From: Rhodovarius lipocyclicus
Lineage (GTDB): Bacteria > Pseudomonadota > Alphaproteobacteria > Acetobacterales > Acetobacteraceae
Assembly: GCF_009900765.1 (NCBI RefSeq)
Contig: NZ_JAAABL010000010.1
Coordinates: 1-64,000 of the forward strand
Length of the DNA: 64,000 nucleotides
Reading direction: 5' to 3'
Part shown: one piece after another, positions 1 through 64,000 of the stretch
Layout of the letters: each line of letters starts with the position of its first letter
Numbering within the stretch: the first letter of the stretch is position 1
Made by a program: the position numbers and the translations under genes
Notes under the pieces: generated by a model
What the model saw: the letters and a program-made list of their open reading frames with translations, nothing else
Database searches by the model: none
What the model was told of the DNA's origin: nothing

Positions 1-923
1 CCGCGCCCGCCCCCAGCGCCGCCCCCAGCGCCGCCCCCAGCGCCGCCCCCAGCACCGCCCCCAGCACCGCCCCCACTGCGGCCGCCACCCCCGCCGCCGC
101 CGAGGACCCGGTTCTGGCCCGGGTGGAGGGCGAGGCGATCAAGCTGTCCGACGTGCTGGCCGCCGCCGGTGAGGTGCTGCCGCCCGAACTGCGCAATGTC
201 CCGCCCGAGGCGCTGGCGACCATGCTGCCGCCCGAAGCCATGCGCCAGCTGGTGGAGCGCACCATCACCGACCGCGCGCTGGGCATCGCCGCCCGCCGCG
301 CCGGACTGCAGAACGACCCCGAGATCCGCGCCCGCCTGGCCCGGCAGGAGCAGCAGGAGCTGACCCAGGCGCTGCTGCGCCGCGAGGTGCTGCCCCGCGT
401 GACCGATGCGGCCATCCGCGCCCGCTATGACCGCGACTACGGCAACCGCCCGGCCGAGGAGGAGGTGCGCGCCCGCCACATCCTGGTCCCCACCGAGGCC
501 GAGGCCCGCGCGGCACTGGCCGACATCCAGCGCGGCCAGGATTTCGACGCGGTGGGCCGCCGCTTCGCCCAAGGGGCCGGCACGCGCGAGTCGGGGGAGC
601 TCGGCTGGTTCAAGCGCGGCGACATGGTGCCCGAATTCAGCGCCGCCGCCTTCGCCATGCAGGCCGGCCAGGTCAGCCCGCAGCCCGTGCGCACCCAGTT
701 CGGCTGGCACGTGATCCGCGTGGATGAACGACGTACCGGCACGGGCCCCAGCTTTGACGACTCGAAGGAAGAAATCCGCCAGCGGCTGTTGCAGGAAGAA
801 GTGCAGGCCGCGATCGAGCGCATCCGGGGCACGCTGAACATCGAACGTGTCGAAGCCCCCGCCGCCCCCGGCGGCCTGATGCAGGGCGCCCAGCCGCCCG
901 CCGCTGCCCCTACCCGGAGGTAA
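1..923 (+). CDS. Parvulin-type peptidyl-prolyl isomerase, 5' end missing
   Basis: This is a periplasmic foldase of the SurA/PrsA/PpiC type. The reading frame is open from base 3, so the start lies outside the window. The visible part is a low-complexity Ala-Pro-Ser linker (about codons 1-30), a helical SurA-like segment, then the parvulin domain encoded by about bases 465-740. That domain shows the conserved VRARHILV strand, the GELGWF motif and a late FGWHVIRV strand. A short disordered Ala/Pro tail follows. The stop codon directly abuts the ATG of argJ, so the two are co-transcribed and probably translationally coupled. A PPIase gene next to argJ is a gene order I recall from several alphaproteobacteria. 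Substrate clients cannot be read from the sequence. Confidence 0.88.
   Translation, partial: APAPSAAPSAAPSAAPSTAPSTAPTAAATPAAAEDPVLARVEGEAIKLSDVLAAAGEVLPPELRNVPPEALATMLPPEAMRQLVERTITDRALGIAARRAGLQNDPEIRARLARQEQQELTQALLRREVLPRVTDAAIRARYDRDYGNRPAEEEVRARHILVPTEAEARAALADIQRGQDFDAVGRRFAQGAGTRESGELGWFKRGDMVPEFSAAAFAMQAGQVSPQPVRTQFGWHVIRVDERRTGTGPSFDDSKEEIRQRLLQEEVQAAIERIRGTLNIERVEAPAAPGGLMQGAQPPAAAPTRR
9..79 (+). repeat. 12-bp tandem repeat in the PPIase linker
   Basis: About six head-to-tail copies of a 12-base unit (GCC CCC AGC GCC, later GCC CCC AGC ACC) encode an Ala-Pro-Ser-Ala/Thr repeat. The period is a multiple of three, so copy-number change keeps the frame. The first copies are identical and the last is degenerate. 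Confidence 0.85.
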
Positions 924-2165
924 ATGACCATGGCCGGAAAGATCCCGGTTTCCCCGCTCGCCCTGCCGCTGCCGGCGCTGCCCGCCATCAAGGGGGTGAC
1001 GCTCGGCGTCATCGCCGCCGGCATCCGCTACAAGGGCCGCGCGGACCTGACGATGATGGAATTCCCCGCCGGCACCACGGCGGCGGGCGTCTATACCCGC
1101 AACCTGTGCCCCGGCGCGCCGGTGGAATGGTGCCGCGAGGCCCTGAAGCACGGCAAGGCGCGCGGGCTGGTGGTGAATGCGGGCAACGCCAACGTCTTCA
1201 CCGGCAAGGCCGGGCGCGAAGCCACCCAAGCCACCGCCGAGGCCGCGGCCAAGCTGCTGGGCTGCAAGCCGCGCGAGGTGTTCCTGGCCAGCACCGGCGT
1301 GATCGGCGAGACCCTGCCGCATGAGCGCCTGACCGCCGCCCTGCCCGCCCTGCACACCAGCCTGGGCGACACCGCCTGGGCGGATGCCGCGCGCGGCATC
1401 ATGACCACCGACACCTTCCCCAAGGCCAGCACCCGCATGGCGCGCATCGGGGATGCGGTGGTGACCATCAACGGCATCGCCAAGGGCAGCGGCATGATCG
1501 CGCCCGACATGGCCACGATGCTGAGCTTCATCGCCACCGACGCGAAGATCCCGGCCCCCGTGCTGCAGAAGCTGCTGACCAAGGCCGTGAACCCCAGCTT
1601 CAACTGCGTGACGGTGGACAGCGACACCTCCACCTCTGACACCGTGATGCTGTTCGCCACCGGCCAGGCCAAGCACCCGCGCGTGCCGGCCGAGGGCGGG
1701 GCGATGCTGAAGGATTTCGCCCGCGCCCTGAACGAGGTCTGCATGGACCTGGCGCTGATGGTGGCGCGCGACGGCGAGGGTGCGCAGAAGCTGGTGCGCA
1801 TCGACGTGACGGGCGCCGTCAGCGCGAAATCGGCCCATCGCATCGCCATGGCGATCGCCAATTCACCGCTGGTGAAGACCGCGATCGCGGGCGAGGACGC
1901 GAACTGGGGCCGCATCGTGATGGCCGTGGGCAAGGCGGGTGAACCCGCCGACCGCGACAAGCTCTCGGTGGCCGTGGGCGGCACCTGGATGGCCAAGGAT
2001 GGCGGCGTGGTGCCGGGTTACGACGAAACCCCGGTGGTGGCCCACATGAAGGGCCGCGAGGTGGAGATCACGGTCGATATCGGCCTGGGCCGCGGCAAGG
2101 CCACGGCGTGGACCTGCGACCTGACGCATGGGTATATCGATATCAACGGGTCCTACCGCTCCTGA
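924..2165 (+). CDS. argJ: Glutamate N-acetyltransferase / amino-acid acetyltransferase (ornithine acetyltransferase)
   Basis: ArgJ transfers the acetyl group from N-acetylornithine to glutamate, the recycling step of cyclic arginine biosynthesis. Many ArgJ enzymes also make N-acetylglutamate from acetyl-CoA. At 413 residues it has the usual family length. The autocleavage motif [14 protein letters not shown] is present and places the expected nucleophilic Thr at residue 198, where the precursor splits into alpha and beta chains. The GNANVFTG segment and the C-terminal [11 protein letters not shown] tail are typical. The ATG at 924 touches the upstream stop; a second in-frame ATG at 930 is an alternative start. 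Whether it is mono- or bifunctional cannot be told from sequence alone. Confidence 0.96.
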
Positions 2166-2176
2166 ACGGCTCAGGG

Positions 2177-2704
2177 GTGAGCCGCAAGGACACCCTGCGT
2201 TTTCTCGCCGCCATGGTCCTGCCGGCCATGGCGGTGTGCGTTGTCAGCACGCTGGCCTCCTTCAACCTCGCTGGAGAGGAAGAAGTCTTGCTGGCGCTGC
2301 TGGTTGTGCTGGCTTGGTTCGTCATCGCCGGCTTGCGTGCCATCTACGCGCTGCTCCGCGCCCGCTGGCGATTGCTGCCGCGGCGGGCCGCCGCCCTGGG
2401 CATCGCGGTGCTGCTGGTCCACCCGGCCTTGCATTCGGGGGATCTGGTGCATCTGGCCCTGCTGTATCCCGCCTATCGCACCCGCATCGCGGCCAATGCA
2501 GAACGGCCTCTCCGCTTCCCCTGGGGTGAGGCACGGGCCTCCGGCGCATGGGGCCCCATGGAAACCACCCTGCTCTACGACGACACCCCGCTCACGGCCG
2601 CGCGCATCGGGGAATGGACGCATCTGCCCGATGGACGGACCCGTGGCCTGCGGCACCTGATCGGCAATTTCCACCTCGAATGGCTCGCGGAACGGCTCGA
2701 CTAA
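2177..2704 (+). CDS. Small inner-membrane protein of unknown function
   Basis: I do not recognise the family. The preferred start is a GTG 11 bases after the argJ stop, giving 175 residues; a longer frame open from 2108 would overlap argJ heavily and is less likely. Residues 5-95 form three hydrophobic helices separated by short basic stretches (ALLRARWRLLPRR). The C-terminal half (about 100-175) is soluble and charged. It sits between argJ and a converging histidine kinase, and the two genes overlap by four bases at their 3' ends. Codon use matches the neighbours. The argJ side suggests co-transcription, but nothing points to a role. Confidence 0.6.
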   Translation: MSRKDTLRFLAAMVLPAMAVCVVSTLASFNLAGEEEVLLALLVVLAWFVIAGLRAIYALLRARWRLLPRRAAALGIAVLLVHPALHSGDLVHLALLYPAYRTRIAANAERPLRFPWGEARASGAWGPMETTLLYDDTPLTAARIGEWTHLPDGRTRGLRHLIGNFHLEWLAERLD

Positions 2705-4530
2705 CCCTGCCCCCGCTCCAGCTTCCCGTTCCCATGCTCATCCCGCCTTGCACCGCCCCAGCGCGCCACCACAGCCAGCAGCGCCGCATGCTCGATGGGC
2801 TTGGACAGATGGCCGTCGAAGCCCGCCGCCTGCATCTCCCGCACTTGGTCCGGCAGCACGTCGGCCGTCAGCGCGATCACCGGCAACCGCCCGGCCGGCC
2901 CCGGCATGGCCCGGATGCGGGCCAGCGTGTCGCTGCCGCTCAACCCGGGCATGCGCCCATCCAGCAGGATCAGGTCCGGCAGGGGCTCGGTGGCCAGCAA
3001 TTCCAGCGCCGCCTCGCCGCTCGCCGCCTCGATGACATGGTGCCCCTCCGGGCTGAGCAAGGCCTCGACCACCAGCCGGTTGGCCTGGACATCGTCCACC
3101 ACCAGCACCCGCAGCCCTCGCACGGCGGGCGGCGCGGCGGGCTCGGCCGTGGCCTCCAGCGTCGCGGCCGGCACGGGCAGCAGCAGCGTGAAGCAGCTTC
3201 CCTGCCCTCCGGGCCCATCGGCATGGCTCAGCCCGCCCCCCATGGCGCGCGCCAGGGCCGCGCTGATGGCCAGGCCCAGCCCGCTGCCGCCCCTTGTATC
3301 GTCCAGGCTGGCCTGGCTGAACGCCTCGAACAGCCGGGCGCGCATGGCGGCGGGCACGCCGCTGCCGGTATCGGTCACGGCGAAGGCGGCCATCATGCTG
3401 CCTGGCCCTCCCCACGGCGCGACCTCCAGCACCACCGCCCCGCCGGCGGGGGTGAAGCGGATGGCGTTGGACAGCAGGTTCATCAGGACCTGCCGCACCC
3501 GCACCTCATCGGCCGACACCACGGCGGGCAGCGAGGGCTCCAGCCGCAGCGACAGCCGCACGCCCTTCGCGTTCGCGACCTCCTGCATCAGGGCCAGGGT
3601 GTCGCGCAGGAAATCCTCCAGCCGCAGCGGCCGGGGGATGGTGGCGAAACGCCCGGCCTCGATCCGCGCCATGTCCAGCACATCGTTCAGGATCGCCAGC
3701 AGGTGCCGGCCCGCCTGTTCCAGCGTCTCGGCCTTGCGGCGCTGCTCCGGCCCCAGCGTGGCATCGCGCGCCAGCACCTGCGCCATGCCCAGCACGGCAT
3801 TGAGCGGCGTGCGCAATTCATGGCTCATCCGCGACAGGAAATGCGTCTTGTGCAGGCTGGCGCGGTCGGCCTCATCGCGCGCGGCAGCCAGCACGGCGTT
3901 GGAGCGCACCTCCGCCCGCTCCTTGGTCAGCACCACCAGGATCAGCGTGCCGCCGGTCAGGTACACGACATGCAGGATCGCCAGCGCGCCGAACCAGAAG
4001 CCGAAGGACAGCGGATCACCGCCCTGCTGCGGGATCAGCAGCAGCACCAGGAAGACGGTCACGACATAAAGCGCCGTGACCCCCACCAGCAGCATGATCA
4101 TCAGCGGCCGCGACGGCAGCGGCTGCACCCGCTGGCCGCGGACGAATTCCATCACGCTCAACGCGTTGTAGGCGATCAGCACGCAGGCCATCAGCGCCAC
4201 CCGCGCATAGACGTCGGCGCGGAAGGCCGGCACCTGCAGCGCCGCCAGCCAGGCCACGGCGCCGGCCAGGATCAGCCAGGGCACAGGCTGCCGCCCCTCG
4301 AACCGGCGCACGCCGGTCCAGTTGATCGCATAGCCCAGGCAGACCAGCGTATTGGCCACATCGATCGACAGCCCGTCCGACACGTTGCCCCGCAGGCCGA
4401 GCAGCAGCGTGCCCACCGCGCCGATCAGCCGGCTCGCGGCCCAATAGCCCAGGGCGGGCTGCGCGCGGTCCCGCGTCCAGAGCCACAGCGTCAGCAGCCC
4501 CAGGAAGCCCACGAGCATCGAGCCAAACAT
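2701..4530 (-). CDS. Hybrid sensor histidine kinase with receiver domain
   Basis: 609 residues. Residues 1-205 contain about seven hydrophobic helices with short loops, so signals are probably sensed in or near the membrane. A HisKA domain follows with SHELRTPLN and phospho-acceptor His237. The HATPase domain shows NLLSNAIRFTP (N box), DTGSGVP and [10 protein letters not shown] (G boxes). The C-terminal receiver domain has VVDD, the phospho-acceptor Asp in LILLDGRMPG (about Asp524), Thr in ALTAD and Lys in LSKP. No output domain or DNA-binding response regulator lies beside it, so a phosphotransfer partner elsewhere is needed. The ligand is unknown. The gene converges on the small membrane-protein gene with a four-base overlap. 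Confidence 0.92.
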   Translation of the reverse strand: MFGSMLVGFLGLLTLWLWTRDRAQPALGYWAASRLIGAVGTLLLGLRGNVSDGLSIDVANTLVCLGYAINWTGVRRFEGRQPVPWLILAGAVAWLAALQVPAFRADVYARVALMACVLIAYNALSVMEFVRGQRVQPLPSRPLMIMLLVGVTALYVVTVFLVLLLIPQQGGDPLSFGFWFGALAILHVVYLTGGTLILVVLTKERAEVRSNAVLAAARDEADRASLHKTHFLSRMSHELRTPLNAVLGMAQVLARDATLGPEQRRKAETLEQAGRHLLAILNDVLDMARIEAGRFATIPRPLRLEDFLRDTLALMQEVANAKGVRLSLRLEPSLPAVVSADEVRVRQVLMNLLSNAIRFTPAGGAVVLEVAPWGGPGSMMAAFAVTDTGSGVPAAMRARLFEAFSQASLDDTRGGSGLGLAISAALARAMGGGLSHADGPGGQGSCFTLLLPVPAATLEATAEPAAPPAVRGLRVLVVDDVQANRLVVEALLSPEGHHVIEAASGEAALELLATEPLPDLILLDGRMPGLSGSDTLARIRAMPGPAGRLPVIALTADVLPDQVREMQAAGFDGHLSKPIEHAALLAVVARWGGARRDEHGNGKLERGQG

Positions 4531-4604
4531 GAAGATGGCCAGCGGAGGGACCTTTCATTCGCGGACGCATGCGAAGGATAACATATCGGGGCCGCATGGA
4601 TGCA

Positions 4605-4619
4605 CCCCCCGGGGGGGGG
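4605..4619. repeat. C6-G9 homopolymer pair
   Basis: Six C residues are followed by nine G residues in the 180-base gap between the divergent kinase and GNAT-Nudix genes. The run is self-complementary and slippage-prone. The rest of the gap shows no recognisable promoter. Confidence 0.6.
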
Positions 4620-4710
4620 CGCGGAAACCCGTCTTCCGCCGGCGCCTCGCCTTACCCGCCGCCCTGCCATCGGCTACACAGGTCGCAAGCGACTGGCAGT
4701 CCCGAATCCC

Positions 4711-5658
4711 ATGATCCCCCCTGAACTCCGCACCGAACGCCTCATCCTCCGCCCCCTGACCGCCGCCGACGCGCAGGCCTTGCACCGGCTGGTCAACGAC
4801 TATTCCGTCGCCGGCAACCTGGCCCGCGTCCCCTTCCCCTACCCGGAGGGGCTGGCCCAGGAATGGATCGCCTCCACCCACGCCCAGATGCAGCGCGGGG
4901 AGGCCTTCGACCTGGCCATCGCCGACAGCCACGGCGCCCTGATGGGCTGCGTCGGCCTGACGGTGAAGCGCGGCGCGTCGGAGGCGGAGCTGGGCTATTG
5001 GCTCGGCCGCAAGTTCTGGGGCCAGGGCTATGCGCGGGAAGCCGCGAAGGCCCTGCTGGACTGGGGCTTCGCCACGCTCGGCCTCGACCGCATCGTCGCC
5101 AGCGCGCTGACGGATAATATCGGCTCCCAGAAGGTCCTGCGCGAGATCGGCTTCCGCCCGACCGGGGAGGGCATGGCGGGCTTCCTGTCGCGCAATCGCT
5201 CCATGCCCGTCTTCCTGTTCGCCATGGACAAGCCGCAGGTGCTGGAGGCCCCGCCGCCACTGCCCATCCTGCTGGTGGTGGCGGTGGCGCTGGTCGATGC
5301 CGATGGCCGCATCCTGCTGGCCCAGCGCCCGCCGGGCAAGGCGCTGGCGGGGCTGTGGGAGTTCCCCGGCGGCAAGCTGAACCCCGGCGAAGGCCCGGAG
5401 GCCGCGCTGATCCGCGAATTGAAGGAGGAGCTGGACATCGACGTCACCGCCTCCTGCCTCGCGCCGCTCACCTTCGCCTCCCACGCCTATCAGAAATTCC
5501 ATCTGCTGATGCCCCTCTATGTCTGCCGGCGCTGGAAGGGCATGCTGCGCGGCGTGGAGGGACAGAATCTGGCCTGGGTGCGCCCCAGCCGGCTGGAGGA
5601 ATACCCCATGCCCCCGGCGGACAAGCCGCTGATCGCCATGTTGCGGGAGATGCTGTGA
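4711..5658 (+). CDS. Fused GNAT acetyltransferase / Nudix (MutT-type) hydrolase
   Basis: 315 residues from the ATG at 4711. Residues 1-175 form a RimJ/RimL-like GNAT domain: LRTERLILRPLTAADA start, GYWLGRKFWGQGYAREA acetyl-CoA-binding loop, then the DNIGSQKVLREIGF motif. Residues 183-315 form a Nudix domain with WEFPGGKLNPGE and the Nudix box core RELKEELDI; the metal-binding REXXEE glutamates are intact. By family the Nudix half would clean 8-oxo-dGTP or related oxidised nucleotides, while the GNAT substrate is unknown. Separate GNAT and mutT genes near argJ occur in other alphaproteobacteria, so this is probably a fusion of former neighbours. An upstream in-frame ATG at 4600 would add 37 low-complexity residues and is less likely. 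It stops one base before the next gene. Confidence 0.9.
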   Translation: MIPPELRTERLILRPLTAADAQALHRLVNDYSVAGNLARVPFPYPEGLAQEWIASTHAQMQRGEAFDLAIADSHGALMGCVGLTVKRGASEAELGYWLGRKFWGQGYAREAAKALLDWGFATLGLDRIVASALTDNIGSQKVLREIGFRPTGEGMAGFLSRNRSMPVFLFAMDKPQVLEAPPPLPILLVVAVALVDADGRILLAQRPPGKALAGLWEFPGGKLNPGEGPEAALIRELKEELDIDVTASCLAPLTFASHAYQKFHLLMPLYVCRRWKGMLRGVEGQNLAWVRPSRLEEYPMPPADKPLIAMLREML

Positions 5659-5659
5659 G

Positions 5660-6457
5660 ATGAGCGCCAACCCCACCGCCGCCCTGCTGATCATCGGCAA
5701 TGAGGTGCTGAGCGGCCGCACCCGCGACGCCAACCTGCAATTCCTGGCCACGGAGCTGGGCGCGCTCGGCATCCCGGTGCGGGAAGTGCGGGTGATCCCG
5801 GATATCGAGGCCACGATCGTGGGCACGGTGAATGAGCTGCGGGCGAAGTTCACCCATGTGTTCACCACCGGCGGCATCGGGCCGACGCATGACGACATCA
5901 CCAGCGAATGCATCGCCAAGGCCTTCGGCGTGCCGTGGGAGGTGCATCCGGTGGCCCATGCCCGCATGGCCGCCTATTACGCCAGCCAGAACCCGCCCAC
6001 GGAATTCAACGCCGCCCGCCTGCGCATGGCCACCATGCCGCGCGGCTGCGTGCTGATCGAGAACGAGGCGACCGTCGCCCCCGGTTTCTCGATGGAAAAC
6101 GTGCATGTGATGGCCGGCGTGCCGCGCATCATGCAGGCGATGTTCCGGGCGCTGGCGCCGAAGCTGGAACGCGGCCAGCCCGTCGTCTCGGCGACCGTGC
6201 ACGCCGATGGCGTGTTCGAGGGCCAGATCGCGGACCCGCTGGCGGCGGTGCAGGCGCGCTTCCCGGCGCTGGATGTCGGCAGCTATCCGTATTTCCGCCC
6301 CGGGCCGGTGCGCGGCGGGGTGGCGCTGGTGGCCAAGGGCACCGATGCCGCCGATGTGGCCGCCGCGGCGGACCAGATCGAGGCCCTGCTGCTGGCCGTG
6401 GGCGGCAAGCCCGTGCGCGGCGAGCCCAAGCTGGACGACAACACGACTAAGGGGTGA
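5660..6457 (+). CDS. Molybdopterin-binding / CinA N-terminal domain protein
   Basis: 265 residues with a MoCF_biosynth (MoaB/MogA/CinA N-terminal) fold. Visible motifs are LLIIGNEVLSGRTRDAN near the start and FTTGGIGPTHDDITSE at about 69-84, which form the molybdopterin/nucleotide pocket in this family. The C-terminal nicotinamide-nucleotide amidase domain of full CinA is absent, so a CinA-like pyrophosphatase role (ADP-ribose or NMN-related substrates) or a cofactor-binding role is possible. One base separates it from the GNAT-Nudix stop, and pairing with a Nudix enzyme would fit nucleotide housekeeping. Its 3' end overlaps the convergent next gene by 11 bases. Confidence 0.88.
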   Translation: MSANPTAALLIIGNEVLSGRTRDANLQFLATELGALGIPVREVRVIPDIEATIVGTVNELRAKFTHVFTTGGIGPTHDDITSECIAKAFGVPWEVHPVAHARMAAYYASQNPPTEFNAARLRMATMPRGCVLIENEATVAPGFSMENVHVMAGVPRIMQAMFRALAPKLERGQPVVSATVHADGVFEGQIADPLAAVQARFPALDVGSYPYFRPGPVRGGVALVAKGTDAADVAAAADQIEALLLAVGGKPVRGEPKLDDNTTKG

Positions 6458-7682
6458 TCCCCCGCGCGGCCAGCTTGTCGAGCAGGCGCTTGTGCAGGTC
6501 GCGGTGGGATTGCAGCTCGTCGCGCAGCGCGGCCATCTGGCTGTCGCCGTCCAGGCTCTGCATCTGCGCCGGGTGGGTGTGGTCACGCAGCACCCGGCCA
6601 TTGCCTTCCCGCAGCCATTCGTAGCGCCGCCCCACCGGCTGGCCCACGATCAGCGACATCTGGGCCGCGACCCGCATCCATGGGTCGTCCTCGCTCTCTG
6701 GCAGGCTGGCCGCGGCCCATTGCCGCTGCAGCGTGTAGTCGCGCAGGCGCGTGACCTCGGCACTGAAATCCAGATCTTCGCCATCGCAGCGGAAACGGCC
6801 GCGCAACAGCGCATCCAGCGCATGGGTGGCGCTAACGGTGGGCTGGCAGGCCGACATATGCGGCCGCAGGCCGTGCAGATACCCCTCCGTGAACAGCCCC
6901 TCGAATTCCAGTTCCGGCGGGGCCGGCAGGAAGCTGGGGCTGTCGTAGATGAACTCGTAATAGTGCTTCAGGATCAGCAGCGAGGTGAACAGGGACTGCC
7001 GGGTGACCGCATGGTCCAGCAGCGTGCGGCACAGGGCCTTGGTTTCCGCGTCCCGGCCGAACAGCAGGCCGGGCTGAAACGCCAGGAACTGCCGCAGCAG
7101 CGGGAAGCTGTTCAGGAACGGCATGGCATGCAGCCACTGCTCGGTGCCGATGCAGGAGGAATACAGCCCCAGCGCCATGTCGAAGGCCGGGATCTTCAGA
7201 AGATCCTCCCGCATGCCGAAGAACTGGATGTCATTGGTGTAGAAGGGAGAGAAGATGAAGCTGTCCGCCACCGCCACCCGATGACCAAAGACGGCGGGCC
7301 AGTGCGGCGGCAATGAGAGCGGCTGCGGCCCACGGCGCAGCAGCTCCTCCTGCTGGGCCACCAGCATGTTCATGTCGGAGCGCGTCTTCATCACGAAGGC
7401 ACGCGGCGGGATGGCACGCAGGCCGAGTTGCAGCGCCTGCATCTGATGCAACGCATGGCCCACCGTCCGGATGCGGGGGGGCACGCTTTCCACGATGGTC
7501 GCCCCCATCTCCAGCAGGCGGGCGCGCAGTTCGGGATACTGGTCCACCTCCCCGATCCAGGTGGAGAACACCAGGCCCTGGACGAGACCTTCCTCCATCC
7601 AGCGGCTCACGGTGTTCAGCTTGGCCTGGAATTCGTCGGGCACACGCACCAGCCCGGTGAACAGAACCCAACGCTCAGTCAT
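6447..7682 (-). CDS. WavE-like lipopolysaccharide-synthesis family protein (putative)
   Basis: 411 residues, no signal peptide or membrane helix. The N-terminal part (WVLFTGLVRVPDEF, then LVFSTWIGEVDQYPEL) and the VMKTRSDMNML block near residue 120 resemble the WavE/glycosyltransferase-like family named from Vibrio lipopolysaccharide core synthesis. The Asp-rich KTRSDMN segment would be the nucleotide-sugar/metal site by analogy. No other lipopolysaccharide gene adjoins it. It is a single gene with its own upstream gap (7683-7753). Family assignment is by pattern only and the function is tentative. Confidence 0.55.
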   Translation of the reverse strand: MTERWVLFTGLVRVPDEFQAKLNTVSRWMEEGLVQGLVFSTWIGEVDQYPELRARLLEMGATIVESVPPRIRTVGHALHQMQALQLGLRAIPPRAFVMKTRSDMNMLVAQQEELLRRGPQPLSLPPHWPAVFGHRVAVADSFIFSPFYTNDIQFFGMREDLLKIPAFDMALGLYSSCIGTEQWLHAMPFLNSFPLLRQFLAFQPGLLFGRDAETKALCRTLLDHAVTRQSLFTSLLILKHYYEFIYDSPSFLPAPPELEFEGLFTEGYLHGLRPHMSACQPTVSATHALDALLRGRFRCDGEDLDFSAEVTRLRDYTLQRQWAAASLPESEDDPWMRVAAQMSLIVGQPVGRRYEWLREGNGRVLRDHTHPAQMQSLDGDSQMAALRDELQSHRDLHKRLLDKLAARGITP

Positions 7683-7753
7683 CCAACACTTCCCCAGCCC
7701 GAATCATACGCGGCCACTCTACAGCGCCCCCGGACGACTGTCGGCATGAATGC

Positions 7754-8830
7754 TCAGCCCAGATCGACGGCCGCGGGCAGGTCCGGCACGCCGGGGCCGG
7801 TCACGGCGCGGGCGGCCAGGGCGGCGCGCTGCACGGCGGCCGCCATCACCCGCGCGGCCATGATGCCCAGCGCCATCATGTTGCCCGGCAGGGCGGATTT
7901 GCCCGTGGCCAGGCAAAATATGGTGTCGCCATCCCACATGGTATGGATGGGGTCGATGGCGCGGGCCAGCCCGTCATGGGCCATCTGCGCCAGCTTGCGG
8001 GCTTGGGCCTTGGTCAGCACCGCGTCCGTCGCGATGGCGCCGATGGTGGTGGCCATGCCGGCCTGCAGGGCGGCGGGGGCCTCGCCGCGCATCACGGCAT
8101 CGGCGGCGTTGATGCGCTGGCGCCCGCCGGCGGCATCCCGCGCGCCAGCCAGCACGCGCCCGGTGCCGGGCTCGATCACATCGCCCACCGCGTTCACCGC
8201 GACGATGGCCCCCAGCGTCACCTTCCCCACCCTGGCGGAGGCCGTGCCGATGCCCCCCTTCATGGCGCGCGGCAGGCCGAACAGCTTGCCCACCGTGGCG
8301 CCCATGCCGGCGCCCACGCTGCCCTCGGCGGGCGCCTCGGTGCTCGCGGCCCGGGCGGCGCGATAGCCGGCCTCGGCATCCGGGCGGATGGTGTGGTCGC
8401 CCATGCCCAGGTCGAACAGGACGGCGGAGGCGACGATCGGCACCCGGGTGGGCCCGGCCGGCTGGCCGATGCCCTTTTCCTCCAGGAAGCGCATGACGCC
8501 GCCGGCCGCATCCAGCCCGAAGGCGCTGCCGCCCGTCAGCACCACCGCATGCACCCGCTCCACCAGGTTGGAGGGGTCGAGCAGGTCCGTCTCCCGCGTG
8601 CCGGGGGCGGCGCCGCGCACGTCCACCCCGCCCACGGCCCCGTCCTCGGCCAGCAGCACGGTACAGCCGGTGGGGCGGCGGGTTTCGGAGAAATGCCCGA
8701 CCTTGATGCCGGGCACATCGGTGATCGCGCCCCCCATCAGCGGGGGCGCCGCCTGCGTCTGGGCCTGGGCCTGGGCGGTCCCCATCAGGCCGATACCGGC
8801 GATCCCTGTGGCGATGTCACGGCGTTGCAT
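7754..8830 (-). CDS. P1 (DmpA/BapA, MEROPS S58-like) aminopeptidase, exported
   Basis: 358 residues from the ATG at 8830, chosen because it begins a signal peptide (MQRRDIATGIAGIGLMGTAQAQA) with an RR pair. The mature protein has family landmarks: ITDVPGIKVGHF near its start, LTGGSAFGLDAA, SVGAGMGATVGK, KGGIGTAS and IVAVNAVGDV, the segment around which these Ntn-hydrolases self-cleave into two chains. Known members remove N-terminal residues from short peptides or amides or hydrolyse beta-peptides. It lies 32 bases downstream of a dipeptide-type binding protein on the same strand, so periplasmic peptide handling is a reasonable inference. Confidence 0.87.
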   Translation of the reverse strand: MQRRDIATGIAGIGLMGTAQAQAQTQAAPPLMGGAITDVPGIKVGHFSETRRPTGCTVLLAEDGAVGGVDVRGAAPGTRETDLLDPSNLVERVHAVVLTGGSAFGLDAAGGVMRFLEEKGIGQPAGPTRVPIVASAVLFDLGMGDHTIRPDAEAGYRAARAASTEAPAEGSVGAGMGATVGKLFGLPRAMKGGIGTASARVGKVTLGAIVAVNAVGDVIEPGTGRVLAGARDAAGGRQRINAADAVMRGEAPAALQAGMATTIGAIATDAVLTKAQARKLAQMAHDGLARAIDPIHTMWDGDTIFCLATGKSALPGNMMALGIMAARVMAAAVQRAALAARAVTGPGVPDLPAAVDLG

Positions 8831-8862
8831 CCGCCAAGCCTGCCACAGGCGGCACCCTGGCG

Positions 8863-10485
8863 CTATTCCAGCGTCGTCAGGTCCTGGAACCAATGCTGGG
8901 CCTGGGTATAGCCGCGCACATTGCGGCTGGCGGCATGCGGGTTGGTGTCATGCACCACGAACACCAGCAGCGCCTCGTCCACCACCTTCTGATGGACCTG
9001 CGCCATCAGCCGGTCCACCGCCGCGTCGTCGAAGGTGCTGGTCGCCTCGTCGATCAGGCGGTCCACCTCGGCATCGCGGAAATGGCTCCAGTTCACGCCG
9101 CGCGGCGAGATCTGGTTGGAATGGAAGAAGCGGATCAGCGCATAGAGCGGGTCGCTGGTCACATAGGCCACATTATTGGCCGTGGTGCCGTTGGTGCGCG
9201 CGATCTCGCCCGCCGCGCCCTGGCGCCAGCAGGTGTAGGACACCTCCAGCTCCACCGGCACGAAGCTGATCTCGACGCCGATCTCGCGGAAGGCCGACTG
9301 GCAGTATTCGTTGATCGGCATGGACAGCATCTGCCCCGACCCGCCCGTGGGCACCAGGAACTTGGTGCGCAGCGGGTTGGCGCGGCTGAAACCCGCTTCC
9401 TGCACCAGGCGGCGGGCGCGGTCGGGGTCATGGGTGATGCGGAAGGTCGGGTTGCCGAACCAGGGCGAGGTCGGGTCCACCACGCCCACCGCGGGCTTGG
9501 CCAGGCCGTTCATCAGCGCCACCACCTCCTCGCGGTTGATGGCCAGGTTCAGCGCCTGGCGCAGCCGCTTGTCGCGCCAGGGCGAGCCCTCCAGCAGCGA
9601 CAGGTGATAGTTCCACACATGCGGCGTCACGTTCTCGATGATGCGCGCGCCGGACTGGCGCAGGCGGGGCACCAGGTCGGGCGAGGGCGTCTCGATGAAA
9701 TCTACCTGGTTGGTCAGCAGCGCGTTGGTGCGCGTCGTGTCCTCGGGCGCCACCACCAGCACGATGCGGTCCGCCTTCGCCATGCGCGCGGGGTTCCAAT
9801 AGGCCGCGTTCTTCACCAGCTCCGCGCGTTCGCGCGGGACCAGCCGCGCCAGCTTGAACGGCCCGGTGCCCGAGGGCTCGGAGGCGAAGCGCTCCCAGCT
9901 GCGGCCCAGCTTTTCGTACTGCGCGGGGGAGGAGATGAGGAACCACAGCATCTGGTAGGGGAAGATGCTGTCCACCGCGCGGGTGGTCACTTCCACCGTC
10001 AGGTCATCCACCTTGCGCCAGGAGGCGACGGAGGGCAGGCGCGGGCGCACCTGGGCGGCCTGGCGCTGGTCGAAATGCGGCGCCTGGGGGTTCAGCACCT
10101 TCTCGAAATTCCACACCACGGCATCGGCGTTGAAATCGCTGCCGTCGTGGAACTTCACGCCTTCGCGCAGCTTGAACACCCATTTGGTGCGGTCGGCGGG
10201 GTCGGCCTGCCAGCTGGTGGCCAGGCCCGGCACCAGCTTGCCCGGCCGGTCGGCCACATTCATCTCCCACGCCACCAGCGGGTCATACAAAGTGTAGCCG
10301 GTGAACTGATAGGCGCCGGCGCCGCGGTCGGGCTGGCCGGTGGTCTGCGGGATGTCGGCCATGGAGATGCCATAGCGGATCACGCGCTCCGCCTGGGCAG
10401 AAGCCGGCTGCATTGCACCCAGTTCGGGCAGGGCGGCGACCGCCAGGCCCGAGGCAGACAGGAGTTCGCGGCGGGAAAGCGTCAT
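8863..10485 (-). CDS. ABC transporter substrate-binding protein, dipeptide/oligopeptide type (SBP family 5)
   Basis: 540 residues from the ATG at 10485, which opens an SRRELLSASGLAVAALP leader (Tat-like RR with hydrophobic core) ending near PASAQA. The mature region follows the DppA/OppA plan: YGISMADIPQTTG, YDPLVAWEM, FKLREGVKFHDGSDFNADAVVWNFEKV (the family 5 signature) and TGPFKL. It would capture peptides, nickel chelates or other amide compounds in the periplasm. No permease or ATPase genes are adjacent, so it depends on components encoded elsewhere. The downstream exported aminopeptidase is likely co-transcribed. Confidence 0.92.
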   Translation of the reverse strand: MTLSRRELLSASGLAVAALPELGAMQPASAQAERVIRYGISMADIPQTTGQPDRGAGAYQFTGYTLYDPLVAWEMNVADRPGKLVPGLATSWQADPADRTKWVFKLREGVKFHDGSDFNADAVVWNFEKVLNPQAPHFDQRQAAQVRPRLPSVASWRKVDDLTVEVTTRAVDSIFPYQMLWFLISSPAQYEKLGRSWERFASEPSGTGPFKLARLVPRERAELVKNAAYWNPARMAKADRIVLVVAPEDTTRTNALLTNQVDFIETPSPDLVPRLRQSGARIIENVTPHVWNYHLSLLEGSPWRDKRLRQALNLAINREEVVALMNGLAKPAVGVVDPTSPWFGNPTFRITHDPDRARRLVQEAGFSRANPLRTKFLVPTGGSGQMLSMPINEYCQSAFREIGVEISFVPVELEVSYTCWRQGAAGEIARTNGTTANNVAYVTSDPLYALIRFFHSNQISPRGVNWSHFRDAEVDRLIDEATSTFDDAAVDRLMAQVHQKVVDEALLVFVVHDTNPHAASRNVRGYTQAQHWFQDLTTLE

Positions 10486-10558
10486 GGAACGGTATCCGTG
10501 GCTGTGAGATGCCAGCGGCAATGCAATTCCGATGCCAGAGCCGGGAAATACCCTCGCC

Positions 10559-10978
10559 CTATCCCAGCCGCGTGAAGCCTTCGCGCACGTGTTCCGGCAT
10601 CGGCGTGGATTTGCGGGTCGCCTTGTCCAGGAAGACGATCACGCTGTCCGCCATGCCCAGGCACCGCCCCTCCACGAAAATCGCCTGGGAGATGGTGATG
10701 GAGCTGGTCCCCAGCCGGCTGATGCGGCTGCCGATGCGGGCCATGCCGGGGTAATGCGCCTCCGCCAGATAGTCGATCGTGACACGGGCCAGCGCGGCGC
10801 CGATCTCGCGCTTGGCCGGCGGGCCGAGGACGGAGGAAATGATCTCGCCCCGCCCGGCCTCATACAACTGGCCGATGGCGTTGTTGTTGATGTGCCCGTT
10901 CAGGTCGGTGTCCGCGATGCGGAACTTCTCGTCGGTCCAGAAAGGGAAGTCATGCTGGTCGGGGGCTGGTTTCTTCAT
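10559..10978 (-). CDS. Acyl-CoA thioesterase, hotdog fold (4-hydroxybenzoyl-CoA thioesterase-like)
   Basis: 139 residues, typical for a single hotdog domain. The hallmark RIADTDLNGHINNN near residue 20 carries the Asp and the D-x-N-G-H-x-N segment that forms the active site in this family. The following helix (LYEAGRGEIISSVLG) and strand VTIDYLAEAHYPG are also typical. It hydrolyses an acyl- or aroyl-CoA ester to free acid and CoA; the acyl group is not predictable. It is transcribed on the same strand as the neighbouring RraA-like gene, from which it is separated by 96 bases with two perfect hairpins, so it may be a separate unit. Confidence 0.87.
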   Translation of the reverse strand: MKKPAPDQHDFPFWTDEKFRIADTDLNGHINNNAIGQLYEAGRGEIISSVLGPPAKREIGAALARVTIDYLAEAHYPGMARIGSRISRLGTSSITISQAIFVEGRCLGMADSVIVFLDKATRKSTPMPEHVREGFTRLG

Positions 10979-11033
10979 TCCGTATCCTGGACGTGCGGGC
11001 CGGGGGCTTCGCCCCGCGGCCTGGGCTGGGTTG

Positions 11034-11070
11034 CAAGGGGCTATGCCCCTTGCCGGGGGCGAAGCCCCCG
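11034..11070. terminator. Two adjacent GC-rich hairpins
   Basis: A perfect 8-base stem with a TAT loop (11034-11052) is followed by a perfect 7-base stem with a GAA loop (11054-11070). They lie just past the 3' end of the RraA-like gene and before the thioesterase start on the minus strand. No T-run follows, so termination is possible but unproven; they may be copies of a repeat. Confidence 0.5.
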
Positions 11071-11074
11071 CCTG

Positions 11075-11791
11075 TCACGCCCTGCCAGCGGCCTTATCGG
11101 CCTCGTAGCGCGCCTTGTTCTCGGCGTTGGCGGGGTACAGCCCCGGCAGGGCGTGCCCGGCCTCGACCTGCACCATGATCCAGGCCTCCAGGCGCTCCTG
11201 CTCCACGCAATCGTCCACGATCTTTTCCAGCAGGTTCGCCGGGATCAGCACCGCGCCGTCATCGTCCACCACGATGATGTCGTCGGGGAACACGGCCACG
11301 CCGCCGCAGGCGATGGGCTGCTGCCAGGCCACGAAGGTCAGCCCCGCGACGGAGGGCGGGGCCGCGCCGCCGGCGCACCACACCGGCAGGCCGGTGCCGT
11401 TCACGCCCGCCACGTCGCGCACCGCGCCGTCGGTCACCAGGGCGGTCACGCCGCGCTTGGCCAGGCGCGCGCACAGGATGTCGCCGAAAATGCCGGCGTC
11501 CTTGATGCCCATGGCATCGGCCACCACGATCACGCCCTCGGGCATCGCCTCGATGGCCGCACGGGTGGAGATCGGCGAGGACCAGCTTTCCGGCGTCGCC
11601 AGATCCTCACGCGCGGGGACGAAGCGCAGGGTGAAGGCGGTGCCCACCATGCGCTTGCCCTTGGCGGCGGGGGTGAAGGGGGCCGCGCCGCGCAGCCACA
11701 CATTGCGCAGGCCCTTCTTCAGCAGCACCGTCGTCAGCGTCGCGGTGGTGATCTTCTCAAGCTTGGCCTTGATCTCGGGCGTCAGCGCCAT
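11075..11791 (-). CDS. RraA family protein (4-hydroxy-4-methyl-2-oxoglutarate aldolase-like)
   Basis: 238 residues. The ATG at 11791 is preceded by an AGGAG ribosome-binding site eight bases upstream, which decides the start. The fold core is visible as VADAMGIKDAGIFGDILCARLAKRG, then DGAVRDV, the Arg-Asp pair that binds divalent metal and substrate in HMG/CHA aldolases. The helix near the N-terminus (TATLTTVLLKKGLRNVWLRG) also fits. At this length and with a C-terminal extension it resembles metabolic aldolases or dehydratases more than the 160-residue RNase E inhibitor RraA. The next gene upstream on this strand encodes gluconokinase, so a sugar-acid or keto-acid substrate is plausible but unproven. 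Confidence 0.82.
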   Translation of the reverse strand: MALTPEIKAKLEKITTATLTTVLLKKGLRNVWLRGAAPFTPAAKGKRMVGTAFTLRFVPAREDLATPESWSSPISTRAAIEAMPEGVIVVADAMGIKDAGIFGDILCARLAKRGVTALVTDGAVRDVAGVNGTGLPVWCAGGAAPPSVAGLTFVAWQQPIACGGVAVFPDDIIVVDDDGAVLIPANLLEKIVDDCVEQERLEAWIMVQVEAGHALPGLYPANAENKARYEADKAAGRA

Positions 11792-11840
11792 GGGGTGTCT
11801 CCTGTGGATGTGCCTGTTTTCCAGGGGGTTCGGGCGGCCG

Positions 11841-12341
11841 TCAACGCGGCTGCGCGGGGGGCAGGGCTGCAAGGGCCGCGCGCAGCAGGGCGACGGGCGG
11901 CTGGGCGATGTCGAGGATGATGGCGTCCTCCTCCGGCGCCGGATGTTCCAGCGTGGCGAACTGGCTGTCCATCAGGCTGGCGGGCATGAAATGGCCTGGG
12001 CGCGCGGCCTGGCGCGCCGCGATCAGCGCGGGCGGGCCCGCCAGGAACAGCAGCCGCAGCCCGGGTGCCGCCGCCCGCAGCGCATCCCGATAGGCCCGCT
12101 TCAGCGCCGAGCAGCCGATGATGCCGCCCCCCGCCTGCCCCGCCAGCCAGGCGCCGAGCGCCGCCAGCCAGGGCGCGCGGTCGGCATCCGTCAGGGGCTC
12201 CCCGCGCGACATCTTCTCGATGTTGGCGGGCGGGTGGAAGGCGTCGGCATCGGCGAAGGGCACGCCCAGCGCGGCCCCCAGCAGCGGGCCCAGGGTGGAC
12301 TTGCCGCTGCCCGACACGCCCATCAGCAACAGCCGGTGCAT
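11841..12341 (-). CDS. Gluconokinase
   Basis: 166 residues, the standard size of the small GntK/IdnK family. It phosphorylates D-gluconate to 6-phosphogluconate with ATP. The P-loop GVSGSGKST occupies residues 8-16, followed by the diagnostic FADADAFHPPANIEKMSRG substrate-binding stretch, DADRAPWL, and SALKRAYRD. RPGHFMPASLMDSQFATLE is the lid region. It begins three bases after the stop of the gamma-glutamyltransferase gene upstream, so the two are co-transcribed despite unrelated roles. It would feed 6-phosphogluconate into the Entner-Doudoroff or pentose phosphate routes. Confidence 0.93.
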   Translation of the reverse strand: MHRLLLMGVSGSGKSTLGPLLGAALGVPFADADAFHPPANIEKMSRGEPLTDADRAPWLAALGAWLAGQAGGGIIGCSALKRAYRDALRAAAPGLRLLFLAGPPALIAARQAARPGHFMPASLMDSQFATLEHPAPEEDAIILDIAQPPVALLRAALAALPPAQPR

Positions 12342-12344
12342 GGC

Positions 12345-13982
12345 TCAATCCCCCAGCGCGGCGCCGTCGCGCCGGGGGTCGGCCGCGCCCTCCCAGCCGC
12401 CGGGGATGCGGCGCAGGATCTGCAGCCCGGTGTTCATCGTGGCCGGGCGCGGGTTGTGGCCCAGCGCCGCCAGCTCCGGCGCCAGGGCGGCGGCGGGGGT
12501 GTTGGCTTCCAGCTCCTCCATGCCGGTCTGCGCGCCGATGCGCGGGCGGGCGGTGGCGCGATGGGCATCGGCGCCCCAGGCCAGGGTCTCGACCAGGGCG
12601 GTGGCCACCGCGTCGATGATGCGCGCGCCGCCGCCGGCCCCCAGCACGATCTCCGGCAGGCCATCCGTGCCGAAGACGATGGTGGGCGCCATGGTGGTGG
12701 CCGGGCGGCGGTTGGGCGCGATGGCGTTCAGCGACCCGGGCTCGCCGCTGAAATTGGTCAGGCCATTGTTCAGCGTGACGCCGCTGGCCAGGATCTCCGC
12801 GCCGAAATTCAGGTTGTTGGTGGTGGTGAAGGAAACCGCGTTGCCCGCCCCGTCCACGATGGCGACGTGAGAGGTCGCGGCCTCCCGCAGCGGATCGCCG
12901 CTGGGGGGGATGGCGCCGTGGCGGCGGGGCGGGTCGCCGGCCGGGGCGCGCTCCATCGCGCGGGCCGGGTCCAGCAGCGCCGCGCGGCTGCGCAGATAGG
13001 CGGGGTCGATCAACCCCTCGCTGGGCACGCTGACCTGGGCGGGGTCGCCGATCCAGCGGCGGCGGTCGGCGCGGGCCAGGCGGCTGGCTTCCAGCAGCAG
13101 ATGCGCGGCGGGGGCGGAATCGGGCGCCAGCCGGGCGATGCCCGCGTGCTCGGCCAGCATCACCTGCTGCAGCACCGCCACCCCGCCCGAGGAAGGCGGC
13201 GCCGCCGTGCAGATGCGCCGCCCGAAGGCCTCGGCGCACAGCGCCGGGCGTTCGCGCGCCTGGAAACCCGAAAGGTCGGCCAGGGTCATGCGCCCCGGCA
13301 CCGCACCCTGGTCCGCAGCGCGCACCATGGCCTGGCCCAGGGCGCCGCCCTGGATCGCGGCGGGGCCCTGGGCCGCCACCAGCCGCAGCGCCGCCGCCTG
13401 CTCCGGGTTGCGCACCGGGCTGCCCACGGCACGGGGCTGGCCAGCCTCGAAATACAACGCGGCGATCTCCGGCACCGCCGATAGCGCGCGGGCGCGGCTG
13501 CGCAGCACGGCATGCAGATAAGGCGGCATGGGGAAGCCCTGCTCCGCCGCCCGGATCGCGGGTTCGAACAGCCACGCCCAGGGCAGCGCGCCATGCCGGG
13601 CATGGGCCGCGGCCAGCGCCACGATGGCGCCGGGCACGCCCACCGCGCGGCCGCTGCGCTCCACCGCCGCCAGGCTGGTGTTCTCGGTCAGGCGGGCGGG
13701 CACGTCGGCCGGGGCGGCGGCGATGCCCTCGATGTGCAGCAGCTCCCGCCGATCACCCCGCCAGGAGAGGATCAGCGCGCCACCGCCCAGGCCACTGGCA
13801 TGGGGCTCCACGACGGAGAGCATGGCCTGCACCGCGACCGCGGCATCCATGGCGGTGCCGCCCTGGCGCAGCATGGCCAGCCCGGCCTCGGAGGCCATGG
13901 GGTTCGCGCTGGCGACGAGGCGGTGGGCGGGTTCGGCACGGGCGGTGCCGATGCCGAGAACCAGGATGATCAGCCAGCGCAT
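12345..13982 (-). CDS. Gamma-glutamyltransferase, exported
   Basis: 545 residues with a short signal peptide (MRWLIILVLGIGTARA). It is the single-chain precursor of an Ntn-hydrolase that cleaves gamma-glutamyl bonds such as those of glutathione. The cleavage and nucleophile site is EAATSHVAIVD, with catalytic Thr at about residue 370, giving a large subunit before it and a small subunit after it. Further family landmarks are VVEPHASGLGGGALI near residue 58, PPSSGGVA and the small-subunit SFTTTNNLNFG. Periplasmic glutathione or gamma-glutamyl peptide scavenging is the usual role. The gluconokinase gene follows after three bases. Confidence 0.92.
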   Translation of the reverse strand: MRWLIILVLGIGTARAEPAHRLVASANPMASEAGLAMLRQGGTAMDAAVAVQAMLSVVEPHASGLGGGALILSWRGDRRELLHIEGIAAAPADVPARLTENTSLAAVERSGRAVGVPGAIVALAAAHARHGALPWAWLFEPAIRAAEQGFPMPPYLHAVLRSRARALSAVPEIAALYFEAGQPRAVGSPVRNPEQAAALRLVAAQGPAAIQGGALGQAMVRAADQGAVPGRMTLADLSGFQARERPALCAEAFGRRICTAAPPSSGGVAVLQQVMLAEHAGIARLAPDSAPAAHLLLEASRLARADRRRWIGDPAQVSVPSEGLIDPAYLRSRAALLDPARAMERAPAGDPPRRHGAIPPSGDPLREAATSHVAIVDGAGNAVSFTTTNNLNFGAEILASGVTLNNGLTNFSGEPGSLNAIAPNRRPATTMAPTIVFGTDGLPEIVLGAGGGARIIDAVATALVETLAWGADAHRATARPRIGAQTGMEELEANTPAAALAPELAALGHNPRPATMNTGLQILRRIPGGWEGAADPRRDGAALGD

Positions 13983-14045
13983 GAAGGGTTCCTCCCACCA
14001 GGAGCGTGCATGGAGCGGAGCGGGTTGGCCAGGGGGAGACGGCCC

Positions 14046-16559
14046 CTACAGCGGCAGCCGCGCCAGCAATTCCTGCCGCCGAATCGGCTTGGTCAGGTAT
14101 TCGTCCATCCCCGCCTCCAGGCATTGCCGTTCGTATTCCGGGCCCGCCGCCGCCGTCAGCCCGATGATGCGCGCCCGGGCATTCGGCCCGCCGGAGGCGC
14201 GGATCTGCCGCGTGGCTTCCAGCCCGTCCATCTGCGGCATCTGCACATCCATCAGGATCACGGCGAAGGCCTCCCGCGCGGCGGCGTCGACGGCTTCCAG
14301 CCCGTTGTTGGCCACCTCCACCTCGCAGCCCACCGTGGCCAGCATGCTGCGGATCACCAGCTGGTTGGTGGCGTTGTCCTCCACCAGCAGGATGCGCGGG
14401 GTGGCGCGCGGCGGCTCGGCTTGGTCGGGCCCCGCCGGGGCGGCGGGGGGGCGTTCCGGCGCCAGGGCGGCCTGCACGGCCTCCCGCAGGCGGGCGGGCA
14501 GGATGGGCTTCACCAGGCACAGCTCCCCGGGCACCACATCGGTGACGGAGGTGACGAGGACCGTGCCCAGCCCCGGCGCGCGCGCGCGCAGAGCGCGAGC
14601 CAGGGGGGCGCTCTCGGCGGGGCCTTGCGGGATGAAGGCCAGGCGGGGGGCGGTGCGCTCCAGCACCGCCAGCGCCGCCTCCGGGCTGGCCAGAACCGGG
14701 CTCATGCCCAGTTCGCGCAGGCCCAGCGCCAGCAATTCGGTCAGGCGGGGCTGGCCCTCGATCACCAGGGCCGCCATGCCGGCCAGGGCGGCGGGCGGCT
14801 CCGGCCGGCGGCCCATCAGCCGGCCGGTCAGCACGCTGAACTCGAACACGCTGCCGCCGCCGCGCGGCAGGGCGGGGTCGCGCTGGCGGGCCGTGATGTC
14901 GCCGCCCATCTGCTGCGCCAGCCGCCGGCAGATCGCGAGCCCGAGGCCCGAGCCGCCATAGCGCCGCCGGATCGAGGCATCGGCCTGGGTGAAGCGCTCG
15001 AACAGATAGGGGATCTGCTCCTTCTCCAGCCCGATGCCGGTGTCGGTCACGGCGCAGAGCAGGCGCATGTTCACCCCCTCCGGCCGGGCCGAGAGGGCGA
15101 GCTCGATGGCGCCGGCCTCGGTGAACTTCATGGCGTTGCCGACCAGGTTGAACACCAGCTGGCGGAACCGCCCCGGGTCCCCCAGCACGCGCGGCGGCAG
15201 GTCGGGCGAGAGGTTGACCAGCAGCTCCACGCCCTTCTCGGCCGCGCGGGGGGCGAACAGGTCCATGATGGTGGCCAGCTCGGCCTCGGGGTCGAAGGGC
15301 AGGCGTTCCTGCGCCAGCTCCCCGGCTTCCAGCTTCGACAGGTCCAGGATGTCGTTCAGCAGCAGCATCAGGTGCTCGGCGCTGTGCTGGATGGTCTCGG
15401 CGTGGCGGCGCTGCAACGGGTCCAGCGGGGAATCGAGCAGCAGGCTGGCCATGCCGATCACGCCGTTCATCGGCGTGCGGATCTCATGGCTCATGGAGGC
15501 GAGGAATTCCTCCTTCGCGCGGGCGCCGGCCAGGGCCGCGGCCTCGCTGCGGACCAGCGCCTTGCCCTGTTCCTGCAACAGGCGGGACTGGCGCAGCAGC
15601 AGCCACAGCGCGCCCATCACCAGCAGGCCGGTGCCCAGCATGGACAGCGCCAGCAGCTGGCCCAGCCGCTCCGTCGGCGCCAGGGCGGCGTCGCGCGCGC
15701 GGGCCACCTCCACGATCATCAGGCCCTGGGGGCTGCTGTCGAAAGCGGCCAGCACGGGCTGGCCGTCCAGGTCCGGGCCATCATGGCTGCCCTGGGCGCG
15801 GCGGGGCAGGAAATCCCGGAAGGGCCAGCTGCCGGGATGCAGCTGGCCGATGCCCTCCAGCCGGCCGTCGCTGCGGGCCAGCAGGGCGCCATTGGCCGCG
15901 CTGACGCGCACCGTCACGCCGAAGCTTTCGGCCACGCGCTGGGCCAGCCCGCTGAAATGGTCGGGGTTCAGCAGGGCGACGGCCGCGCCCTCGAACTCGC
16001 CGGCCGCGTTGCGCTGGGCCAGGGCGAGCGGGATGGTCCACAGCCCCACCTCCTGCACGCCGCGCGCGCCCACGGCCAGATAGCGCCCGGCCTCCGGCGC
16101 GCCCAGGCGCAGGCGCAGCGGGCGCAGCCGCAGGGCCCGGAACCATTCCCGGTCATCCAGCTGGAAGCCGATCAGCCCGGGCTCGGTCGAGGTGCGCACC
16201 CGCCCGGCCGCATCCGTGCCCACCACGGCGCGCAGCTGCGGCAGTTCCTGCATCAGCCCCACCAGCGTGCCGGTGCGGATCGCGGCCTCGGCATCGGGCA
16301 GCAGGATCTCCACCGTCTGGATCGAGCGGCCCATCTGCTCGGCGAGCGAGGCGGCGAGGTTGCGTGTCATCTCCGCCGCGGCGGCCAGCGCATCCTGCTG
16401 GGCGCGCTGCATCACGATGGTGTAGATGGCGAACAGGGCCGCGATCACCACCGACGCGGCCAGGCCGAACAGCCGCCACGGGCGCGGCGGCGACACGGCC
16501 GGAACCCCCAGCCCGAAGGCACGGCGAAGCCTGATGCGGAAATCTCTGCTGAACACCAT
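14046..16559 (-). CDS. Hybrid sensor histidine kinase with periplasmic sensor domain
   Basis: 837 residues from the ATG at 16559. A transmembrane helix at about 31-50, an extracytoplasmic region of about 250 residues (Cache-like by layout) and a second helix near 300-323 precede a HisKA domain with [12 protein letters not shown] (His358). HATPase motifs are [21 protein letters not shown] and [14 protein letters not shown]. Two receiver-like regions follow: a degenerate one without phospho-acceptor and a complete one with [10 protein letters not shown], Asp771 in [11 protein letters not shown], and Lys in YLTKPI. The 5' end overlaps the divergent amino-acid-binding protein gene by 26 bases if both first plausible ATGs are used. 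A GTG at 16496 would avoid the overlap. Confidence 0.9.
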
Positions 16560-17343
16560 CGCGGGCATTGTTGCAGGGCTTTGCGCGATTTGCACCGGGG
16601 CCTCTCAGGCCCATGCCCAGGAAGACAGATTGGCCGCGATCCGCGCGCGCGGGGAGCTGCGGGTGTGCATCTGGCCGGGCTTTTTCGGCATGTCCTGGCG
16701 CAACCCGCGCAGCGCGGAGCTGGAAGGGGTGGACATCGACATGGCCCGCGCGCTGGGCGAGAGGCTGGGCCTGCGCGTCGCCTTCGTGGTGGTGGGCATG
16801 GGCGAGGTCATCTCCCAGCTCGAAAGCAATGGCTGCGACATCGCCATGTCCGGCGTGACGGTCACCACCGAGCGCAGCCAGCGGGTGGCCTTCAGCAAGC
16901 CCTATTTCAGCACCGCGCTGGTCGGCATCGCGAATCGGGCCAGCGTGCGGGTGCTGAGCTGGCAGGAGATCGACCGCCCCGGCGTGCTGGTGGCCGTGGC
17001 CCCCGGCAGCCAGGCCGAGGAGGTGATGCGCCAGACCCTGACCCAGGCCGAGCTTTCGGTGATGCGCCCGCCGCGCCAGAGCGAGGCCGAGGTGTTCTCG
17101 GGCCGGGCGGATGTGTTCATCGCCAGCGTGCCCTATGGCCGGGGCCTGGCGGAACAGCGCGGCTGGGTGCGCCTGCTGGAGGCCCCGCCGCGCTTCGGCA
17201 ACACGCTGATGGCCTATGCCGTCGCGCGGGGGGATGCGGCGTGGCTGGCGGAGGTCAACAATTTCCTCGCCGCCGCGAAGGCGGATGGCAGCCTTGCGCG
17301 CGCCGCCGAACGCCAAGGGCTGCAAGGGCTGGTGGTGTATTGA
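16534..17343 (+). CDS. Periplasmic amino-acid-type substrate-binding protein (SBP family 3)
   Basis: 269 residues beginning with a signal peptide ([17 protein letters not shown]... ending SQAHAQ). The mature part has the family 3 layout: [30 protein letters not shown], the [20 protein letters not shown] signature, and a C-terminal helix near [13 protein letters not shown]. It would bind a polar amino acid or related small molecule. No permease or ATPase is near. Its position head-to-head with, and overlapping, a sensor kinase that has a large periplasmic domain suggests it might present ligand to the kinase rather than to a transporter; this is inference. Confidence 0.87.
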
Positions 17344-17364
17344 AGGGGGCGTCATAAGCCGCGC

Positions 17365-18594
17365 ATGCCCACTGCAACCCGCCAGGCCGCCCACGCCCTT
17401 CTCACCGCCGTCCTGCAGGCCCGCCGCCCGCTGGAGGAAGCGCTGGACGCCCTGCCCGCCATGGAGGCGCGCGACCGCGCCGCCGGCCACCGCATCGCCG
17501 CCGCCGTGCTGCGGCGCATGGGCTCGCTGGACGCGGTGCTGGAACCCTATCTGAAGCGCGAGCCGCCGCCGCCCGTGCGCCAGGCACTGCGCATCGGCGC
17601 GGCGGAGCTGACCCTGCTGGGCACGCCCCCGCACGCGGCCGTCAGCGATTGCGTCTCATTGGTGCCGCGCCCGTTCTCGGGGCTGGTGAACGCCGTGCTG
17701 CGCAAGGTGGCCGCCGCCGGCCCCGCCGCGCTGGAGGGGCTGGACGCCCCCCGGCTGGACACGCCGAGCTGGCTGTGGACCGCCTGGCACAAGACCCACG
17801 GCACCGCCGTGCGCGCGATCGCGGAGGCGCATCAGCATGAGGCGCCGCTGGACCTCTCGCTAAAGCCCGGCGCCAGCGTGGAGGGGGCGGTGATGCTGCC
17901 CACCGGCACCGCCCGCCTGCCCGGCGGCACGCGCATCATGGAACTGCCGGGCTTCGCCGAGGGCACGCTGTGGGCCCAGGATGCCGCGGCCGCCCTGCCC
18001 GCCCGCCTGCTGGCCGCCCGCCCCGGGGAACGCGTGCTGGACCTGTGCGCCGCCCCCGGCGGCAAGACCGCCCAGCTGGCCGCCGCCGGCGCCACCGTGG
18101 TGGCCGTGGAGCGCGACCCCAAGCGCGCCGTGCGCCTGCGGGAGAACTTGACCCGCCTGGCCCTGCCGGCCGAGGTGGTGGTGGCCGACGGGCTGAGCTG
18201 GAAACCGGAAACCCTGTTCGACGCCATCCTGCTGGACGCGCCCTGCACCGCCACCGGCACCATCCGCCGCCACCCCGATGTGGCGCATCTGAAGCGGGTG
18301 AACGACGTGGCCAAGCTGGCCGACACGCAAACCCGCCTGCTGGAAGCCGCCTGCGCGCTGCTGGCGCCGGGCGGGCGGATCGTCTTCGCCACCTGCTCCC
18401 TGCAAGGGGAGGAAGGGGAGGCGCATCTGGCCCGGCTGCCGGAAGGCGTCGTGCTGGACGCGGTGCGGCCGGAGGAACTGCCGGGGCTGGAAATGGCGAT
18501 CACACGCGAGGGCGCGATGCGGACCCGGCCGGACATGCTGGGCGAACTCGGCGGGATGGACGGGTTCTTCGCCATGCGGCTGAAGAAGCAGTAG
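17365..18594 (+). CDS. rsmB: 16S rRNA (cytosine-5)-methyltransferase, RsmB/Sun type
   Basis: 409 residues. Residues 1-125 are the NusB-like RNA-binding domain (RQAAHALLTAVL, LRIGAAELTLLGTP, LVNAVLRK). The methyltransferase half has the SAM motif LDLCAAPGGKTAQLA at about 228-242, AVERDPKR, and DAILLDAPCTATG with one conserved Cys. VFATCSLQ carries the second, catalytic Cys. By family it makes m5C967 in small-subunit rRNA using SAM. It starts 21 bases after the binding-protein stop on the same strand. Relatives that target other rRNA positions exist, so the exact site is inferred. Confidence 0.92.
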   Translation: MPTATRQAAHALLTAVLQARRPLEEALDALPAMEARDRAAGHRIAAAVLRRMGSLDAVLEPYLKREPPPPVRQALRIGAAELTLLGTPPHAAVSDCVSLVPRPFSGLVNAVLRKVAAAGPAALEGLDAPRLDTPSWLWTAWHKTHGTAVRAIAEAHQHEAPLDLSLKPGASVEGAVMLPTGTARLPGGTRIMELPGFAEGTLWAQDAAAALPARLLAARPGERVLDLCAAPGGKTAQLAAAGATVVAVERDPKRAVRLRENLTRLALPAEVVVADGLSWKPETLFDAILLDAPCTATGTIRRHPDVAHLKRVNDVAKLADTQTRLLEAACALLAPGGRIVFATCSLQGEEGEAHLARLPEGVVLDAVRPEELPGLEMAITREGAMRTRPDMLGELGGMDGFFAMRLKKQ

Positions 18595-18639
18595 CGAGCA
18601 AGCCCCGGGCGGGGGTGCGGCCCCCTCCCCTGCTCCCGC

Positions 18640-19527
18640 CTACGCCGCCCGCGCCGCCGGCACGCCGCGCATGCGCCCGCCCGGCGTCGCCCCGGGCACG
18701 GCCGCCGCGAAATCCGCGGCATCCAGCAGCTTCGCCCAATCCGTCCCGGTCTCCACCCCCATGCGGGTGAAGGCCCAGACCACATCCTCCGTCGCCACAT
18801 TGCCCGTGGCGCCGGGCGCGTAGGGGCAGCCGCCGATGCCGCCCGCCGAGGTGTCGATCACCCGGCAGCCGGCCTCATAGGCAGCGACCGCATTGGCCAC
18901 GCCCATGCCGTAGGTGTCATGGCCATGGAAGGCGAAGCGGGGCCCGTGGGTCTCGATCGCCCAGCCGATCAGCCGCTTCACCTGGTCGGGCGCCGCATTG
19001 CCGGTGGTGTCGCACAGGGAGATCTCCATGGCGGCGTTCAGCGGCGCGACGCGGTTCACCAGCGCCTTCACGGCGTCCTCCGGCACCACGCCCTCGAAGG
19101 GGCAGTGGTAGCAGGTGGAGAGGTTGAAGCGGATCTTCACATGCGCCGGCGTCTCGCTGACCAGGGTGGAGAGTTCGGCCAGGCACTCCTCGATGCCGCG
19201 GTTCAGGTTGGCGCGGCTGTGGCCCTCGGTGGCGGACATGAAATAGCCCAGCCGGTGCGCACCCGCCTGGAGTGCCGCGTCGAAGCCGCGCCGGTTCGGC
19301 ACCAGCACGGTGCATTCCAGCCCCTCCAGCTTCAGCGCCTCGGCCAGCACATCGCCGGTATCGGCCATCTGCGGGATGGCGCGCGGGGAGACGAAGCTGC
19401 CCACCTCCATCCGGCGCAGCCCGGCGGCGTAAAGGCGGCGGACGAGTTCGATCTTGGTCTCGGTGGGGACGAAGCCCTTGATGGGCTGCAACCCGTCGCG
19501 CGGGCTGACCTCGGAAATGGCGATCAT
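18640..19527 (-). CDS. Hydroxymethylglutaryl-CoA lyase family protein
   Basis: 295 residues, a TIM-barrel lyase. SPRDGLQ (residues 8-14) supplies the Arg and metal-binding Asp, FHGHDTYGMG the His ligands, and GGCPYAPGATGNVATED the signature loop with the active-site Cys. Classic members split 3-hydroxy-3-methylglutaryl-CoA into acetoacetate and acetyl-CoA in leucine catabolism. Relatives in bacterial clusters act on other 3-hydroxyacyl-CoA dicarboxylates. Its ATG overlaps the TGA of the upstream CoA-transferase gene (ATGA), so the transferase probably makes the CoA thioester that this enzyme cleaves. No other leucine-degradation gene is adjacent, which leaves the substrate open. Confidence 0.9.
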   Translation of the reverse strand: MIAISEVSPRDGLQPIKGFVPTETKIELVRRLYAAGLRRMEVGSFVSPRAIPQMADTGDVLAEALKLEGLECTVLVPNRRGFDAALQAGAHRLGYFMSATEGHSRANLNRGIEECLAELSTLVSETPAHVKIRFNLSTCYHCPFEGVVPEDAVKALVNRVAPLNAAMEISLCDTTGNAAPDQVKRLIGWAIETHGPRFAFHGHDTYGMGVANAVAAYEAGCRVIDTSAGGIGGCPYAPGATGNVATEDVVWAFTRMGVETGTDWAKLLDAADFAAAVPGATPGGRMRGVPAARAA

Positions 19528-20708
19528 GTTGTTTCCCCCAGCAATTCCTTGAACACATGGTCATTGTGCGCGCCCGCGGCGGGGCCCGTCCAGCGCACCA
19601 TGTCGCGCGCCGGGGTGCCGTCGAAACGGAAGGGGGCGGCGGGGTGCAGCACGGGGCCGATCAGCGGGTCCTCGACCTCCATCACGATGTCGCGGGCCCG
19701 GAAATGCGGGTCCTCGGCGCAATCCTTCATGTCGTACAGGCGCGAGCACGGCACCTCGGCGGCTTCCAGCACATCCTCGGCTTCCTTGGCGGTGCGGGTG
19801 CGCGTCCAGTCGGCGATGGCGCTGTCCAGCAGTTCCACATTCTGGCAACGGCCGTGGTTGTTGGCCATGCGCGGGTCGGCCGCCAGGTCCGGCCTGCCGA
19901 TCGCGGCCATCAGCCGGCGGAAGATCAGGTCCGAATTGCCGGCGATGCACAGCCATTTGCCATCGGCGCAGGGGTAGGTGTTGGTGGGGGCGGCGGTCTT
20001 GATGGCGGCGCCCTGCGGCTGCCGCACCCAGCCGAACAGGCCGTATTCGGGCAGCATCCCCTCCATCAGGCTGAACACGGAGGATACGAGGTCCACATCC
20101 ACCACCCGGCCTTCATGGTTGCCCGCCTTCACGCCCCAGCAGGCGGAAACGAGGGCCATCGCGGCATACATGCCAGCCAGGTCGTCGCTGATCGAAACCC
20201 CGCAGCGCGGCGGCGGATAGTCGGTCTGGCCCGGATTGGCGGTCAGGTGGCGCAAGCCGCCCATCGCCTCGCCGATCGCGCCGAAGGCGGGCTTGTCGCG
20301 GTACGGCCCGTCCTGGCCGTAGCCGGAAACCCGGGCGATGATCAGCTTGGGGTTGATCGCGTGCAGGGCGGCGGGGCCCAGGCCCAGGCGCTCCAGGTAT
20401 CCGGGGCGGAAATTCTCCACCAGCGCGTCGGCGCGGGCGCACAGCTTGCGCAGCTTCGCCTTGCCGTCGTCGCTTTTCAGGTCGAGCGTGACCGACAGCT
20501 TGTTGCGCCCATGCACGCTGAACCACACCGGGTGGCCGTCCTTCAGGCTGCCCCAGCCGCGCACCGGGTCGCCCTCGGGCGGTTCCACCTTGATGACCTC
20601 CGCCCCCAGATCGGCCAGCAGCCGGGTGGCGAAGGGGGCGGCGATGTAGTGGCCGAGCTCGACCACGCGGAGGCCCGTGAGGGGCAGGTTTTTTGCGGCG
20701 TGCGACAT
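19524..20708 (-). CDS. CaiB/BaiF class III CoA-transferase
   Basis: 394 residues from the ATG at 20708. Family III transferases move CoA between acids through an aspartyl-CoA intermediate. Visible motifs are LRVVELGHYIAAPFATRLLADLGAEVIKVEPP at the N-terminus, LKSDDGKAKLRKL, VENFRPG, and GVSISDDLAGMYAA with the probable catalytic Asp175. The C-terminal GRPDLAADPRM and PHFRARDIV segments are typical. It is translationally coupled to a downstream HMG-CoA-lyase-type enzyme, suggesting activation of a hydroxydicarboxylic acid such as a citramalate- or 3-hydroxy-3-methylglutarate-like compound. A frame open further upstream to 21575 has no transferase homology and is ignored. Confidence 0.92.
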   Translation of the reverse strand: MSHAAKNLPLTGLRVVELGHYIAAPFATRLLADLGAEVIKVEPPEGDPVRGWGSLKDGHPVWFSVHGRNKLSVTLDLKSDDGKAKLRKLCARADALVENFRPGYLERLGLGPAALHAINPKLIIARVSGYGQDGPYRDKPAFGAIGEAMGGLRHLTANPGQTDYPPPRCGVSISDDLAGMYAAMALVSACWGVKAGNHEGRVVDVDLVSSVFSLMEGMLPEYGLFGWVRQPQGAAIKTAAPTNTYPCADGKWLCIAGNSDLIFRRLMAAIGRPDLAADPRMANNHGRCQNVELLDSAIADWTRTRTAKEAEDVLEAAEVPCSRLYDMKDCAEDPHFRARDIVMEVEDPLIGPVLHPAAPFRFDGTPARDMVRWTGPAAGAHNDHVFKELLGETT

Positions 20709-20846
20709 CCGCGCAGGAGGCGCGAATTTTTTTGCAACGTAAAGGGAGGCTTCAGCGTTGAGACCGCATAAGCAACCCCGGAAGCCATACCTGACCTCCC
20801 GTGGCTTCCCTCTCCCGGACTCACCGGCACTTGCTCGGTGCACTTG

Positions 20847-20913
20847 CGGGGATGGCGGTCCCTTCCCAATCTCCCCCCCCCCCAGGACCGCCATCCCCGG
20901 TTTTTTTCCGGGG
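20847..20913. promoter_or_regulatory. Long inverted repeat, C-tract and T7-loop hairpin between divergent genes
   Basis: The 245-base gap between the CoA-transferase and the small amidase subunit holds a perfect 15-base inverted repeat (arms 20847-20861 and 20885-20899). Its 23-base spacer contains an 11-base C run. The right arm runs into a second hairpin (CCGG-rich 6-base stem, T7 loop, 20895-20913), and a further T run lies at about 20918-20924. Both flanking genes point away, so this is not a normal terminator position. It could control one or both promoters or act as an RNA leader for the amidase operon. Confidence 0.5.
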
Positions 20914-20953
20914 CGCATTTTTTTCGCGCCGCAACCGTGCCACGCTGCGCCGC

Positions 20954-21145
20954 ATGGACGAGAACACCGCCGAGACCCTTGCCCTCGCCGCCGGCCTGCA
21001 CAAGGCCTGGGCGAACCACCGCGACGATGTGCTGGCGGCCCTCGCCACGCAGCAGGCCCAGCGCGGCCGCCTGCCGCGCACGCGCAACCCGGCCGATGAG
21101 CCCGCCCCCGCCTGGTCCCTGCCGAAACCGGAGCCCAAGGCATGA
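20954..21145 (+). CDS. Small AtzG/GatC-like amidase subunit (putative)
   Basis: 63 residues from the ATG at 20954. The stop overlaps the ATG of the following amidase (ATGA), so the two are translationally coupled. The protein has an N-terminal helical part (TLALAAGLHKAW, DDVLAALATQQAQRG) and a C-terminal DEPAPAWSLPKPEP stretch. This resembles the small DUF4089/AtzG-type subunits that accompany AtzE amidases and adopt a GatC-like fold, ending in an E-P-A-P motif. The assignment rests on size, position and this weak pattern. If right, it stabilises or delivers the amidase. Confidence 0.6.
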   Translation: MDENTAETLALAAGLHKAWANHRDDVLAALATQQAQRGRLPRTRNPADEPAPAWSLPKPEPKA

Positions 21146-22485
21146 GCACAGCCCCCTGGACCCTGACCCTGGCCGAGGCCTCCGCCCGCATCGCCGATGG
21201 CGCGCTGAAGCCCAGCACCCTGCTACGCTCCTGCCTGGAGCGCGTGGCGGAGGTGGAACCCCGCCTGAACGCCTGCATCCGCATCCTGGAACAGCCGGCG
21301 CTGGCCGCGGCCGAGGCGCTGGACCGCGAAACCCCGCGCGGCCCGTTGCACGGCATCCCCGTCGGCATCAAGGACATCATCGACATCGCGGGTGAGATCA
21401 CCACCTGCCATTCCGCCCAGTTGCTGGACAACCGGAAGGCCGAGGACGCCATCGTGGTGGCCCGGCTGCGCGCGGCGGGGGCGGTGTTCCCGGCCAAGCT
21501 CTCGACCCATGAATTCGCCATCGGCGGGCCGGCCTTCGACCTGCCCTTCCCGCCCGCGCGCAACCCGTGGAACACGGGCCATCACCCGGGCGGCTCCTCC
21601 TCGGGGTCCGGCGCCTCGGTCGCGGCGGGGATGTTCCCGGCGGCGCTGGGCACGGATACCGGCGGCTCGGTGCGCCACCCGGCCAGCCATTGCGGCATCG
21701 TCGGCCTGAAGCCCACCTATGACCTGGTGCCGCGCGCGGGCGTGTTCCCGCTGGCCTTCACCCTGGACCATGTGGGCCCGCTGACCCGCACGGTCGAGGA
21801 TTCGGCCATCATGCTGGAAGCCATGACCGGCAACGCCTATCGCGGCGAGATCGCGGGCGGGCTGTCCGGCCTGCGCATCGGCTATGTCCGGAATTTCCAT
21901 GAGAAGGACCAGCCCGCGCACCCCGAAATGGCCGCGTCGCTGGATGCGGCGGCGGCCCTGCTGGCCGCGCATGGTGCCACGGTGCGCGATATCGCCCTGC
22001 CCAGCCTCAATGACTTCGCCGTGGTGAACCGCACCCTGCTGGGGGCCGAGAGCGCCTCCATCCACGAATTCTGGCTGCGCGAGGCGCCGGAGAAATACGC
22101 GGGCGTCACCCGCCGCCGCCTGCTGCCCGGCATGTTCGTGACGGGCGCCGATGTGGTGCAGGCCCAGCGTCACCGCGCCAAGCTGCTGGCCGCCGTGCAG
22201 GCCGCCTTCGAGGAGGTGGACATCCTGCTCTGCGCCTCCTCCATGGACCCCGCCGCGCGCATCGACGATGTGCCGGAGGTGGAGCGCACCTATCCCCGCC
22301 AGGCGCGCACCGCCTTCAACGTGACCGGCCATCCGGCGATCACGCTGATGTCGGGCCTGTCCTCCGGCGGGTTGCCGCTGTCGGTTCAGTTCGTCGCCCC
22401 CGCCTGGCGGGAGGCGCTGCTGTTCCGCGCCGCCGCCGGATATGAGGCGCTGGCGGGCTTCAAGGGCATGCGGCCGCCGCTGTGA
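21142..22485 (+). CDS. Amidase signature family hydrolase (AtzE/GatA-like)
   Basis: 447 residues with an intact Ser-cisSer-Lys triad: Lys77 in GIPVGIKDII, Ser152 in GGSSSGSG, and nucleophile Ser176 in GTDTGGSVRHP. GLKPTYDLVPRAGVFPL and DHVGPLTRTVED follow as in GatA/AtzE. Members hydrolyse amides such as biuret derivatives, aryl amides or Gln in tRNA-dependent transamidation. No GatB is near, so a catabolic or biosynthetic amidase is more likely than GatCAB. It is coupled upstream to a small AtzG-like protein and downstream, by a TGATG junction, to a phosphorylase-like gene. Confidence 0.9.
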   Translation: MSTAPWTLTLAEASARIADGALKPSTLLRSCLERVAEVEPRLNACIRILEQPALAAAEALDRETPRGPLHGIPVGIKDIIDIAGEITTCHSAQLLDNRKAEDAIVVARLRAAGAVFPAKLSTHEFAIGGPAFDLPFPPARNPWNTGHHPGGSSSGSGASVAAGMFPAALGTDTGGSVRHPASHCGIVGLKPTYDLVPRAGVFPLAFTLDHVGPLTRTVEDSAIMLEAMTGNAYRGEIAGGLSGLRIGYVRNFHEKDQPAHPEMAASLDAAAALLAAHGATVRDIALPSLNDFAVVNRTLLGAESASIHEFWLREAPEKYAGVTRRRLLPGMFVTGADVVQAQRHRAKLLAAVQAAFEEVDILLCASSMDPAARIDDVPEVERTYPRQARTAFNVTGHPAITLMSGLSSGGLPLSVQFVAPAWREALLFRAAAGYEALAGFKGMRPPL

Positions 22486-23126
22486 TGCTGGTCGCCGTCG
22501 GTTTCCAGGCGGAGGCGGCGCTGCTGCCCCCGGGTATGGCGGTGGTCTGCGCCGCCGCCAACCCGGCGCTGCTGGCGCGCCGGCTGGCAGCCCTGCCCCG
22601 GCCCGAACGCATCCTGAGCTTCGGCGTGGCGGGCGGGCTGGACCCCGCCTTGCCCAGCGGCGCGCTGCTGCTGGCCTCGGCGTTGATGGCACCCGAGGGC
22701 CCCTATACCCCCGACGCCGCCTGGACCGCCCAGCTGGCCGCCGCCACCGGGGCGCGCCCCGTGGTGCTGGCGGGCTGCGACACGCTGATCGCCTCGGCGG
22801 CGGAAAAGGCCGCGCTGCGCGCCCGCACCGGCGCCGCCGCCGTGGATATGGAAAGCGCCGTGGTGGCCCGGCACTGCGCCTCACTGGGCATTCCCTTCGC
22901 CGTGCTGCGCGCCGTGGGCGACACCGCGCATGAGGCCCTGCCCCCCGCCGCCGCCCATGGGCTGGATGAGGACGGCAACCCCGCCCCCTGGCGGGTGCTG
23001 CGCGCGCTGCTGCGCCGCCCGCAGGATCTGCCCGGGCTGATCCGCCTGGCGCGCCGCACCGGCACCGCCCTGGCCGCGCTGAAACCCGCCATCGGCGCCG
23101 CGCTGAAACACTCCGCCACAGGCTGA
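22485..23126 (+). CDS. Nucleoside-phosphorylase superfamily protein (HpnG-like)
   Basis: 213 residues starting at an ATG that shares one base with the amidase stop (TGATG). The fold is of the purine-nucleoside/MTA phosphorylase superfamily: MLVAVGFQAEAAL, RILSFGVAGGLDP, GALLLASALMAPEGPY, AVDMESAVVARHCASLGIPFAVLRAVGD. The DMES segment is the substrate-contacting core and the LRAVGDTA strand is typical. The pattern resembles HpnG, the hopanoid-associated phosphorylase that removes adenine from adenosylhopane, but no other hopanoid gene is in the window. A general nucleosidase remains possible. Confidence 0.78.
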   Translation: MLVAVGFQAEAALLPPGMAVVCAAANPALLARRLAALPRPERILSFGVAGGLDPALPSGALLLASALMAPEGPYTPDAAWTAQLAAATGARPVVLAGCDTLIASAAEKAALRARTGAAAVDMESAVVARHCASLGIPFAVLRAVGDTAHEALPPAAAHGLDEDGNPAPWRVLRALLRRPQDLPGLIRLARRTGTALAALKPAIGAALKHSATG

Positions 23127-23141
23127 CACCTTGCCAGCGCC

Positions 23142-23627
23142 GTGGCGGGGTTCCAGAAATCCGTCATGCCGTTCGTGTTGGCCATATTGGCGGCCCTGGC
23201 CCCCGCCTTCGCCAAGCTCTCCGAGGGCTGGTTCGAGCTGGTGCCCTGCGAGCTGTGCCTGTGGCAGCGGGCCCCCTATTGGGTGGCGGTGCCGCTGTTC
23301 CTGGCCGCGGGCTTCCTGCCGCGCCGGTGTGGGCTGTTCCTGGCGCTGGGGGGGCTGGCCTGCCTGGTCTCGGCCGCGATCGGGGGGTTCCATGCCGGGG
23401 TGGAATGGGGCTGGTGGCCCTCGCCCCTGCCCGGCTGCGCGGCGCCGACCGCGCAGGCCAATATGAGCCTGGATGACCTGATGCGCTCGCTGGCCCCGGC
23501 GCCGACCAAGCCCTGCGATGCCGCGACCTTCCTGATCCCCGGCCTGCCGGTCTCCATGGCGGCGATGAACGCGATCTATGGGGCGGTCGTGGCGGGGTTG
23601 GCTTTCCTCACCGCGAGGCGGCGCTGA
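23142..23627 (+). CDS. dsbB: Disulfide bond formation protein B family
   Basis: 161 residues from a GTG at 23142; an ATG at 23166 would give a shorter form and neither has a clear ribosome-binding site. DsbB-type proteins reoxidise periplasmic DsbA and pass electrons to quinone. Four hydrophobic helices are visible. The first periplasmic loop has the CxxC motif PCELCLWQRAPYW (Cys36, Cys39). The second loop carries Cys99 (PLPGCAAP) and Cys125 (KPCDAATF), the second redox pair. It follows the phosphorylase gene by 15 bases, and its 3' end overlaps the convergent next gene by 20 bases. Confidence 0.9.
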   Translation: MAGFQKSVMPFVLAILAALAPAFAKLSEGWFELVPCELCLWQRAPYWVAVPLFLAAGFLPRRCGLFLALGGLACLVSAAIGGFHAGVEWGWWPSPLPGCAAPTAQANMSLDDLMRSLAPAPTKPCDAATFLIPGLPVSMAAMNAIYGAVVAGLAFLTARRR

Positions 23628-24228
23628 GGGTTCCGCCCAGGGTCGTTCCCAGGGCCGCCATCGCCGCATCCGGCACCGTCATCACCCGCGCGCCCCCGCC
23701 CGCCACCGCCATGGAGGCCTGGGCCAGCGCCACCGTCTCCGCCCCCACGGCCGCCGCGCGGATCGCCGCCGCGTAGCCTTCCGCATCCCCCGCCTTGAAC
23801 CGCGCCCAGGCCCCGGGCACCAGCCGCAACTCCCACGCCTTGCCCGCCGGCGCCGCCGCCGCGAACAGCGCGCGGGTGGGTTCCAACGTCGTCTCCACCG
23901 CGCACAGCACCAGCAGACGCCCGGGCCGCGCCATGGCCGCGCGCGCCAGCGCCGCATCCACGCGCAGGGCGGGGATGGGCCAGGTGGCGCCCTCCAGCGC
24001 CGGGCCCAGGGTGGAGCAGGTGAGCAGCAGCGCCGACGCCCCCGGCAGGGCGCGGGCCAGCTCGGCCCGGGTTTCGGCCAGGATGGCGGGGGTGGCGCCG
24101 CCCGCGGCCTCCGCGCCCGCCAGCAGGTCCGGTCGCAGGGCGTGGCGCAGGGTCAGCCCATGGCGGGCGGCCGCGGCCTCGAACAGCGGGATGTTGCTGG
24201 CGGCGGTGTGCAGGCAGGCGACGGTCAT
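23608..24228 (-). CDS. Asp/Glu racemase-like protein
   Basis: 206 residues from the ATG at 24228. The layout is that of the aspartate/glutamate/hydantoin racemase superfamily: VACLHTAASNIPLFE at the start, LLLTCSTLGPALEG with a probable catalytic Cys, and a second half (LLVLCAVETTLEPTRALF) with another Cys. ALAQASMAV near the C-terminus matches the family helix. The substrate could be an amino acid, a hydantoin or another alpha-hydrogen acid. It is divergent from an MFS transporter, across a gap with a short palindrome, and convergent with dsbB. Confidence 0.72.
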   Translation of the reverse strand: MTVACLHTAASNIPLFEAAAARHGLTLRHALRPDLLAGAEAAGGATPAILAETRAELARALPGASALLLTCSTLGPALEGATWPIPALRVDAALARAAMARPGRLLVLCAVETTLEPTRALFAAAAPAGKAWELRLVPGAWARFKAGDAEGYAAAIRAAAVGAETVALAQASMAVAGGGARVMTVPDAAMAALGTTLGGTLSAASR

Positions 24229-24281
24229 GCGCCAGGGTCGCATGGGCCATGCCAGGGTTGAAGCGCCCCCCGGCCGCATGC

Positions 24282-24299
24282 CACATGCTGGGGCATGTG
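24282..24299. promoter_or_regulatory. Short palindrome between divergent racemase-like and MFS genes
   Basis: Perfect 7-base inverted arms (CACATGC / GCATGTG) around a 4-base spacer, centred 38-54 bases upstream of both start codons. The size and position suit a repressor operator for the pair, but no regulator gene adjoins it. Confidence 0.35.
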
Positions 24300-24336
24300 C
24301 CCTCACCCCGCCTTTTCCGCCCGCGAGCCCTGAGGG

Positions 24337-25497
24337 ATGTCCGCCGTTCTGACCCGTGCCACGCCGCCCGGCGTGTGGCTGTTCGTCGCCGCCGCCACCT
24401 GCGCCTTCGGCGGCGTCTGGATGAGCGTGCCGCTGGCCTCGGTCCTGCTGGCCGAACGTGGGGAGGCCCCGGCGCTGGTCGGGCTCTACGCGGCCTCGGT
24501 GTGGGTCACGGCGCTGGTCTCGGCGCCCTTCACCCCCTGGGTGGCGGGCTGGTTCGGGGGGGCGGTGAAGCTGCACCGGCTGGCGGGGCTGGGCTGCGTG
24601 CTGGCGCTGCTGGGGCTTTCGACCAACCCGGCCCTGCCCTTCTGGTTCCTGCTGGGGCCGGTGCTGGGCCTGTCCTCCTGCTTCACCTGGACGACATCGG
24701 ACGCCATCGCGGGCGCCATGGCCCCGCCGGGGCGTGAGGGACGGTTCCTGGGCATCTATCAGACCTTCGTCTCCGCCGCGATCGGCGGCGGCCCGGCCGT
24801 GCTGTGGCTGACCGGCGTGCGGGCGGAGGCCTTCGCGGCCTCGGCCTGCATCATCCTGGTCGGCACCCTGCTGACGCTGGCAGTGAAGGAGCCGCGGGGC
24901 GCCGTGCCGCGCCGCATGCGGGTCTCGGTGCCGCGCCTGCGGCCGGTGGCGCTGATGATGATCGCCCCGGCCGGGGCGGCGGTGCTGTGCGGTTCCCTGG
25001 AAGGGGTCGCCGGCGCCGTATTCCCGGTGCAGGCGCTGGGCCTGGGCATGAGTGCGGCGGCCGCCGCCAGCATCGTGGTGGCCACGGGCTTCGGCAATGT
25101 GCTGGCGCAATTCCCGGTGGGCTGGTTCGCGGACCGTTTCGGCACCCATCGCGCCCTGCTGGGCTGCGCGGTGCTGGTCGCGGTGGGCTCTCTGCTGTGG
25201 CCGCTGCTGGCGCCGGGGCTGGCGGTGTGGCCGCTGCTGTCGGTGTGGGGCGGGGCGGCCGGGGCGATCTATACGCTGGGCATGGTGCGCGCGGTGCAGC
25301 GCTTCGCGGGGCCGGCCCGGGCCATGGGCATGGCGGGGCTCAACACCGCCTATCTGCTGGGGGGCGCGGTGGGGGCGCCGCTGGGCGGGCTGGTGCTGCA
25401 GGCGGTGCCGGGGGCCGGCCTGCCGGTGGCGCTCGCCGCGCTGGCGCTGGGCGGGGGCCTGGCGCTGAGCCTGGCCGCGTTGCGGCGCGGCGGTTAG
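24337..25497 (+). CDS. Major facilitator superfamily transporter
   Basis: 386 residues with about 12 hydrophobic helices in two halves, in the inner membrane. Between helices 2 and 3 it has a weak form of the MFS loop, and in the second half NVLAQFPVGWFADRFGTHRALLG is a clear motif A (G-x-x-x-D-R-x-G). SSCFTWTTSDAIAGAMAPPGREGRFLGIYQ is the central loop. The nearest relatives by pattern are small-molecule efflux or uptake carriers of the YcaD/arabinose-efflux type. The substrate is unknown; the divergent racemase-like gene hints at an amino-acid-like compound. Confidence 0.87.
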   Translation: MSAVLTRATPPGVWLFVAAATCAFGGVWMSVPLASVLLAERGEAPALVGLYAASVWVTALVSAPFTPWVAGWFGGAVKLHRLAGLGCVLALLGLSTNPALPFWFLLGPVLGLSSCFTWTTSDAIAGAMAPPGREGRFLGIYQTFVSAAIGGGPAVLWLTGVRAEAFAASACIILVGTLLTLAVKEPRGAVPRRMRVSVPRLRPVALMMIAPAGAAVLCGSLEGVAGAVFPVQALGLGMSAAAAASIVVATGFGNVLAQFPVGWFADRFGTHRALLGCAVLVAVGSLLWPLLAPGLAVWPLLSVWGGAAGAIYTLGMVRAVQRFAGPARAMGMAGLNTAYLLGGAVGAPLGGLVLQAVPGAGLPVALAALALGGGLALSLAALRRGG

Positions 25498-25512
25498 GGC
25501 GGGGGCGGCTAG

Positions 25513-26340
25513 TTAGTAGCGGTACCACCAAGCCGCCAGCACCGCCTGGCCCAAGGCCACGCGCCGGCCGGCGACCTCACGCATATAGCCCAGCTGAATG
25601 CTGTGCCGCGCGTTGATGTCATGCACGATCGAGAACTGCGCGCGGTGGATCGCGTAATCCGGCCCGCCGGGCCCGTTGTTGCGCATGCCGATGGTGCCGA
25701 AATACTGCGCCATCACCATCCAGTCCGGCACCGGGCGGAAGCCCAGCGTCACGTCGCCGCGTACCTCATCCGCGGCGCTGCCGGGCCGGAAGCGATAGCC
25801 CGCCGCCAGCGAGGTGAAGGCCGTCATGCCGCGCGGCAGTTCGAAGCTGTGGCCGTACAGCACCCGCGCCTCGAAGCTGGGATGGGGTTCGGCGATATAG
25901 GTGTTGTGGCGCCCGCCGACGCCGGGCGTGATCACGGTGCCCTGCACCGCCAGCACGTTCCAGTCGCCGCGATGAATGGTGTAGCGCGCGAAGGCCGAGG
26001 TATCGGCCATGCCGAAGCCGCTGGAACGGCCCGAACCCTGGTCCATCCAGGTCGCCTGCAGCCGGGGTGCGAGGCCCACCGTCCAGCGCTGGGTCAGCCC
26101 ATGTTCCCAATAGGGGGAGATATCGAGCCGGGTGACCGAACCCCGGCCCGGCAGCCGGTTGCCGCGGCTGTCATAGCCATCCGTATCGGCCCAGTAAGGG
26201 CCCATCTGCAGGATGACCTGGCCGCCGCCCTCGGGCTGCGGCCATTGCGCGGCGGCGGGGCGGGCCAGGGCGCAGCCCAGCAGCGCAACGCCCAGCGTGA
26301 ACCCGCCGGTTTTCAGCACATGCCGCGCTTCTGATGTCAT
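25513..26340 (-). CDS. Outer-membrane beta-barrel protein of unknown function
   Basis: 275 residues from the ATG at 26340, with a signal peptide ending LARPAAAQ. The mature chain alternates polar and hydrophobic residues in many short strands (VILQMGPYWADTDGYD, WTVGLAPRLQATW, SIQLGYMREVAGRR) and ends in WWYRY, an aromatic C-terminus as used for BAM-dependent insertion. No plug or catalytic motif was seen. The strand count suggests 10-14 strands. It is a single gene with an AT-rich, palindromic upstream region, so it may be regulated; its cargo is unknown. Confidence 0.72.
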   Translation of the reverse strand: MTSEARHVLKTGGFTLGVALLGCALARPAAAQWPQPEGGGQVILQMGPYWADTDGYDSRGNRLPGRGSVTRLDISPYWEHGLTQRWTVGLAPRLQATWMDQGSGRSSGFGMADTSAFARYTIHRGDWNVLAVQGTVITPGVGGRHNTYIAEPHPSFEARVLYGHSFELPRGMTAFTSLAAGYRFRPGSAADEVRGDVTLGFRPVPDWMVMAQYFGTIGMRNNGPGGPDYAIHRAQFSIVHDINARHSIQLGYMREVAGRRVALGQAVLAAWWYRY

Positions 26341-26371
26341 GATCTGCCCTCGTCGCCGCGCCAAATAGCGC

Positions 26372-26402
26372 CTAAACGTCTCAACTATTAAGACACGTTT
26401 AG
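26372..26402. promoter_or_regulatory. Imperfect AT-rich inverted repeat upstream of the barrel gene
   Basis: The arms CTAAACGTCT (26372-26381) and AGACACGTTTAG (26391-26402) pair except for a two-base insertion. The centre contains TCTCAA-CTA-TTAAGA, itself near-palindromic, as in MarR-type sites. It lies 32-62 bases upstream of the barrel-protein ATG in an AT-rich island. Inferred promoter/operator. Confidence 0.45.
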
Positions 26403-26460
26403 CGAATAGAGCAGAAACAGGCAATGATAACCCTGCGTGGTTGCAGAACCGCGCAGGGAA

Positions 26461-26486
26461 TTCCAGGGGCCGCCAAGCCCCTGGAA
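26461..26486 (-). terminator. Hairpin after trpA
   Basis: A perfect 10-base stem (TTCCAGGGGC / GCCCCTGGAA) with a 6-base loop, ten bases past the trpA stop on the minus strand. Only a short T-containing tail follows, so termination may be imperfect. Confidence 0.65.
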
Positions 26487-26495
26487 AGATTGGAT

Positions 26496-27311
26496 TCAGC
26501 CCCGGACGGCCTCGGCCAGGGCCCGCACATCGTCCAGCACGGCGCGCACGGTGCCGGGGGTGGCCCGGCCCTGGGCATCCAGGGTGCTCGCCAGCTTCTC
26601 GATCAGCGCGCTGGCCACCACCGCGCCATCGGCGATGGCCGCCGCCTCCGCCGCCTGGGCCGGCGTGCGCACACCGAAGCCGATGGCGATCGGCAGGTCG
26701 GTGTGGGCGCGCACCAGCGGGATGGCGGCGCGCAGTGCATCGCCCGTCGCGCTGCGCGTGCCGGTGACGCCGGTGATGGCGACGTAGTAGATGAAGCCCG
26801 AGCTGTTCTTCAGCACGAGGGGCAGGCGGGCCTCGTCGGTCGTGGGAGCCACCAGGCGGATCAGGTCCAGCCCCTGCGCTTGCGCGAAGGGCTGCACGTC
26901 CTGGCTTTCCTCGGGCGGCATATCCACGATGATGAGGCCATCGACGCCGGAGGCCGCGGCGTCCACGCAGAAGCGCTCCGGCCCGTAGCTGAGGATGGGG
27001 TTCAGGTAGCCCATCAGGATGATGGGCGTGTCCTGGTCCTCCTCACGGAAGTCCCGCACCATGGCCAGGGTGCCGGCCACGGTGGCACCCGCCTTCAGCG
27101 CGCGCTGGCCCGCGAGCTGGACGGTGGGGCCATCCGCCATCGGGTCGCTGAACGGCATGCCGATCTCGATCAGGTCCGCACCCGCCCCCGGCATGCCGCG
27201 CAGGATGGCCATGCTGGTGGCGGGGTCGGGGTCATAGGCCTCGAGGAAGGGCATGAGCGCGCCGCGCCCTTCCTGCTTCAGCGCGGCGAAGCGCGCGGTG
27301 ATCCGGCTCAC
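26496..27311 (-). CDS. trpA: Tryptophan synthase alpha chain
   Basis: 271 residues from a GTG start that overlaps the trpB stop (GTGA). TrpA splits indole-3-glycerol phosphate into indole and glyceraldehyde 3-phosphate and passes indole to TrpB through a tunnel. The TIM barrel shows [18 protein letters not shown] with catalytic Glu and Asp, [13 protein letters not shown], and [14 protein letters not shown] for the phosphate site; [11 protein letters not shown] closes the barrel. The length is standard. It forms an operon with trpB; trpF is not upstream of trpB here, unlike the trpFBA order of many relatives. Confidence 0.97.
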
Positions 27312-28531
27312 AGCGTCACCCCCAGATGCTTGGCGACAGCGAAGATGTCCTTGTCCCCCCGGCCGCACATGTTCATCAGGATATGGTGGTCGCTGGGCAG
27401 GGTGGGCGCGATGCGCATGACATGCGCCAGCGCATGGGAGGGCTCGAGCGCGGGGATGATCCCCTCCAGCCGCGAACAGAGCTGGAAGGCTTCCAGCGCC
27501 TCCCGGTCGGTCGCGGAGACGTATTTCACCCGCCCGATCTCATGCAGCCAGGAATGTTCCGGCCCGATGCCCGGATAGTCGAGGCCCGCCGAGATGGAAT
27601 GGCCTTCCAGGATCTGGCCGTCCTTGTCCTGCAGCAGATAGGTGCGGTTGCCGTGCAGCACGCCGGGGCGCCCGCCGGTCAGGCTCGCGCAATGGCCGTT
27701 CTCCACATCCAGCCCATAGCCCGCCGCCTCCACGCCGTGCATGGCGACGGAGGGATCGTCCAGGAACGGGAAGAACAGCCCCATGGCATTGGACCCGCCG
27801 CCGATCGCGGCCACCAGCGTATCCGGCAGGCGGCCGGTGGCGGCCAGCATCTGCTCGCGCGCTTCCTCGCCGATCACGGACTGGAAATCGCGCACCATCT
27901 GCGGATAGGGCGCGGGGCCCGCGACCGTGCCGATGCAATAGTAGGTGTCGTGCACGTTCGCGACCCAATAGCGCAGGGCCTCGTTCATCGCGTCCTTCAA
28001 GGTGCCGGCGCCGGCGGTGACGGCCACCACCTCCGCGCCCAGCAGCTTCATGCGGAACACGTTGGGCTGCTGGCGCTCCACATCGGTCGCGCCCATGAAG
28101 ACGGTGCAGGGCAGGTTGAACAGCGCGCAGGCGGTGGCGGTGGCCACGCCATGCTGGCCGGCCCCGGTCTCCGCGATGATGCGCGTCTTGCCCATGCGCC
28201 TGGCCAGCAGGATCTGCCCCAGCACGGCGTTGATCTTGTGCGCGCCGGTGTGGTTCAGCTCATCGCGCTTCATGTAGACCTGGGCGCCGCCCAGGTGCTC
28301 CGTCAGGCGCTTCGCGTGCCACAGCGGGCTGGGGCGGCCCACATAATCCTTCAGCAGCCAACGCCACTCGGCCTCGAACGCCGGGTCCTGGCGGGCGGCC
28401 TTGTAGGCGGCCTCGACTTCCAGGATGCACGGCATGAGGGTTTCGGCCACATAGCGGCCGCCGAAGGTGCCAAAGCGGCCGGCCTCATCGGGACCGGTGC
28501 GCAGGCTGTTGGGCGTGACGGGCTTGTTCAA
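27308..28531 (-). CDS. trpB: Tryptophan synthase beta chain
   Basis: 407 residues, the usual TrpB1 length. It condenses indole with serine using PLP. Key sequence: [15 protein letters not shown] at the N-terminus, [14 protein letters not shown] with PLP Lys99, [10 protein letters not shown], the glycine loop IGGGSNAMG, and [12 protein letters not shown]. It precedes and overlaps trpA, giving the coupled alpha2beta2 enzyme. The gap upstream (28532-28611) shows no leader peptide or clear attenuator. The preceding gene on the strand is an unrelated membrane protein. Confidence 0.98.
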
Positions 28532-28611
28532 CTGGGTTCCCCGTTGATTGTCGTTTCGGACAGCCCGCTTCTAGAACAGAACCCGCGCCGCTGATACCGC
28601 CGCGGGGCAGC

Positions 28612-30171
28612 TTATCGGCGCGTTGCGCGGCAGAAACGGTGCGTGTCCATGGTGGTGCGCACGATCTGGCATTCGCCCGATATGATCAGGCCCAGGGGCT
28701 CCAGCCGGCGGTTCGTCTCCTCCAACGGCAAGTGCGGGGTGGTGAGGATGCGGAACCCGCCCGGATGCGCCGCCACCGCCGCGATGATCCGCCGGCGCAG
28801 GCCGGAATCGAAATGCGGCTGGGTCAGGTTGGTGAAGGCGCCCATCACCCGAACCTCGGGCGGCATGAAAGGCACCAGATAGCCGTGCGGCGCATCATCG
28901 AGCGTCACCACCATCTCGGTCGGCTGGACCGGCAGCGGATCCACCCACAACACCTGCGCGCCATAGCGGGCATGGCCCCAATTGGGCGGGGCAACCCACA
29001 GGATGGCACCCAGCGCTATGGCACAGGCCGCACCGAACCCCGCCAGAACCCGCGCCCGTAGCAGGAGGCCGAGTGCCAGGACCACCAGCAGCCCGCTCAA
29101 TGTCTCCAGCACCAGCAGATAGCGGTAGATGCCGAAGGTCTTTGCCCACATGGCATATCCCATGATGGCGAAGCCCAGCAGGAACAGGGTGGCGCGCTGG
29201 CGGCGGGCGGCGGCGAAGCTCCAGGGCCAGTTGCGCAATGCCGCGATCGCCAGGCCCGCCACCCCCAGCATGGCCAGCGCCAGGCGCGGGTCGCGCATCG
29301 GCAGCTCTGTCACCATACCGCTGGCCTTGCGCAGCCAGAAGAAGGGATAGAACAGCCCCTGCCAGAGATCGCGCGGCAGGAAGCGCTCATCGGCGATGCG
29401 GATGGGCGGAAAATCCGGCGAGCGGAAGATGTCGTTGTACATCGGAAACACGGGGTTGCCGGTGTTGCGCCATAGGAACCACGCCCAGCCCCCCCAAGTG
29501 AGCAGGAAGCCCGCCACCATGCTGATACCGGTCAGGACCGCGGCCCTCAGCCCGAACAGCGCCAGCACCATGATGCCGAAGGGCGCGGCATAGATGATGT
29601 TGGTCAGCTTCAGCCCCAGCGCGAGGCCCATCACCGCCCCTGCGAGCGCCAGCCAACCCAGGCCGCGCGCCGTGAGTGGCGAGGGCGACGCGGCCTCCCG
29701 CAGGGCGAGCCACAGCGCCAGCAGCACCAGCAGCCCCAGATTCACGTCGTTGGAGCTCAAGCCGATCAGCGAGAGGAAATCGGCGCCCGTGATGCCGATC
29801 AGCCAGGCCGGGGCAGCAAGCCAGGCCAGCCCCGCCTGCGCGGGGAACGCCGCGCGCAGCACCACCAGGCAGGTCTTGCCCAGCACGAAGGCGTAAACCC
29901 CCGCCGGAAGCCCCATCAGAAAAGCGAACAGCCGTGGCCAATCATTCAGCGCCCGCATCAACACATATTGCGGCACATGTGCGATGGGGTTGAAGAAGCT
30001 CTGCAATTGCCCCGCCGCCAGGTCCTGGAACCCGCGCCCGGTCAGCAGCGCATAGGGACCATAGAACTGGTAGTTCATCAGGTCCCAGTTGATATCCGTG
30101 CCCATTTGCCAGGAACGCAGCCCACCCGCCAGGCACAGCACCAACAGGATCAGCCCATCGCCACGGCGCAT
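28612..30171 (-). CDS. Multi-pass membrane protein, possibly a GT-C-type glycosyltransferase
   Basis: 519 residues with at least ten hydrophobic helices through residue 400 and a C-terminal extracytoplasmic domain (PQPTEMVVTL-type strands onwards). The first loop after helix 1 contains TDINWDLMNYQFYGPYALLTGR, with Asp residues where GT-C enzymes place their catalytic base, and LSSNDVNLGLL in a later loop. This layout fits lipid-linked sugar transferases such as ArnT/PMT or GT87 relatives, but I cannot name the family. It is divergent from a polyprenyl-phosphate-glycosyltransferase-like gene that could make its donor. Glycan or lipid modification is an inference. Confidence 0.6.
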   Translation of the reverse strand: MRRGDGLILLVLCLAGGLRSWQMGTDINWDLMNYQFYGPYALLTGRGFQDLAAGQLQSFFNPIAHVPQYVLMRALNDWPRLFAFLMGLPAGVYAFVLGKTCLVVLRAAFPAQAGLAWLAAPAWLIGITGADFLSLIGLSSNDVNLGLLVLLALWLALREAASPSPLTARGLGWLALAGAVMGLALGLKLTNIIYAAPFGIMVLALFGLRAAVLTGISMVAGFLLTWGGWAWFLWRNTGNPVFPMYNDIFRSPDFPPIRIADERFLPRDLWQGLFYPFFWLRKASGMVTELPMRDPRLALAMLGVAGLAIAALRNWPWSFAAARRQRATLFLLGFAIMGYAMWAKTFGIYRYLLVLETLSGLLVVLALGLLLRARVLAGFGAACAIALGAILWVAPPNWGHARYGAQVLWVDPLPVQPTEMVVTLDDAPHGYLVPFMPPEVRVMGAFTNLTQPHFDSGLRRRIIAAVAAHPGGFRILTTPHLPLEETNRRLEPLGLIISGECQIVRTTMDTHRFCRATRR

Positions 30172-30286
30172 CGAACGCTCCAGATATCGTCAGAACGACC
30201 ACATGCCCCGGTCCGGCGAGGCCTTGCAACCCGGCCCGGCCTTGGTTAGCCCGCTTCCCGGACCACCTTGACCCAGCAGGATACAG

Positions 30287-31228
30287 ATGCCGCAGCCCGA
30301 GAACACCGTCATCCTGTCCTCACCCCGTGTCGCCATCCTCGTGCCCTGCCACAATGAGGCACTGACGGTGGCCGAGGTCGTGCACGGCTTCCGCGCGGCG
30401 CTGCCGCAGGCCGATATCTACGTCTACGACAACAACTCCTCCGACGGCACGGCCGAGGTCGCGCGCGCCGCCGGCGCCATCACCCGCTTCGAGGACCAGC
30501 CCGGCAAGGGCAGCGTGGTGCGGCGCATGTTCGCCGACATCGACGCCGACTGGTACATCATGGTCGATGGCGACGCGACCTATGACGCCTCCGTGGCCCC
30601 CGAACTGCTGCGCTTCGGCGCGGAAGGCGGCTATGACCTGGTGAACGTCGCGCGGGAGGAGACCGGCGAGAAGGCCTACCGCCCCGGCCACCGCCTGGGC
30701 AATGTGCTGCTGACGGGCATGGTGGGCTGCGTGTTCGGCCGCCGCACGCGGGACATGCTGTCGGGCTACAAGCTGTTCTCCCGCCGCTTCGCCAAAAGCT
30801 TCCCGGCCATGAGCAGCGGCTTCGAGATCGAGACCGAGATCATGATCCATGCGCTGGAACTGCGCATGCCGATCGGCGAGATCAGCGCCCCCTATGGCGA
30901 GCGGCCGGAGGGCTCGGTCTCCAAGCTCAAGACCTATACCGATGGCTTCGTCATCCTGAACATGATCGGCCAGTTGATCCGGCGGGAGCGGCCGCTGGCC
31001 TTCTTCGGCTCAGCCGGGCTGGTGCTGCTGCTGGGCTCGCTGGCGCTCGGCCTGCCGCTGGTATGGGAATTCCTGGAAAGCGGGCTGGTGCCCAGGCTGC
31101 CCACGGCGGTGCTGGCCTCGGGCATGATGGTCTCGGCGCTGCTGTCCTTCGCGGTGGGGCTGATCCTGGATGCCACCACCCATATGCGGCGCGAACTGAA
31201 GCGGCTGGCCTATCTGAGCGTCAGGTAG
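30287..31228 (+). CDS. Family 2 glycosyltransferase, DPM/GtrB-like, membrane-anchored
   Basis: 313 residues. Residues 14-230 are a GT-A domain: ILVPCHNEALTVAEVV, VYDNNSSDGTAEVA, WYIMVDGDATYD (DxD), and SGYKLFSRRFAKSFP. Two C-terminal helices (about 238-262 and 270-295) anchor it in the inner membrane. Members transfer a sugar from a nucleotide donor to undecaprenyl or dolichyl phosphate, or onto glycolipids. The divergent neighbour could be the acceptor-side transferase that uses the lipid-linked sugar. The 115-base gap between them has no clear operator. Confidence 0.87.
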   Translation: MPQPENTVILSSPRVAILVPCHNEALTVAEVVHGFRAALPQADIYVYDNNSSDGTAEVARAAGAITRFEDQPGKGSVVRRMFADIDADWYIMVDGDATYDASVAPELLRFGAEGGYDLVNVAREETGEKAYRPGHRLGNVLLTGMVGCVFGRRTRDMLSGYKLFSRRFAKSFPAMSSGFEIETEIMIHALELRMPIGEISAPYGERPEGSVSKLKTYTDGFVILNMIGQLIRRERPLAFFGSAGLVLLLGSLALGLPLVWEFLESGLVPRLPTAVLASGMMVSALLSFAVGLILDATTHMRRELKRLAYLSVR

Positions 31229-31231
31229 CCA

Positions 31232-32176
31232 TCAGCGCGCACAAATGCGCGAAGCCATCAAGGCGCGCAGATGCGCGCGGGCGCTCTCGGCCAGGCCCCG
31301 CAGGTCATAGCCGCCCTCCAGCAGGCTCACGACGCGGCCGGGGGGTGAGGCCGCCAGGATCTCCCGCGTCACCCAGGCGAAATCCTCCGCCTCCAGCTCC
31401 AGCTGGGCCAGCGGGTCCAGCGCATGGGCGTCGAAACCAGCCGAGACGATCACCAGCTCCGGCGCGAAGCCGCGCACGCGCTCCAGCAGCCCCGTCCAGG
31501 CCGCGCGGAATTCCGCCCCGCCCGAGCCCGGGCGCAGCGGCGCGTTGGCGATGTTGCCCACCCCCACCTCCCGCATCGCGCCGGTGCCGGGGTACAGCGG
31601 CATCTGGTGGCTGGAACAGAACAGGATGGAGGGGTCGTCCGCCACGCAGGCCTGGGTGCCGTTGCCGTGGTGCACGTCGAAATCCAGGATGGCGACGCGC
31701 CCCACGCCCAGCGCGCGCTGGGCGTGCCGCGCCGCGATCACGGCGTTGGAGAAGATGCAGAACCCCATGGCGATGGCGGGCTCCGCGTGGTGCCCGGGCG
31801 GGCGCACGGCGCAGAAGGCGGCCCGCGCCTGGCCGGCCAGCACCGCCTCCACCGCGCGGATGCCGGCCCCCGCGGCGCGCAGGGCGGCGGCGCGGCTGCC
31901 GGGGCCCATGGCGGTGTCGCCATCCAGCCGCACCAGCCGGCCCGGGGCGGGGTCGATCACCAGCACGGCACGGACATAACTCTCGGGGTGGGCCAGCATC
32001 AGCTGTTCGGCGGTGGCCTCCGGCGCGTCCTCCCGCAACAGCTCCGCGAATTCCGGGGCGGCGAAGGCCGCGTGCAGGGCGCGCAGGCGGTCGGGGCGCT
32101 CGGGGTGGCCCTCGCCCATGTCGTGGCCCAGGCAATCCGGATGGGTCAGCAGCAGGACGGGGGCCGGCATGCTCAT
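31232..32176 (-). CDS. Histone-deacetylase-family hydrolase (acetoin-utilisation/AcuC-like)
   Basis: 314 residues, zinc-dependent amidohydrolase. Conserved pieces are HPERPDRLRAL at 24-35, RPPGHHAEP with His129/His130, DFDVHHGNGTQ with ligands Asp167 and His169, SSHQMPLYPGTG, and SAGFDAH with third ligand Asp249. Bacterial members remove acetyl groups from acetylpolyamines or acetyl-lysine. The ATG overlaps the tusA stop (ATGA), so the genes are coupled. No acetylpolyamine operon is near, so the substrate stays open. Confidence 0.9.
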   Translation of the reverse strand: MSMPAPVLLLTHPDCLGHDMGEGHPERPDRLRALHAAFAAPEFAELLREDAPEATAEQLMLAHPESYVRAVLVIDPAPGRLVRLDGDTAMGPGSRAAALRAAGAGIRAVEAVLAGQARAAFCAVRPPGHHAEPAIAMGFCIFSNAVIAARHAQRALGVGRVAILDFDVHHGNGTQACVADDPSILFCSSHQMPLYPGTGAMREVGVGNIANAPLRPGSGGAEFRAAWTGLLERVRGFAPELVIVSAGFDAHALDPLAQLELEAEDFAWVTREILAASPPGRVVSLLEGGYDLRGLAESARAHLRALMASRICAR

Positions 32177-32397
32177 CCCGCCCGGCGGCGCAGCACCACG
32201 CGCAGCACCTCCTCCTCATGCGTCAGGGAGACGAGGGCATGGCCGGTTTCCTCGGCGAAGGCCGGGAAGTCCTTTTCGGCCGCGGGGTCGGTCGCCAGCA
32301 CCAGCAGCTCGGCGCCCGGGGCCATGCCCCTGAGCGCCTTGTTGGCCTTCAGCACCGGCAGGGGGCATTTCAGCCCCCGCACATCGAGCGTTTCCAT
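32173..32397 (-). CDS. TusA-family sulfur carrier protein
   Basis: 74 residues from the ATG at 32397, typical for a TusA/SirA-like protein. METLDVRGLKCPLPVLK carries the active Cys11 in the CPxP motif that accepts persulfide sulfur. The rest follows the two-layer fold (LLVLATDPAAEKDFPAF, EVLRVVLRR). Members relay sulfur for tRNA thiolation, molybdenum cofactor synthesis or sulfur oxidation. The stop overlaps the deacetylase start, so both are made together. It is head-to-head with a ROK kinase across a 59-base gap. Confidence 0.9.
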   Translation of the reverse strand: METLDVRGLKCPLPVLKANKALRGMAPGAELLVLATDPAAEKDFPAFAEETGHALVSLTHEEEVLRVVLRRRAG

Positions 32398-32456
32398 CAC
32401 CCCAATCAAGGCGGTGTTGGCCTTGCCCGCAAGGGCCATGCGCGCGAAACAGAGGC

Positions 32457-33338
32457 ATGCGCATCGGTGTGGATCTCGGCGGAACCAAGATCGAGGTGGC
32501 GGCCCTGGCGGAAGCCGGCCACGCCCTGCTGCGGCGGCGCGTGCCCACGCCCCGCAGCTATGAGGGCGTGCTCGACGCCATCCGCTTCCTGGTGGAAGGG
32601 GCCGAGGAGGAGCTGGGCGCGAGCGGCACGGTGGGCGTCGGCATCCCCGGCAGCCTGTCGCCCGCCACCGGGCTGGTGCGCGGGGCCAATTCCACCTGGC
32701 TGAACGGCGGCCGGCTGGAGGAAGACCTGAGCCGCGCCCTGGGCCGCCCAGTGCGGATTTCCAACGACGCCAATTGCCTGGCGATGAGCGAGGCCAGCGA
32801 CGGCGCCGCCGCCGGCGCCCCCAGCGTGTTCGCCGCCATCCTGGGCACCGGCGTGGGGGCCGGGGTGGTGATGGACGGCAAGCTGCTGGAAGGGGTGAAC
32901 CGCATCGCCGGCGAATGGGGCCACAACCCCCTGCCCTGGATGGACGCCGCCGAGCACCCGGGCCGGCGCTGCTGGTGCGGCCGGCAGGGCTGCATCGAGA
33001 CCTTCCTCTGCGGCCCGGCGCTGGCGGCCGATACCGATGGGCCGGGTGCGACCGATGCCACCGGCGTGCCCGCCCGGGCCGCTGCCGGGGATGCCGCCGC
33101 CGCCGCCGCCCTGGCGCGCCACGCCCACCGGCTGGCCCGCGCCCTGGCCCATGTCATCAATATCCTGGACCCGCATGTGATCGTGCTGGGCGGCGGGCTG
33201 TCCAACATGGAGCACCTGTACACGGAGGTGCCGCGCCTGTGGGGCCAGTGGGTGTTCTCGGATGTGGTGAACACCCGGCTGGTGCGCGCGCGCCATGGCG
33301 ACAGCTCCGGCGTGCTGGGGGCCGCCCGGCTGTGGTGA
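32457..33338 (+). CDS. ROK-family sugar kinase (fructokinase-like)
   Basis: 293 residues. The ATP-binding strand IGVDLGGTKIEVAAL opens the protein, VGVGIPGSLSP and SNDANCLAMSE form the sugar site, ILGTGVGAGVVMDG the phosphate loop, and GEWGHNPLP supplies His for the zinc. The Cys motif CWCGRQGCIETFL matches the ROK zinc-binding site. By pattern it is closest to Mak-type fructokinases or N-acetylglucosamine kinases, which phosphorylate a hexose at C6. It sits four bases before the dinB start. Confidence 0.9.
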   Translation: MRIGVDLGGTKIEVAALAEAGHALLRRRVPTPRSYEGVLDAIRFLVEGAEEELGASGTVGVGIPGSLSPATGLVRGANSTWLNGGRLEEDLSRALGRPVRISNDANCLAMSEASDGAAAGAPSVFAAILGTGVGAGVVMDGKLLEGVNRIAGEWGHNPLPWMDAAEHPGRRCWCGRQGCIETFLCGPALAADTDGPGATDATGVPARAAAGDAAAAAALARHAHRLARALAHVINILDPHVIVLGGGLSNMEHLYTEVPRLWGQWVFSDVVNTRLVRARHGDSSGVLGAARLW

Positions 33339-33342
33339 TGTG

Positions 33343-34593
33343 ATGGCCGCGCTCTGCCGCGATTGCGGAAGCCAGGAGGTGCCCGGCGCCGCCTGCCCGC
33401 AATGCGGCGGACGGCGCATCCTGCGCCACGCGGAACTGTTCGCCCTGACCATCGCGCATGTGGATTGCGACGCCTTCTACGCCAGTGTCGAGAAGCGCGA
33501 CCGGCCGGAACTCGCGGCCAGGCCCGTGATCGTGGGCGGCGGCAAGCGGGGGGTGGTCTCCACCGCCTGCTACATCGCGCGCACACGCGGCGTGCATTCC
33601 GCCATGCCGATGTTCAAGGCGCTGGCCCTGTGCCCCGACGCCGTGGTCATCAAGCCCGAGATGGCGAAATACGTGCATGAGGGCAGGCGCATCCGCGAGA
33701 TGATGCAGGCCCTGACCCCCCTGGTGCAGCCCATGAGCATCGACGAGGCGGTGATGGACCTCTCGGGCACCGAGGCGCTGCACAAGGCCCCGCCCGCCGT
33801 GGTGCTGGCCCGCCTGGCCCGCCAGGTGGAGCGCGAGGTGGGGGTGACGATCTCGATCGGGCTGGCGCCCAACCGGCTGCTGGCCAAGATCGCGGTGGAG
33901 CGGGACAAGCCGCGCGGCTTCGCCGTGATCGGCCAGGCCGAGGCCGCCGCCCTGCTGGCGCCCGAACCCGTCACGCTGCTGCCCGGGGTGGGCCCGGCCA
34001 TGGCGAAACGGCTGGCCAGCGCGGGCTTCACGCGGCTGGGCCAGCTGGCCGCGCTGGACGCGAAGGACGCCGCCCGCCGCTTCGGCGAGGAAGGCCCTGC
34101 CCTGGCCGCCCGCGCGCGCGGGGAGGACAACCGCCCCGTCCGCCCGGAGCGCGAGACCAAATCCGTCTCGACCGAGACCACCTTCGAGCACGACATCCGC
34201 TCCCTGGCGGAGCTGGAGGCGGTGCTGTGGCCCCTGGCGGAAAAGCTGTGCCGCCGGCTGGCGGCCAAGGACCTGGCGGCGGGTGGCGTGGTGCTGAAGC
34301 TGAAGACCGCCGGCTTCGCCCTGCGCACCCGCAACGCCCGCCTGCCCCGCCCCACCCTGGTGCCCGAACCCATCTTCGAGGCCGCCCGCGCCCTGCTGGC
34401 GCGCGAGGCGGATGGCACGGCCTTCCGGCTGATCGGCATCGGCGCCCAGCCCCTGGCCGAGGCGCGCGACGCCGACACCCCGGACCTGGCCGACCCCGAT
34501 GCCCCGCGCCAGGCCCGCCGCTGGCAGGCCATGGAACAGTTGCGCGCGCGGTTCGGCAGTGCCGCGGTGGTGAAGGGGCGGTCCCTGAAGTGA
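33343..34593 (+). CDS. dinB: DNA polymerase IV, Y-family, with N-terminal zinc motif
   Basis: 416 residues. The start at 33343 gives an N-terminal zinc-binding pair of CxxC motifs (Cys5, Cys8, Cys18, Cys21) as in alphaproteobacterial DinB proteins. The polymerase core follows: HVDCDAFYASVEKRD, GVVSTACYIARTRGVHS, and SIDEAVMDLSG with the catalytic Asp-Glu. GLAPNRLLAKIAVERDKP and the helix-hairpin-helix LLPGVGPAMAKRLASAG are next, then the little-finger region with VSTETTFEHDI. It performs error-prone translesion synthesis. No LexA box is obvious, and it lies behind the ROK kinase with which it may be co-transcribed. Confidence 0.95.
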   Translation: MAALCRDCGSQEVPGAACPQCGGRRILRHAELFALTIAHVDCDAFYASVEKRDRPELAARPVIVGGGKRGVVSTACYIARTRGVHSAMPMFKALALCPDAVVIKPEMAKYVHEGRRIREMMQALTPLVQPMSIDEAVMDLSGTEALHKAPPAVVLARLARQVEREVGVTISIGLAPNRLLAKIAVERDKPRGFAVIGQAEAAALLAPEPVTLLPGVGPAMAKRLASAGFTRLGQLAALDAKDAARRFGEEGPALAARARGEDNRPVRPERETKSVSTETTFEHDIRSLAELEAVLWPLAEKLCRRLAAKDLAAGGVVLKLKTAGFALRTRNARLPRPTLVPEPIFEAARALLAREADGTAFRLIGIGAQPLAEARDADTPDLADPDAPRQARRWQAMEQLRARFGSAAVVKGRSLK

Positions 34594-34597
34594 GCCG

Positions 34598-34831
34598 CTA
34601 CCAGCCCCGGCGGCCGTAGCCGTAGCTGGGCCGGTAGCCGTAGCCGCCGCCATAGCCGCCCCGATAGCCGCGATGGCCATTGTCGCTGGCCAGCACCGCG
34701 ACGCCAGCGACAGTCGCGAGCCCCGCGCCCAGCAGCAGCGTGTTGCCCATGTTCACCGAACCATCGGGGTTCTGGCAGCCTGCCAGCAGCACGGCGGCGG
34801 AGAGGGTGGCGGCGGCAAGGAGCTTGCGCAT
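34598..34831 (-). CDS. Small Gly/Tyr-rich lipoprotein
   Basis: 77 residues: signal peptide with lipobox LLAGC (lipidated Cys19), a short segment NPDGSVNMGNTLLLGAGLATVAGVAVLA, and a C-terminal Gly-Tyr-Arg-rich tail. Outer-membrane or periplasmic anchoring is likely. I cannot name a function. It converges on dinB with four bases between stops. Confidence 0.75.
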   Translation of the reverse strand: MRKLLAAATLSAAVLLAGCQNPDGSVNMGNTLLLGAGLATVAGVAVLASDNGHRGYRGGYGGGYGYRPSYGYGRRGW

Positions 34832-34858
34832 CGTCGTATGTCCTGGCGGGGCGGCCGG

Positions 34859-34879
34859 GGGTGCCGCCCTCCGGCACCC
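34859..34879 (-). terminator. GC-rich hairpin between ltnD-like and lipoprotein genes
   Basis: A perfect 8-base stem (GGGTGCCG / CGGCACCC) with a 5-base loop. It lies about 114 bases past the 3' end of the dehydrogenase gene and 28 bases upstream of the lipoprotein start on the minus strand. Terminator or leader structure. Confidence 0.35.
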
Positions 34880-34992
34880 GCCGCGGGGGAGCCCCGCATG
34901 AGAGGCACTCTGCCCCCCGCCCGTGGCGGGATCACGCCGGGTTCAGGGCGGGGCGCGGCGGAATGGTGATGTTTTGATGGCGGGGCGGCGCC

Positions 34993-35886
34993 TTACGCCT
35001 CCCCGGGCAGCTTGATCCCCGTCATCGCCTGATAGGCCCGGATGACGAAGGCATCGTCCTTTCCGCCATGGCCCTGCGCGGCGGCGGCCACGAACAACTG
35101 CATGGCCTGCGCGGCCAGCGGCACGGGGGATTGCACCTCCCGCGCCATGGCCTCCACCAGGCCCAGATCCTTGACGAAGATGTTCACCGCCGAATGCGGG
35201 GTCTCGTCCCCGGCCAGCACATGGGCCATGCGGTTCTCGAACATCCAGCTGTTGCCGGCGGCGCCGGTCACCACGCCATAGACCTGTCCTGGGTCCAGCC
35301 CCGCCTTGATGGCCAGCGCCATCGCCTCGGCGGCCACTGCGATGTGCACCCCGGCCAGAAGCTGGTGCGTGACCTTCATGGTGGCACCCATGCCCGGCTC
35401 CTCGCCCAGCCGCCACACCTGGGCGGCCACCGCCCCCAGCACCGGGGCGGCGGCGGTGAAGACCGCCTCGGGCCCGCTGGCCATCACCGTCATGGTGCCC
35501 GCATGCGCCGCCTTGGACCCGCCGGAGACCGGGGCATCCAGATAGAGGAAACCTTGCGCCGTGGCATCGGCGGCCAGGGCCCGCGCGTCGGCAGGCGCCA
35601 TGGTGGCGCAGACCACCAGCACCGCGCCCGGGGCCAGGCGGGGGGCGCAGCCCTCGGGGCCGAACAGGGCGGCGCGGGCCTGGGCGGCGTTGACCGTCAG
35701 CACCAGCACGGCCTCCGTGCCCTGGGGGATATCGGCCGCGCGGGGCACGGCGGTGCCGCCCGCATCCTCGAAGGCGGTGCGGGCGGCGGGGTTCGGGTCC
35801 ACCCCCGTGACGGCGTGCCCGGCCTTGAGCAGCGCGCGCGCCGCCCCCTGCCCCATGCTGCCCAGCCCGATCGCGGCGACCTTCAT
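34993..35886 (-). CDS. NAD-dependent beta-hydroxyacid dehydrogenase, L-threonate dehydrogenase-like
   Basis: 297 residues. The Rossmann start VAAIGLGSMGQGAARAL binds NAD, the substrate loop DAPVSGGSKAAHAGTM follows, and the catalytic Lys lies in MKVTHQLLAGVH. GAAGNSWMFENRMAHVL and TPHSAVNIFVKDLGLV match LtnD-type L-threonate dehydrogenases more closely than 3-hydroxyisobutyrate dehydrogenases. It would oxidise a 2,3-dihydroxy or 3-hydroxy acid. The ATG overlaps the stop of the flavin monooxygenase gene upstream, so the two are coupled. No other threonate-pathway gene (kinase, isomerase) adjoins, so the substrate is tentative. Confidence 0.88.
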   Translation of the reverse strand: MKVAAIGLGSMGQGAARALLKAGHAVTGVDPNPAARTAFEDAGGTAVPRAADIPQGTEAVLVLTVNAAQARAALFGPEGCAPRLAPGAVLVVCATMAPADARALAADATAQGFLYLDAPVSGGSKAAHAGTMTVMASGPEAVFTAAAPVLGAVAAQVWRLGEEPGMGATMKVTHQLLAGVHIAVAAEAMALAIKAGLDPGQVYGVVTGAAGNSWMFENRMAHVLAGDETPHSAVNIFVKDLGLVEAMAREVQSPVPLAAQAMQLFVAAAAQGHGGKDDAFVIRAYQAMTGIKLPGEA

Positions 35887-37118
35887 GGCGTATAGCTCTC
35901 CCGTTCGTTGAGCAGCACGGGGTCGAACCCGGCCAGCTTCTTGTAGTGCGCGGCCGTCTCGGCCAGTTCCCGCTGGCTGATCACGGCGTTCAGGTCGGTG
36001 AAGCCCTGGGGCGCGCGCTGGTGCACGCGCTCCAGGATCACATCCGGGCCCAGTTCGCGGTTGGCCAGCGTCAGGGCGGCGGTGGGCGGGCGGCGGGCGG
36101 CGTCATAGGCCGCGAGCCCCGCCGCCCAATCCCCGCCGCAGCGGCCCAGATGCATCGCCAGCACCCGCGCATCCAGAATGGCCTGGGACGCACCGTTGGA
36201 GCCGATGGGATACATCGGGTGCGCGGCATCCCCCAGCAGGGTGATGCGCCCCTGGTTCCAGCCGGGCAGCGGGTCGCGGTCCACCATCGGGAATTCATAG
36301 ACGGCCTCGGCCCGGGCCATCAGGGCGGGCACGTCCAGCCAGGGCCAGCGCCAATCCTGGTAATGCGGGATCACCTCCGCCAGGCTGCCCTGGCGGTTCC
36401 AGTCCTCCCGGTTCCAGGGGGTGTCGGCGGGCAGCACGCGCTCGGCGATCCAGTTGATCAGCTGGGTGCCGTCCGGGTTGTGCGCGATCGGGTAGCAGAC
36501 GAATTTCAGGTCGTGATGGCCGCACTGGATCATGGTGGCGCCATCCAGGAAGGGCGGCGCGACGGAGGTCGCGCGCCACAGCACCGCCCCCTTCCAGCGG
36601 GGCGCGCCCTCATCGGGCAGGCGCTCGGCCCGCACGGCGGAATGGATGCCGTCCGCGCCCACCAGCACGCTGCCGCGCGCCTGGCCGCCATCGGCGAAAA
36701 AGGCGGTGACGCCCGCCGCATCCTGCTCGGTGCGGACCAGCCGGCGGCCGGTATGCACGCGCCGGGCGCCGAGGCGCGCCCGCGCCTCCACCATCAGCAG
36801 CATGTGCAGCCGGCCGCGATGGATGCTGTATTGCGGCCAGTCGTAACCCGCGGCCAGGCCCCGCGCCTCCCGCCAGATCTCCTGCCCATGGGCGGAGATG
36901 TAGCGCAGCTCCCGCGTCGCGATGCCGGTCTCGGCCAGCAGGGGTTGCAGCCCCAGCTCGGTCAATTCGCGCACGGCGTGCGGCAGCACATTGATGCCGA
37001 CCCCCAGGGGGCGGACGTCGGCCGCCGCCTCGAACACCTCCACATCGATGCCCGCCGCGTGCAGGGACATGGCGGCCGTCAGACCCCCGATCCCGCCGCC
37101 GATGATGATGACCCCCAT
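35883..37118 (-). CDS. FAD-dependent aromatic-type monooxygenase
   Basis: 411 residues from the ATG at 37118, where the dinucleotide-binding GxGxxG motif begins (GVIIIGGGIGGLTAAMSL). Later motifs are VGADGIHSAVR (DG motif) and LLGDAAHPMYPIGSNGASQAI (GD motif), typical of class A flavoprotein hydroxylases. The pattern resembles the 6-hydroxynicotinate/5-methylphenazine/salicylate-type oxygenases that hydroxylate aromatic or heteroaromatic rings with NAD(P)H. It is translationally coupled to a hydroxyacid dehydrogenase. A 17-base dyad lies in the divergent upstream gap. Confidence 0.87.
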   Translation of the reverse strand: MGVIIIGGGIGGLTAAMSLHAAGIDVEVFEAAADVRPLGVGINVLPHAVRELTELGLQPLLAETGIATRELRYISAHGQEIWREARGLAAGYDWPQYSIHRGRLHMLLMVEARARLGARRVHTGRRLVRTEQDAAGVTAFFADGGQARGSVLVGADGIHSAVRAERLPDEGAPRWKGAVLWRATSVAPPFLDGATMIQCGHHDLKFVCYPIAHNPDGTQLINWIAERVLPADTPWNREDWNRQGSLAEVIPHYQDWRWPWLDVPALMARAEAVYEFPMVDRDPLPGWNQGRITLLGDAAHPMYPIGSNGASQAILDARVLAMHLGRCGGDWAAGLAAYDAARRPPTAALTLANRELGPDVILERVHQRAPQGFTDLNAVISQRELAETAAHYKKLAGFDPVLLNERESYTP

Positions 37119-37175
37119 GCGCCGCCCCTCCCTGGGCAGGGAGTTACGCAGGCGCGGCGGCCTCACGCAAGGGAG

Positions 37176-37192
37176 GGATATCCCTGATATCC
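37176..37192. promoter_or_regulatory. Perfect dyad between divergent monooxygenase and peptidase genes
   Basis: The arms GGATATC and GATATCC surround a 3-base spacer. It lies 57 bases upstream of the monooxygenase ATG and 49 bases upstream of the peptidase ATG in the 123-base gap, in a locally AT-enriched stretch. Candidate operator; no regulator gene adjoins. Confidence 0.45.
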
Positions 37193-37241
37193 TTGCCCGC
37201 CCCCATTCCCAAGCGCCGCCCGCGCGCCCACATTCCCCCCG

Positions 37242-38612
37242 ATGCCCCTGACGAGACGCACAGCCATTTCCGCAGCACTCCCCCTGGCCGCCGGCATCGC
37301 CGCGGCCGAAGCCCCCGCGCGCGCGCAGCAGCCCGCCCCATTCACCAGCCGCCCGATCTTCGGCGCCAAGCAATGGCGCCTGGCCAACGGGCTGCGGGTG
37401 GTGCTGGCCGAAAGCCACCGCGCGCCGGTGGTGGCGCATTACGTGTTCTATGGCGCGGGCTCCGGCGAGGACCCGCAGGGAATCGGCGGCGTCGCCCACT
37501 TCATGGAACACATGATGTTCAAGGGCAGCGGCAATGTGCCGAGCGGGGATTTCTCCCGCCTCGTGGCCCGCCAGGGCGGGCAGGACAACGCCTTCACCAG
37601 CCGCGACGTCACCGCCTATTACCAGCATGTCGAATCCTCCCGCCTCGCGCTGGTCATGCGGATGGAGGCGGACCGCATGGCCGGCCCCCTGTTCAACCCG
37701 GCCGAGTTCGAGGCCGAGCGCAGCGTGGTGATCGAGGAACGCCGCCAAGTGGTGGAAAGCCAGCCCCGCAGCAAGTTCCGCGAGGCCTTCGACGCCGCCA
37801 TGTGGGGCCGCCAGCACTGGCGCGGCCGCCCCATCATCGGCTGGGAGGAGGAGATCCGCGCGATCAGCCGCGAGGACATGCTGGCCTTCTTCTCCGCCCG
37901 CTACGCGCCGGGCAACGCCACGCTGGTGGTGGCGGGCGATGTGGAGGAAGCGCGGCTGCGCGAGCTGGCCGAGCAGACCTATGGCCTGATCCCCGCCCGC
38001 GCCTTCACCCCCCGCAACCGGGGGGAGATCCCGATCGCCCCCGCCATGCCGCGCATCGAGCAGACGAGCCCGGTGACGCGGGAGGCCAGCTTCAGCCGCG
38101 CCATCGCCGCCCCTTCGGCCACCTGGGGCGAGACGCGCCACGCCTGGCCGCTGGAGGTGCTGGCCCATGTACTGGGCGGGGGCACGGGTTCGCGCCTGCA
38201 CCGCGCGCTGGTGGAAAGCGGCATCGCCGTCGCGGCGGGGGCCGGGTATGATTCGGACGTGGCGGGGGCCTCGATCTTCAGCGTCTCCGCCACCTTGCGC
38301 GCCCCCAACACGCGGGAGGCGCTGGAGCAGATCGTCGAGGCCGAGCTGCGCCGCCTGGTGCAGGATGGCGTGACGGAGGCCGAGGTCGCGCGCTCCATCC
38401 GCCAGACCACCGCGGGGGCGATGCTGGCGCTGGACGGGCTGGGGGCGGCGCCGCGCATGCTGGGCGGCGCGCTGGCCATCGGCCTGCCGATGGAGGATGT
38501 GGAGCATTGGCCCGAGAAGCTGCGCGCCGTGACCACCGAACAGGTGAATGAGGCCGCGCGCGCCGTGCTGGTGAACCCGCTGACCACCGCCGGCTGGCTG
38601 CTGCCGGCATGA
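37242..38612 (+). CDS. M16 family zinc peptidase (active subunit), exported
   Basis: 456 residues with an RR-type signal peptide (MPLTRRTAISAALPLAAG). The catalytic HxxEH motif is intact as HFMEH (His86, Glu89, His90), with the distal ligand in VVIEERRQV (about Glu166). The rest follows the pitrilysin/processing-peptidase two-domain plan. Such exported bacterial M16 proteins degrade small peptides or act in toxin or cofactor processing (PqqL-like). The stop overlaps the start of a second M16 gene (ATGA), and both chains are expected to form the working dimer. Confidence 0.92.
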   Translation: MPLTRRTAISAALPLAAGIAAAEAPARAQQPAPFTSRPIFGAKQWRLANGLRVVLAESHRAPVVAHYVFYGAGSGEDPQGIGGVAHFMEHMMFKGSGNVPSGDFSRLVARQGGQDNAFTSRDVTAYYQHVESSRLALVMRMEADRMAGPLFNPAEFEAERSVVIEERRQVVESQPRSKFREAFDAAMWGRQHWRGRPIIGWEEEIRAISREDMLAFFSARYAPGNATLVVAGDVEEARLRELAEQTYGLIPARAFTPRNRGEIPIAPAMPRIEQTSPVTREASFSRAIAAPSATWGETRHAWPLEVLAHVLGGGTGSRLHRALVESGIAVAAGAGYDSDVAGASIFSVSATLRAPNTREALEQIVEAELRRLVQDGVTEAEVARSIRQTTAGAMLALDGLGAAPRMLGGALAIGLPMEDVEHWPEKLRAVTTEQVNEAARAVLVNPLTTAGWLLPA

Positions 38613-39889
38613 TCCCGAACGCCACCTCCACCGCCGGCCTGCCGCCGCGCGCGCCCTTCCGCCTGCCCATCCGCATCATCCAGGAAGGCGGCATCACCGC
38701 CTGGCTGGTCGAGGACCAGTCGGTGCCCGTCGTCTCCCTCGAATGGAGCTGGAATGGCGGCGGCGCGCTGGACGCCCCGGGCCAGGAGGGCCGCATGGGC
38801 CTCGGCTTCGCCATGCTGACCGAGGGCGCGGGCGAGCTGAACCACCTGGCCTTCACCGATGCCGCGCGGGATGCGGGCATTTCCCTGCAATTCGGCGCGG
38901 GGCGGGATACGGCCTCGGGCAGCCTGCGGGCACTGAGCGAATCCCTGCCGGAGGCCGTGCGCCTGGCGCGGCTGGCCATGACGGCCCCGCGCCTGGACGC
39001 GCCGGACCTGGACCGGGTGCGGGCGCGCGCCATCGTGGGCACCCGCCAGGCGCTGGAAACCCCGCGCGGCGCGGCCAACCGGGCCTTCTGGGCCGCGGCC
39101 TTTCCGGGCCATCCGGCCGGGCGCGCCGCCACGCCCGAATCCCTGGCCGCCCTGCCGCGGGAGGCCCTGCTGGAGGGCCTGTCGGGCCAGCTGCGGCGCG
39201 ACGGGCTGCAGGTGGCCGCCGCCGGCGCCATCAGCGAGGCCGAGCTGCGCGCCCTGCTGCGGGAGATGTTCGGCACCCTGCCCGCCGGCGCCCCCGCCCC
39301 CCTGCCCAGCCTGCCGCCCATGGCGGATTTCGCGCCGGTGGTGGCGCACAAGGCCGCGCCCCAATCCTCCGTGATGTTCGGCCAGGACGGCCCCTTGCCC
39401 GCCGACCCGCAATGGGAAGCGATGCAGGTGGCGCTGCGCATCCTGGGCGGCAGCGGCTTCTCCTCCCGCCTCATGCGCCGCGTGCGGGAGGAACGGGGCC
39501 TGACCTATGGCATCGGCGCGGGGCTGGACGTGGTGTTCGGCCGCGCCGTGATCCTGGGCCAGGCCAGCACGGACAATGCCCGGGTGGCGGAAATGCTGGC
39601 CCTGCTGCGGGAGATCTGGGCCGGCATGGCCGCCGATGGCCCCACCGCCGAGGAACTGGCCGAGGCCGTGGATTTCCTGAACGGCACGCTGCCGCTGCAA
39701 TTCGCCGACAGCCGGCGCATCGCGGGCGGGCTTCTGGGCCTGATGCAGAACGGCCGATCACCTGCCTGGCTGGAAGGCAGGCCGGCCCGGCTTTCCGCCC
39801 TGACCGTGGCCGATGTCGCCGCGGCGGCACGCCGGTTGGCCACCGCTCCCTTGCGGGTGGTAGTAGCCGGGCAGCCGGTTGGCCTGTAG
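38609..39889 (+). CDS. M16 family peptidase-like protein lacking the zinc motif
   Basis: 426 residues. The fold follows the M16 plan (EGGITAWLVEDQSVPVVSLEWSWNGGGALD, then the C-terminal SSRLMRRVREERGLTYGIGA with Arg/Tyr substrate-binding residues). Where the active partner has HFMEH, this protein has LGFAMLTEGAG, so metal binding is lost. It is the non-catalytic partner, as in mitochondrial-type and PqqF/G-type heterodimers. No signal peptide is obvious, which is odd for a partner of an exported protein; an unrecognised or shared export route must be assumed. It is ATGA-coupled to the active subunit. Confidence 0.88.
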   Translation: MIPNATSTAGLPPRAPFRLPIRIIQEGGITAWLVEDQSVPVVSLEWSWNGGGALDAPGQEGRMGLGFAMLTEGAGELNHLAFTDAARDAGISLQFGAGRDTASGSLRALSESLPEAVRLARLAMTAPRLDAPDLDRVRARAIVGTRQALETPRGAANRAFWAAAFPGHPAGRAATPESLAALPREALLEGLSGQLRRDGLQVAAAGAISEAELRALLREMFGTLPAGAPAPLPSLPPMADFAPVVAHKAAPQSSVMFGQDGPLPADPQWEAMQVALRILGGSGFSSRLMRRVREERGLTYGIGAGLDVVFGRAVILGQASTDNARVAEMLALLREIWAGMAADGPTAEELAEAVDFLNGTLPLQFADSRRIAGGLLGLMQNGRSPAWLEGRPARLSALTVADVAAAARRLATAPLRVVVAGQPVGL

Positions 39890-39899
39890 TGTCCTGCCA

Positions 39900-41558
39900 A
39901 TGAACGAGACTTTCGCAGAAGCCTGGAAGGCGGTGGAAACCGCCGGCCGCACCCCTCGTGCCGATGGCAGCGCCCCTGCCAGCATCCGCCCGCTGTTCGC
40001 GGCGGACCCGAAGCGGTTCGAGCGGTTCTCCTTCGGCGCTGACAACCTGCTGCTGGATATCAGCAAGACCTCCATCGACGACAACGCGATGGCGGCCCTG
40101 CTGAACCTGGCCCGGGCGGCGAAGATGGAGGAATGGCGCGCCGCCATGGCCGAGGGCGGGATGGTCAACGGCACCGAGCGGCGCCGGGCCCTGCACATGG
40201 CGCTGCGCGCGCCCTCCGGCGCCACCACCGGCGCGGGCGGGGCGGCGGTCGCGGCCGAGATCCAGGCCACCTTCGCGCGCATGCACGCCTTCACCCAGGC
40301 CGTGCATGGCGGCGCCATCCGCGGCGCCACCGGTGAGCGCTTCACCCATGTGCTGAACATCGGCATCGGCGGCAGCGATCTGGGCCCCGTCATGGCCACC
40401 CGCGCGCTGATCAACCCGGCCTCGCCCATGGTGGCCCTGCATCTGGGCAATGTGGACGGCCATGGCTGGCGCGCCCTGCTGGCCACCATGGACCCGAAGC
40501 GCACGCTGGTGCTCGTCTCCTCCAAGACCTTCACCACCCAGGAGACCATGGCCAATGCCCGGCTGGTGAAGGGCTGGCTGGCGGAAACCCTGGGCGAGGC
40601 GGGGGCGGCCAGCCACATGGCGGCGCTGTCCAACAACCTGGGCGCCTGCGCCGAATTCGGCATCCCGTCCGAGCGCGTCTTCCCCTTCGGCGACTATGTG
40701 GGCGGGCGGTTTTCCATGTGGTCGGCGATCGGCCTCTCCCTGGCGCTGGCGCTGGGCTGGGATGCCTTCGGCCGCATGCTGGCCGGCGCGCGCGCCATGG
40801 ACCTGCACTTCCTGAAGGCGCCGCTGGAGAAGAACCTGCCGGTGCTGCTGGCGCTGGTGGAGGTGTGGCACGTGAACGCGCTGGGTTATTCCCGCCGCGC
40901 CGTGCTGCCCTATGACGAGCGCCTGCGCCGCCTGCCCGCGCACCTCCAGCAGCTGGAGATGGAGAGCCTGGGCAAGCGCGTGACCATGGACGGCGAACCG
41001 GTGGGCCGCGCCACCGGCCCGGTGGTGTTCGGTGAGCCCGGGACCTCCGCCCAGCACAGCTTCATGCAGCTGGTGCACCAGGGCACCGAGCCCGTGCCGG
41101 TGGATTTCATCCTGATCGCGCGGCCGGACCACCCCTGGGCGGAAAACCACCGCATCCTGCTGGCCAACGGGCTGGCCCAGGCGGAGGGCCTGCTCTCCGG
41201 CAAGGACGAGGCCACGGTGCGGGCGGAGATGGAAAAGGCCGGCGCCGACCCCGCCACCATCGAACGCCTGCTGCCGCACCGCATCTTCCCCGGCGACCGG
41301 CCCAGCACCAGCATCCTGCTGCCGCGGCTGGACCCGTTCTCCTTCGGGCAGCTCATCGCGCTGTACGAGCACAAGGTGGCCGCGCTGGGCGCGCTGTGGA
41401 ACATCAACCCCTTCGACCAGTGGGGCGTGGAACTGGGCAAGCAGCTGGCGGGGCCGCTGCTGAAGGAACTGGAAACCGGCGTGCCGGCGGCCGGCAAGCA
41501 TGACTGCAGCACCGAAGGGCTGCTGCGGGAATTGCTGCGGCTGCGCGACGAAGGGTGA
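39900..41558 (+). CDS. pgi: Glucose-6-phosphate isomerase
   Basis: 552 residues from the ATG at 39900. It interconverts glucose 6-phosphate and fructose 6-phosphate. Motifs are NIGIGGSDLGPVMAT, LVSSKTFTTQETMANA, FPFGDYVGGRFSMWSAIG and the C-terminal FDQWGVELGKQLA signature. Length is standard for the long bacterial form. It begins ten bases after the M16 partner stop, on the same strand, with no functional link apparent. A 21-base palindromic terminator-like hairpin follows ten bases after the stop. Confidence 0.97.
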   Translation: MNETFAEAWKAVETAGRTPRADGSAPASIRPLFAADPKRFERFSFGADNLLLDISKTSIDDNAMAALLNLARAAKMEEWRAAMAEGGMVNGTERRRALHMALRAPSGATTGAGGAAVAAEIQATFARMHAFTQAVHGGAIRGATGERFTHVLNIGIGGSDLGPVMATRALINPASPMVALHLGNVDGHGWRALLATMDPKRTLVLVSSKTFTTQETMANARLVKGWLAETLGEAGAASHMAALSNNLGACAEFGIPSERVFPFGDYVGGRFSMWSAIGLSLALALGWDAFGRMLAGARAMDLHFLKAPLEKNLPVLLALVEVWHVNALGYSRRAVLPYDERLRRLPAHLQQLEMESLGKRVTMDGEPVGRATGPVVFGEPGTSAQHSFMQLVHQGTEPVPVDFILIARPDHPWAENHRILLANGLAQAEGLLSGKDEATVRAEMEKAGADPATIERLLPHRIFPGDRPSTSILLPRLDPFSFGQLIALYEHKVAALGALWNINPFDQWGVELGKQLAGPLLKELETGVPAAGKHDCSTEGLLRELLRLRDEG

Positions 41559-41567
41559 GGCGCTGAA

Positions 41568-41588
41568 CGAGGGGGCGCCGCCCCCTCG
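41568..41588 (+). terminator. Hairpin after pgi
   Basis: A perfect 10-base inverted repeat (CGAGGGGGCG / CGCCCCCTCG) around a single central C, starting ten bases after the pgi stop, so the usable loop is only a few bases. No T tract follows. Sequence 3' of it (GCGCTCCCCCGGCAGG...) resembles intergenic repeats I recall from Acetobacteraceae-type genomes. Confidence 0.55.
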
Positions 41589-41721
41589 CGCTCCCCCGGC
41601 AGGAGCCGAAAGGCCCCTGCACCCCAACCGTTTGGCGCTGACCTTGCCAGCGTATTTCCCATTGATTTTTATCATGAAAATGGCGCCCTACCTGCCAGGG
41701 TAAGGCGCCAATCCATGGGCT

Positions 41722-41744
41722 CAAAGGGTTGCTACAACCCTTTG
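41722..41744 (+). repeat. Hairpin in the leader of the TonB receptor gene
   Basis: A perfect 10-base stem (CAAAGGGTTG / CAACCCTTTG) with a CTA loop, about 125 bases upstream of the receptor start. The 309-base gap 41559-41867 holds only this, the pgi hairpin, two purine-rich runs and the AT-rich promoter region. I see no cobalamin- or TPP-type riboswitch core. Confidence 0.5.
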
Positions 41745-41813
41745 CGGGGATGCCCAAAAGGGAAAAGGAGAGGCAGCGCCCCTTGCCGCTTCCTTGGGGG
41801 CTTGCGCTCATTT

Positions 41814-41855
41814 CGATACAATATAACATCACCCGATACGAAACATTATATCGTA
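41814..41855 (+). promoter_or_regulatory. AT-rich promoter/operator region of the TonB receptor
   Basis: A 40-base AT-rich island in GC-rich surroundings contains an inverted repeat matching at 9 of 10 positions (arms 41817-41826 and 41846-41855) and two CGATAC direct repeats exactly 20 bases apart (41814 and 41834). It ends 12 bases upstream of the start codon, as expected for a repressor site over a promoter. No Fur box was recognised. Confidence 0.45.
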
Positions 41856-41867
41856 CCGGAGCCCGCC

Positions 41868-43955
41868 TTGCCACGCCGCCTTGCCTTGCTCGCCAGCACT
41901 GCCCTGATCGCCGCAGCCCCCGCCTGGGCACAGGACGACACCACCGCCCTGCCTGAGCTGGTGGTGGAGGCCCAGCGTGCCGCCGCCGCGCGGGAGCAGA
42001 TCTCCCCCCGCCTGGGCGCCACCGTCACCACCATCGACCGCGACCAAATCCAGGCCCTGCCCACCGGCCCCGGCGCCAGCTTCACGGAGCTGCTGTACCA
42101 GGTGCCCGGCGCCGTGCGGGACAGTTTCGGCGAACTGCACCTGCGCGGTGAGCATCGGGGCCTGCAATACCGGCTGAACGGCATCACCCTGCCCGAGGGC
42201 ATCCAGGGCTTCGGGTCCTTCCTCGATGCGCGGGCGGTGCGCGATGTCTCGGTGCTGCGGGGCGCGCTGCCGGCACAGTTCGGATACCGCACCGGCGGCG
42301 TGATCGACGTGAACCTGCGCTCCGGCGCCATGGAGCCGGGGGGGCAGGTGGGCGTCTATGGCGGCTCCCGCGGGTTGCTCACCACCTCGATGGATTACGG
42401 GCTGACGGCGGGCGGCTATGACCTGTTCGCCAGCGGCACCTTCCTGCGCACCGACCAGGGGATCGAACCGCCGACCGCCTCGCGCTCGCCACTGCACAAT
42501 GGCAGCGAGCAGGCGCGGGGGCTGGTCTCCCTCTCCCGCGCGCTGGACGACAACACGCGGCTGTCCTTCATCGCCGGGCTGTCGCGCAACGCGTTCCAGA
42601 TTCCGAACATCGCCGGGCGCAGCCCGGATTTCGCGGCCTATGGCCTGACCAGCTACGACAGCCGCAACCTGCGGGCCAGCCAGCTGGAGACCAACGGCTT
42701 CGGCGTGCTGGCCCTGCAGCACAGCCAGGGGCAGATCGACGGGCAGATCGCGCTGTTCACCCGCTATTCCCGCACCCATTACCGGCCGGATCAGATCGGG
42801 GACCTGATGTACACCGGCGTCGCCTCCAACGTGACACGGGAGAGCATGGCGGGCGGCCTGCAGGGCGACGGCGCCTGGCGGCTGCACCCGGACCACACGC
42901 TGCGCGTGGGCTTTTCGGTGATGGCGGACCGAACCCGGGCCAGCAACCGCTCCACCGTGCTGCCGCTGGACAGCGACGGGGAGGCGATCGACAGCCCCTT
43001 CTCCATCACCGACCGTGGTTCACGGCTCGGCTGGCTCTATGGCGCTTATATCCAGGATGAGTGGCGCCTGACTGAGCGGCTGACGCTGAACGCCGGGCTG
43101 CGCTTCGATTACCTGGACAGCTACAGCCGCACCGGCCAGGTCAGCCCGCGCATCAACCTGGTGTGGCAGGCGCTGGAGAACACCCGCGTCACCCTGGGCT
43201 ATGCCCGCTACTTCACCCCGCCCGCGCAGGAGCTGATCACCCCCAGCGGCCTCGCGCTGTTCGCGGGCACCACCGGGGCGCCGCAGAATTATGTCTCGGG
43301 CACGGTCCGGCCGGAGCGCAGCCACTATTTCAACCTGGGCATCGACCAGCGGCTGAACGAGAATCTCTCGGTGGGGTTCGGGGCCTATTACAAGAATGTG
43401 CGGGACCTGCTGGACCTGGGGCAGTTCGGCAATGCGCTGGTCTACACGCCGTTCAACTATGACCGCGCCCAGGTCTATGGGGTGGAGTTCACGGCCAATT
43501 GGCGCAGCCGCTTCTTCGATGCCTTCGCCAACCTGGCGCTGGCGCGGGCCATGGCGCGGGGCATCCGCAGCGGCCAGTTCAATTTCGAGGCCGATGAGCT
43601 GGCCTATATCGAGAACAAGTATGTGCGCGTCGATCACGACCAGCTGGTGACGGCCAGCGCCGGCGTGGTGGCCCGCCCGTGGGAGGGTGGGCGCGTGGCC
43701 GCGACCATGCTGGCCGGTTCAGGCCTGCGGCGCGGCTTCGCCAACACCGAGCGCATGGACCCCTATGCCACGGTGAACTTCAGCGTGGCGCATGAATTCC
43801 GGGGCCCGGATGGCGGGCGCTGGACGGTGCGCGGGGATATCCTGAACCTGTTCGACGCGCGGGCGCAGCTGCGCGACGGGTCGGGCATCGGGGTGGGGGC
43901 GCCGCAATTCCTGCCCCGGCGCGGCTTCTATGCCGGGCTGTCCAGGGCATTCTGA
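41868..43955 (+). CDS. TonB-dependent outer-membrane receptor
   Basis: 695 residues from a TTG start, chosen because GGAG lies six bases upstream and the next residues form a signal peptide (PRRLALLASTALIAAAPAWA). A plug domain follows (TTIDRDQIQALP, ELHLRGEHRGLQYRLNGI, VSVLRGALPAQFGYRTGGVIDV), then a 22-strand-type barrel with TonB-receptor strands and a terminal Phe (AGLSRAF). It takes up a large or scarce ligand such as a metal chelate, cobalamin or glycan using TonB. The TTG start would hold expression low. A membrane-anchored TPR regulator and a small unknown protein follow on the other strand. Confidence 0.9.
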   Translation: MPRRLALLASTALIAAAPAWAQDDTTALPELVVEAQRAAAAREQISPRLGATVTTIDRDQIQALPTGPGASFTELLYQVPGAVRDSFGELHLRGEHRGLQYRLNGITLPEGIQGFGSFLDARAVRDVSVLRGALPAQFGYRTGGVIDVNLRSGAMEPGGQVGVYGGSRGLLTTSMDYGLTAGGYDLFASGTFLRTDQGIEPPTASRSPLHNGSEQARGLVSLSRALDDNTRLSFIAGLSRNAFQIPNIAGRSPDFAAYGLTSYDSRNLRASQLETNGFGVLALQHSQGQIDGQIALFTRYSRTHYRPDQIGDLMYTGVASNVTRESMAGGLQGDGAWRLHPDHTLRVGFSVMADRTRASNRSTVLPLDSDGEAIDSPFSITDRGSRLGWLYGAYIQDEWRLTERLTLNAGLRFDYLDSYSRTGQVSPRINLVWQALENTRVTLGYARYFTPPAQELITPSGLALFAGTTGAPQNYVSGTVRPERSHYFNLGIDQRLNENLSVGFGAYYKNVRDLLDLGQFGNALVYTPFNYDRAQVYGVEFTANWRSRFFDAFANLALARAMARGIRSGQFNFEADELAYIENKYVRVDHDQLVTASAGVVARPWEGGRVAATMLAGSGLRRGFANTERMDPYATVNFSVAHEFRGPDGGRWTVRGDILNLFDARAQLRDGSGIGVGAPQFLPRRGFYAGLSRAF

Positions 43956-43957
43956 CT

Positions 43958-44185
43958 TCAGTGCTGGGTGCGGCGCTGCGCCAGCCGCAGATCCATCTGC
44001 AGGCTGGCGATCCGGGCCTCGGCCAGGAGGTGGCGCCCGCGCTGGCTGAGGGCGCCGTCCCGGGAGAACAGCATGTCGTGCGCGGCATAGAACATCTCCG
44101 CGACGGCCTCGGCCATTTCCCGCTCTCGCGTCACCGGGACCGGTGGCGCGGAGGGCACGGCGATCTTCAACTTCCTGACTGCCAT
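43958..44185 (-). CDS. Small hypothetical protein
   Basis: 75 residues from the ATG at 44185. It is basic with no signal or membrane segment. The middle is helical (REMAEAVAEMFYAAHDMLFSRDGALSQRGRHLLAEARIASLQMDLRLAQRR). I recognise no family. It lies two bases from the TonB receptor stop, tail-to-tail, and 161 bases downstream of a regulator gene on its own strand, in a gap with no obvious signals. Coding potential is supported by codon bias only. Confidence 0.5.
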   Translation of the reverse strand: MAVRKLKIAVPSAPPVPVTREREMAEAVAEMFYAAHDMLFSRDGALSQRGRHLLAEARIASLQMDLRLAQRRTQH

Positions 44186-44346
44186 AGTCTTCACATCCTG
44201 CGCCAATCGCCCTGGGCGGCGTATCGCCCCGGTCAGGCCCCACGACAGGCCACTGCGAGCCTCACAAGGCGCAATTCGGCGCCAGTCATATAATTCGGAA
44301 GTATCCTGCCCGGGCGTTACCGTTACCGGGGGCGTGGCGCGGTGCC

Positions 44347-46170
44347 TCAAAATTGCGGTTCGTTCAGGCAGGGACTGGCGGCTGGCTGCCCGTTGACCAG
44401 CCGCACGGGCTCCCCAAGCCGATCCTGCAGCATGTAATGTGACAATGTCTCCACCACCTCGGCGGACTGGAAACGGCGGCGCAGGATGCTGGCCGGGTCG
44501 GTCAGCCAGGCGGGGTCGCGCTGGCCCAGCGCCGCCCGCCAGCGTGCCGCCCCGGCCTCATCGCCCTGCAGCCGGGCGGCGATCAGCCGCGCCACCAGGT
44601 TCAGCACGAAGCCGGAATCGGTCAGCCGCTCCGCCCGCTCCACCGCGCCGGCCTTGTTGTCCGACAGCAGTTCGGCCAGGAACAGGAAGAAGTTCATCCA
44701 GGCCGGGCGGGCGGTGGCGAAGCGGCAGGCTTCCGCCAGCAGCCCCCGTGCCTCCGGCACGATGCCGTATCCCAGCAGGCGAGAGGCAAGGTCGGCCGCG
44801 ATGTCGGGGTCATAGGGGTTCAGCTGCCGGGCCCGGCGCAGGGCGGCCAGGGCCATGTCCACCTCGCCGCGGATATAGTGCACCGCGCCCAGCGCCTGGC
44901 GCACCCGGGCATCGAAGGGCGCGGCATCCACCGCCTGGCGCACCAGGGCATAGGCCTCATCCAGCAGCGCGCGGCCGCCGGGCCGGCCCCCGGCCTCCGG
45001 CGGAGGGGCCAGGCGGTATTCCTCCAGCCGGGTCAGCCCCAGCGCGGCCATATAGGAGGGCTGGCCCGGATCATGTTCCAGCGTGCGGCGCAGGCAGGCC
45101 TCGATCCGCGGCAGGGCGGAGGGCTCATACCCCCGCCAGTAGTCGAACAGCCAGAGCAGGCAGGAAAAGCCCAGCGCCTCCCGCAGGTTGCCCAGCCGGG
45201 CGCGCTCCCGCGTCAGGATCAGCCCATAGGGCTGGCCCAGCGAGGTGATGATGAAGTGCGCGGCCGCCTCTCCGCGCTGGCCCAGCGCGGTACTGGCGTC
45301 GAAGATGGTCAGCACCACGCCGGTCCGCGCCTCGGTCAGTTCCAGGCGCAAGGCGCCGCCGGCCATCATCCGGCCCGAGAGGCGGTAGCCCGCGCCATGC
45401 CCCCCGCCCTGGCCATCGCGCACCTGCAATTCGCTGAACCGGGCGAGGCCCGTGCGCAGCGCCTCGGTGAAGGCGGCGGCGCCGGGGGCCTGGGCGGTCT
45501 CCTCCACCTCCAGCGGCTGCACTACCAGCACGGGGGGCACGTCCGGCGGGTTGACCGCCTTGGGGGGCATCAGCCGTTCCGTCTGGCGCACCAGCGTGGT
45601 GCCGGCGTCCCGGAAATCCAGGCTGCGGGTGGCCGGGGCACGGAAGGCGACGGTCAGCCCCACCCCCAGCACCACGCCCAGCGCCAGCCCGCTGCCGATC
45701 ACCGCCGGGTGGCGGCGGAACCACCAGCTTTCCGGTGAGGGTGGGGATGGGGGTGGGGGTGGCGGCACGGGCGGCGGCGGCGCGGCGGGTTCGGGGGGCG
45801 GCACTTCCTCGGGGAATTGCAGCCGGGGGGCATAGGCACCGGGTTCCAGCACGATGCGCGCGGCATCCCCCTGCCCTTCGGCGGCGTAGTAATCCTCCAG
45901 CAGGCGCCGCAGGCGGCGCATGGCCACCCGCGCCGCGGGGTCAGAGGCGGCGTCGAAATCGGCGGGCTTGCCCAGCGCCTCCACGGCGACGGTATAGCCC
46001 TTCAGCCTGTCCGCCTCCCCCGCCAGCACGCGTTCCACCAGATAGCGCAGCAAGGTGCGGGCCTGGCGGGAGGCACGGAAACTGGCCGAGGCCTCGATCC
46101 GTGCCAGAACCTCCAGGAACTCCGCAGCCAGGCCATCCGGGGGGGCGTCAGGGCCCAGTTGTCCGGTCAT
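44347..46170 (-). CDS. Membrane-anchored wHTH-TPR regulator-like protein
   Basis: 607 residues from the ATG at 46170. Residues 15-118 (LLRYLVERVLAGEADRLKGY, DPAARVAMRRLRRLLEDYY, VLEPGAYAPRL) match the N-terminal domain of many rhizobial and burkholderial TPR or cyclase-like proteins that is treated as winged-helix. A proline tract (122-146) leads to one membrane helix at about 156-176, then a TolB-like region (VLVVQPLEVEE, AAFTEALRTGLARF) and a series of TPR-like helices (GAVHYIRGEVDMALAALRRARQLNPYD). The layout suggests a one-component regulator binding DNA on the cytoplasmic side. Its neighbour on the 3' side is a TonB receptor, possibly a target. DNA binding is inferred. Confidence 0.72.
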   Translation of the reverse strand: MTGQLGPDAPPDGLAAEFLEVLARIEASASFRASRQARTLLRYLVERVLAGEADRLKGYTVAVEALGKPADFDAASDPAARVAMRRLRRLLEDYYAAEGQGDAARIVLEPGAYAPRLQFPEEVPPPEPAAPPPPVPPPPPPSPPSPESWWFRRHPAVIGSGLALGVVLGVGLTVAFRAPATRSLDFRDAGTTLVRQTERLMPPKAVNPPDVPPVLVVQPLEVEETAQAPGAAAFTEALRTGLARFSELQVRDGQGGGHGAGYRLSGRMMAGGALRLELTEARTGVVLTIFDASTALGQRGEAAAHFIITSLGQPYGLILTRERARLGNLREALGFSCLLWLFDYWRGYEPSALPRIEACLRRTLEHDPGQPSYMAALGLTRLEEYRLAPPPEAGGRPGGRALLDEAYALVRQAVDAAPFDARVRQALGAVHYIRGEVDMALAALRRARQLNPYDPDIAADLASRLLGYGIVPEARGLLAEACRFATARPAWMNFFLFLAELLSDNKAGAVERAERLTDSGFVLNLVARLIAARLQGDEAGAARWRAALGQRDPAWLTDPASILRRRFQSAEVVETLSHYMLQDRLGEPVRLVNGQPAASPCLNEPQF

Positions 46171-46318
46171 GCGCCTGATGATGCCCCGCGCCTGGGGGGA
46201 TTCCAAGAATGGATGCCACTTCCGCGTGTATCGCGCCGCTGGGCGGCCCGGCCGGGGCCTTGCGCCCGCCGGCAGCCCTGCCAAGCTGGCCGCCACACCA
46301 CCATGCGGAGATATGGGG

Positions 46319-47167
46319 ATGAAACTGCTGCGCTATGGCCCGCCAGGGCTGGAAAAGCCCGGCCTGCTCGACGCCACCGGCACGATCCGCGACCTTTCCG
46401 GCCATGTGCCGGACCTGGCGGGCAGTGTGCTGTCCCCCCGGGGGCTGGCGCGGCTGGCCGCGATCGACCCCGCCAGCCTGCCCGCCGTGGCGGGGAAGCC
46501 GCGGCTCGGCCCACCCGTTTCGGGTATGAAACAGTTGCTCTGCATCGGGCTGAACTACGCCGACCACGCCGCCGAGGCCGGCATGCCCATCCCCCAGGAA
46601 CCCATCCTGTTCCTGAAGGCCAATGGCGCGCTGTGCGGCCCGGATGACGACGTGATCATCCCCCGGGACAGCCGCAAGACCGACTGGGAGGTGGAGCTGT
46701 GCATCATCATCGGCACCCAGGCGCGCTGCGTCAGCGAGGCCGAGGCGCTGGACCATGTCGCGGGCTATGCCGTGGGCAATGACGTGTCGGAGCGCGAGTG
46801 GCAGCTGGAGCGCGGCGGCACTTGGGACAAGGGCAAGGGCTGCGACACCTTCGGCCCCGTCGGCCCCTGGCTGGTCACGAAGGACGAGGTGCCGGACCCG
46901 CAGAACCTGTCCATGTTCCTGGATGTGGACGGCAAGCGCATGCAGGCCGGCAGCACCGCCACCATGATCTTCGGCGTGACGCAGATCGTCAGCTACGTCA
47001 GCCGCTTCATCACCCTGCACCCGGGCGACATCATCTTCACCGGCACGCCGCCCGGGGTGGGAATGGGCCAGAAGCCGGAGCCGGTGTTCCTGAAGCCCGG
47101 CCAGACCATGCGGCTGGGCATCCAGGGGTTGGGGGAGCAGACGCAGCGCACGGTGGCCGCGGGCTGA
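46319..47167 (+). CDS. Fumarylacetoacetate hydrolase (FAH) family protein
   Basis: 282 residues from the ATG at 46319. The C-terminal FAH domain begins near residue 70 (KQLLCIGLNYADHAAE). Metal ligands are Glu124 and Glu126 in DWEVELCIII and Asp155 in VGNDVSER. ARCVSEAEALDHVAGYAVGND and FTGTPPGVGMGQ are family landmarks. Members hydrolyse or decarboxylate 2-oxo acids (2-oxohept-3-enedioate, acylpyruvates, 2,4-diketo-3-deoxy-sugar acids). The stop abuts the stop of the convergent dehalogenase gene. The substrate cannot be inferred from the neighbours. Confidence 0.9.
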   Translation: MKLLRYGPPGLEKPGLLDATGTIRDLSGHVPDLAGSVLSPRGLARLAAIDPASLPAVAGKPRLGPPVSGMKQLLCIGLNYADHAAEAGMPIPQEPILFLKANGALCGPDDDVIIPRDSRKTDWEVELCIIIGTQARCVSEAEALDHVAGYAVGNDVSEREWQLERGGTWDKGKGCDTFGPVGPWLVTKDEVPDPQNLSMFLDVDGKRMQAGSTATMIFGVTQIVSYVSRFITLHPGDIIFTGTPPGVGMGQKPEPVFLKPGQTMRLGIQGLGEQTQRTVAAG

Positions 47168-47875
47168 TCAGGCGCCGAGCTGCGCCGCCAGATCCAGGAA
47201 ATCCGTGGCGACCCAATCCCACGGATCCTCCGCCACCAGGTCGATCGTCTGCCCCGGCCCATGCTCCGTGGGCCGCGCCACGAAGGCCGTGGCCAGCCCC
47301 GCCTTGCGCGCCGCCCGCAGGTCTCCGTTATGCGCCGCCACCAGGCACAGCTCATGCGGGGCGATGTCCAGGATCTCCGCCGTGTTCAGATAGGCGCGCG
47401 GGTCGGGCTTGTAGGCCCGGGCGGGCTCGGCGCCCAGCACCGCGTCCCAGGGCAGGCCGGCGCGCTTGGCCATGTCCGCCAGCAGCCGGATATTGCCGTT
47501 GGACAGCGGCGCGATGAAAAATTTGCGCTTCAGCCGGTACAGGCCCAGCAGCACGTCGGGCCAGGGGTCCAGCGCGTGCCAGGCCAGGTTCAGCGCGTCC
47601 AGGTCGGCCGCAGCCGCCGCGATGCCGGCCTCCTTCAGCACCAGTTCCAGGTTTTCCCGGTGCAGCACGTCCAGCCGGGTGAATTCACGCCGGCCGCTGC
47701 GCACTTCCTCCATGGCGGGCTGGTATTGCTTGCGCCAGGCATCGGCCAGCGCGAAGGGGTCCAGCTCCGGCCGGCCATGGGCCACCAGAAAGGGCTTCAA
47801 CGCGCGGGCCACGCCCGACCGCCAATCCACCACCGTGCCGAACACGTCGAAGACCAATGCCTTCACCTGGGTCAT
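47168..47875 (-). CDS. Haloacid dehalogenase type II-like hydrolase
   Basis: 235 residues of the HAD superfamily. The nucleophile is Asp10 in VFDVFGTVVDWR, which matches L-2-haloacid dehalogenases. The cap contains the ELDPFALADAWRKQYQPAM helix, followed by APLSNGNIRLL, AYKPDPRAYLNTAE (motif III Lys) and VAAHNGDLRAARKAGL. The sequence is the type used on (S)-2-haloacids, although many relatives act on other phosphate or halide esters. It is preceded on its strand by an 85-base gap and an isocitrate-lyase-family gene. Confidence 0.87.
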   Translation of the reverse strand: MTQVKALVFDVFGTVVDWRSGVARALKPFLVAHGRPELDPFALADAWRKQYQPAMEEVRSGRREFTRLDVLHRENLELVLKEAGIAAAAADLDALNLAWHALDPWPDVLLGLYRLKRKFFIAPLSNGNIRLLADMAKRAGLPWDAVLGAEPARAYKPDPRAYLNTAEILDIAPHELCLVAAHNGDLRAARKAGLATAFVARPTEHGPGQTIDLVAEDPWDWVATDFLDLAAQLGA

Positions 47876-47960
47876 GCCACCGTTTCCTTATAGGTTGGGT
47901 GGCATCCCAGCATGGGACGGGCCCGGTGGGGAGAGGGCCAGAGGGGAGTGAGTGCCCCCC

Positions 47961-48836
47961 TTACTTGTCCAGCACCGCCCAGCGCTTGTCGAACTCCCAC
48001 ACTTCCGGGAAGCCCATCAGCTCGCAGATGCGCCCGAAGCCGTAGCTTTCCTGCGCCGGCAGCCCGTTGCTGTCGCCCATCGCCTTCAGGTGGCTGAAGG
48101 CGCGCTCATAGGCCGCGGCCGCCGCCAGGAAGCCCACCGCCGGGAAGATGGCGATGCCATAGCCGATTTCCTTCAGGCGTTCCGCCGGCAGGATGGGCGT
48201 GCGGCCGCCCTCGACATTGTTGGCCAGCAGCGGCTTGGTGGTGATGGAGCGGCCGATCTCCACCATCTCCGCCTCGCTTTCCGGGCTTTCGATGAAGACG
48301 ATATCGGCACCCGCATCGCCATACATGCGGCCACGGCGGATCGCTTCCTCCAGCCCCAGGCTGGTGCGGGCATCGGTGCGGGCCACGATCAGGAAGTTCG
48401 GGTCGCGCCGCGCCTCGGCCGCCACCTTGATCTTCAGCACCATCTCCTCGGCGGGGATGACCCGGCGGCCGGGGGTGTGGCCGCACTTCTTCGGCACTTC
48501 CTGGTCCTCCAGCTGAATGCCGGAGACCCCGCCCGCCTCATACCCCATCACCGTGTGGCGCACGTTCAGCAGCCCGCCATAGCCCGTATCGGCATCCGCG
48601 ATCACGGGGGTCTTGGAGAGCTGCGCGAAGCGGCTGACCCGCTGCACCATGTCGGTGTAGGTGGCGATGCCGGCATCCGGCAGGCCGAGATGCGAGGCCA
48701 CCGTGCCGAAACCCGTGACATACAGGCAGTCGAAGCCCATGCCGTCCGCCACCTTGGCGGAGATGCCGTCATAGATACCCGGCGCGACGATGAACTTCTT
48801 GGCGTCGAAAGCGGCCTTGAGGGAGGGGTTCGCCAT
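47961..48836 (-). CDS. Isocitrate lyase/PEP mutase family lyase
   Basis: 291 residues, TIM barrel. DADTGYG (metal Asp81 and Asp83), VSGIQLEDQEVPKKCGH with catalytic Cys118, and IVARTDARTSLGLEEAIRR are signature pieces. The KKCGH loop has the Cys expected of a C-C lyase rather than a phosphonomutase. Related enzymes cleave methylisocitrate, 2,3-dimethylmalate or oxaloacetate. The next gene upstream on this strand, 12 bases away, is a Bug-type binding protein for small carboxylates, so a dicarboxylate or hydroxy acid substrate is a fair inference. Confidence 0.87.
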   Translation of the reverse strand: MANPSLKAAFDAKKFIVAPGIYDGISAKVADGMGFDCLYVTGFGTVASHLGLPDAGIATYTDMVQRVSRFAQLSKTPVIADADTGYGGLLNVRHTVMGYEAGGVSGIQLEDQEVPKKCGHTPGRRVIPAEEMVLKIKVAAEARRDPNFLIVARTDARTSLGLEEAIRRGRMYGDAGADIVFIESPESEAEMVEIGRSITTKPLLANNVEGGRTPILPAERLKEIGYGIAIFPAVGFLAAAAAYERAFSHLKAMGDSNGLPAQESYGFGRICELMGFPEVWEFDKRWAVLDK

Positions 48837-48848
48837 GCTGTGCTGCTC

Positions 48849-49805
48849 CTATTGGCGTTGAATGTGGCCGGCGGCACTCGCCGCGGCCCAGATCTGGTCT
48901 TCGCGCTCCATCGCGGCCTTCAGCTGCGCGGGGCCGCGCAAATCGGGCTCGATGCCGAGCGAGGCGAGGCGCGCGCGGAAGCCTTCCTGCGCGAAGGCCG
49001 CCGCCACCGCCTCATGGATGCGGGCGGCAAGCGGCTCCGGCAGGGCGCGGGGGCCGAGCAGCCCCACCCAGCCCGACAGGTCGAAGCCGTCGAGGCCCTG
49101 TTCCTGCGCCGTGCGCACATCGGGGAAGAAAGGCGTGCGGCTGGCGGTGCTGGCGGCCAGGATCTTCACCTTGCCGGTGGGGATATGCGGCGTGACGCTG
49201 GCGGTGCTGGTGCAGCCCAGCGGCAGGTGGCCCGCCACGATATCCGTCATCAGCTGCCCGCCGGAGCGATAGCTGACATCCGGGATCTCCGCGTTCAGGC
49301 GGCGGGCGAATTCCTGGCCGATGAACTGGGACAGCGCCTCGGTGGAGCCGGTGGACAGGCGCGAGCCCGAGCGCGTGGCATGCGCGCGCAGCCCCGCCAG
49401 GTCCTGGAAGGGCTGGTCCACCCCCGCCACCAGCAGCATGGTGTTGCGCGCCAGCATGGCGATCGGCGTCACGTCCCGCAGCACGTCGAAGGGCACGCGC
49501 TCCAGCGTGTACTTGTTCATCACATGGGTGCTGACGACGGCGGCCAGCGTGTGGCCGTCGGGCTCGGCGCGCGCCACCTGCTCGGTGCCGACCACGCCGG
49601 CGGCACCCGCGCGGTTCTCCACCACCACGGGCTGGGACAAGGCGGGGCGCAGCGCTTCGGCCAGGGCGCGGGCCAGGATGTCCGTGCCGCCGCCGGCGGC
49701 ATAGGGCACCACGATGCGGATGGGCTTGGCGGGCCAGGTCTGCGCAAGCGCTGGCACAGCCAGCACCGACGGGGCGACGAGCATGGCTCGGCGGGTGAAC
49801 TGCAT
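48849..49805 (-). CDS. Tripartite tricarboxylate transporter substrate-binding protein (TctC/Bug family)
   Basis: 318 residues. The ATG at 49805 has an AGGAG ribosome-binding site and starts a Tat-like signal (MQFTRRAMLVAPSVLAVPALA). The mature part shows PIRIVVPYAAGGGTDILAR, VVENRAGAAGVVGTEQVA, STGSTEALSQF, and GWVGLLGPRALPEPL, all typical Bug signatures. Such proteins bind carboxylates or other small ligands. No TctA/TctB membrane genes are adjacent, as is common for orphan Bug proteins. It probably shares an operon with the isocitrate-lyase-family gene. Confidence 0.92.
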   Translation of the reverse strand: MQFTRRAMLVAPSVLAVPALAQTWPAKPIRIVVPYAAGGGTDILARALAEALRPALSQPVVVENRAGAAGVVGTEQVARAEPDGHTLAAVVSTHVMNKYTLERVPFDVLRDVTPIAMLARNTMLLVAGVDQPFQDLAGLRAHATRSGSRLSTGSTEALSQFIGQEFARRLNAEIPDVSYRSGGQLMTDIVAGHLPLGCTSTASVTPHIPTGKVKILAASTASRTPFFPDVRTAQEQGLDGFDLSGWVGLLGPRALPEPLAARIHEAVAAAFAQEGFRARLASLGIEPDLRGPAQLKAAMEREDQIWAAASAAGHIQRQ

Positions 49806-49868
49806 GGCGTTTCTCTCCTGTTGAGGCCACACTTAGCGGCACGCCACGCATCCGTGAAGGAGGACATG

Positions 49869-50270
49869 ATGCCCGAAGCCCCTGTTCCCGGCCCCGATAC
49901 CGCCGCCCTCAACGCCATCGAGGCGGTGATCCGCACCTATCTGGATGGCCTGTACGAAGGCGACACCGCCAAGCTGGCCGAGGCCTTCCACCCTGTCTCC
50001 GACTTGCGCTGGGTGGATGGCGGAGAGGTGAAGGTGCTGACGCGCGAAGCCTGGCTGGCCGCCGTGGCCAGCCGCCCCAACCCCAAGGCCGCCGGCCTGC
50101 CGCGGCACGACCGCATCCTGGCCATCGACCTGGCGGGGCCCGAAATGGCGATCGTGAAACTGAACTGCGCCATCCCGCCGCGCTTCTTCACCGATGCGCT
50201 GGTGCTGCTGAAGACCAGCGATGGATGGAAGATCGTGAGCAAGGCCTATCGGGTCGAAGTGAAGGGGTGA
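49869..50270 (+). CDS. NTF2-like / lumazine-binding-domain protein
   Basis: 133 residues. Two ATGs lie in tandem (49866 and 49869); the strong AAGGAGG at 49857-49863 favours the second by spacing. The fold is the small cone-shaped NTF2/SnoaL type: AIEAVIRTYLDGLYEGDTAKLAEAFHP, then ALVLLKTSDGWKIVSKAYRVE, the ending of the putative lumazine-binding (Lumazine_bd_2) subgroup. Function is unknown. It is a single gene divergent from a Bug-family gene; a hairpin-rich gap follows. Confidence 0.72.
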   Translation: MPEAPVPGPDTAALNAIEAVIRTYLDGLYEGDTAKLAEAFHPVSDLRWVDGGEVKVLTREAWLAAVASRPNPKAAGLPRHDRILAIDLAGPEMAIVKLNCAIPPRFFTDALVLLKTSDGWKIVSKAYRVEVKG

Positions 50271-50280
50271 GGTGGACTGG

Positions 50281-50531
50281 GGAAGGCGCCGCCTTCCTCA
50301 AGGGAAGCGCAGACTGGGGAAGGCTCTGCCTTCCCCAGACCCCATCCGCTGGGGAGATAAAATCTCCCCAGGCCCCTGCGAATAGTTTTATGTAATTGAT
50401 ATTATTATATAAATTTTGCGGAAATCCGTTCTCAGGACAGTCCCTGCCCCCAAACTGACGGAAAGGAATGGGGGAGCTTGAGGGGGAAAGTCATTTCCCC
50501 CTCAACGGGAGTGTGAGGGCGGCGCCCTCAC
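50281..50531. repeat. Cluster of five perfect hairpins flanking an AT-rich stretch
   Basis: This gap holds perfect inverted repeats at 50281-50297 (8-base arms), 50314-50338 (10), 50349-50371 (10, AAA loop), 50479-50504 (11, GTCA loop) and 50513-50531 (8). Between them, about 50385-50420, lies an AT-rich stretch (TTATGTAATTGATATTATTATATAAATTTT). The last hairpins could terminate the Liv operon on the minus strand, and the first could terminate the NTF2-like gene. Two share the CTGGGG arm start, which suggests repeat-family copies. Confidence 0.6.
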
Positions 50532-51233
50532 CTACACCGTCAGATACCGCCCGCGCGCCGCCTCATCCGCCAGCAGTTCCGCCATGCTGCCCCGCCACAC
50601 GATGGCGCCTTTCTCGATGATGCTGGCGGCGTCGCCCACCCGGCTGGCGAAGTGCCAGTTCTGTTCCGACAGCAGGATCGACATACCCTCCGCCCGCAGC
50701 GCCCGCACGGCGTCGGCCATGCGGTCCACGATGACCGGGGCCAGCCCTTCGCTGGGTTCGTCCAGCAGCACCAGGCGCGGGTTGCCCATCAGCGTGCGGC
50801 CGATGGTCAGCATCTGCTGCTCGCCGCCGCTCATCCGCCCGCCCGGGCGTTTCAGCATCGCGGCCAGGGAGGGGAAGACCCCGCAGATGCGCTCGACCGA
50901 CCAGGGGGCGAGGCCCTCACGCGGCTTCTGGCGGCCGACTTCCAGATTCTCGGCCACGGTCAGCTCGGCGAAGACGCGGCGTTCCTCGGGCACATAGCCC
51001 AGGCCCCGGCGCGCGACCTCGAAGGGCTCCAGCCCCGCGATGGGCTGGCCGAGGAATTCGACGCCGCCCGATGTCGGCGGCACCAGCCCCATGATGGCCT
51101 TCATGGTGGTGGATTTGCCGGCGCCGTTGCGGCCCAGCAGCACATGCACCTCGCCGGGGCGCACATGCAGGGACACGCCTTGCAGGATATGCGCGCGGCC
51201 GTAATGGGCGTGGAGGTCGGACAGGCGCAGCAT
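50532..51233 (-). CDS. livF: Branched-chain amino-acid-type ABC transporter ATP-binding protein
   Basis: 233 residues from the ATG at 51233, which overlaps the livG stop. It is the LivF-type ATPase: Walker A GRNGAGKST, Q-loop GYVPEERRVF, signature MSGGEQQMLTIGRTL, and Walker B LVLLDEPSEGLAP. It is last of four coupled genes for an importer of branched-chain amino acids, amides, urea or aromatic/aliphatic acids. Context (adjacent CoA-linked catabolism genes) favours an organic acid. The 3' end is followed by a hairpin, probably the operon terminator. Confidence 0.93.
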   Translation of the reverse strand: MLRLSDLHAHYGRAHILQGVSLHVRPGEVHVLLGRNGAGKSTTMKAIMGLVPPTSGGVEFLGQPIAGLEPFEVARRGLGYVPEERRVFAELTVAENLEVGRQKPREGLAPWSVERICGVFPSLAAMLKRPGGRMSGGEQQMLTIGRTLMGNPRLVLLDEPSEGLAPVIVDRMADAVRALRAEGMSILLSEQNWHFASRVGDAASIIEKGAIVWRGSMAELLADEAARGRYLTV

Positions 51234-51982
51234 CAATGCGTCCCCTCATGGCCCAGATAGACCTCGCGCACGCGGGGGTCGGCGCGGACGGCCTCGGGCG
51301 CGCCCTCGGCCAGCAGGCGGCCGCGTTCCAGCACCATGATGCGGTCGGCATGGGTGAAGACAACATCCATGTCGTGCTCGGTGAACAGCACGCCGATGCC
51401 GGATTCGCGCGCGATGCGGGCGGTCAGCGCCATCAGCGCCACGCGCTCGGCGGGGGCCATGCCGGCGGTGGGCTCGTCCATCAGCAACAGGCGCGGGGCA
51501 TTGGCGAGCGCGATCGCCAGTTCGACGCGCTTCAGGTCGCCATAGGCCAGCACGCCACAGGGGCGATGCGCCTGGTCGGCCATGCCCACGCGCTCCAGCA
51601 GGGCCAGGGCTTGCGTGGGATCTTCGGAGTGCAGCGGTTTTGTAAACCGAAGGATACGGCGCTGATGCGACAGCAAGGCCAGCTGTACATTCTCGATCAC
51701 CGGCAGCGAGGCGAAGGTGGCGGTGATCTGAAAGGTACGTCCCACCCCCATCCGCCATACCTGACGCGGGAGCTTGCCCGTAATCTCCTGACCGTTCAGC
51801 ACCACCCTGCCCTTGTCCGGCCGCAGCTGGCCGTTCAGCATGTTGAAGCAGGTGGATTTGCCCGCGCCATTGGGGCCGATCAGGGCCAGCAGCTCTCCGG
51901 CGGCCAGGGAGAAGGACACCCCCTGCACTGCGTGCACGCCGCCGAAGCTCTTGGCCAGATTCTCCACAACCAGCAGCGTCAT
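51233..51982 (-). CDS. livG: Branched-chain amino-acid-type ABC transporter ATP-binding protein
   Basis: 249 residues from the ATG at 51982, overlapping the permease stop (ATGA). LivG-type features are Walker A GPNGAGKST, RTFQITATFASLPVIENVQLAL and LLMDEPTAGMAPAERVAL (Walker B), then VLFTEHDMDVVFTHADRIMVLERG. The signature region reads GVLAYGDLKRVELAIAL, so the usual LSxG is replaced by AYGD, as in this subfamily. It pairs with LivF to energise the fused permease. Confidence 0.93.
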   Translation of the reverse strand: MTLLVVENLAKSFGGVHAVQGVSFSLAAGELLALIGPNGAGKSTCFNMLNGQLRPDKGRVVLNGQEITGKLPRQVWRMGVGRTFQITATFASLPVIENVQLALLSHQRRILRFTKPLHSEDPTQALALLERVGMADQAHRPCGVLAYGDLKRVELAIALANAPRLLLMDEPTAGMAPAERVALMALTARIARESGIGVLFTEHDMDVVFTHADRIMVLERGRLLAEGAPEAVRADPRVREVYLGHEGTH

Positions 51983-53805
51983 GACCGCGCCCCCAGCCCC
52001 GCCAGGCCGCGCGGGAAGAACAGCACCAGCGCGATGATGATGGCCCCCAGCACGGCGCGCCACAGCTCGGTCACGCGCATCAGCTGCTCATGCAGGCCGG
52101 TATAGGCGATGGCGCCCAGGATGGGGCCGGTCACGGTCTGCACGCCGCCCAGCAGCACCATCATCAACCCGTCGATGCTGCGGGGGATGGCCATGTAGGT
52201 GGGGAAGACGCTGCCCTTGGTGAAGGCGAACAACGCGCCCGCCAGCCCCGCGAAGGCGGCCGCGATGGCGAAGGCGAACCAGCGGATGCGCATGGTGTCG
52301 ATGCCGATCGCCTCGGCGCGCAGCACGCTGTCGCGCTGGGCGCGCAGGGCCGCGCCGAAGGGCGCGAAGATCGCCCGCCGCAGCAGGAAGGCCCCGCCGA
52401 GGCACAGGATCAGCGTGCCCCAGGCCTGCACCGGCTTGGGCACCGCCCAGGCCGGCGGCCACACACCCAGGATGCCGTTGTCGCCGCCCGTGAAATCCAC
52501 CCACTGGAAGGCGGTGGACCAGGCGATCTGCGCGAAGGCCATGGTCAGCATCGCGGCATAGACACCCGACAGCCGCACACAGAACCAGCCGAAGGCCAGC
52601 CCCGCGATGCCCGCCGCGAAGGGGGCCGCCAGCAGCGAGAGTTCCATCGGCGCCGCCAGATGCTTCACCAGCAGGGCGGCGGCATAGGCGCCGATGCCGA
52701 AATAGGCGGCGTGGCCGAAGCTGGCCATGCCGCCCGGGCCCATGATGAAATGCAGCGTGGCCGCGAACAGGATGGCCAGGCAGATCTCCGTCATCACCAC
52801 CAGCGCGTAGTCGGCCAGCACCAGCGGCGCCAGCAGCGCCAGGACCAGGGCCACCCCCGCCACCAGCCGCCCGCGCGGCGACAAGGGCGCGATGGGCGGT
52901 TCCACCGGCGCGAGGCTGGCCGCATGCCCGGCCGGCGCCCGGCCCAGCAGGCCATAGGGCCGCACCACCAGCACGGCGGCCATCACCAGGAACACCAGCA
53001 CCAGCGTGATCTGCGGAAACACCAAGATGCCGAAGGCCTGCATCTGACCCAGCAGCAACGCCGCCAGCGCCGCCCCGGGCAGCGAGCCCAAGCCGCCCAC
53101 CACCACCACCACGAAGGCCTCCGCGATGATGGCCAGGTCCATCTGCAAATTCACGCTTTCCCGCGGCACCTGCAACGCGCCCGCGAGGCCCGCCAGCGCC
53201 GAGCCCAGGAAGAACACCCCCGTGAACAGCAGCCGCTGATTCACGCCGAGTGCGCCCACCATCTCCCGGTCCGCGGTCGCGGCACGCACCAGGATGCCGA
53301 AGCGCGTGCGTTGGAACAGCAGCCACAGCAGCAGGAACACCGCGATGCCGATGCCGATCAGCACCAGGTCATACAGCGGGAAGCGGCTGTCGAGGATATA
53401 GACCGCGCCCCGCAAGCCAGGCGCGCGCGGGCCCAGCAGATCCTGCGGGCCCCAGATCCACAGCGCCGCATCCTGCACCACCAGCACCACGCCGAAGGTG
53501 GCAAGCAGCTGGAACAGCTCCGGCGCCTTGTAGATGCGGCGCAGCAGCAGCAGTTCCACCACCACGCCGACGAGCCCCACGATGACGGCCGCCAGCACCA
53601 CCCCGCCCCAGAACGGGACATGCCCGCGCGGCAGGTTGGTGGCCAGCGTCCAGCCCAGATAGGCGCCCAGCATGTAGAAGCTGCCATGGGCGAAATTGAC
53701 GATACGGGTCACCCCGAAGATCACCGTCAGCCCCGCCGAGACCAGGAACAGCGAGGCCGCGCTGGCCAGGCCCGACAGGGCCTGGACCACAAGATTTCCC
53801 AGCAT
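51979..53805 (-). CDS. Fused Liv-type ABC permease (LivH-LivM)
   Basis: 608 residues. The N-terminal 290 residues are LivH-like (TVIFGVTRIVNFAHGSFYMLGAYLG, VVVGGLGSLPGAALAALLLG); the C-terminal 300 are LivM-like (GPGGMASFGHAAYFGIGAYAAA, MMVLLGGVQTVTGPILGAIAY). A linker rich in Ala/Pro (about 300-330) joins them. Both loop motifs that contact the ATPases are present, one per half. In most genomes these are two genes. The ATG at 53805 overlaps the binding-protein stop and the 3' end overlaps livG. The fusion guarantees 1:1 stoichiometry and so is probably functional. Confidence 0.92.
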   Translation of the reverse strand: MLGNLVVQALSGLASAASLFLVSAGLTVIFGVTRIVNFAHGSFYMLGAYLGWTLATNLPRGHVPFWGGVVLAAVIVGLVGVVVELLLLRRIYKAPELFQLLATFGVVLVVQDAALWIWGPQDLLGPRAPGLRGAVYILDSRFPLYDLVLIGIGIAVFLLLWLLFQRTRFGILVRAATADREMVGALGVNQRLLFTGVFFLGSALAGLAGALQVPRESVNLQMDLAIIAEAFVVVVVGGLGSLPGAALAALLLGQMQAFGILVFPQITLVLVFLVMAAVLVVRPYGLLGRAPAGHAASLAPVEPPIAPLSPRGRLVAGVALVLALLAPLVLADYALVVMTEICLAILFAATLHFIMGPGGMASFGHAAYFGIGAYAAALLVKHLAAPMELSLLAAPFAAGIAGLAFGWFCVRLSGVYAAMLTMAFAQIAWSTAFQWVDFTGGDNGILGVWPPAWAVPKPVQAWGTLILCLGGAFLLRRAIFAPFGAALRAQRDSVLRAEAIGIDTMRIRWFAFAIAAAFAGLAGALFAFTKGSVFPTYMAIPRSIDGLMMVLLGGVQTVTGPILGAIAYTGLHEQLMRVTELWRAVLGAIIIALVLFFPRGLAGLGARS

Positions 53806-55007
53806 CAGCCGGCGGGGCGCATCGCGCGGGCCGCGTCCTCGCTGGGCAGATAGGCGCGGCCATCGGCGAAGCGCCAATCAGCCATCGCCCCCTTGCCGCC
53901 GCGCAGCACGGTGCGGCCGATGAATCCGCCCATGGTGGATTGGTGGTCGGCGGCGCGGAATTCCGTCTCGGCATAGCCGAACACGCCCTGGAACTTCAGC
54001 CCGGCCATGGCATCCACCATCGCCTCCGTCTCCAGGTTCGGCACCTTGCGCAGCAGGGCGGCGATGGCCAGCACCGTGTCATAGGCGACGACGGAGCCGA
54101 GCTTGGGCAATTCCCGGAACCGGGCGCGATAGGCATCGCGGAAGGCGTTGTGGACGGGGTTGTTGATCTGCTCCACCGGATAGCCGGTGACGATCCAGCC
54201 CTCCGGCGCCTCGTCGCCCAGCGGTTCCAGGTATTCCGGCTCGCCGGTCAGCATGGAAACCACCGCCCGGCGCTCGAACAGCCCGCGCGTGTTGCCCTGG
54301 CGGACGAAATTGGTCAGGTCCGCGCCGAAGGTGACGTTGAAGATCGCCTCGGGGTTCGAGGCCGCGAGCGCCTGCACCGTCGCCCCCGCGTCGATGCGGC
54401 CCAGCGCCGGGAACTGCTCGGCCACATAGGTCACGTCGGGGCGGGCGCGGCTCAGCATCTCCTTGAACCAGCGCACGGCGGACTGGCCGTATTCGTAGTT
54501 GGGCGCCACCAGCGCCCAGCGCTTGGCGGGCAGCTTGGCCGCTTCCTCCACCAGCATGGCGGCCTGCATGTAGGTGCTGCAGCGCAGGCGATAGGTGTAG
54601 CGGTTGCCGCGCGACCAGACGAGCGCATCGGTCAGCGGCTCACTGGCGACGAACAGCTTCTTGTTCTGGTTGGCGAAATCGCCCAGCGCCAGGCCCACAT
54701 TGGACAGGAAGCCGCCGGTGATCAGCGCCACGCGCTCATTGTTCAGCAATTCGCCGGCATGGCGCACCGCGTCCTCCGGCTTGCCGGCATCGTCGCGGTG
54801 GATGGTGGCGAGCGGACGGCCATTGATGCCGCCGGCGGCGTTGATCGCCTCCTGCGCCAGGGTCCAGCCATTGCGATAGGGCACCAGGAAGGCGGGCTGG
54901 GAGGTGTAGCTGTTGATCTCACCGATGCGGATGGGGTCGTTCTGCGCGCTTGCGACGGCCGGCACGGCGAGGGTGGCGGCGATGGCGGTGCGGCGGGTGA
55001 CGATCAT
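53805..55007 (-). CDS. Liv-type periplasmic ABC substrate-binding protein
   Basis: 400 residues from the ATG at 55007, with an export signal (VTRRTAIAATLAVPAVASA). The mature part has the class I periplasmic-binding fold of LivK/amide- or urea-binding relatives: PIRIGEINSYTSQPAFLVPYRNG, LTGGFLSN-like ALITGGFLSNVGLAL, VAPNYEYGQSAVRWFKEM, and FNVTFGADLTNFVRQG. It supplies substrate to the coupled fused permease and two ATPases. The phytanoyl-CoA-dioxygenase-type gene lies 87 bases upstream on the same strand. Confidence 0.9.
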   Translation of the reverse strand: MIVTRRTAIAATLAVPAVASAQNDPIRIGEINSYTSQPAFLVPYRNGWTLAQEAINAAGGINGRPLATIHRDDAGKPEDAVRHAGELLNNERVALITGGFLSNVGLALGDFANQNKKLFVASEPLTDALVWSRGNRYTYRLRCSTYMQAAMLVEEAAKLPAKRWALVAPNYEYGQSAVRWFKEMLSRARPDVTYVAEQFPALGRIDAGATVQALAASNPEAIFNVTFGADLTNFVRQGNTRGLFERRAVVSMLTGEPEYLEPLGDEAPEGWIVTGYPVEQINNPVHNAFRDAYRARFRELPKLGSVVAYDTVLAIAALLRKVPNLETEAMVDAMAGLKFQGVFGYAETEFRAADHQSTMGGFIGRTVLRGGKGAMADWRFADGRAYLPSEDAARAMRPAG

Positions 55008-55094
55008 GGGCAGCGGACCTTCCTGATGGTGAGCGTATGCAACGACATCCACCCCGGCACCGCAACAGGGAATTCCGGGCGGCGCGGCGCGGCG

Positions 55095-56147
55095 TCAGGC
55101 GGCGGTTGCCGCTTCCGCAGGCGGATCGATGGGGCTGCGCTCACCAACCCAGCGCCAGCCGCCGGTCTTGCCGCGCGCGCGCTTCAGCGCGTCCTGCGCG
55201 GTCCAGAACAGGCGCACGGCGCGCTTGTCCAGCCCCGTGGCCCCCAGCACATCGCCCCCCGCCCAGGGCCGGAACGGCGTGCCCCGCGCGTAGGACCAGA
55301 TGGCGATGCGGCGGGTGCGCGCATCGGTCACGCCGCGCCGGTGGAAGCCGCTGGTATCGGCGATCACCAGCGTGTTGGCGGGGGCCGCGAACTTCACCGG
55401 GGCGCCATAGCCCAGCGCGGCGATCTCCTCCGGCTCGATGCGCAGGGAGCCTTCGCGCGTGCTGCGGTCCTCGGCATGGGCGGCGCGGATGGACAGCGCC
55501 TGTTCCCATTCCAGATGCCGGGCGGTGGGCAGGTGGGAGCCCGGGACATAGGTGAAGCCTGCCTCCTCCTCGCTCACATCCTCCACGAACAGCCAGGACT
55601 TCACGGTGGGGTGGAAGGTGTCCATGTGGAAGTCGGACTGCACATCGGGCTCGGCCGCGCGGAAATTGCTGTAGATGGTCTGCACGAACTGGAAGGGCTG
55701 CAGCCGGAAGCTGCCGATATAGTCGTGCAGGGCGCGGTATTGCGGGTGGTGCAGGGCCGCCGCGGTCGCCGGCAGGCGCGGCAGGGTGGCGGCATCCAGC
55801 GGGATCAGCCGCGTCAGCGAATAGCCGTCGATGAACTCCCGCGCCTCGATGCGGCTGGCGAACAGCTCCTCCCGCATCGCCTGGAAGACGGCGGCCGGCA
55901 GGAAGTCGCGCTTGATGAGGTAGCCATCGCGCAGGAAGGCCTCCCGGTCGTCGGGCGTCAGGTTCTCGGCCATCGCCCGGCGGCGGAATTCGGCCATGCG
56001 CAGCGCCAGGCGCCGGCGCGCGATATGCAGCCCCCAGGCGTTCAGCCGGGCACTGCCGATCAGGGGATTGTTCTCAAAGGATTTGGAGCCCGTGGCCAGG
56101 GCCGCGGCATGCAGGGGCAGCAAGGGCCATTGGCGCAAAGGGAGCAT
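55095..56147 (-). CDS. Phytanoyl-CoA dioxygenase (PhyH) family protein
   Basis: 350 residues from the ATG at 56147. It is an Fe(II)/2-oxoglutarate-type double-stranded beta-helix protein: the metal motif is HMD (His174, Asp176 in SDFHMDTFHPT), with distal His269 in SGFHRRG and a nearby Arg for 2-oxoglutarate. The 60-residue N-terminal extension has no recognised domain. Members hydroxylate acyl-CoAs or small substrates. Its place between acyl-CoA dehydrogenase genes and a Liv importer suggests a role in the same catabolism. Confidence is higher for the family than for the substrate. Confidence 0.85.
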   Translation of the reverse strand: MLPLRQWPLLPLHAAALATGSKSFENNPLIGSARLNAWGLHIARRRLALRMAEFRRRAMAENLTPDDREAFLRDGYLIKRDFLPAAVFQAMREELFASRIEAREFIDGYSLTRLIPLDAATLPRLPATAAALHHPQYRALHDYIGSFRLQPFQFVQTIYSNFRAAEPDVQSDFHMDTFHPTVKSWLFVEDVSEEEAGFTYVPGSHLPTARHLEWEQALSIRAAHAEDRSTREGSLRIEPEEIAALGYGAPVKFAAPANTLVIADTSGFHRRGVTDARTRRIAIWSYARGTPFRPWAGGDVLGATGLDKRAVRLFWTAQDALKRARGKTGGWRWVGERSPIDPPAEAATAA

Positions 56148-56191
56148 GGAAGGATGTAACGCCGCCGGCGGCGGCGGGGCAAGCATTACCG

Positions 56192-56208
56192 GGGGGGCAA
56201 AGCCCCCC
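56192..56208 (-). terminator. GC hairpin after the small acyl-CoA dehydrogenase gene
   Basis: A perfect 7-base stem (GGGGGGC / GCCCCCC) with an AAA loop, eleven bases past the dehydrogenase stop on the minus strand and just upstream of the PhyH gene. Likely weak terminator or repeat copy. Confidence 0.5.
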
Positions 56209-56219
56209 GGACAACACCC

Positions 56220-57365
56220 TCAGGCCGCGCGCACCAGCCCGCCTTCATCGGCCAGCGCCCGCAGGTGGAAGTCGGCATTGCCGAACAGCCCGTCATTCAC
56301 CGTCAGCCGCTTGAAGTAGTGGCCGCAGGCGTATTCCATCGTCATGGCGATGCCGCCATGCAGCTGGATGGACTGCTGCCCCACCAGGCGCGAGGCCCGC
56401 CCGATCTGCACCTTCACGGCGGAGATGCCGCGCCGGCGCTCGTCGGGGTCGGTCTCCTCGGCGGCCTGCACGGCATAGAAGCTCATGCTGCGGGCCTGCT
56501 CGATGGCCACCAGCATGTCCGCCGCGCGGTGCTGCAGGGCCTGGAAGCTGCCGATGGGGCGGCCGAACTGCTCGCGGGTCTTCATGTAGTCCAGCGTCAT
56601 GGCGTGGGCGACATCCATGCAGCCCACCGCCTCGAAGGCCAGCGCCGCGATGGATTCGGCGGCCACCTTCTCCAGCACCGGCAGGCCGGCCTCGGCATCG
56701 CCCAGCACATGGGCGGCCGGGGCGTTGTCGAGGATGATCTCGGCCGCGCGCTGGCCGTCCACGGTGCGGAAGCCACGGATGGTGACACCCGGCGCGCCCG
56801 CCTCGACCACGAACAGGCCGATGCCCGCCTTGTCGCGCTGGCCACCGGCCACGCGGGCGGAGACGATCAGATGCGTGGCGCTGTCGCCATGGATCACCAT
56901 GCCCTTGTTGCCGCTGATCACCCAGCCGGAGCCGGATTTCTTCGCGGTGGTCGCCACGTCGAACAGGTCGTAGCGGGACTGGCGTTCCTGCTGCGCCAGG
57001 GCCAGGCGCACCTCGCCCGCCGCGATCAGGGGCACCAGCTCCTGCCGCAGGGCGGCGCTGCCGCCATGGCGCAGGGCGGCGCCGCCGATCACCACCGTGC
57101 TGAACCAGGGTTCCACCACCAGCGAGCGGCCGAACTGTTCCGCGATCAGGCAGGTGTCGGTCAGGCCGGCGCCGAAGCCGCCATCCTCCTCGGCGAAGGG
57201 CAGGCCCAGCACGCCGATATCGGCGAAGGCGGCCCACAGCTCGGGGCTCCAGCCGCGTTCGCTGGCCATATAGGCCTTGCGCTGCTCGAAGCCGTATTTG
57301 TCGGAGAGCAGCTTGCGGACGCTGTCCACCAGCAGGCTCTGGTCTTCCGTCAGGTCGAAATCCAT
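56220..57365 (-). CDS. Acyl-CoA dehydrogenase, pimeloyl-CoA dehydrogenase small-subunit-like
   Basis: 381 residues from the ATG at 57365. The start MDFDLTEDQSLLVDSVRKLL and KYGFEQRKAYMASERGWSPE agree with the PimD-type small subunit, as does GLPFAEEDGGFGAG. The C-terminal half has the FAD/CoA helices (REQFGRPIGSFQALQHRAADML, HGGIAMTMEYACGHYFKRL). By analogy it forms a heteromer with the following large-subunit-like gene to dehydrogenate dicarboxylyl-CoA chains. An AT-rich hairpin gap of 143 bases separates them, so the coupling is weaker than in the Liv operon. Confidence 0.88.
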   Translation of the reverse strand: MDFDLTEDQSLLVDSVRKLLSDKYGFEQRKAYMASERGWSPELWAAFADIGVLGLPFAEEDGGFGAGLTDTCLIAEQFGRSLVVEPWFSTVVIGGAALRHGGSAALRQELVPLIAAGEVRLALAQQERQSRYDLFDVATTAKKSGSGWVISGNKGMVIHGDSATHLIVSARVAGGQRDKAGIGLFVVEAGAPGVTIRGFRTVDGQRAAEIILDNAPAAHVLGDAEAGLPVLEKVAAESIAALAFEAVGCMDVAHAMTLDYMKTREQFGRPIGSFQALQHRAADMLVAIEQARSMSFYAVQAAEETDPDERRRGISAVKVQIGRASRLVGQQSIQLHGGIAMTMEYACGHYFKRLTVNDGLFGNADFHLRALADEGGLVRAA

Positions 57366-57405
57366 GTCGTTTTTCCCTAGGACGTCAGGCTTAGGTAAAG
57401 AAGTT

Positions 57406-57496
57406 CTTCTTTTTCTGTAGAAAAAGAAGCAAAAAGACTTTTTTGAGTTCCCATAAACTCTCAAAAGTTTTTTGGTTCTTTTTTACAAAAAAGAAC
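57406..57496. repeat. AT-rich double-hairpin intergenic element
   Basis: A perfect 11-base stem (CTTCTTTTTCT / AGAAAAAGAAG, GT loop, 57406-57429) and a perfect 10-base stem (GTTCTTTTTT / AAAAAAGAAC, AC loop, 57475-57496) flank a less perfect inverted segment. The element is almost all A/T in a very GC-rich genome. I recall similar T-rich hairpins recurring between genes in Acetobacteraceae genomes; recognised from memory, not checked. It may act as a bidirectional terminator. Confidence 0.6.
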
Positions 57497-57508
57497 AAAT
57501 ACTCTTTT

Positions 57509-58708
<1,200 letters not shown>

Positions 58709-58784
58709 ATGTCGTTTCCCTAGCGTTTCTTGGGTGGCCCGCCGATCCGCCCCATCCGCAAGCGGACAGGGCGGGCGCGGGACA

Positions 58785-60875
58785 CTAGGCGGCCTTGCGC
58801 ACGCCGAGGGCCGCGAAACTGCCGCCCTCCGCCGCCAGTTTCTCGATCAGCGCCGCGGGCTTCAGGTTCGCGTCGCCGGTGGTCTCGGCGTAATGCGCCA
58901 GCTTGTCGCGCACAGCCTTGAGGCCCATGCGGTCGGCCCAGAACATCGGGCCGCCGCGCCAGGCGGGCCAGCCGAAGCCGTTGCAGAACACCACGTCGAT
59001 ATCGACGGCGCGATAGGCGACGCCTTCCTCCAGGATGCGCGCGCCCTCATTCACCATCGGCAGCAGCAGGCGCTCCAGGATCTCCTGGTCCTCGATCTTC
59101 CGCCTACGCACCTGCATCTTCTCGGCGACGTCGAGGATGATCTCCTCCACCTCCGGGTCCACCAGGCGGGTGCGCTTCTCGTCGTACTTGTACCAGCCCT
59201 TGCCGGTCTTCTGGCCGAAGCGGCCGCGCGCCACCACCGCATCGGCGATCGGCGCCACGGTGCCGCGCGCCTTGCGCACGGCCGCACCGATGTCGAGGCC
59301 CGCGAGGTCACCGGTCGCGAGCGGGCCCATGGCCATGCCATAGGTCTCCATCACGCGGTCGATATCTTGCGGCAGGCAGCCTTCCAGCAGCAGCTTTTCC
59401 ACCTGCGGCGTGCGCTTGCCGGTCATGCGGTTGCCCACGAAGCCGTCGCAATTGCCCACCAGCACCGGCAGCTTGCCGATGCGCTTGCCCACATCGGTGG
59501 CGGTCGCGATGGCCACCGCATTGGTCTTGGCGCCGCGCACATTCTCCAGCAGCCGCATCACATTGGCGGGCGAGAAGAAGTGCATGCCGATCACCAGTTC
59601 CGGCCGCGAGGTGGCGGAGGCGATCTGGTCGATGTCGAGGGTGGAGGTGTTGGTGGCCAGCACCACGCCCGGGCGGGCCAGCTTGTCCAGCTTGGCGAAG
59701 ATCTCCTTCTTCACCTCCATGTTCTCGAATACCGCCTCGATCACCAGGTCGGTGTCCTTGACCACGTTCAGGTCGATGGAGCCCTTCAGGAAGGAGCGGC
59801 GCTTCTCGTATTCCGCCTGGGACAGGCGGCCGGACTTCACCGTGCGCTCCCAATTCGCCTCGCAGCGGGCCAGGCCCTTGTCGAGCGCTTCCTGGGTGGT
59901 CTCCACGATGGTCACGGGGATGCCGTTGTTCGCGAAGTTCATCGCGATGCCGCCGCCCATGGTGCCGCCGCCGATCACCACCGCGCTCTTTACCGGCAGG
60001 GGCTGGGTGCCCTCGGGCAGGTCGGGGATGCGCTGGGCCTCGCGCTCACCGAAGAAGACGTGGCGGAGCGCGAAGCTCTGCTCGCCTTCCACCAGGCGCT
60101 GGAACTGCTGGCGTTCCACCACCAGGCCATCGTCGAAGCTCTCGGTCACGGCGGCGCGCACGGCGGCGGCGCAGCCCTTGGGGCTTTCCTGCCCGCGGGT
60201 GCGCTTCAGCAGGGCCGCGGCCGCGGCGTCGAAGGCCGCGAGGTCCGTGCCCTCGATCTTGTCCGTGCGGTTGCGGGCCAGGGTGAAGGTGCGGCCCGAC
60301 TTCGCGGCCTCCCGCGCCCAGGCCACGGCGGCCTTTTCCAGGTCGCCTTCCAGCACGGCGTCGATGAAGCCGAGCTTCACCGCCTCCTCCGCCTTCACCG
60401 GCTCACCGCCCACGATGATCTTCAGCGCGGCCTCGGCGCCGATCAGGCGCGGCAGGCGCTGGGTGCCGCCGGCGCCGGGCACGAAGCCGCGCTTCACCTC
60501 CGGCAGACCCACCTGGGCACCGGGGGAGGCGACGCGGGCGTGGCAGACCAGGGCCAGTTCCAGCCCGCCGCCCAGCGCGCTGCCATGGATGGCGGCGACG
60601 ACCGGCACGGGGCTGTTCTCGATCGCCTCGAACACCTCCGGCAGGCTGGGGGGCTGGCGGGGCTTGTTGAACTCGGTCATCTCGGCGCCGGCGGAATACA
60701 TCCGCCCCTTGCCGATGATCACGATGGCGCGCGCGCCTTCCTTCAGGCTGCGCTGGATACCCGTCAGCAGGCCCGCGCGCACGGCGGTGCGCAGCGTGTT
60801 GACCGGGGGGTTGGCGATGCGCAGCACATGCACATCGCCGTCAAAGGCGTGTTCGACAAACGGCGCTTCGTCCAT
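58785..60875 (-). CDS. Bifunctional enoyl-CoA hydratase / 3-hydroxyacyl-CoA dehydrogenase
   Basis: 696 residues. Residues 1-190 are the crotonase domain (HGSALGGGLELALVCHARV, PEVKRGFVPGAGGTQRLPR with the catalytic Glu residues). Residues 295-480 are the NAD-binding 3-hydroxyacyl-CoA dehydrogenase domain (VIGGGTMGGGIA, GMHFFSPANVMRLLE), followed by the C-terminal dimerisation domains (GLDIGAAVRKARG, NGFGWPAWRGGPMFW). It carries out two middle steps of beta-oxidation. It is the first gene of the minus-strand catabolic block; GGAAGGAAAG lies upstream of its ATG. No thiolase or ligase is adjacent in the window. Confidence 0.93.
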   Translation of the reverse strand: MDEAPFVEHAFDGDVHVLRIANPPVNTLRTAVRAGLLTGIQRSLKEGARAIVIIGKGRMYSAGAEMTEFNKPRQPPSLPEVFEAIENSPVPVVAAIHGSALGGGLELALVCHARVASPGAQVGLPEVKRGFVPGAGGTQRLPRLIGAEAALKIIVGGEPVKAEEAVKLGFIDAVLEGDLEKAAVAWAREAAKSGRTFTLARNRTDKIEGTDLAAFDAAAAALLKRTRGQESPKGCAAAVRAAVTESFDDGLVVERQQFQRLVEGEQSFALRHVFFGEREAQRIPDLPEGTQPLPVKSAVVIGGGTMGGGIAMNFANNGIPVTIVETTQEALDKGLARCEANWERTVKSGRLSQAEYEKRRSFLKGSIDLNVVKDTDLVIEAVFENMEVKKEIFAKLDKLARPGVVLATNTSTLDIDQIASATSRPELVIGMHFFSPANVMRLLENVRGAKTNAVAIATATDVGKRIGKLPVLVGNCDGFVGNRMTGKRTPQVEKLLLEGCLPQDIDRVMETYGMAMGPLATGDLAGLDIGAAVRKARGTVAPIADAVVARGRFGQKTGKGWYKYDEKRTRLVDPEVEEIILDVAEKMQVRRRKIEDQEILERLLLPMVNEGARILEEGVAYRAVDIDVVFCNGFGWPAWRGGPMFWADRMGLKAVRDKLAHYAETTGDANLKPAALIEKLAAEGGSFAALGVRKAA

Positions 60876-60964
60876 GGCGCTTTCCTTCCCAATCAGGTCT
60901 TTCTCTTGCCGGTATAGCAGGCTGGCAGAACGACACTGTCAACAGCGGAGAGGCAAACGTTAGC

Positions 60965-60976
60965 CCGACCGGTCGG
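60965..60976. promoter_or_regulatory. Palindromic operator candidate upstream of the beta-oxidation gene
   Basis: The 12-base perfect palindrome CCGACCGGTCGG is followed directly by an overlapping GGTCGG repeat, about 90 bases upstream of the ATG of the bifunctional beta-oxidation gene. Short CCGACCGGTCGG-like palindromes are typical TetR-family sites for fatty-acid catabolism. No regulator gene is adjacent. Confidence 0.4.
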
Positions 60977-61023
60977 TCGGTTCAATGCGCCCGGGCCGAG
61001 TTATTCCGCCCAAGGCGGGCGCC

Positions 61024-61512
61024 TCAGCGCCGGCTGGGCATCGCCGCCTGGGCGCGCGCGAACCCGTTGAAGGACAAGGACAAGGTGACCGGCTGATGCG
61101 CCGCGTCCTGGAACAGCAGCCGCGCGCCGGGGGGTTCCGAGCGCAGCTGCGCCAGCGCGTTGTCGGGCAGTTCCGCCATGGCGAAGCAGCCTGCCGGCAG
61201 GCAGCGCTGGAAGGCCAGGGTGAAGGACTGCCCCCCCGCCTCCACCCGCACGCCGGTGGGCAGATGCACGTTCAGCGGCACATGGGCCATCAGCAGCAGG
61301 GGCCCGGCATTGTTCAGCCGGCCGACGATGACCTGCGCCTGGGCGCGGCCCTCGGCGTTGTTCAGCACCGTGCCCAGCTCGCATTGCCGCTGGGGGCGGG
61401 TCTCGCAGCGCAGCGCCCAGTCGCCATAGGTGGCCTGGGTGCGTTCCTGCGCCAGGGCCGGACCGGCCAGCGCCGAAAGGACGAGAGCGGGGAGGAGGAA
61501 GCGAGACGCCAT
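61024..61512 (-). CDS. IalB-family (invasion-associated locus B) periplasmic protein
   Basis: 162 residues with a signal peptide (MASRFLLPALVLSALAGPALAQ). The mature protein begins with the family hallmark YGDWALRCE and carries four Cys (CETRPQRQC and CLPAGC) that likely form two disulfides. The rest is beta-rich (FTLAFQRCLPAGCFAMAEL). The name derives from Bartonella, but in free-living alphaproteobacteria the family is widespread and of unknown role. It is a single gene between the beta-oxidation gene's upstream region and the RND pump gene. Confidence 0.85.
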   Translation of the reverse strand: MASRFLLPALVLSALAGPALAQERTQATYGDWALRCETRPQRQCELGTVLNNAEGRAQAQVIVGRLNNAGPLLLMAHVPLNVHLPTGVRVEAGGQSFTLAFQRCLPAGCFAMAELPDNALAQLRSEPPGARLLFQDAAHQPVTLSLSFNGFARAQAAMPSRR

Positions 61513-61552
61513 GCGAGGAATGCCCTGCCGGAGGAACCGGCCGGCATCCTGC

Positions 61553-61614
61553 CACAGTTCCGGGGGGCTGAGGCCCCCCAGGGGTCACAGTTCCGGGGGA
61601 CTGGCGCCCCCCGG
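61553..61614. repeat. Two tandem hairpin modules with a 14-base direct repeat
   Basis: A 14-base sequence (CACAGTTCCGGGGG) occurs at 61553-61566 and again at 61586-61599. Each copy leads into a hairpin: GGGGGGC/GCCCCCC (61562-61579) and CCGGGGG/CCCCCGG (61593-61614). The element fills most of the 108-base gap after the RND-TolC gene on the minus strand and may serve as its terminator. Confidence 0.55.
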
Positions 61615-61620
61615 CACTCA

Positions 61621-64000
61621 TCACGGAACCGCGCCCAGCGCCTGGTTCAGCTGCGCGCGGGCGCGGTTGACGTTCACCGCCGCGCGCGCCTCCTCCACCT
61701 GCGCCTCCTGCTGCAGCTGCCGCACGCGGAACAGGTCGAAGGCCCCCGTCTCGCCGCTGCGGAAGGCGCGGCGGGCGATGCCCTCCTGCTCGTTCGCCAC
61801 CGCCAGGCGCTGGCGGGCGATGCGCAGGTTGTTCTCCGCCACCCGCAGCCCGGTCTCGGCATAGCGCAGCCCGGCCTCCAGCAGGCGCTGGGATTGCGCG
61901 AGCTCGGCGGTGGCCCGCGTCACCTCGCTCTGCGCCTCCGCGCGGCGGGGCAGGTTGCGGGCCTCCGTGGCGAAGGGCAGGCGGAAGCGCAGGCCGATCG
62001 AGGTGTTGTCGTTCTGCCCGAACCCGCCCTCATAGCGGGTGAAGACGCCCAGCTCCGGATTCTCCCGCGGGGTGGCGGCGACCAGCCGGCCGCGCGCGTT
62101 CGCGGCCTCCAGCGCCGCGCGGGCGGCGGCCAGCTGCGGGTGGCGCGCCAGGCGGTCGCGCGGCAGGGGCGTCTCGGGCGGCAGAACGGGGCGCTGGCCG
62201 CCGGTCAGGGTGGCGTATTCGGCCTCCAGCTGGTCGGCGCGGGCATCGGTCTGGGCGAAGGTCAGCTCGGCGGCCAGGGTTTCGTTCTGGGCCAGCAGCG
62301 CCTCGGTGGGCGGCACGTCGCCCAGCTCGGCCCGGCGGCGCAGGTCGCGGGCGATGTCGCGGCTGGTCGCCAGGCGCAGGCGCGCCACCTCCGCCTCCCG
62401 CCGGGCCAGCGCGGCTTCCCAATGCGCGTCGCGCACCCGGCCGGCCACGGCCAGGCGGCGGGCGAGCACCCTGCCCTCCAGCGCCAGCACATCGGCGTTC
62501 ACGCTCTCGGCCAGGGCGGTGCGCTGGCCGGGCAGCCAGATGGGCGCTGCCAGGTCGATCTCCACCTCCCGCGAGGGCTGACCGTTAGCCCCGCCGCCGC
62601 GCGTGCCGCTCAGCGCGGTGCCGGAGACGGAGGGCGGCCCCGCGAGCGCCGAGCGCGGCACGATGCCGCGCGCCACCGCCGCCTCCCGCTGGGCCAACAG
62701 GCCCCGCAGTTCCGCGTCCAGGTCCAGGGCGGCGGCGACGTGGGCGGCCAGCGTGCCCTGGCTTTGCGCCTGGGCCGCGCCCGCCCCCAGCAGCAGCGCG
62801 GCCAGCACCACTGCCGCCACCGGGGCGGGTTTCGGCGCCCGGGCGCGCGGCAGGGCGAAGCGCTCATATAATATGGGCAGCAGCAGCAGGGTCAGGGCCG
62901 TCGCCGTCACCAGCCCGCCGATCACCACCACCGCCAGCGGCTTCTGGATCTCGCTGCCCGGCCCGGTGGCGAACAGGAAGGGCACCAGCGCGAAGGCCGC
63001 GATGCAGGCCGTCAGCAGCACCGGCGTCATGCGCCGCCGCGCGCCCTCGCGCACCGCCTCGGAGAGGGTGAGCCCCTCCTCCGCGATCAGCCGGTTCACG
63101 GTGCTGATCAGCACCACGCCGTTCAGCACCGCGATGCCGATCAGCGTCAGGAAACCCACGGAAGCAGGCACGGAAATGAACTCCCCCGACAGATACAGGC
63201 CGAGCACGCCGCCGATCAGCGCGAAGGGCACGTTGCAGAACACCAGCGCCGCCTGCCGGACCGAGTTGAAGGTCAGGTACAGCAGCAGGAAGATCACGCC
63301 GAGCGCGAGCGGCACCACCATGGCCAGCCGGGCGGAGGCACGCTGCTGGTTCTCGAACTGCCCGCCCCAGACCAGCGAATAGCCGGGCGGCAGCTGCACG
63401 CGCTGGGCCACAGCCGCCCGCGCATCGGCCACGAAGCCCACCAGGTCCCGCCCGCACACGTTGGACAGCACGGTGGCGAAGCGCTCCACCTCCTCGCGGA
63501 TCACCTGGATCGGGCCTTCCTCCTCCCGCACATCGGCCACCTGGCTGAGGGCGACGGTGCCGCCCCCTGGCAGGGCGATGGGCACGCGCGCGAGGTCCGC
63601 CGCGGAGCGCCGGTTCGCGTCCTCGCCGCGGATCAGCAGCGGGATGCGGCGATCGCCCTCCAGCACCACGCCCACATTGCGCCCATCGACCCACACCCTC
63701 AGCGCGTCCTGGATATCGGTGGCGTTCAGGCCGAAGCGGCCGGCGGCGAGGCGGTCGGGCTCCACCGTCAGGTATTTCATGCCGTCATTGCGCAGCGCGA
63801 ACACGTCGGTGGAGCCGGGGATGGCGCGGATCGCCTCCGACACCTCCCGCGCCAGGCGGTTCAGTTCGGGGATCTCGGCGCCGAAGATCTTCACCACCAC
63901 ATCGCCGCGCGCGCCGATGATCATCTCCTGCACGCGCATGTCGATGGGCTGGGCGAAGGAGTAGGAAATGCCGGGAATGCCCTCCAGCACCTCGCGCAGC
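61621..64000 (-). CDS. Heavy-metal RND efflux pump fused to a TolC-type outer-membrane factor, 5' end missing
   Basis: The frame is open to the window edge, so this is the C-terminal part. Bases 64000 to about 62860 encode the second half of a CusA/CzcA-type pump: VVVKIFGAEIPELN, VWVDGRNVGVVLEGDRRIPL, the GFLTLIGIAVLNGVVLI helix, and SEIQKPLAVVVIGGLVTATALTLLLLPILYERF. Without a stop, 62823-62857 encode a basic linker and 62773-62822 a hydrophobic segment ending AAQAQSQ. The rest to 61621 is a TolC/CzcC-type outer-membrane factor with repeated coiled-coil helices (AHVAAALDLDAELRGLLAQREAAVARG and onward). Normally these are separate genes in the same operon. The membrane-fusion protein gene is not in the window. 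Confidence 0.85.
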   Translation of the reverse strand, partial: LREVLEGIPGISYSFAQPIDMRVQEMIIGARGDVVVKIFGAEIPELNRLAREVSEAIRAIPGSTDVFALRNDGMKYLTVEPDRLAAGRFGLNATDIQDALRVWVDGRNVGVVLEGDRRIPLLIRGEDANRRSAADLARVPIALPGGGTVALSQVADVREEEGPIQVIREEVERFATVLSNVCGRDLVGFVADARAAVAQRVQLPPGYSLVWGGQFENQQRASARLAMVVPLALGVIFLLLYLTFNSVRQAALVFCNVPFALIGGVLGLYLSGEFISVPASVGFLTLIGIAVLNGVVLISTVNRLIAEEGLTLSEAVREGARRRMTPVLLTACIAAFALVPFLFATGPGSEIQKPLAVVVIGGLVTATALTLLLLPILYERFALPRARAPKPAPVAAVVLAALLLGAGAAQAQSQGTLAAHVAAALDLDAELRGLLAQREAAVARGIVPRSALAGPPSVSGTALSGTRGGGANGQPSREVEIDLAAPIWLPGQRTALAESVNADVLALEGRVLARRLAVAGRVRDAHWEAALARREAEVARLRLATSRDIARDLRRRAELGDVPPTEALLAQNETLAAELTFAQTDARADQLEAEYATLTGGQRPVLPPETPLPRDRLARHPQLAAARAALEAANARGRLVAATPRENPELGVFTRYEGGFGQNDNTSIGLRFRLPFATEARNLPRRAEAQSEVTRATAELAQSQRLLEAGLRYAETGLRVAENNLRIARQRLAVANEQEGIARRAFRSGETGAFDLFRVRQLQQEAQVEEARAAVNVNRARAQLNQALGAVP

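Follow-up and report, generated by a model that had tools for sequence, protein, structure and literature searches.

A probable two-subunit amidase in Rhodovarius lipocyclicus with a GatC-like small partner encoded by an overlapping gene

The DNA analysed here (the window, 64,000 nucleotides of contig NZ_JAAABL010000010.1 from Rhodovarius lipocyclicus) holds a short gene that runs into the gene of an amidase-signature enzyme, with an HpnG-like gene behind them and two genes on the opposite strand ahead of them (Table 1). A first-pass annotation of this DNA had described a 63-residue gene with an EPAP motif near its end, an ATGA overlap between this gene and the amidase gene, and a TGATG junction between the amidase gene and the next one. 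All three are confirmed. The small gene begins with the ATG at 20954 and stops at 21143-21145, and EPAP occupies residues 49-52. The amidase ATG lies at 21142, with a GGAG directly 5′ of it, inside the small gene, and the final A of the amidase stop codon TGA (22483-22485) is also the first base of the HpnG-like start codon ATG.

Table 1. Genes and features at the amidase locus, in positions of the window
Feature	Position	Strand	Remark
HMG-CoA lyase-like gene	18640..19527	-	adjoins the CaiB-type gene; upstream on the opposite strand at 21/68 family places
CaiB-type CoA-transferase gene	19524..20708	-	divergent; upstream on the opposite strand at 42/68 family places
Small gene, 63 aa, putative GatC-like small subunit	20954..21145	+	profile kinship, conserved pairing
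ATGA overlap of small-gene stop and amidase start	21142..21145	+	
Amidase-signature enzyme, 447 aa	21142..22485	+	PF01425, invariant catalytic residues
HpnG-like phosphorylase/nucleosidase gene	22485..23126	+	lineage-limited neighbour, not a core part

The small gene accompanies the amidase gene throughout the family. A search (E<=0.01) found relatives of the small gene in 49 of 200 family genomes, and at each of the 30 loci kept from it, counting that of the window, the amidase gene follows directly 3′ with a 4-base overlap. Starting from the amidase instead, orthologues (E<=1e-130) occur at 68 places in 66 of the 200 genomes, and every one of these places was inspected with its flanks. Two are truncated where the contig ends, which leaves 127 and 77 upstream bases. 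At the 66 places with readable upstream DNA the small gene is always present; the two genes overlap by 4 bases at 61 of the 68 places and are spaced by +3, +3, +8, +8 and +59 at five, the small gene at the last of these (L140) having a degenerate tail. This in-frame, in-place retention across the family puts the small gene beyond chance.

In a search of 385 genomes across the class, the first small profile had 26 matches (E<=0.01), spread over 25 genomes. Beyond the window, 11 matches from other families of the class adjoin an amidase, the property by which these loci were selected, and here the spacing is a 4-base overlap in 8, 8 in two and a gap of 1 in one. The remaining 14 matches, with E from 4.5e-4 up and no amidase within 1.5 kb flanks, were set aside as chance. 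All 75 small proteins compared have G14, A29 and E49, and L15, P50 and P52 are nearly invariant. Compared with its closest relative the small gene has a dS of 0.34 and a dN of 0.17 (63 codons), and with the next relative a dS of 1.18 and a dN of 0.27 (56 codons); for the amidase and its closest relative the values are 0.46 and 0.09. The small gene is therefore under moderate purifying selection, weaker than that on the amidase.

Standard family models say little about the small protein. Neither Pfam nor NCBIfam has a model that matched it. The first-pass annotation had likened it to AtzG-type DUF4089 proteins, which we take to be the AtzG-like family PF13318. None of the 75 small proteins matched PF13318 or the GatC models at E<=1, and a PF13318 search of the host genome gave no match at the small gene, the pair that does match lying elsewhere, so this placement is not upheld. 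The NCBIfam names returned for the 75 relatives were at chance level. Weak matches to unrelated Pfam or NCBIfam models, such as UBA_2, PRK06546 and CM_2, were discarded.

The small protein is predicted (pLDDT 90.6, pTM 0.60) to form helices at residues 3-12, 16-21 and 23-36, followed by an extended tail with EPAP that has almost no regular structure. Three helices and an extended tail are the layout to be expected of AtzG and, in its N-terminal part, of GatC. On structural similarity, the property by which the first-pass annotation had proposed to judge its idea, a Foldseek search of the PDB with the model of the 63-mer gave no match (one unrelated row, E 5.7), and VIA-align of this model returned nothing. 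A PDB sequence search with the profile of 75 small proteins yielded 16 rows, mostly repeat or helical proteins, with no GatC or AtzG among them.

More can be learned from the partners of other amidases. We examined the loci of 80 named amidase relatives, down to 30% identity, and of 24 amidases of the host genome. These loci gave 13,348 six-frame segments, in which an iterated HMM search seeded with the small family alone converged on nine matches (E<=0.01). All nine are next to an amidase: seven lie just upstream of it and the other two (L192 and L197) just downstream. Four come from the same clade (L177, L178, L179 and L193), and three are overlapping genes upstream of more distant amidases (L180, L181 and L185). 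At L192 and L197 the match lies directly 3′ of one amidase gene and 5′ of another; in such tandem arrangements, with a partner gene between or after the amidases, one partner might serve both. The iterated profile found no GatC or AtzG sequences at E<=0.01, so the tie of this family to GatC and AtzG rests on bridging partners and on profile-profile scores.

A second profile was built from 14 partners that had been chosen by eye among the overlapping upstream genes before profiling. It found partners outside its own set (L194, L240, L200 and L186), recovered L192 and L197 as the small family had done, and reached true GatC genes at L229 (E 7.6e-7) and L243 (E 8.5e-7), with no match at the loci of 12 outgroup amidases of the host genome. 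Since selection by eye can bias a profile, the unbiased iterated search weighs more. An alignment of 22 rows (A5), composed of the 14 partners, five newly found genes and three fused segments, was compared with 177,635 PDB sequences, and its top two matches were GatC (E 2.2e-4 and 1e-3). In 299 genomes the A5 profile made 12 matches outside the host genome, of which eight are GatC beside GatA and two are partners of other amidases. The other two of the 12 have no amidase nearby (L276 and L278; E 1.5e-6 and 3.8e-6); these strays, and one given by the GatC profile (E 0.0013), set a bound on the trust to be placed in such E-values.

Profile-profile comparison gives a similar picture. The small family scored 19.45 against GatC in hhalign, in a match that spans only 36 columns; this score was reached by none of 150 column shuffles (maximum 12.3) and by none of 126 windows taken from unrelated families in these neighbourhoods (maximum 17.6). 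Against AtzG the score was 16.1, with a maximum of 15.0 among shuffles; three of the 126 unrelated windows did better than this, at 16.2 to 17.6 with the small profile, so the direct link between the small family and AtzG is not significant. Low hhalign scores do not argue against kinship in this setting, because AtzG and GatC, which are described as kin in PMC6219798, score only 17.43 against each other. A PDB search with the AtzG set found the solved AtzG (6c62_C, E 1.7e-8) and not GatC. The iterated profile aligned with AtzG nearly end to end (24.3, probability 45), and it scored 30.1 against the bridging partners, a comparison that is not independent since row L180 is common to both sets. 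Taken at the level of profiles, it is well supported that the small protein is kin to other amidase partners and, mainly via the bridging partners, to GatC. By the same comparisons it is to be counted among the GatC-like helper proteins, a dispersed group that for the most part has no names.

In some relatives the partner is part of the amidase itself. The 14-partner profile identified C-terminal fusions at L183, L187 and L188, where the amidase frame extends past its usual end and finishes in a GatC-like segment with a DEP motif, and where no small gene was found upstream of the fused amidase. All three come from metagenome bins, assigned to Rhodospirillaceae, Betaproteobacteria and Proteobacteria, respectively.

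These arrangements bear on whether the small protein matters as a protein. The small gene might be a short leader whose translation sets the expression of the amidase, with a product that has no role in the enzyme; its fixed position, with the 4-base overlap in 61 of 66 cases, and the GGAG that it carries before the amidase ATG would suit such a leader. We regard this as very unlikely. The protein sequence is itself conserved, down to the three residues invariant in 75 proteins, and some relatives lie downstream of the amidase or are fused to its C-terminus, where a leader role is impossible. That the partner is fused in some relatives and downstream in others argues for a role of the protein.

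Further variants of this kind were seen in passing. An amidase of the host genome (L159) ends in a shortened partner segment, and the A5 match there contains a stop; the amidase at L190 has a C-terminal extension that resembles a fused partner cut short before the EP tail. Another host amidase, L154, already has an upstream partner and is followed just 3′ by a second partner-like segment (G000:C17:25686-25796, L260; E 4e-5). A small partner gene of the GatC-like type accompanies at least six of the 24 PF01425 amidases in the host genome, namely GatCA, AtzGE, the window pair, L154, L156 and L157, so that one genome holds several two-gene amidases in parallel.

The larger gene of the pair encodes a clear member of the amidase-signature family, with a PF01425 score of 325.3 bits against a curated cut-off of 27. 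K77, S152-S154 and S176 are invariant in 45 amidase sequences, and we take them to be the catalytic lysine, cis-serine and serine positions of the family. Among named loci, the closest amidases are those of an Acetobacteraceae bacterium, at 65% identity, and of a Roseomonas sp., at 61%, and a plasmid collection contained no match to the amidase at E<=1e-100. The predicted structure has a pLDDT of 95.7. Foldseek placed GatA chains first and AtzE at rank 11, and VIA-align gave a Z of 56.6 for GatA 2df4_A (rmsd 1.8 over 440), 55.0 for malonamidase E2 (1.7 over 410) and 54.2 for AtzE 6c62_A (1.6 over 429). With scores so nearly tied, the fold names no substrate.

The best NCBIfam model for the amidase is AtzE, at scores below the cut-offs (234.2 bits against 425.75 for TIGR02715 and 249.7 against 461 for NF006631). 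A quick tree with 144 amidases puts the window amidase in a clade of 42 rows (SH-aLRT 100), apart from GatA (26 rows, 100) and AtzE (10 rows, 100), which join each other at 97. Judged from this tree, the amidase is a branch separate from both AtzE and GatA. In the set of 125 amidase rows that holds these three groups, which is not a random sample since its rows were chosen for relatedness to the query, partners recur in many branches and are present for 98 rows: 80 were labelled in the tree, another four have theirs upstream, two have it downstream and three have it fused, and for nine more it is GatC. No partner was found for the other 27.

The resemblance to AtzG and AtzE deserves a closer comparison. 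AtzG is described, in PMC6219798, as an obligate, non-catalytic partner of AtzE, which is insoluble alone. The host genome has a true AtzG of its own (G000:C57, 31.4 bits, above the PF13318 cut-off), in an AtzG-AtzE pair that is separate from the window pair and also has an ATGA overlap before AtzE. As in AtzG-AtzE (1-carboxybiuret hydrolase; PDB 6c62 and 6c6g), the window has a small gene, an ATGA overlap and then an amidase-signature gene; in both cases a helical region is followed by an EPxP-type tail, and both pairs are related to GatC/GatA.

One could conclude that the window pair is itself a genuine AtzG-AtzE pair, with 1-carboxybiuret or a close analogue as its substrate. The agreement in gene order, size and overlap with the host's own pair speaks for it, as do the rank of AtzE among NCBIfam models and the nearly end-to-end alignment of the iterated profile with AtzG. 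We nevertheless consider this conclusion highly improbable: unlike AtzG, the small family has no PF13318 match in any of its 75 members, the amidase falls far under the AtzE cut-offs and in another clade, AtzE forms a clade of its own joined with GatA, and the host is already equipped with an AtzG-AtzE pair. The AtzE-like identity given in the first-pass annotation fails on the AtzE cut-offs and on this grouping. The amidase and its probable adaptor are best read as falling in a class broader than AtzG/AtzE.

Two other systems are informative. GatA is the closest solved relative of the amidase by sequence and is among the closest by fold; the partner profiles reach GatC, and several GatC proteins carry VEP after their helices. 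Unlike GatC, which has about 95 residues, the small protein of the window has about 60, and the host genome has its own GatC-GatA (L153), distinct from the window pair. The amidase also shares its fold and catalytic residues with the single-chain enzymes malonamidase E2, peptide amidase and the UMG-SP urethanases (Z about 48 to 55), for which we know of no partner protein.

The first-pass annotation had suggested that the phosphorylase-like gene behind the amidase possibly forms one unit with the pair, acting on a nitrogen-rich or nucleoside-derived compound. This gene scores 171.9 bits against the HpnG model TIGR03468, below its cut-off of 187.1; HpnG is still its best model, and HpnG-like matches are below this cut-off in 16 of the 20 genomes with a match. 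It is a single copy, the only one in the host genome, which also has HpnH (517.5 bits, on contig C18). The host's only HpnG-like gene thus sits apart from hpnH, overlapping an apparently unrelated amidase gene. HpnG is described as stripping adenine from adenosylhopane (PMC12583986).

The small gene, the amidase and the HpnG-like gene could still belong to one pathway for a nucleoside- or hopanoid-derived compound. The TGATG junction is in keeping with this, and HpnG adjoins the amidase in four of four genomes of the host genus with both places known and in three of three genomes of genus g45. The adjacency is limited to these two genera: HpnG lies directly 3′ of the amidase in only seven of 30 family loci, and in G004, G006 and G007, genomes of three other genera with both places known, the single HpnG is on another contig than the amidase. 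With HpnH present and a sole HpnG-like copy, an ordinary hopanoid role accounts for the gene, and we find a shared pathway barely credible. As the gene is HpnG-like and adjoins the amidase only in two genera, a nucleoside-like shared substrate is not supported. Its position is best explained as chance gene order.

No neighbour of the pair is as conserved as the CaiB-type gene. Its nearest NCBIfam model, succinate-glutarate transferase, gives 220.6 bits against a cut-off of 750. At one locus (L091) the CaiB-type and HMG-CoA lyase-like genes are both downstream of the pair, and at the 11 loci from other families of the class neither has a match above 40% identity close to the pair. The substrate would be a carboxamide, and the neighbourhood suggests that its acid product may perhaps be handed on to the CaiB CoA-transferase encoded on the opposite strand. 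That the acid is used in a CoA-dependent way is a fair guess for the family and not for the whole class, because these neighbours were not found at the class-level loci. Distant relatives of the pair at L147 and L149 adjoin genes that resemble subunits of the xanthine dehydrogenase family (named by eye), hinting at other substrates elsewhere.

In our view the two genes very probably encode one heteromeric amidase, composed of a 447-residue catalytic subunit and a 63-residue, non-catalytic, GatC-like adaptor. What makes a two-part enzyme so probable is the fixed overlap with the amidase gene combined with membership in the GatC-like helper group; the physical complex, the adaptor role and the translational coupling are parts of this reading that we infer. 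The larger subunit would carry the amidase-signature catalytic residues and do the chemistry. The adaptor would pack its N-terminal helices on the amidase, with the conserved EP-containing tail running along it. Much as AtzE depends on AtzG, the amidase may depend on this adaptor to fold, to stay soluble or to assemble. The ATGA overlap would couple translation, so that both subunits are made in step. The earlier interpretation survives in its core, a GatC-like subunit of a two-subunit amidase, which is now backed by the conserved pairing, by iterated profiles that match only beside amidases, by the C-terminal fusions and by the link to GatC; its assignments to AtzG/DUF4089 and AtzE and its nucleoside substrate are given up.

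Partners of this kind are already known in GatC and AtzG. Pfam and NCBIfam scans gave no meaningful match for the small family, the position variants or the fusions. Such partners were unreported in the literature searched on AtzG/AtzE, DUF4089 and GatC-like amidases, a search that covered mostly openly available papers, and a search on GatC-like proteins with amidases turned up only the yeast GatFAB.

A wider proposal seems to us evenly balanced between true and false. A GatC-like small subunit may be ancestral and general in the whole GatA-related branch of amidase-signature enzymes, beyond GatCAB and AtzEG. Many ‘single’ amidases would then be heteromers, and dozens of lineages would have fast-evolving, unannotated partners of 55-80 residues, encoded upstream with a 4-base overlap, encoded downstream or fused to the C-terminus. 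Annotation now treats the amidases of this branch as single proteins, and they are presumably expressed as such. If a tiny overlooked partner is needed, this would provide a simple cause for failed expression or missing activity in enzyme screens, and the missing partner gene could be named for each amidase. In the fusions, where adaptor and enzyme form one chain, the placement of the one on the other can readily be tested, and AtzG would no longer be an oddity but one case within a broad class.

Follow-up and report, generated by a model that had tools for sequence, protein, structure and literature searches.

In Rhodovarius lipocyclicus, a predicted heavy-metal RND pump and a TolC-type outer-membrane factor (OMF) are encoded in one uninterrupted frame, and fusions of this kind seem to have arisen about four times within one clade of Acetobacteraceae. 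We consider it quite likely, judging from conserved sequence features, that the product is a polyprotein carrying an internal signal peptide, with signal peptidase I cleaving at AQA/Q (the slash marks the predicted cut), and that it came about by repeated fusion of adjacent genes. Two functional parts would probably result from this cut. The gene was noticed in a sequence-only reading of a 64,000-nucleotide stretch (hereafter the window; positions 1 to 64,000 of contig NZ_JAAABL010000010.1).

A continuous frame joins pump and outer-membrane factor

The minus-strand frame from 63999 to 61621 contained no stop between the pump end (ILYERF) and the TolC-family OMF. The window boundary cuts the fused gene, leaving 61621..64000 (minus strand) inside and the start codon outside, while contig C10 (86,172 bases) holds the whole gene from the ATG at C10:65925 to the stop at 61621 (C10:61621-65925, 1434 aa). 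The encoded protein begins with the RND pump; a linker, short and basic, leads to a segment that resembles a signal peptide and ends in AQA/Q, and the OMF follows. The open frame and both family matches bore out the sequence-only reading that the frame runs unbroken from pump to OMF; its placing of the pump end near 62858 held as to where the fusion lies and was off in the exact position, as F1023 of ILYERF ends at 62857.

The in-window C-terminal part of the pump, up to F1023, occupies 62857..64000 on the minus strand (TIGR00914, PF00873). In the profile search, TIGR00914 (CusA/CzcA) matched aa 1-1028 with 978 bits against a cut-off of 701, and the nearest solved structures, ZneA and CusA, were matched over the full pump length. 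By these matches, the pump part is a complete CusA/CzcA-type (HME) RND transporter. The residue aligned with what we take to be the third metal-binding Met of CusA is not Met. After the last pump helix come, on the same minus strand, the basic linker ALPRARAPKPAP (62821..62856) and the hydrophobic segment VAAVVLAALLLGAGAAQA (62767..62820; KD hydropathy 2.2 over 17 residues), the putative former signal peptide of the OMF and a candidate 13th helix. The predicted cleavage at the AQA/Q boundary falls between 62767 and 62766 (minus strand), at the end of VAAVVLAALLLGAGAAQA, followed by the predicted mature OMF of 381 aa (61624..62766, minus strand; PF02321).

With the whole fusion as the query, Pfam OEP matched the C-terminal part with 95 bits (cut-off 22), and the OMF part alone scored 101 bits in two stretches. 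The OMF sequence search against the PDB gave no match. Foldseek matches of the OMF AlphaFold model were TolC, VceC, OprM and CusC, with TolC and VceC at the top. OMFs carry two copies of a repeat made of a helix, a beta-hairpin region, a long helix and a further helix; model helices 79-148 and 272-337 fit the 67-residue H3/H7, in a model with pLDDT 68, disordered hairpin regions and a global TM of 0.2-0.3; a second look with VIA-align returned mixed helical matches, and an AlphaFold2 model of the 792-aa pump-OMF piece (pLDDT 44) was set aside. Judged by the OEP score and the TolC-family structures favoured by Foldseek, the C-terminal part is a TolC-family OMF.

The fusion is found in further genomes and is under selection

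A search of other Acetobacteraceae, which the sequence-only reading had proposed, found the fusion in four more Rhodovarius genomes and in seven genomes of the sister genus (g45), giving 12 fused genomes in total, five of Rhodovarius and seven of g45. Among nine Rhodovarius genomes, it was intact over aa 1-1434 in three besides the window genome (G000), with identities to the window protein of 82% in R. crocodyli (strain CCP-6), 72% in G200 and 68% in G201; in a fourth, G204, the fusion junction lies on a single contig. The junctions of the Rhodovarius fusions vary in length and sequence, which excludes one shared artefact. Between the window and R. crocodyli, the pump part had a dN/dS of 0.31 and the OMF one of 0.28, and across all tested pairs the values ranged over 0.07-0.31 and 0.08-0.28, respectively. 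Both halves are thus under purifying selection, with the OMF value after fusion close to that of the pump. A chance open frame in GC-rich DNA was rejected, since both halves score as families and share one frame in five Rhodovarius genomes, and also because both are under purifying selection.

In relatives the two genes are separate and for the most part in different frames, and a one-base error could fuse them. That an assembly or sequencing error joined two genes here is nevertheless scarcely credible, given the fusion in four further Rhodovarius genomes (68-82% identity for the intact copies) and in seven g45 genomes, with junctions of differing length and sequence. The four Rhodovarius genomes refute assembly error, which the sequence-only reading had kept as its alternative.

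Adjacent genes appear to have fused repeatedly

Of 14 orthologous loci in other Acetobacteraceae genera, 13 have pump and OMF as adjacent genes in different frames, the pump stop lying within a few bases of the OMF ATG (mostly ...AE-TGA). At the remaining locus, G059, they share a frame but are kept apart by a TAG codon and by not less than about 0.3 kb. A tandem pair of OMF-like matches, each with 34% identity to the query, was seen in this genome at G059:C236:9790-12191. The separate OMFs of these genera carry N-terminal signal peptides, nearly all ending in AxA/Q, and the fused VAAVVLAALLLGAGAAQA with its following Q occupies the position of the signal peptide in unfused relatives. Methylocystis rosea also has pump and OMF as two genes. 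The window genome itself encodes other HME pumps, at least two, whose nearby OMF genes lie in separate frames.

Sixteen g45 genomes carry the pump, seven of them fused and seven verified as separate; in the remaining genomes, one contig ends at the junction and one was unparsed. The tree of 28 pumps, and likewise that of pump plus OMF, contained four state changes, all forced by well-supported branches, with four fused groups: the window with R. crocodyli, G200 with G204, G201 alone, and the seven of g45. G595, whose contig ends at the junction, was scored as separate in this tree and may be fused. At its contig end (L121) the frame of the pump tail stays open through a long linker and reaches a hydrophobic run, possibly another independent fusion. 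Monophyly of the fused form in the first tree was rejected (p-AU 0.001 for the pump).

About four independent fusions within this clade is the simplest reading, the direction of change being taken from junction sequences. Parsimony alone gives the four changes no direction, and a single early fusion that was split again several times is a competing account of the history, though not of the mechanism. We regard it as rather unlikely, because the outgroup junction, a pump end of PAE or AAE, mostly as GGAG-TGA, ahead of the OMF start, persists in separate members inside the clade and could hardly have been restored by one split after another; repeated fusion is the likelier course for the same reason. 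Under repeated fusion, the adjacent gene pair would have been replaced about four times in the clade, probably through small frame-changing indels.

No further fusion was found among the sampled 385 alphaproteobacterial and 299 Pseudomonadota genomes, a search that covers fusions to similar OMFs, and those to dissimilar OMFs where the frame is long. Very long pump frames in five of the other Pseudomonadota (G785, G802, G735, G835 and G796) were rejected as candidates; these pumps end normally and the length comes from upstream read-through. The fusion had been called unusual for an alphaproteobacterium, and its rarity stands, although the sister genus g45 shares it.

The junction points to a probable internal signal peptide

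All 12 alphaproteobacterial fusions keep the hydrophobic segment and small-x-small/Q, while the linker before the segment differs among them in length and sequence. Signal and cleavage site were predicted solely from hydropathy and the -3/-1 rule. The Q at +1 may be partly inherited, as it is also usual in unfused relatives. The stretch between AxA and the first OMF helix (H1) counts 5 residues in the window protein and 14 in R. crocodyli, and shrinks to a single residue in G201, G596 and G602, so the tether across the fusions is 1-14 residues. In OMFs, H1 belongs to the equatorial belt, at the middle of a barrel about 100 A in length that is hung from the outer membrane (PMC8277102). With so short a tether, an uncut chain cannot span from a segment in the inner membrane to an OMF in the outer membrane, and cleavage would therefore be needed if the OMF works in its usual place.

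Our proposed mechanism begins with one precursor chain, a predicted heavy-metal RND pump followed by its own TolC-type channel, in which the old signal peptide of the OMF would be retained as an internal signal. The C-termini of RND pumps are cytoplasmic, as is established for the family. Because the pump ends in the cytoplasm and one more hydrophobic segment follows, the OMF would reach the periplasm: the last pump helix would leave the chain in the cytoplasm, and the next segment would insert N-in/C-out. Signal peptidase I would then cut at AQA/Q, and the free channel could insert in the outer membrane and meet pump and adaptor. Since one frame encodes both, pump and OMF would be synthesised in equal amounts; the equal stoichiometry proposed in the sequence-only reading may also hold for the final products. 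In this best explanation we infer the direction of change, the topology, the cleavage and the assembly into one pump. The internal signal sequence with signal peptidase release at AQA, suggested in the sequence-only reading, is the best-supported mechanism, its predicted site being kept in 12 of 12 fusions.

Two other accounts of the junction were weighed against cleavage. With its hydropathy (KD 2.2 over 17 residues) and the unbroken frame, the segment could stay as a permanent 13th helix that tethers an uncleaved OMF to the inner membrane. Such an arrangement is very improbable, however, with tethers of the lengths given above too short for an H1 at mid-periplasm and with the cleavage motif conserved in every one of the 12. 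The OMF might instead be made mainly as a separate product of an internal start, the fused frame being incidental; R. crocodyli does have GGAGGA before an in-frame GTG (Shine-Dalgarno-like, -9.5 kcal/mol) that keeps the whole signal peptide, and the separate relatives could plausibly use coupled re-initiation. Against this, the window, G200 and G204 are without a usable Shine-Dalgarno sequence before any start keeping the full signal peptide, the g45 fusions have no Shine-Dalgarno-start pair in common, and the OMF's own ATG is gone in the window, all of which makes an internal start improbable as the main source.

Comparison with Bacteroidota fusions and other known systems

Pump-TolC fusions in Bacteroidota had been named as a parallel in the sequence-only reading, and we confirmed 15 there. 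A TolC query in plasmids matched inside annotated CusA/CzcA pumps of Hymenobacter, Spirosoma, Fibrella, Pontibacter, Adhaeribacter, Flavobacterium, Chryseobacterium, Haliscomenobacter and Runella. In RefSeq, these fusions of about 1450 aa, including those of Flavobacterium, Spirosoma, Hymenobacter and Runella, are named 'CusA/CzcA family heavy metal efflux RND transporter'. In all 15 CusA-TolC fusions, a linker, a hydrophobic segment and small-x-small/Q precede the TolC domain (14 sites found by script, and that of Pontibacter actiniarum, ATA/Q, by eye, the script having misplaced the segment), whereas control windows of equal length had such a site at 29% of positions in the OMF part and at 9% in the pump part. 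In Bacteroidota, most proteins cut by signal peptidase I have Q exposed at +1 (PMC5837995). On the Hymenobacter sp. BRD128 plasmid (L080), the pump gene and the TolC gene lie in different frames and share 37 bases (6108-6144), an unfused case among many fused ones.

The window protein shares with the Bacteroidota fusions a pump, linker, hydrophobic segment, small-x-small/Q and TolC domain in one frame; the adaptor gene, however, lies downstream of the fusion in Bacteroidota and upstream in Rhodovarius. The architecture is alike and the origin separate, since outgroup genera and members inside the clade are unfused, so that the Rhodovarius fusion was not inherited with that of Bacteroidota. The architecture is therefore already known there, and it is the repeated origin in Alphaproteobacteria that appears to be new. 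A search of the open-access literature for described RND-OMF fusions returned nothing relevant, which is weak evidence of absence.

CusCBA, CzcCBA and ZneCBA resemble the present system in that the whole length of the pump matches CusA and ZneA and a CusB-type adaptor adjoins it, but these systems make the OMF as a protein apart from the pump. CusC carries a lipid at Cys1, whereas the predicted N-terminus of the window OMF is Q. Another alphaproteobacterial chain, FbcH, the cytochrome b-c1 precursor of the respiratory complex in Bradyrhizobium japonicum, joins an inner-membrane protein to an exported one through an internal cleaved signal sequence. It is like the window fusion in combining inner-membrane and exported parts, and differs in being respiratory and in having a product that stays in the inner membrane.

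Proteins of the inner and outer membranes normally take separate routes. We lean towards the view that RND pump-OMF fusion is a recurrent evolutionary route, taken about four times in Acetobacteraceae and also in Bacteroidota with the internal signal-peptidase site always kept, and that it serves as a polyprotein strategy by which inner and outer parts are made equal in number and in one place. If true, envelope biogenesis would include a natural polyprotein, one chain serving both membranes, and this would offer a ready test of whether co-production helps tripartite pump assembly; the fused and separate sister species left by repeated fusion would be natural pairs for comparison.

Neighbouring genes

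The gene order is adaptor, pump-OMF fusion and IalB-domain protein. The CusB-type adaptor gene (RND_mfp, HlyD_D23) ends 3 nt upstream of the pump ATG, and the next gene downstream encodes the IalB-domain protein with its own signal peptide (61024..61512, minus strand; PF06776). In the gap between the fused gene and the IalB gene (61540-61620), two adjoining GC-rich stretches resembling inverted repeats, CCGGGGGGCTGAGGCCCCCC and GGGGGACTGGCGCCCCCC, each follow CACAGTTC. Elsewhere in the window, at about 57390-57510, an A/T-rich stretch coding for Phe and Lys separates two acyl-CoA dehydrogenase genes; the genome is otherwise rich in GC.
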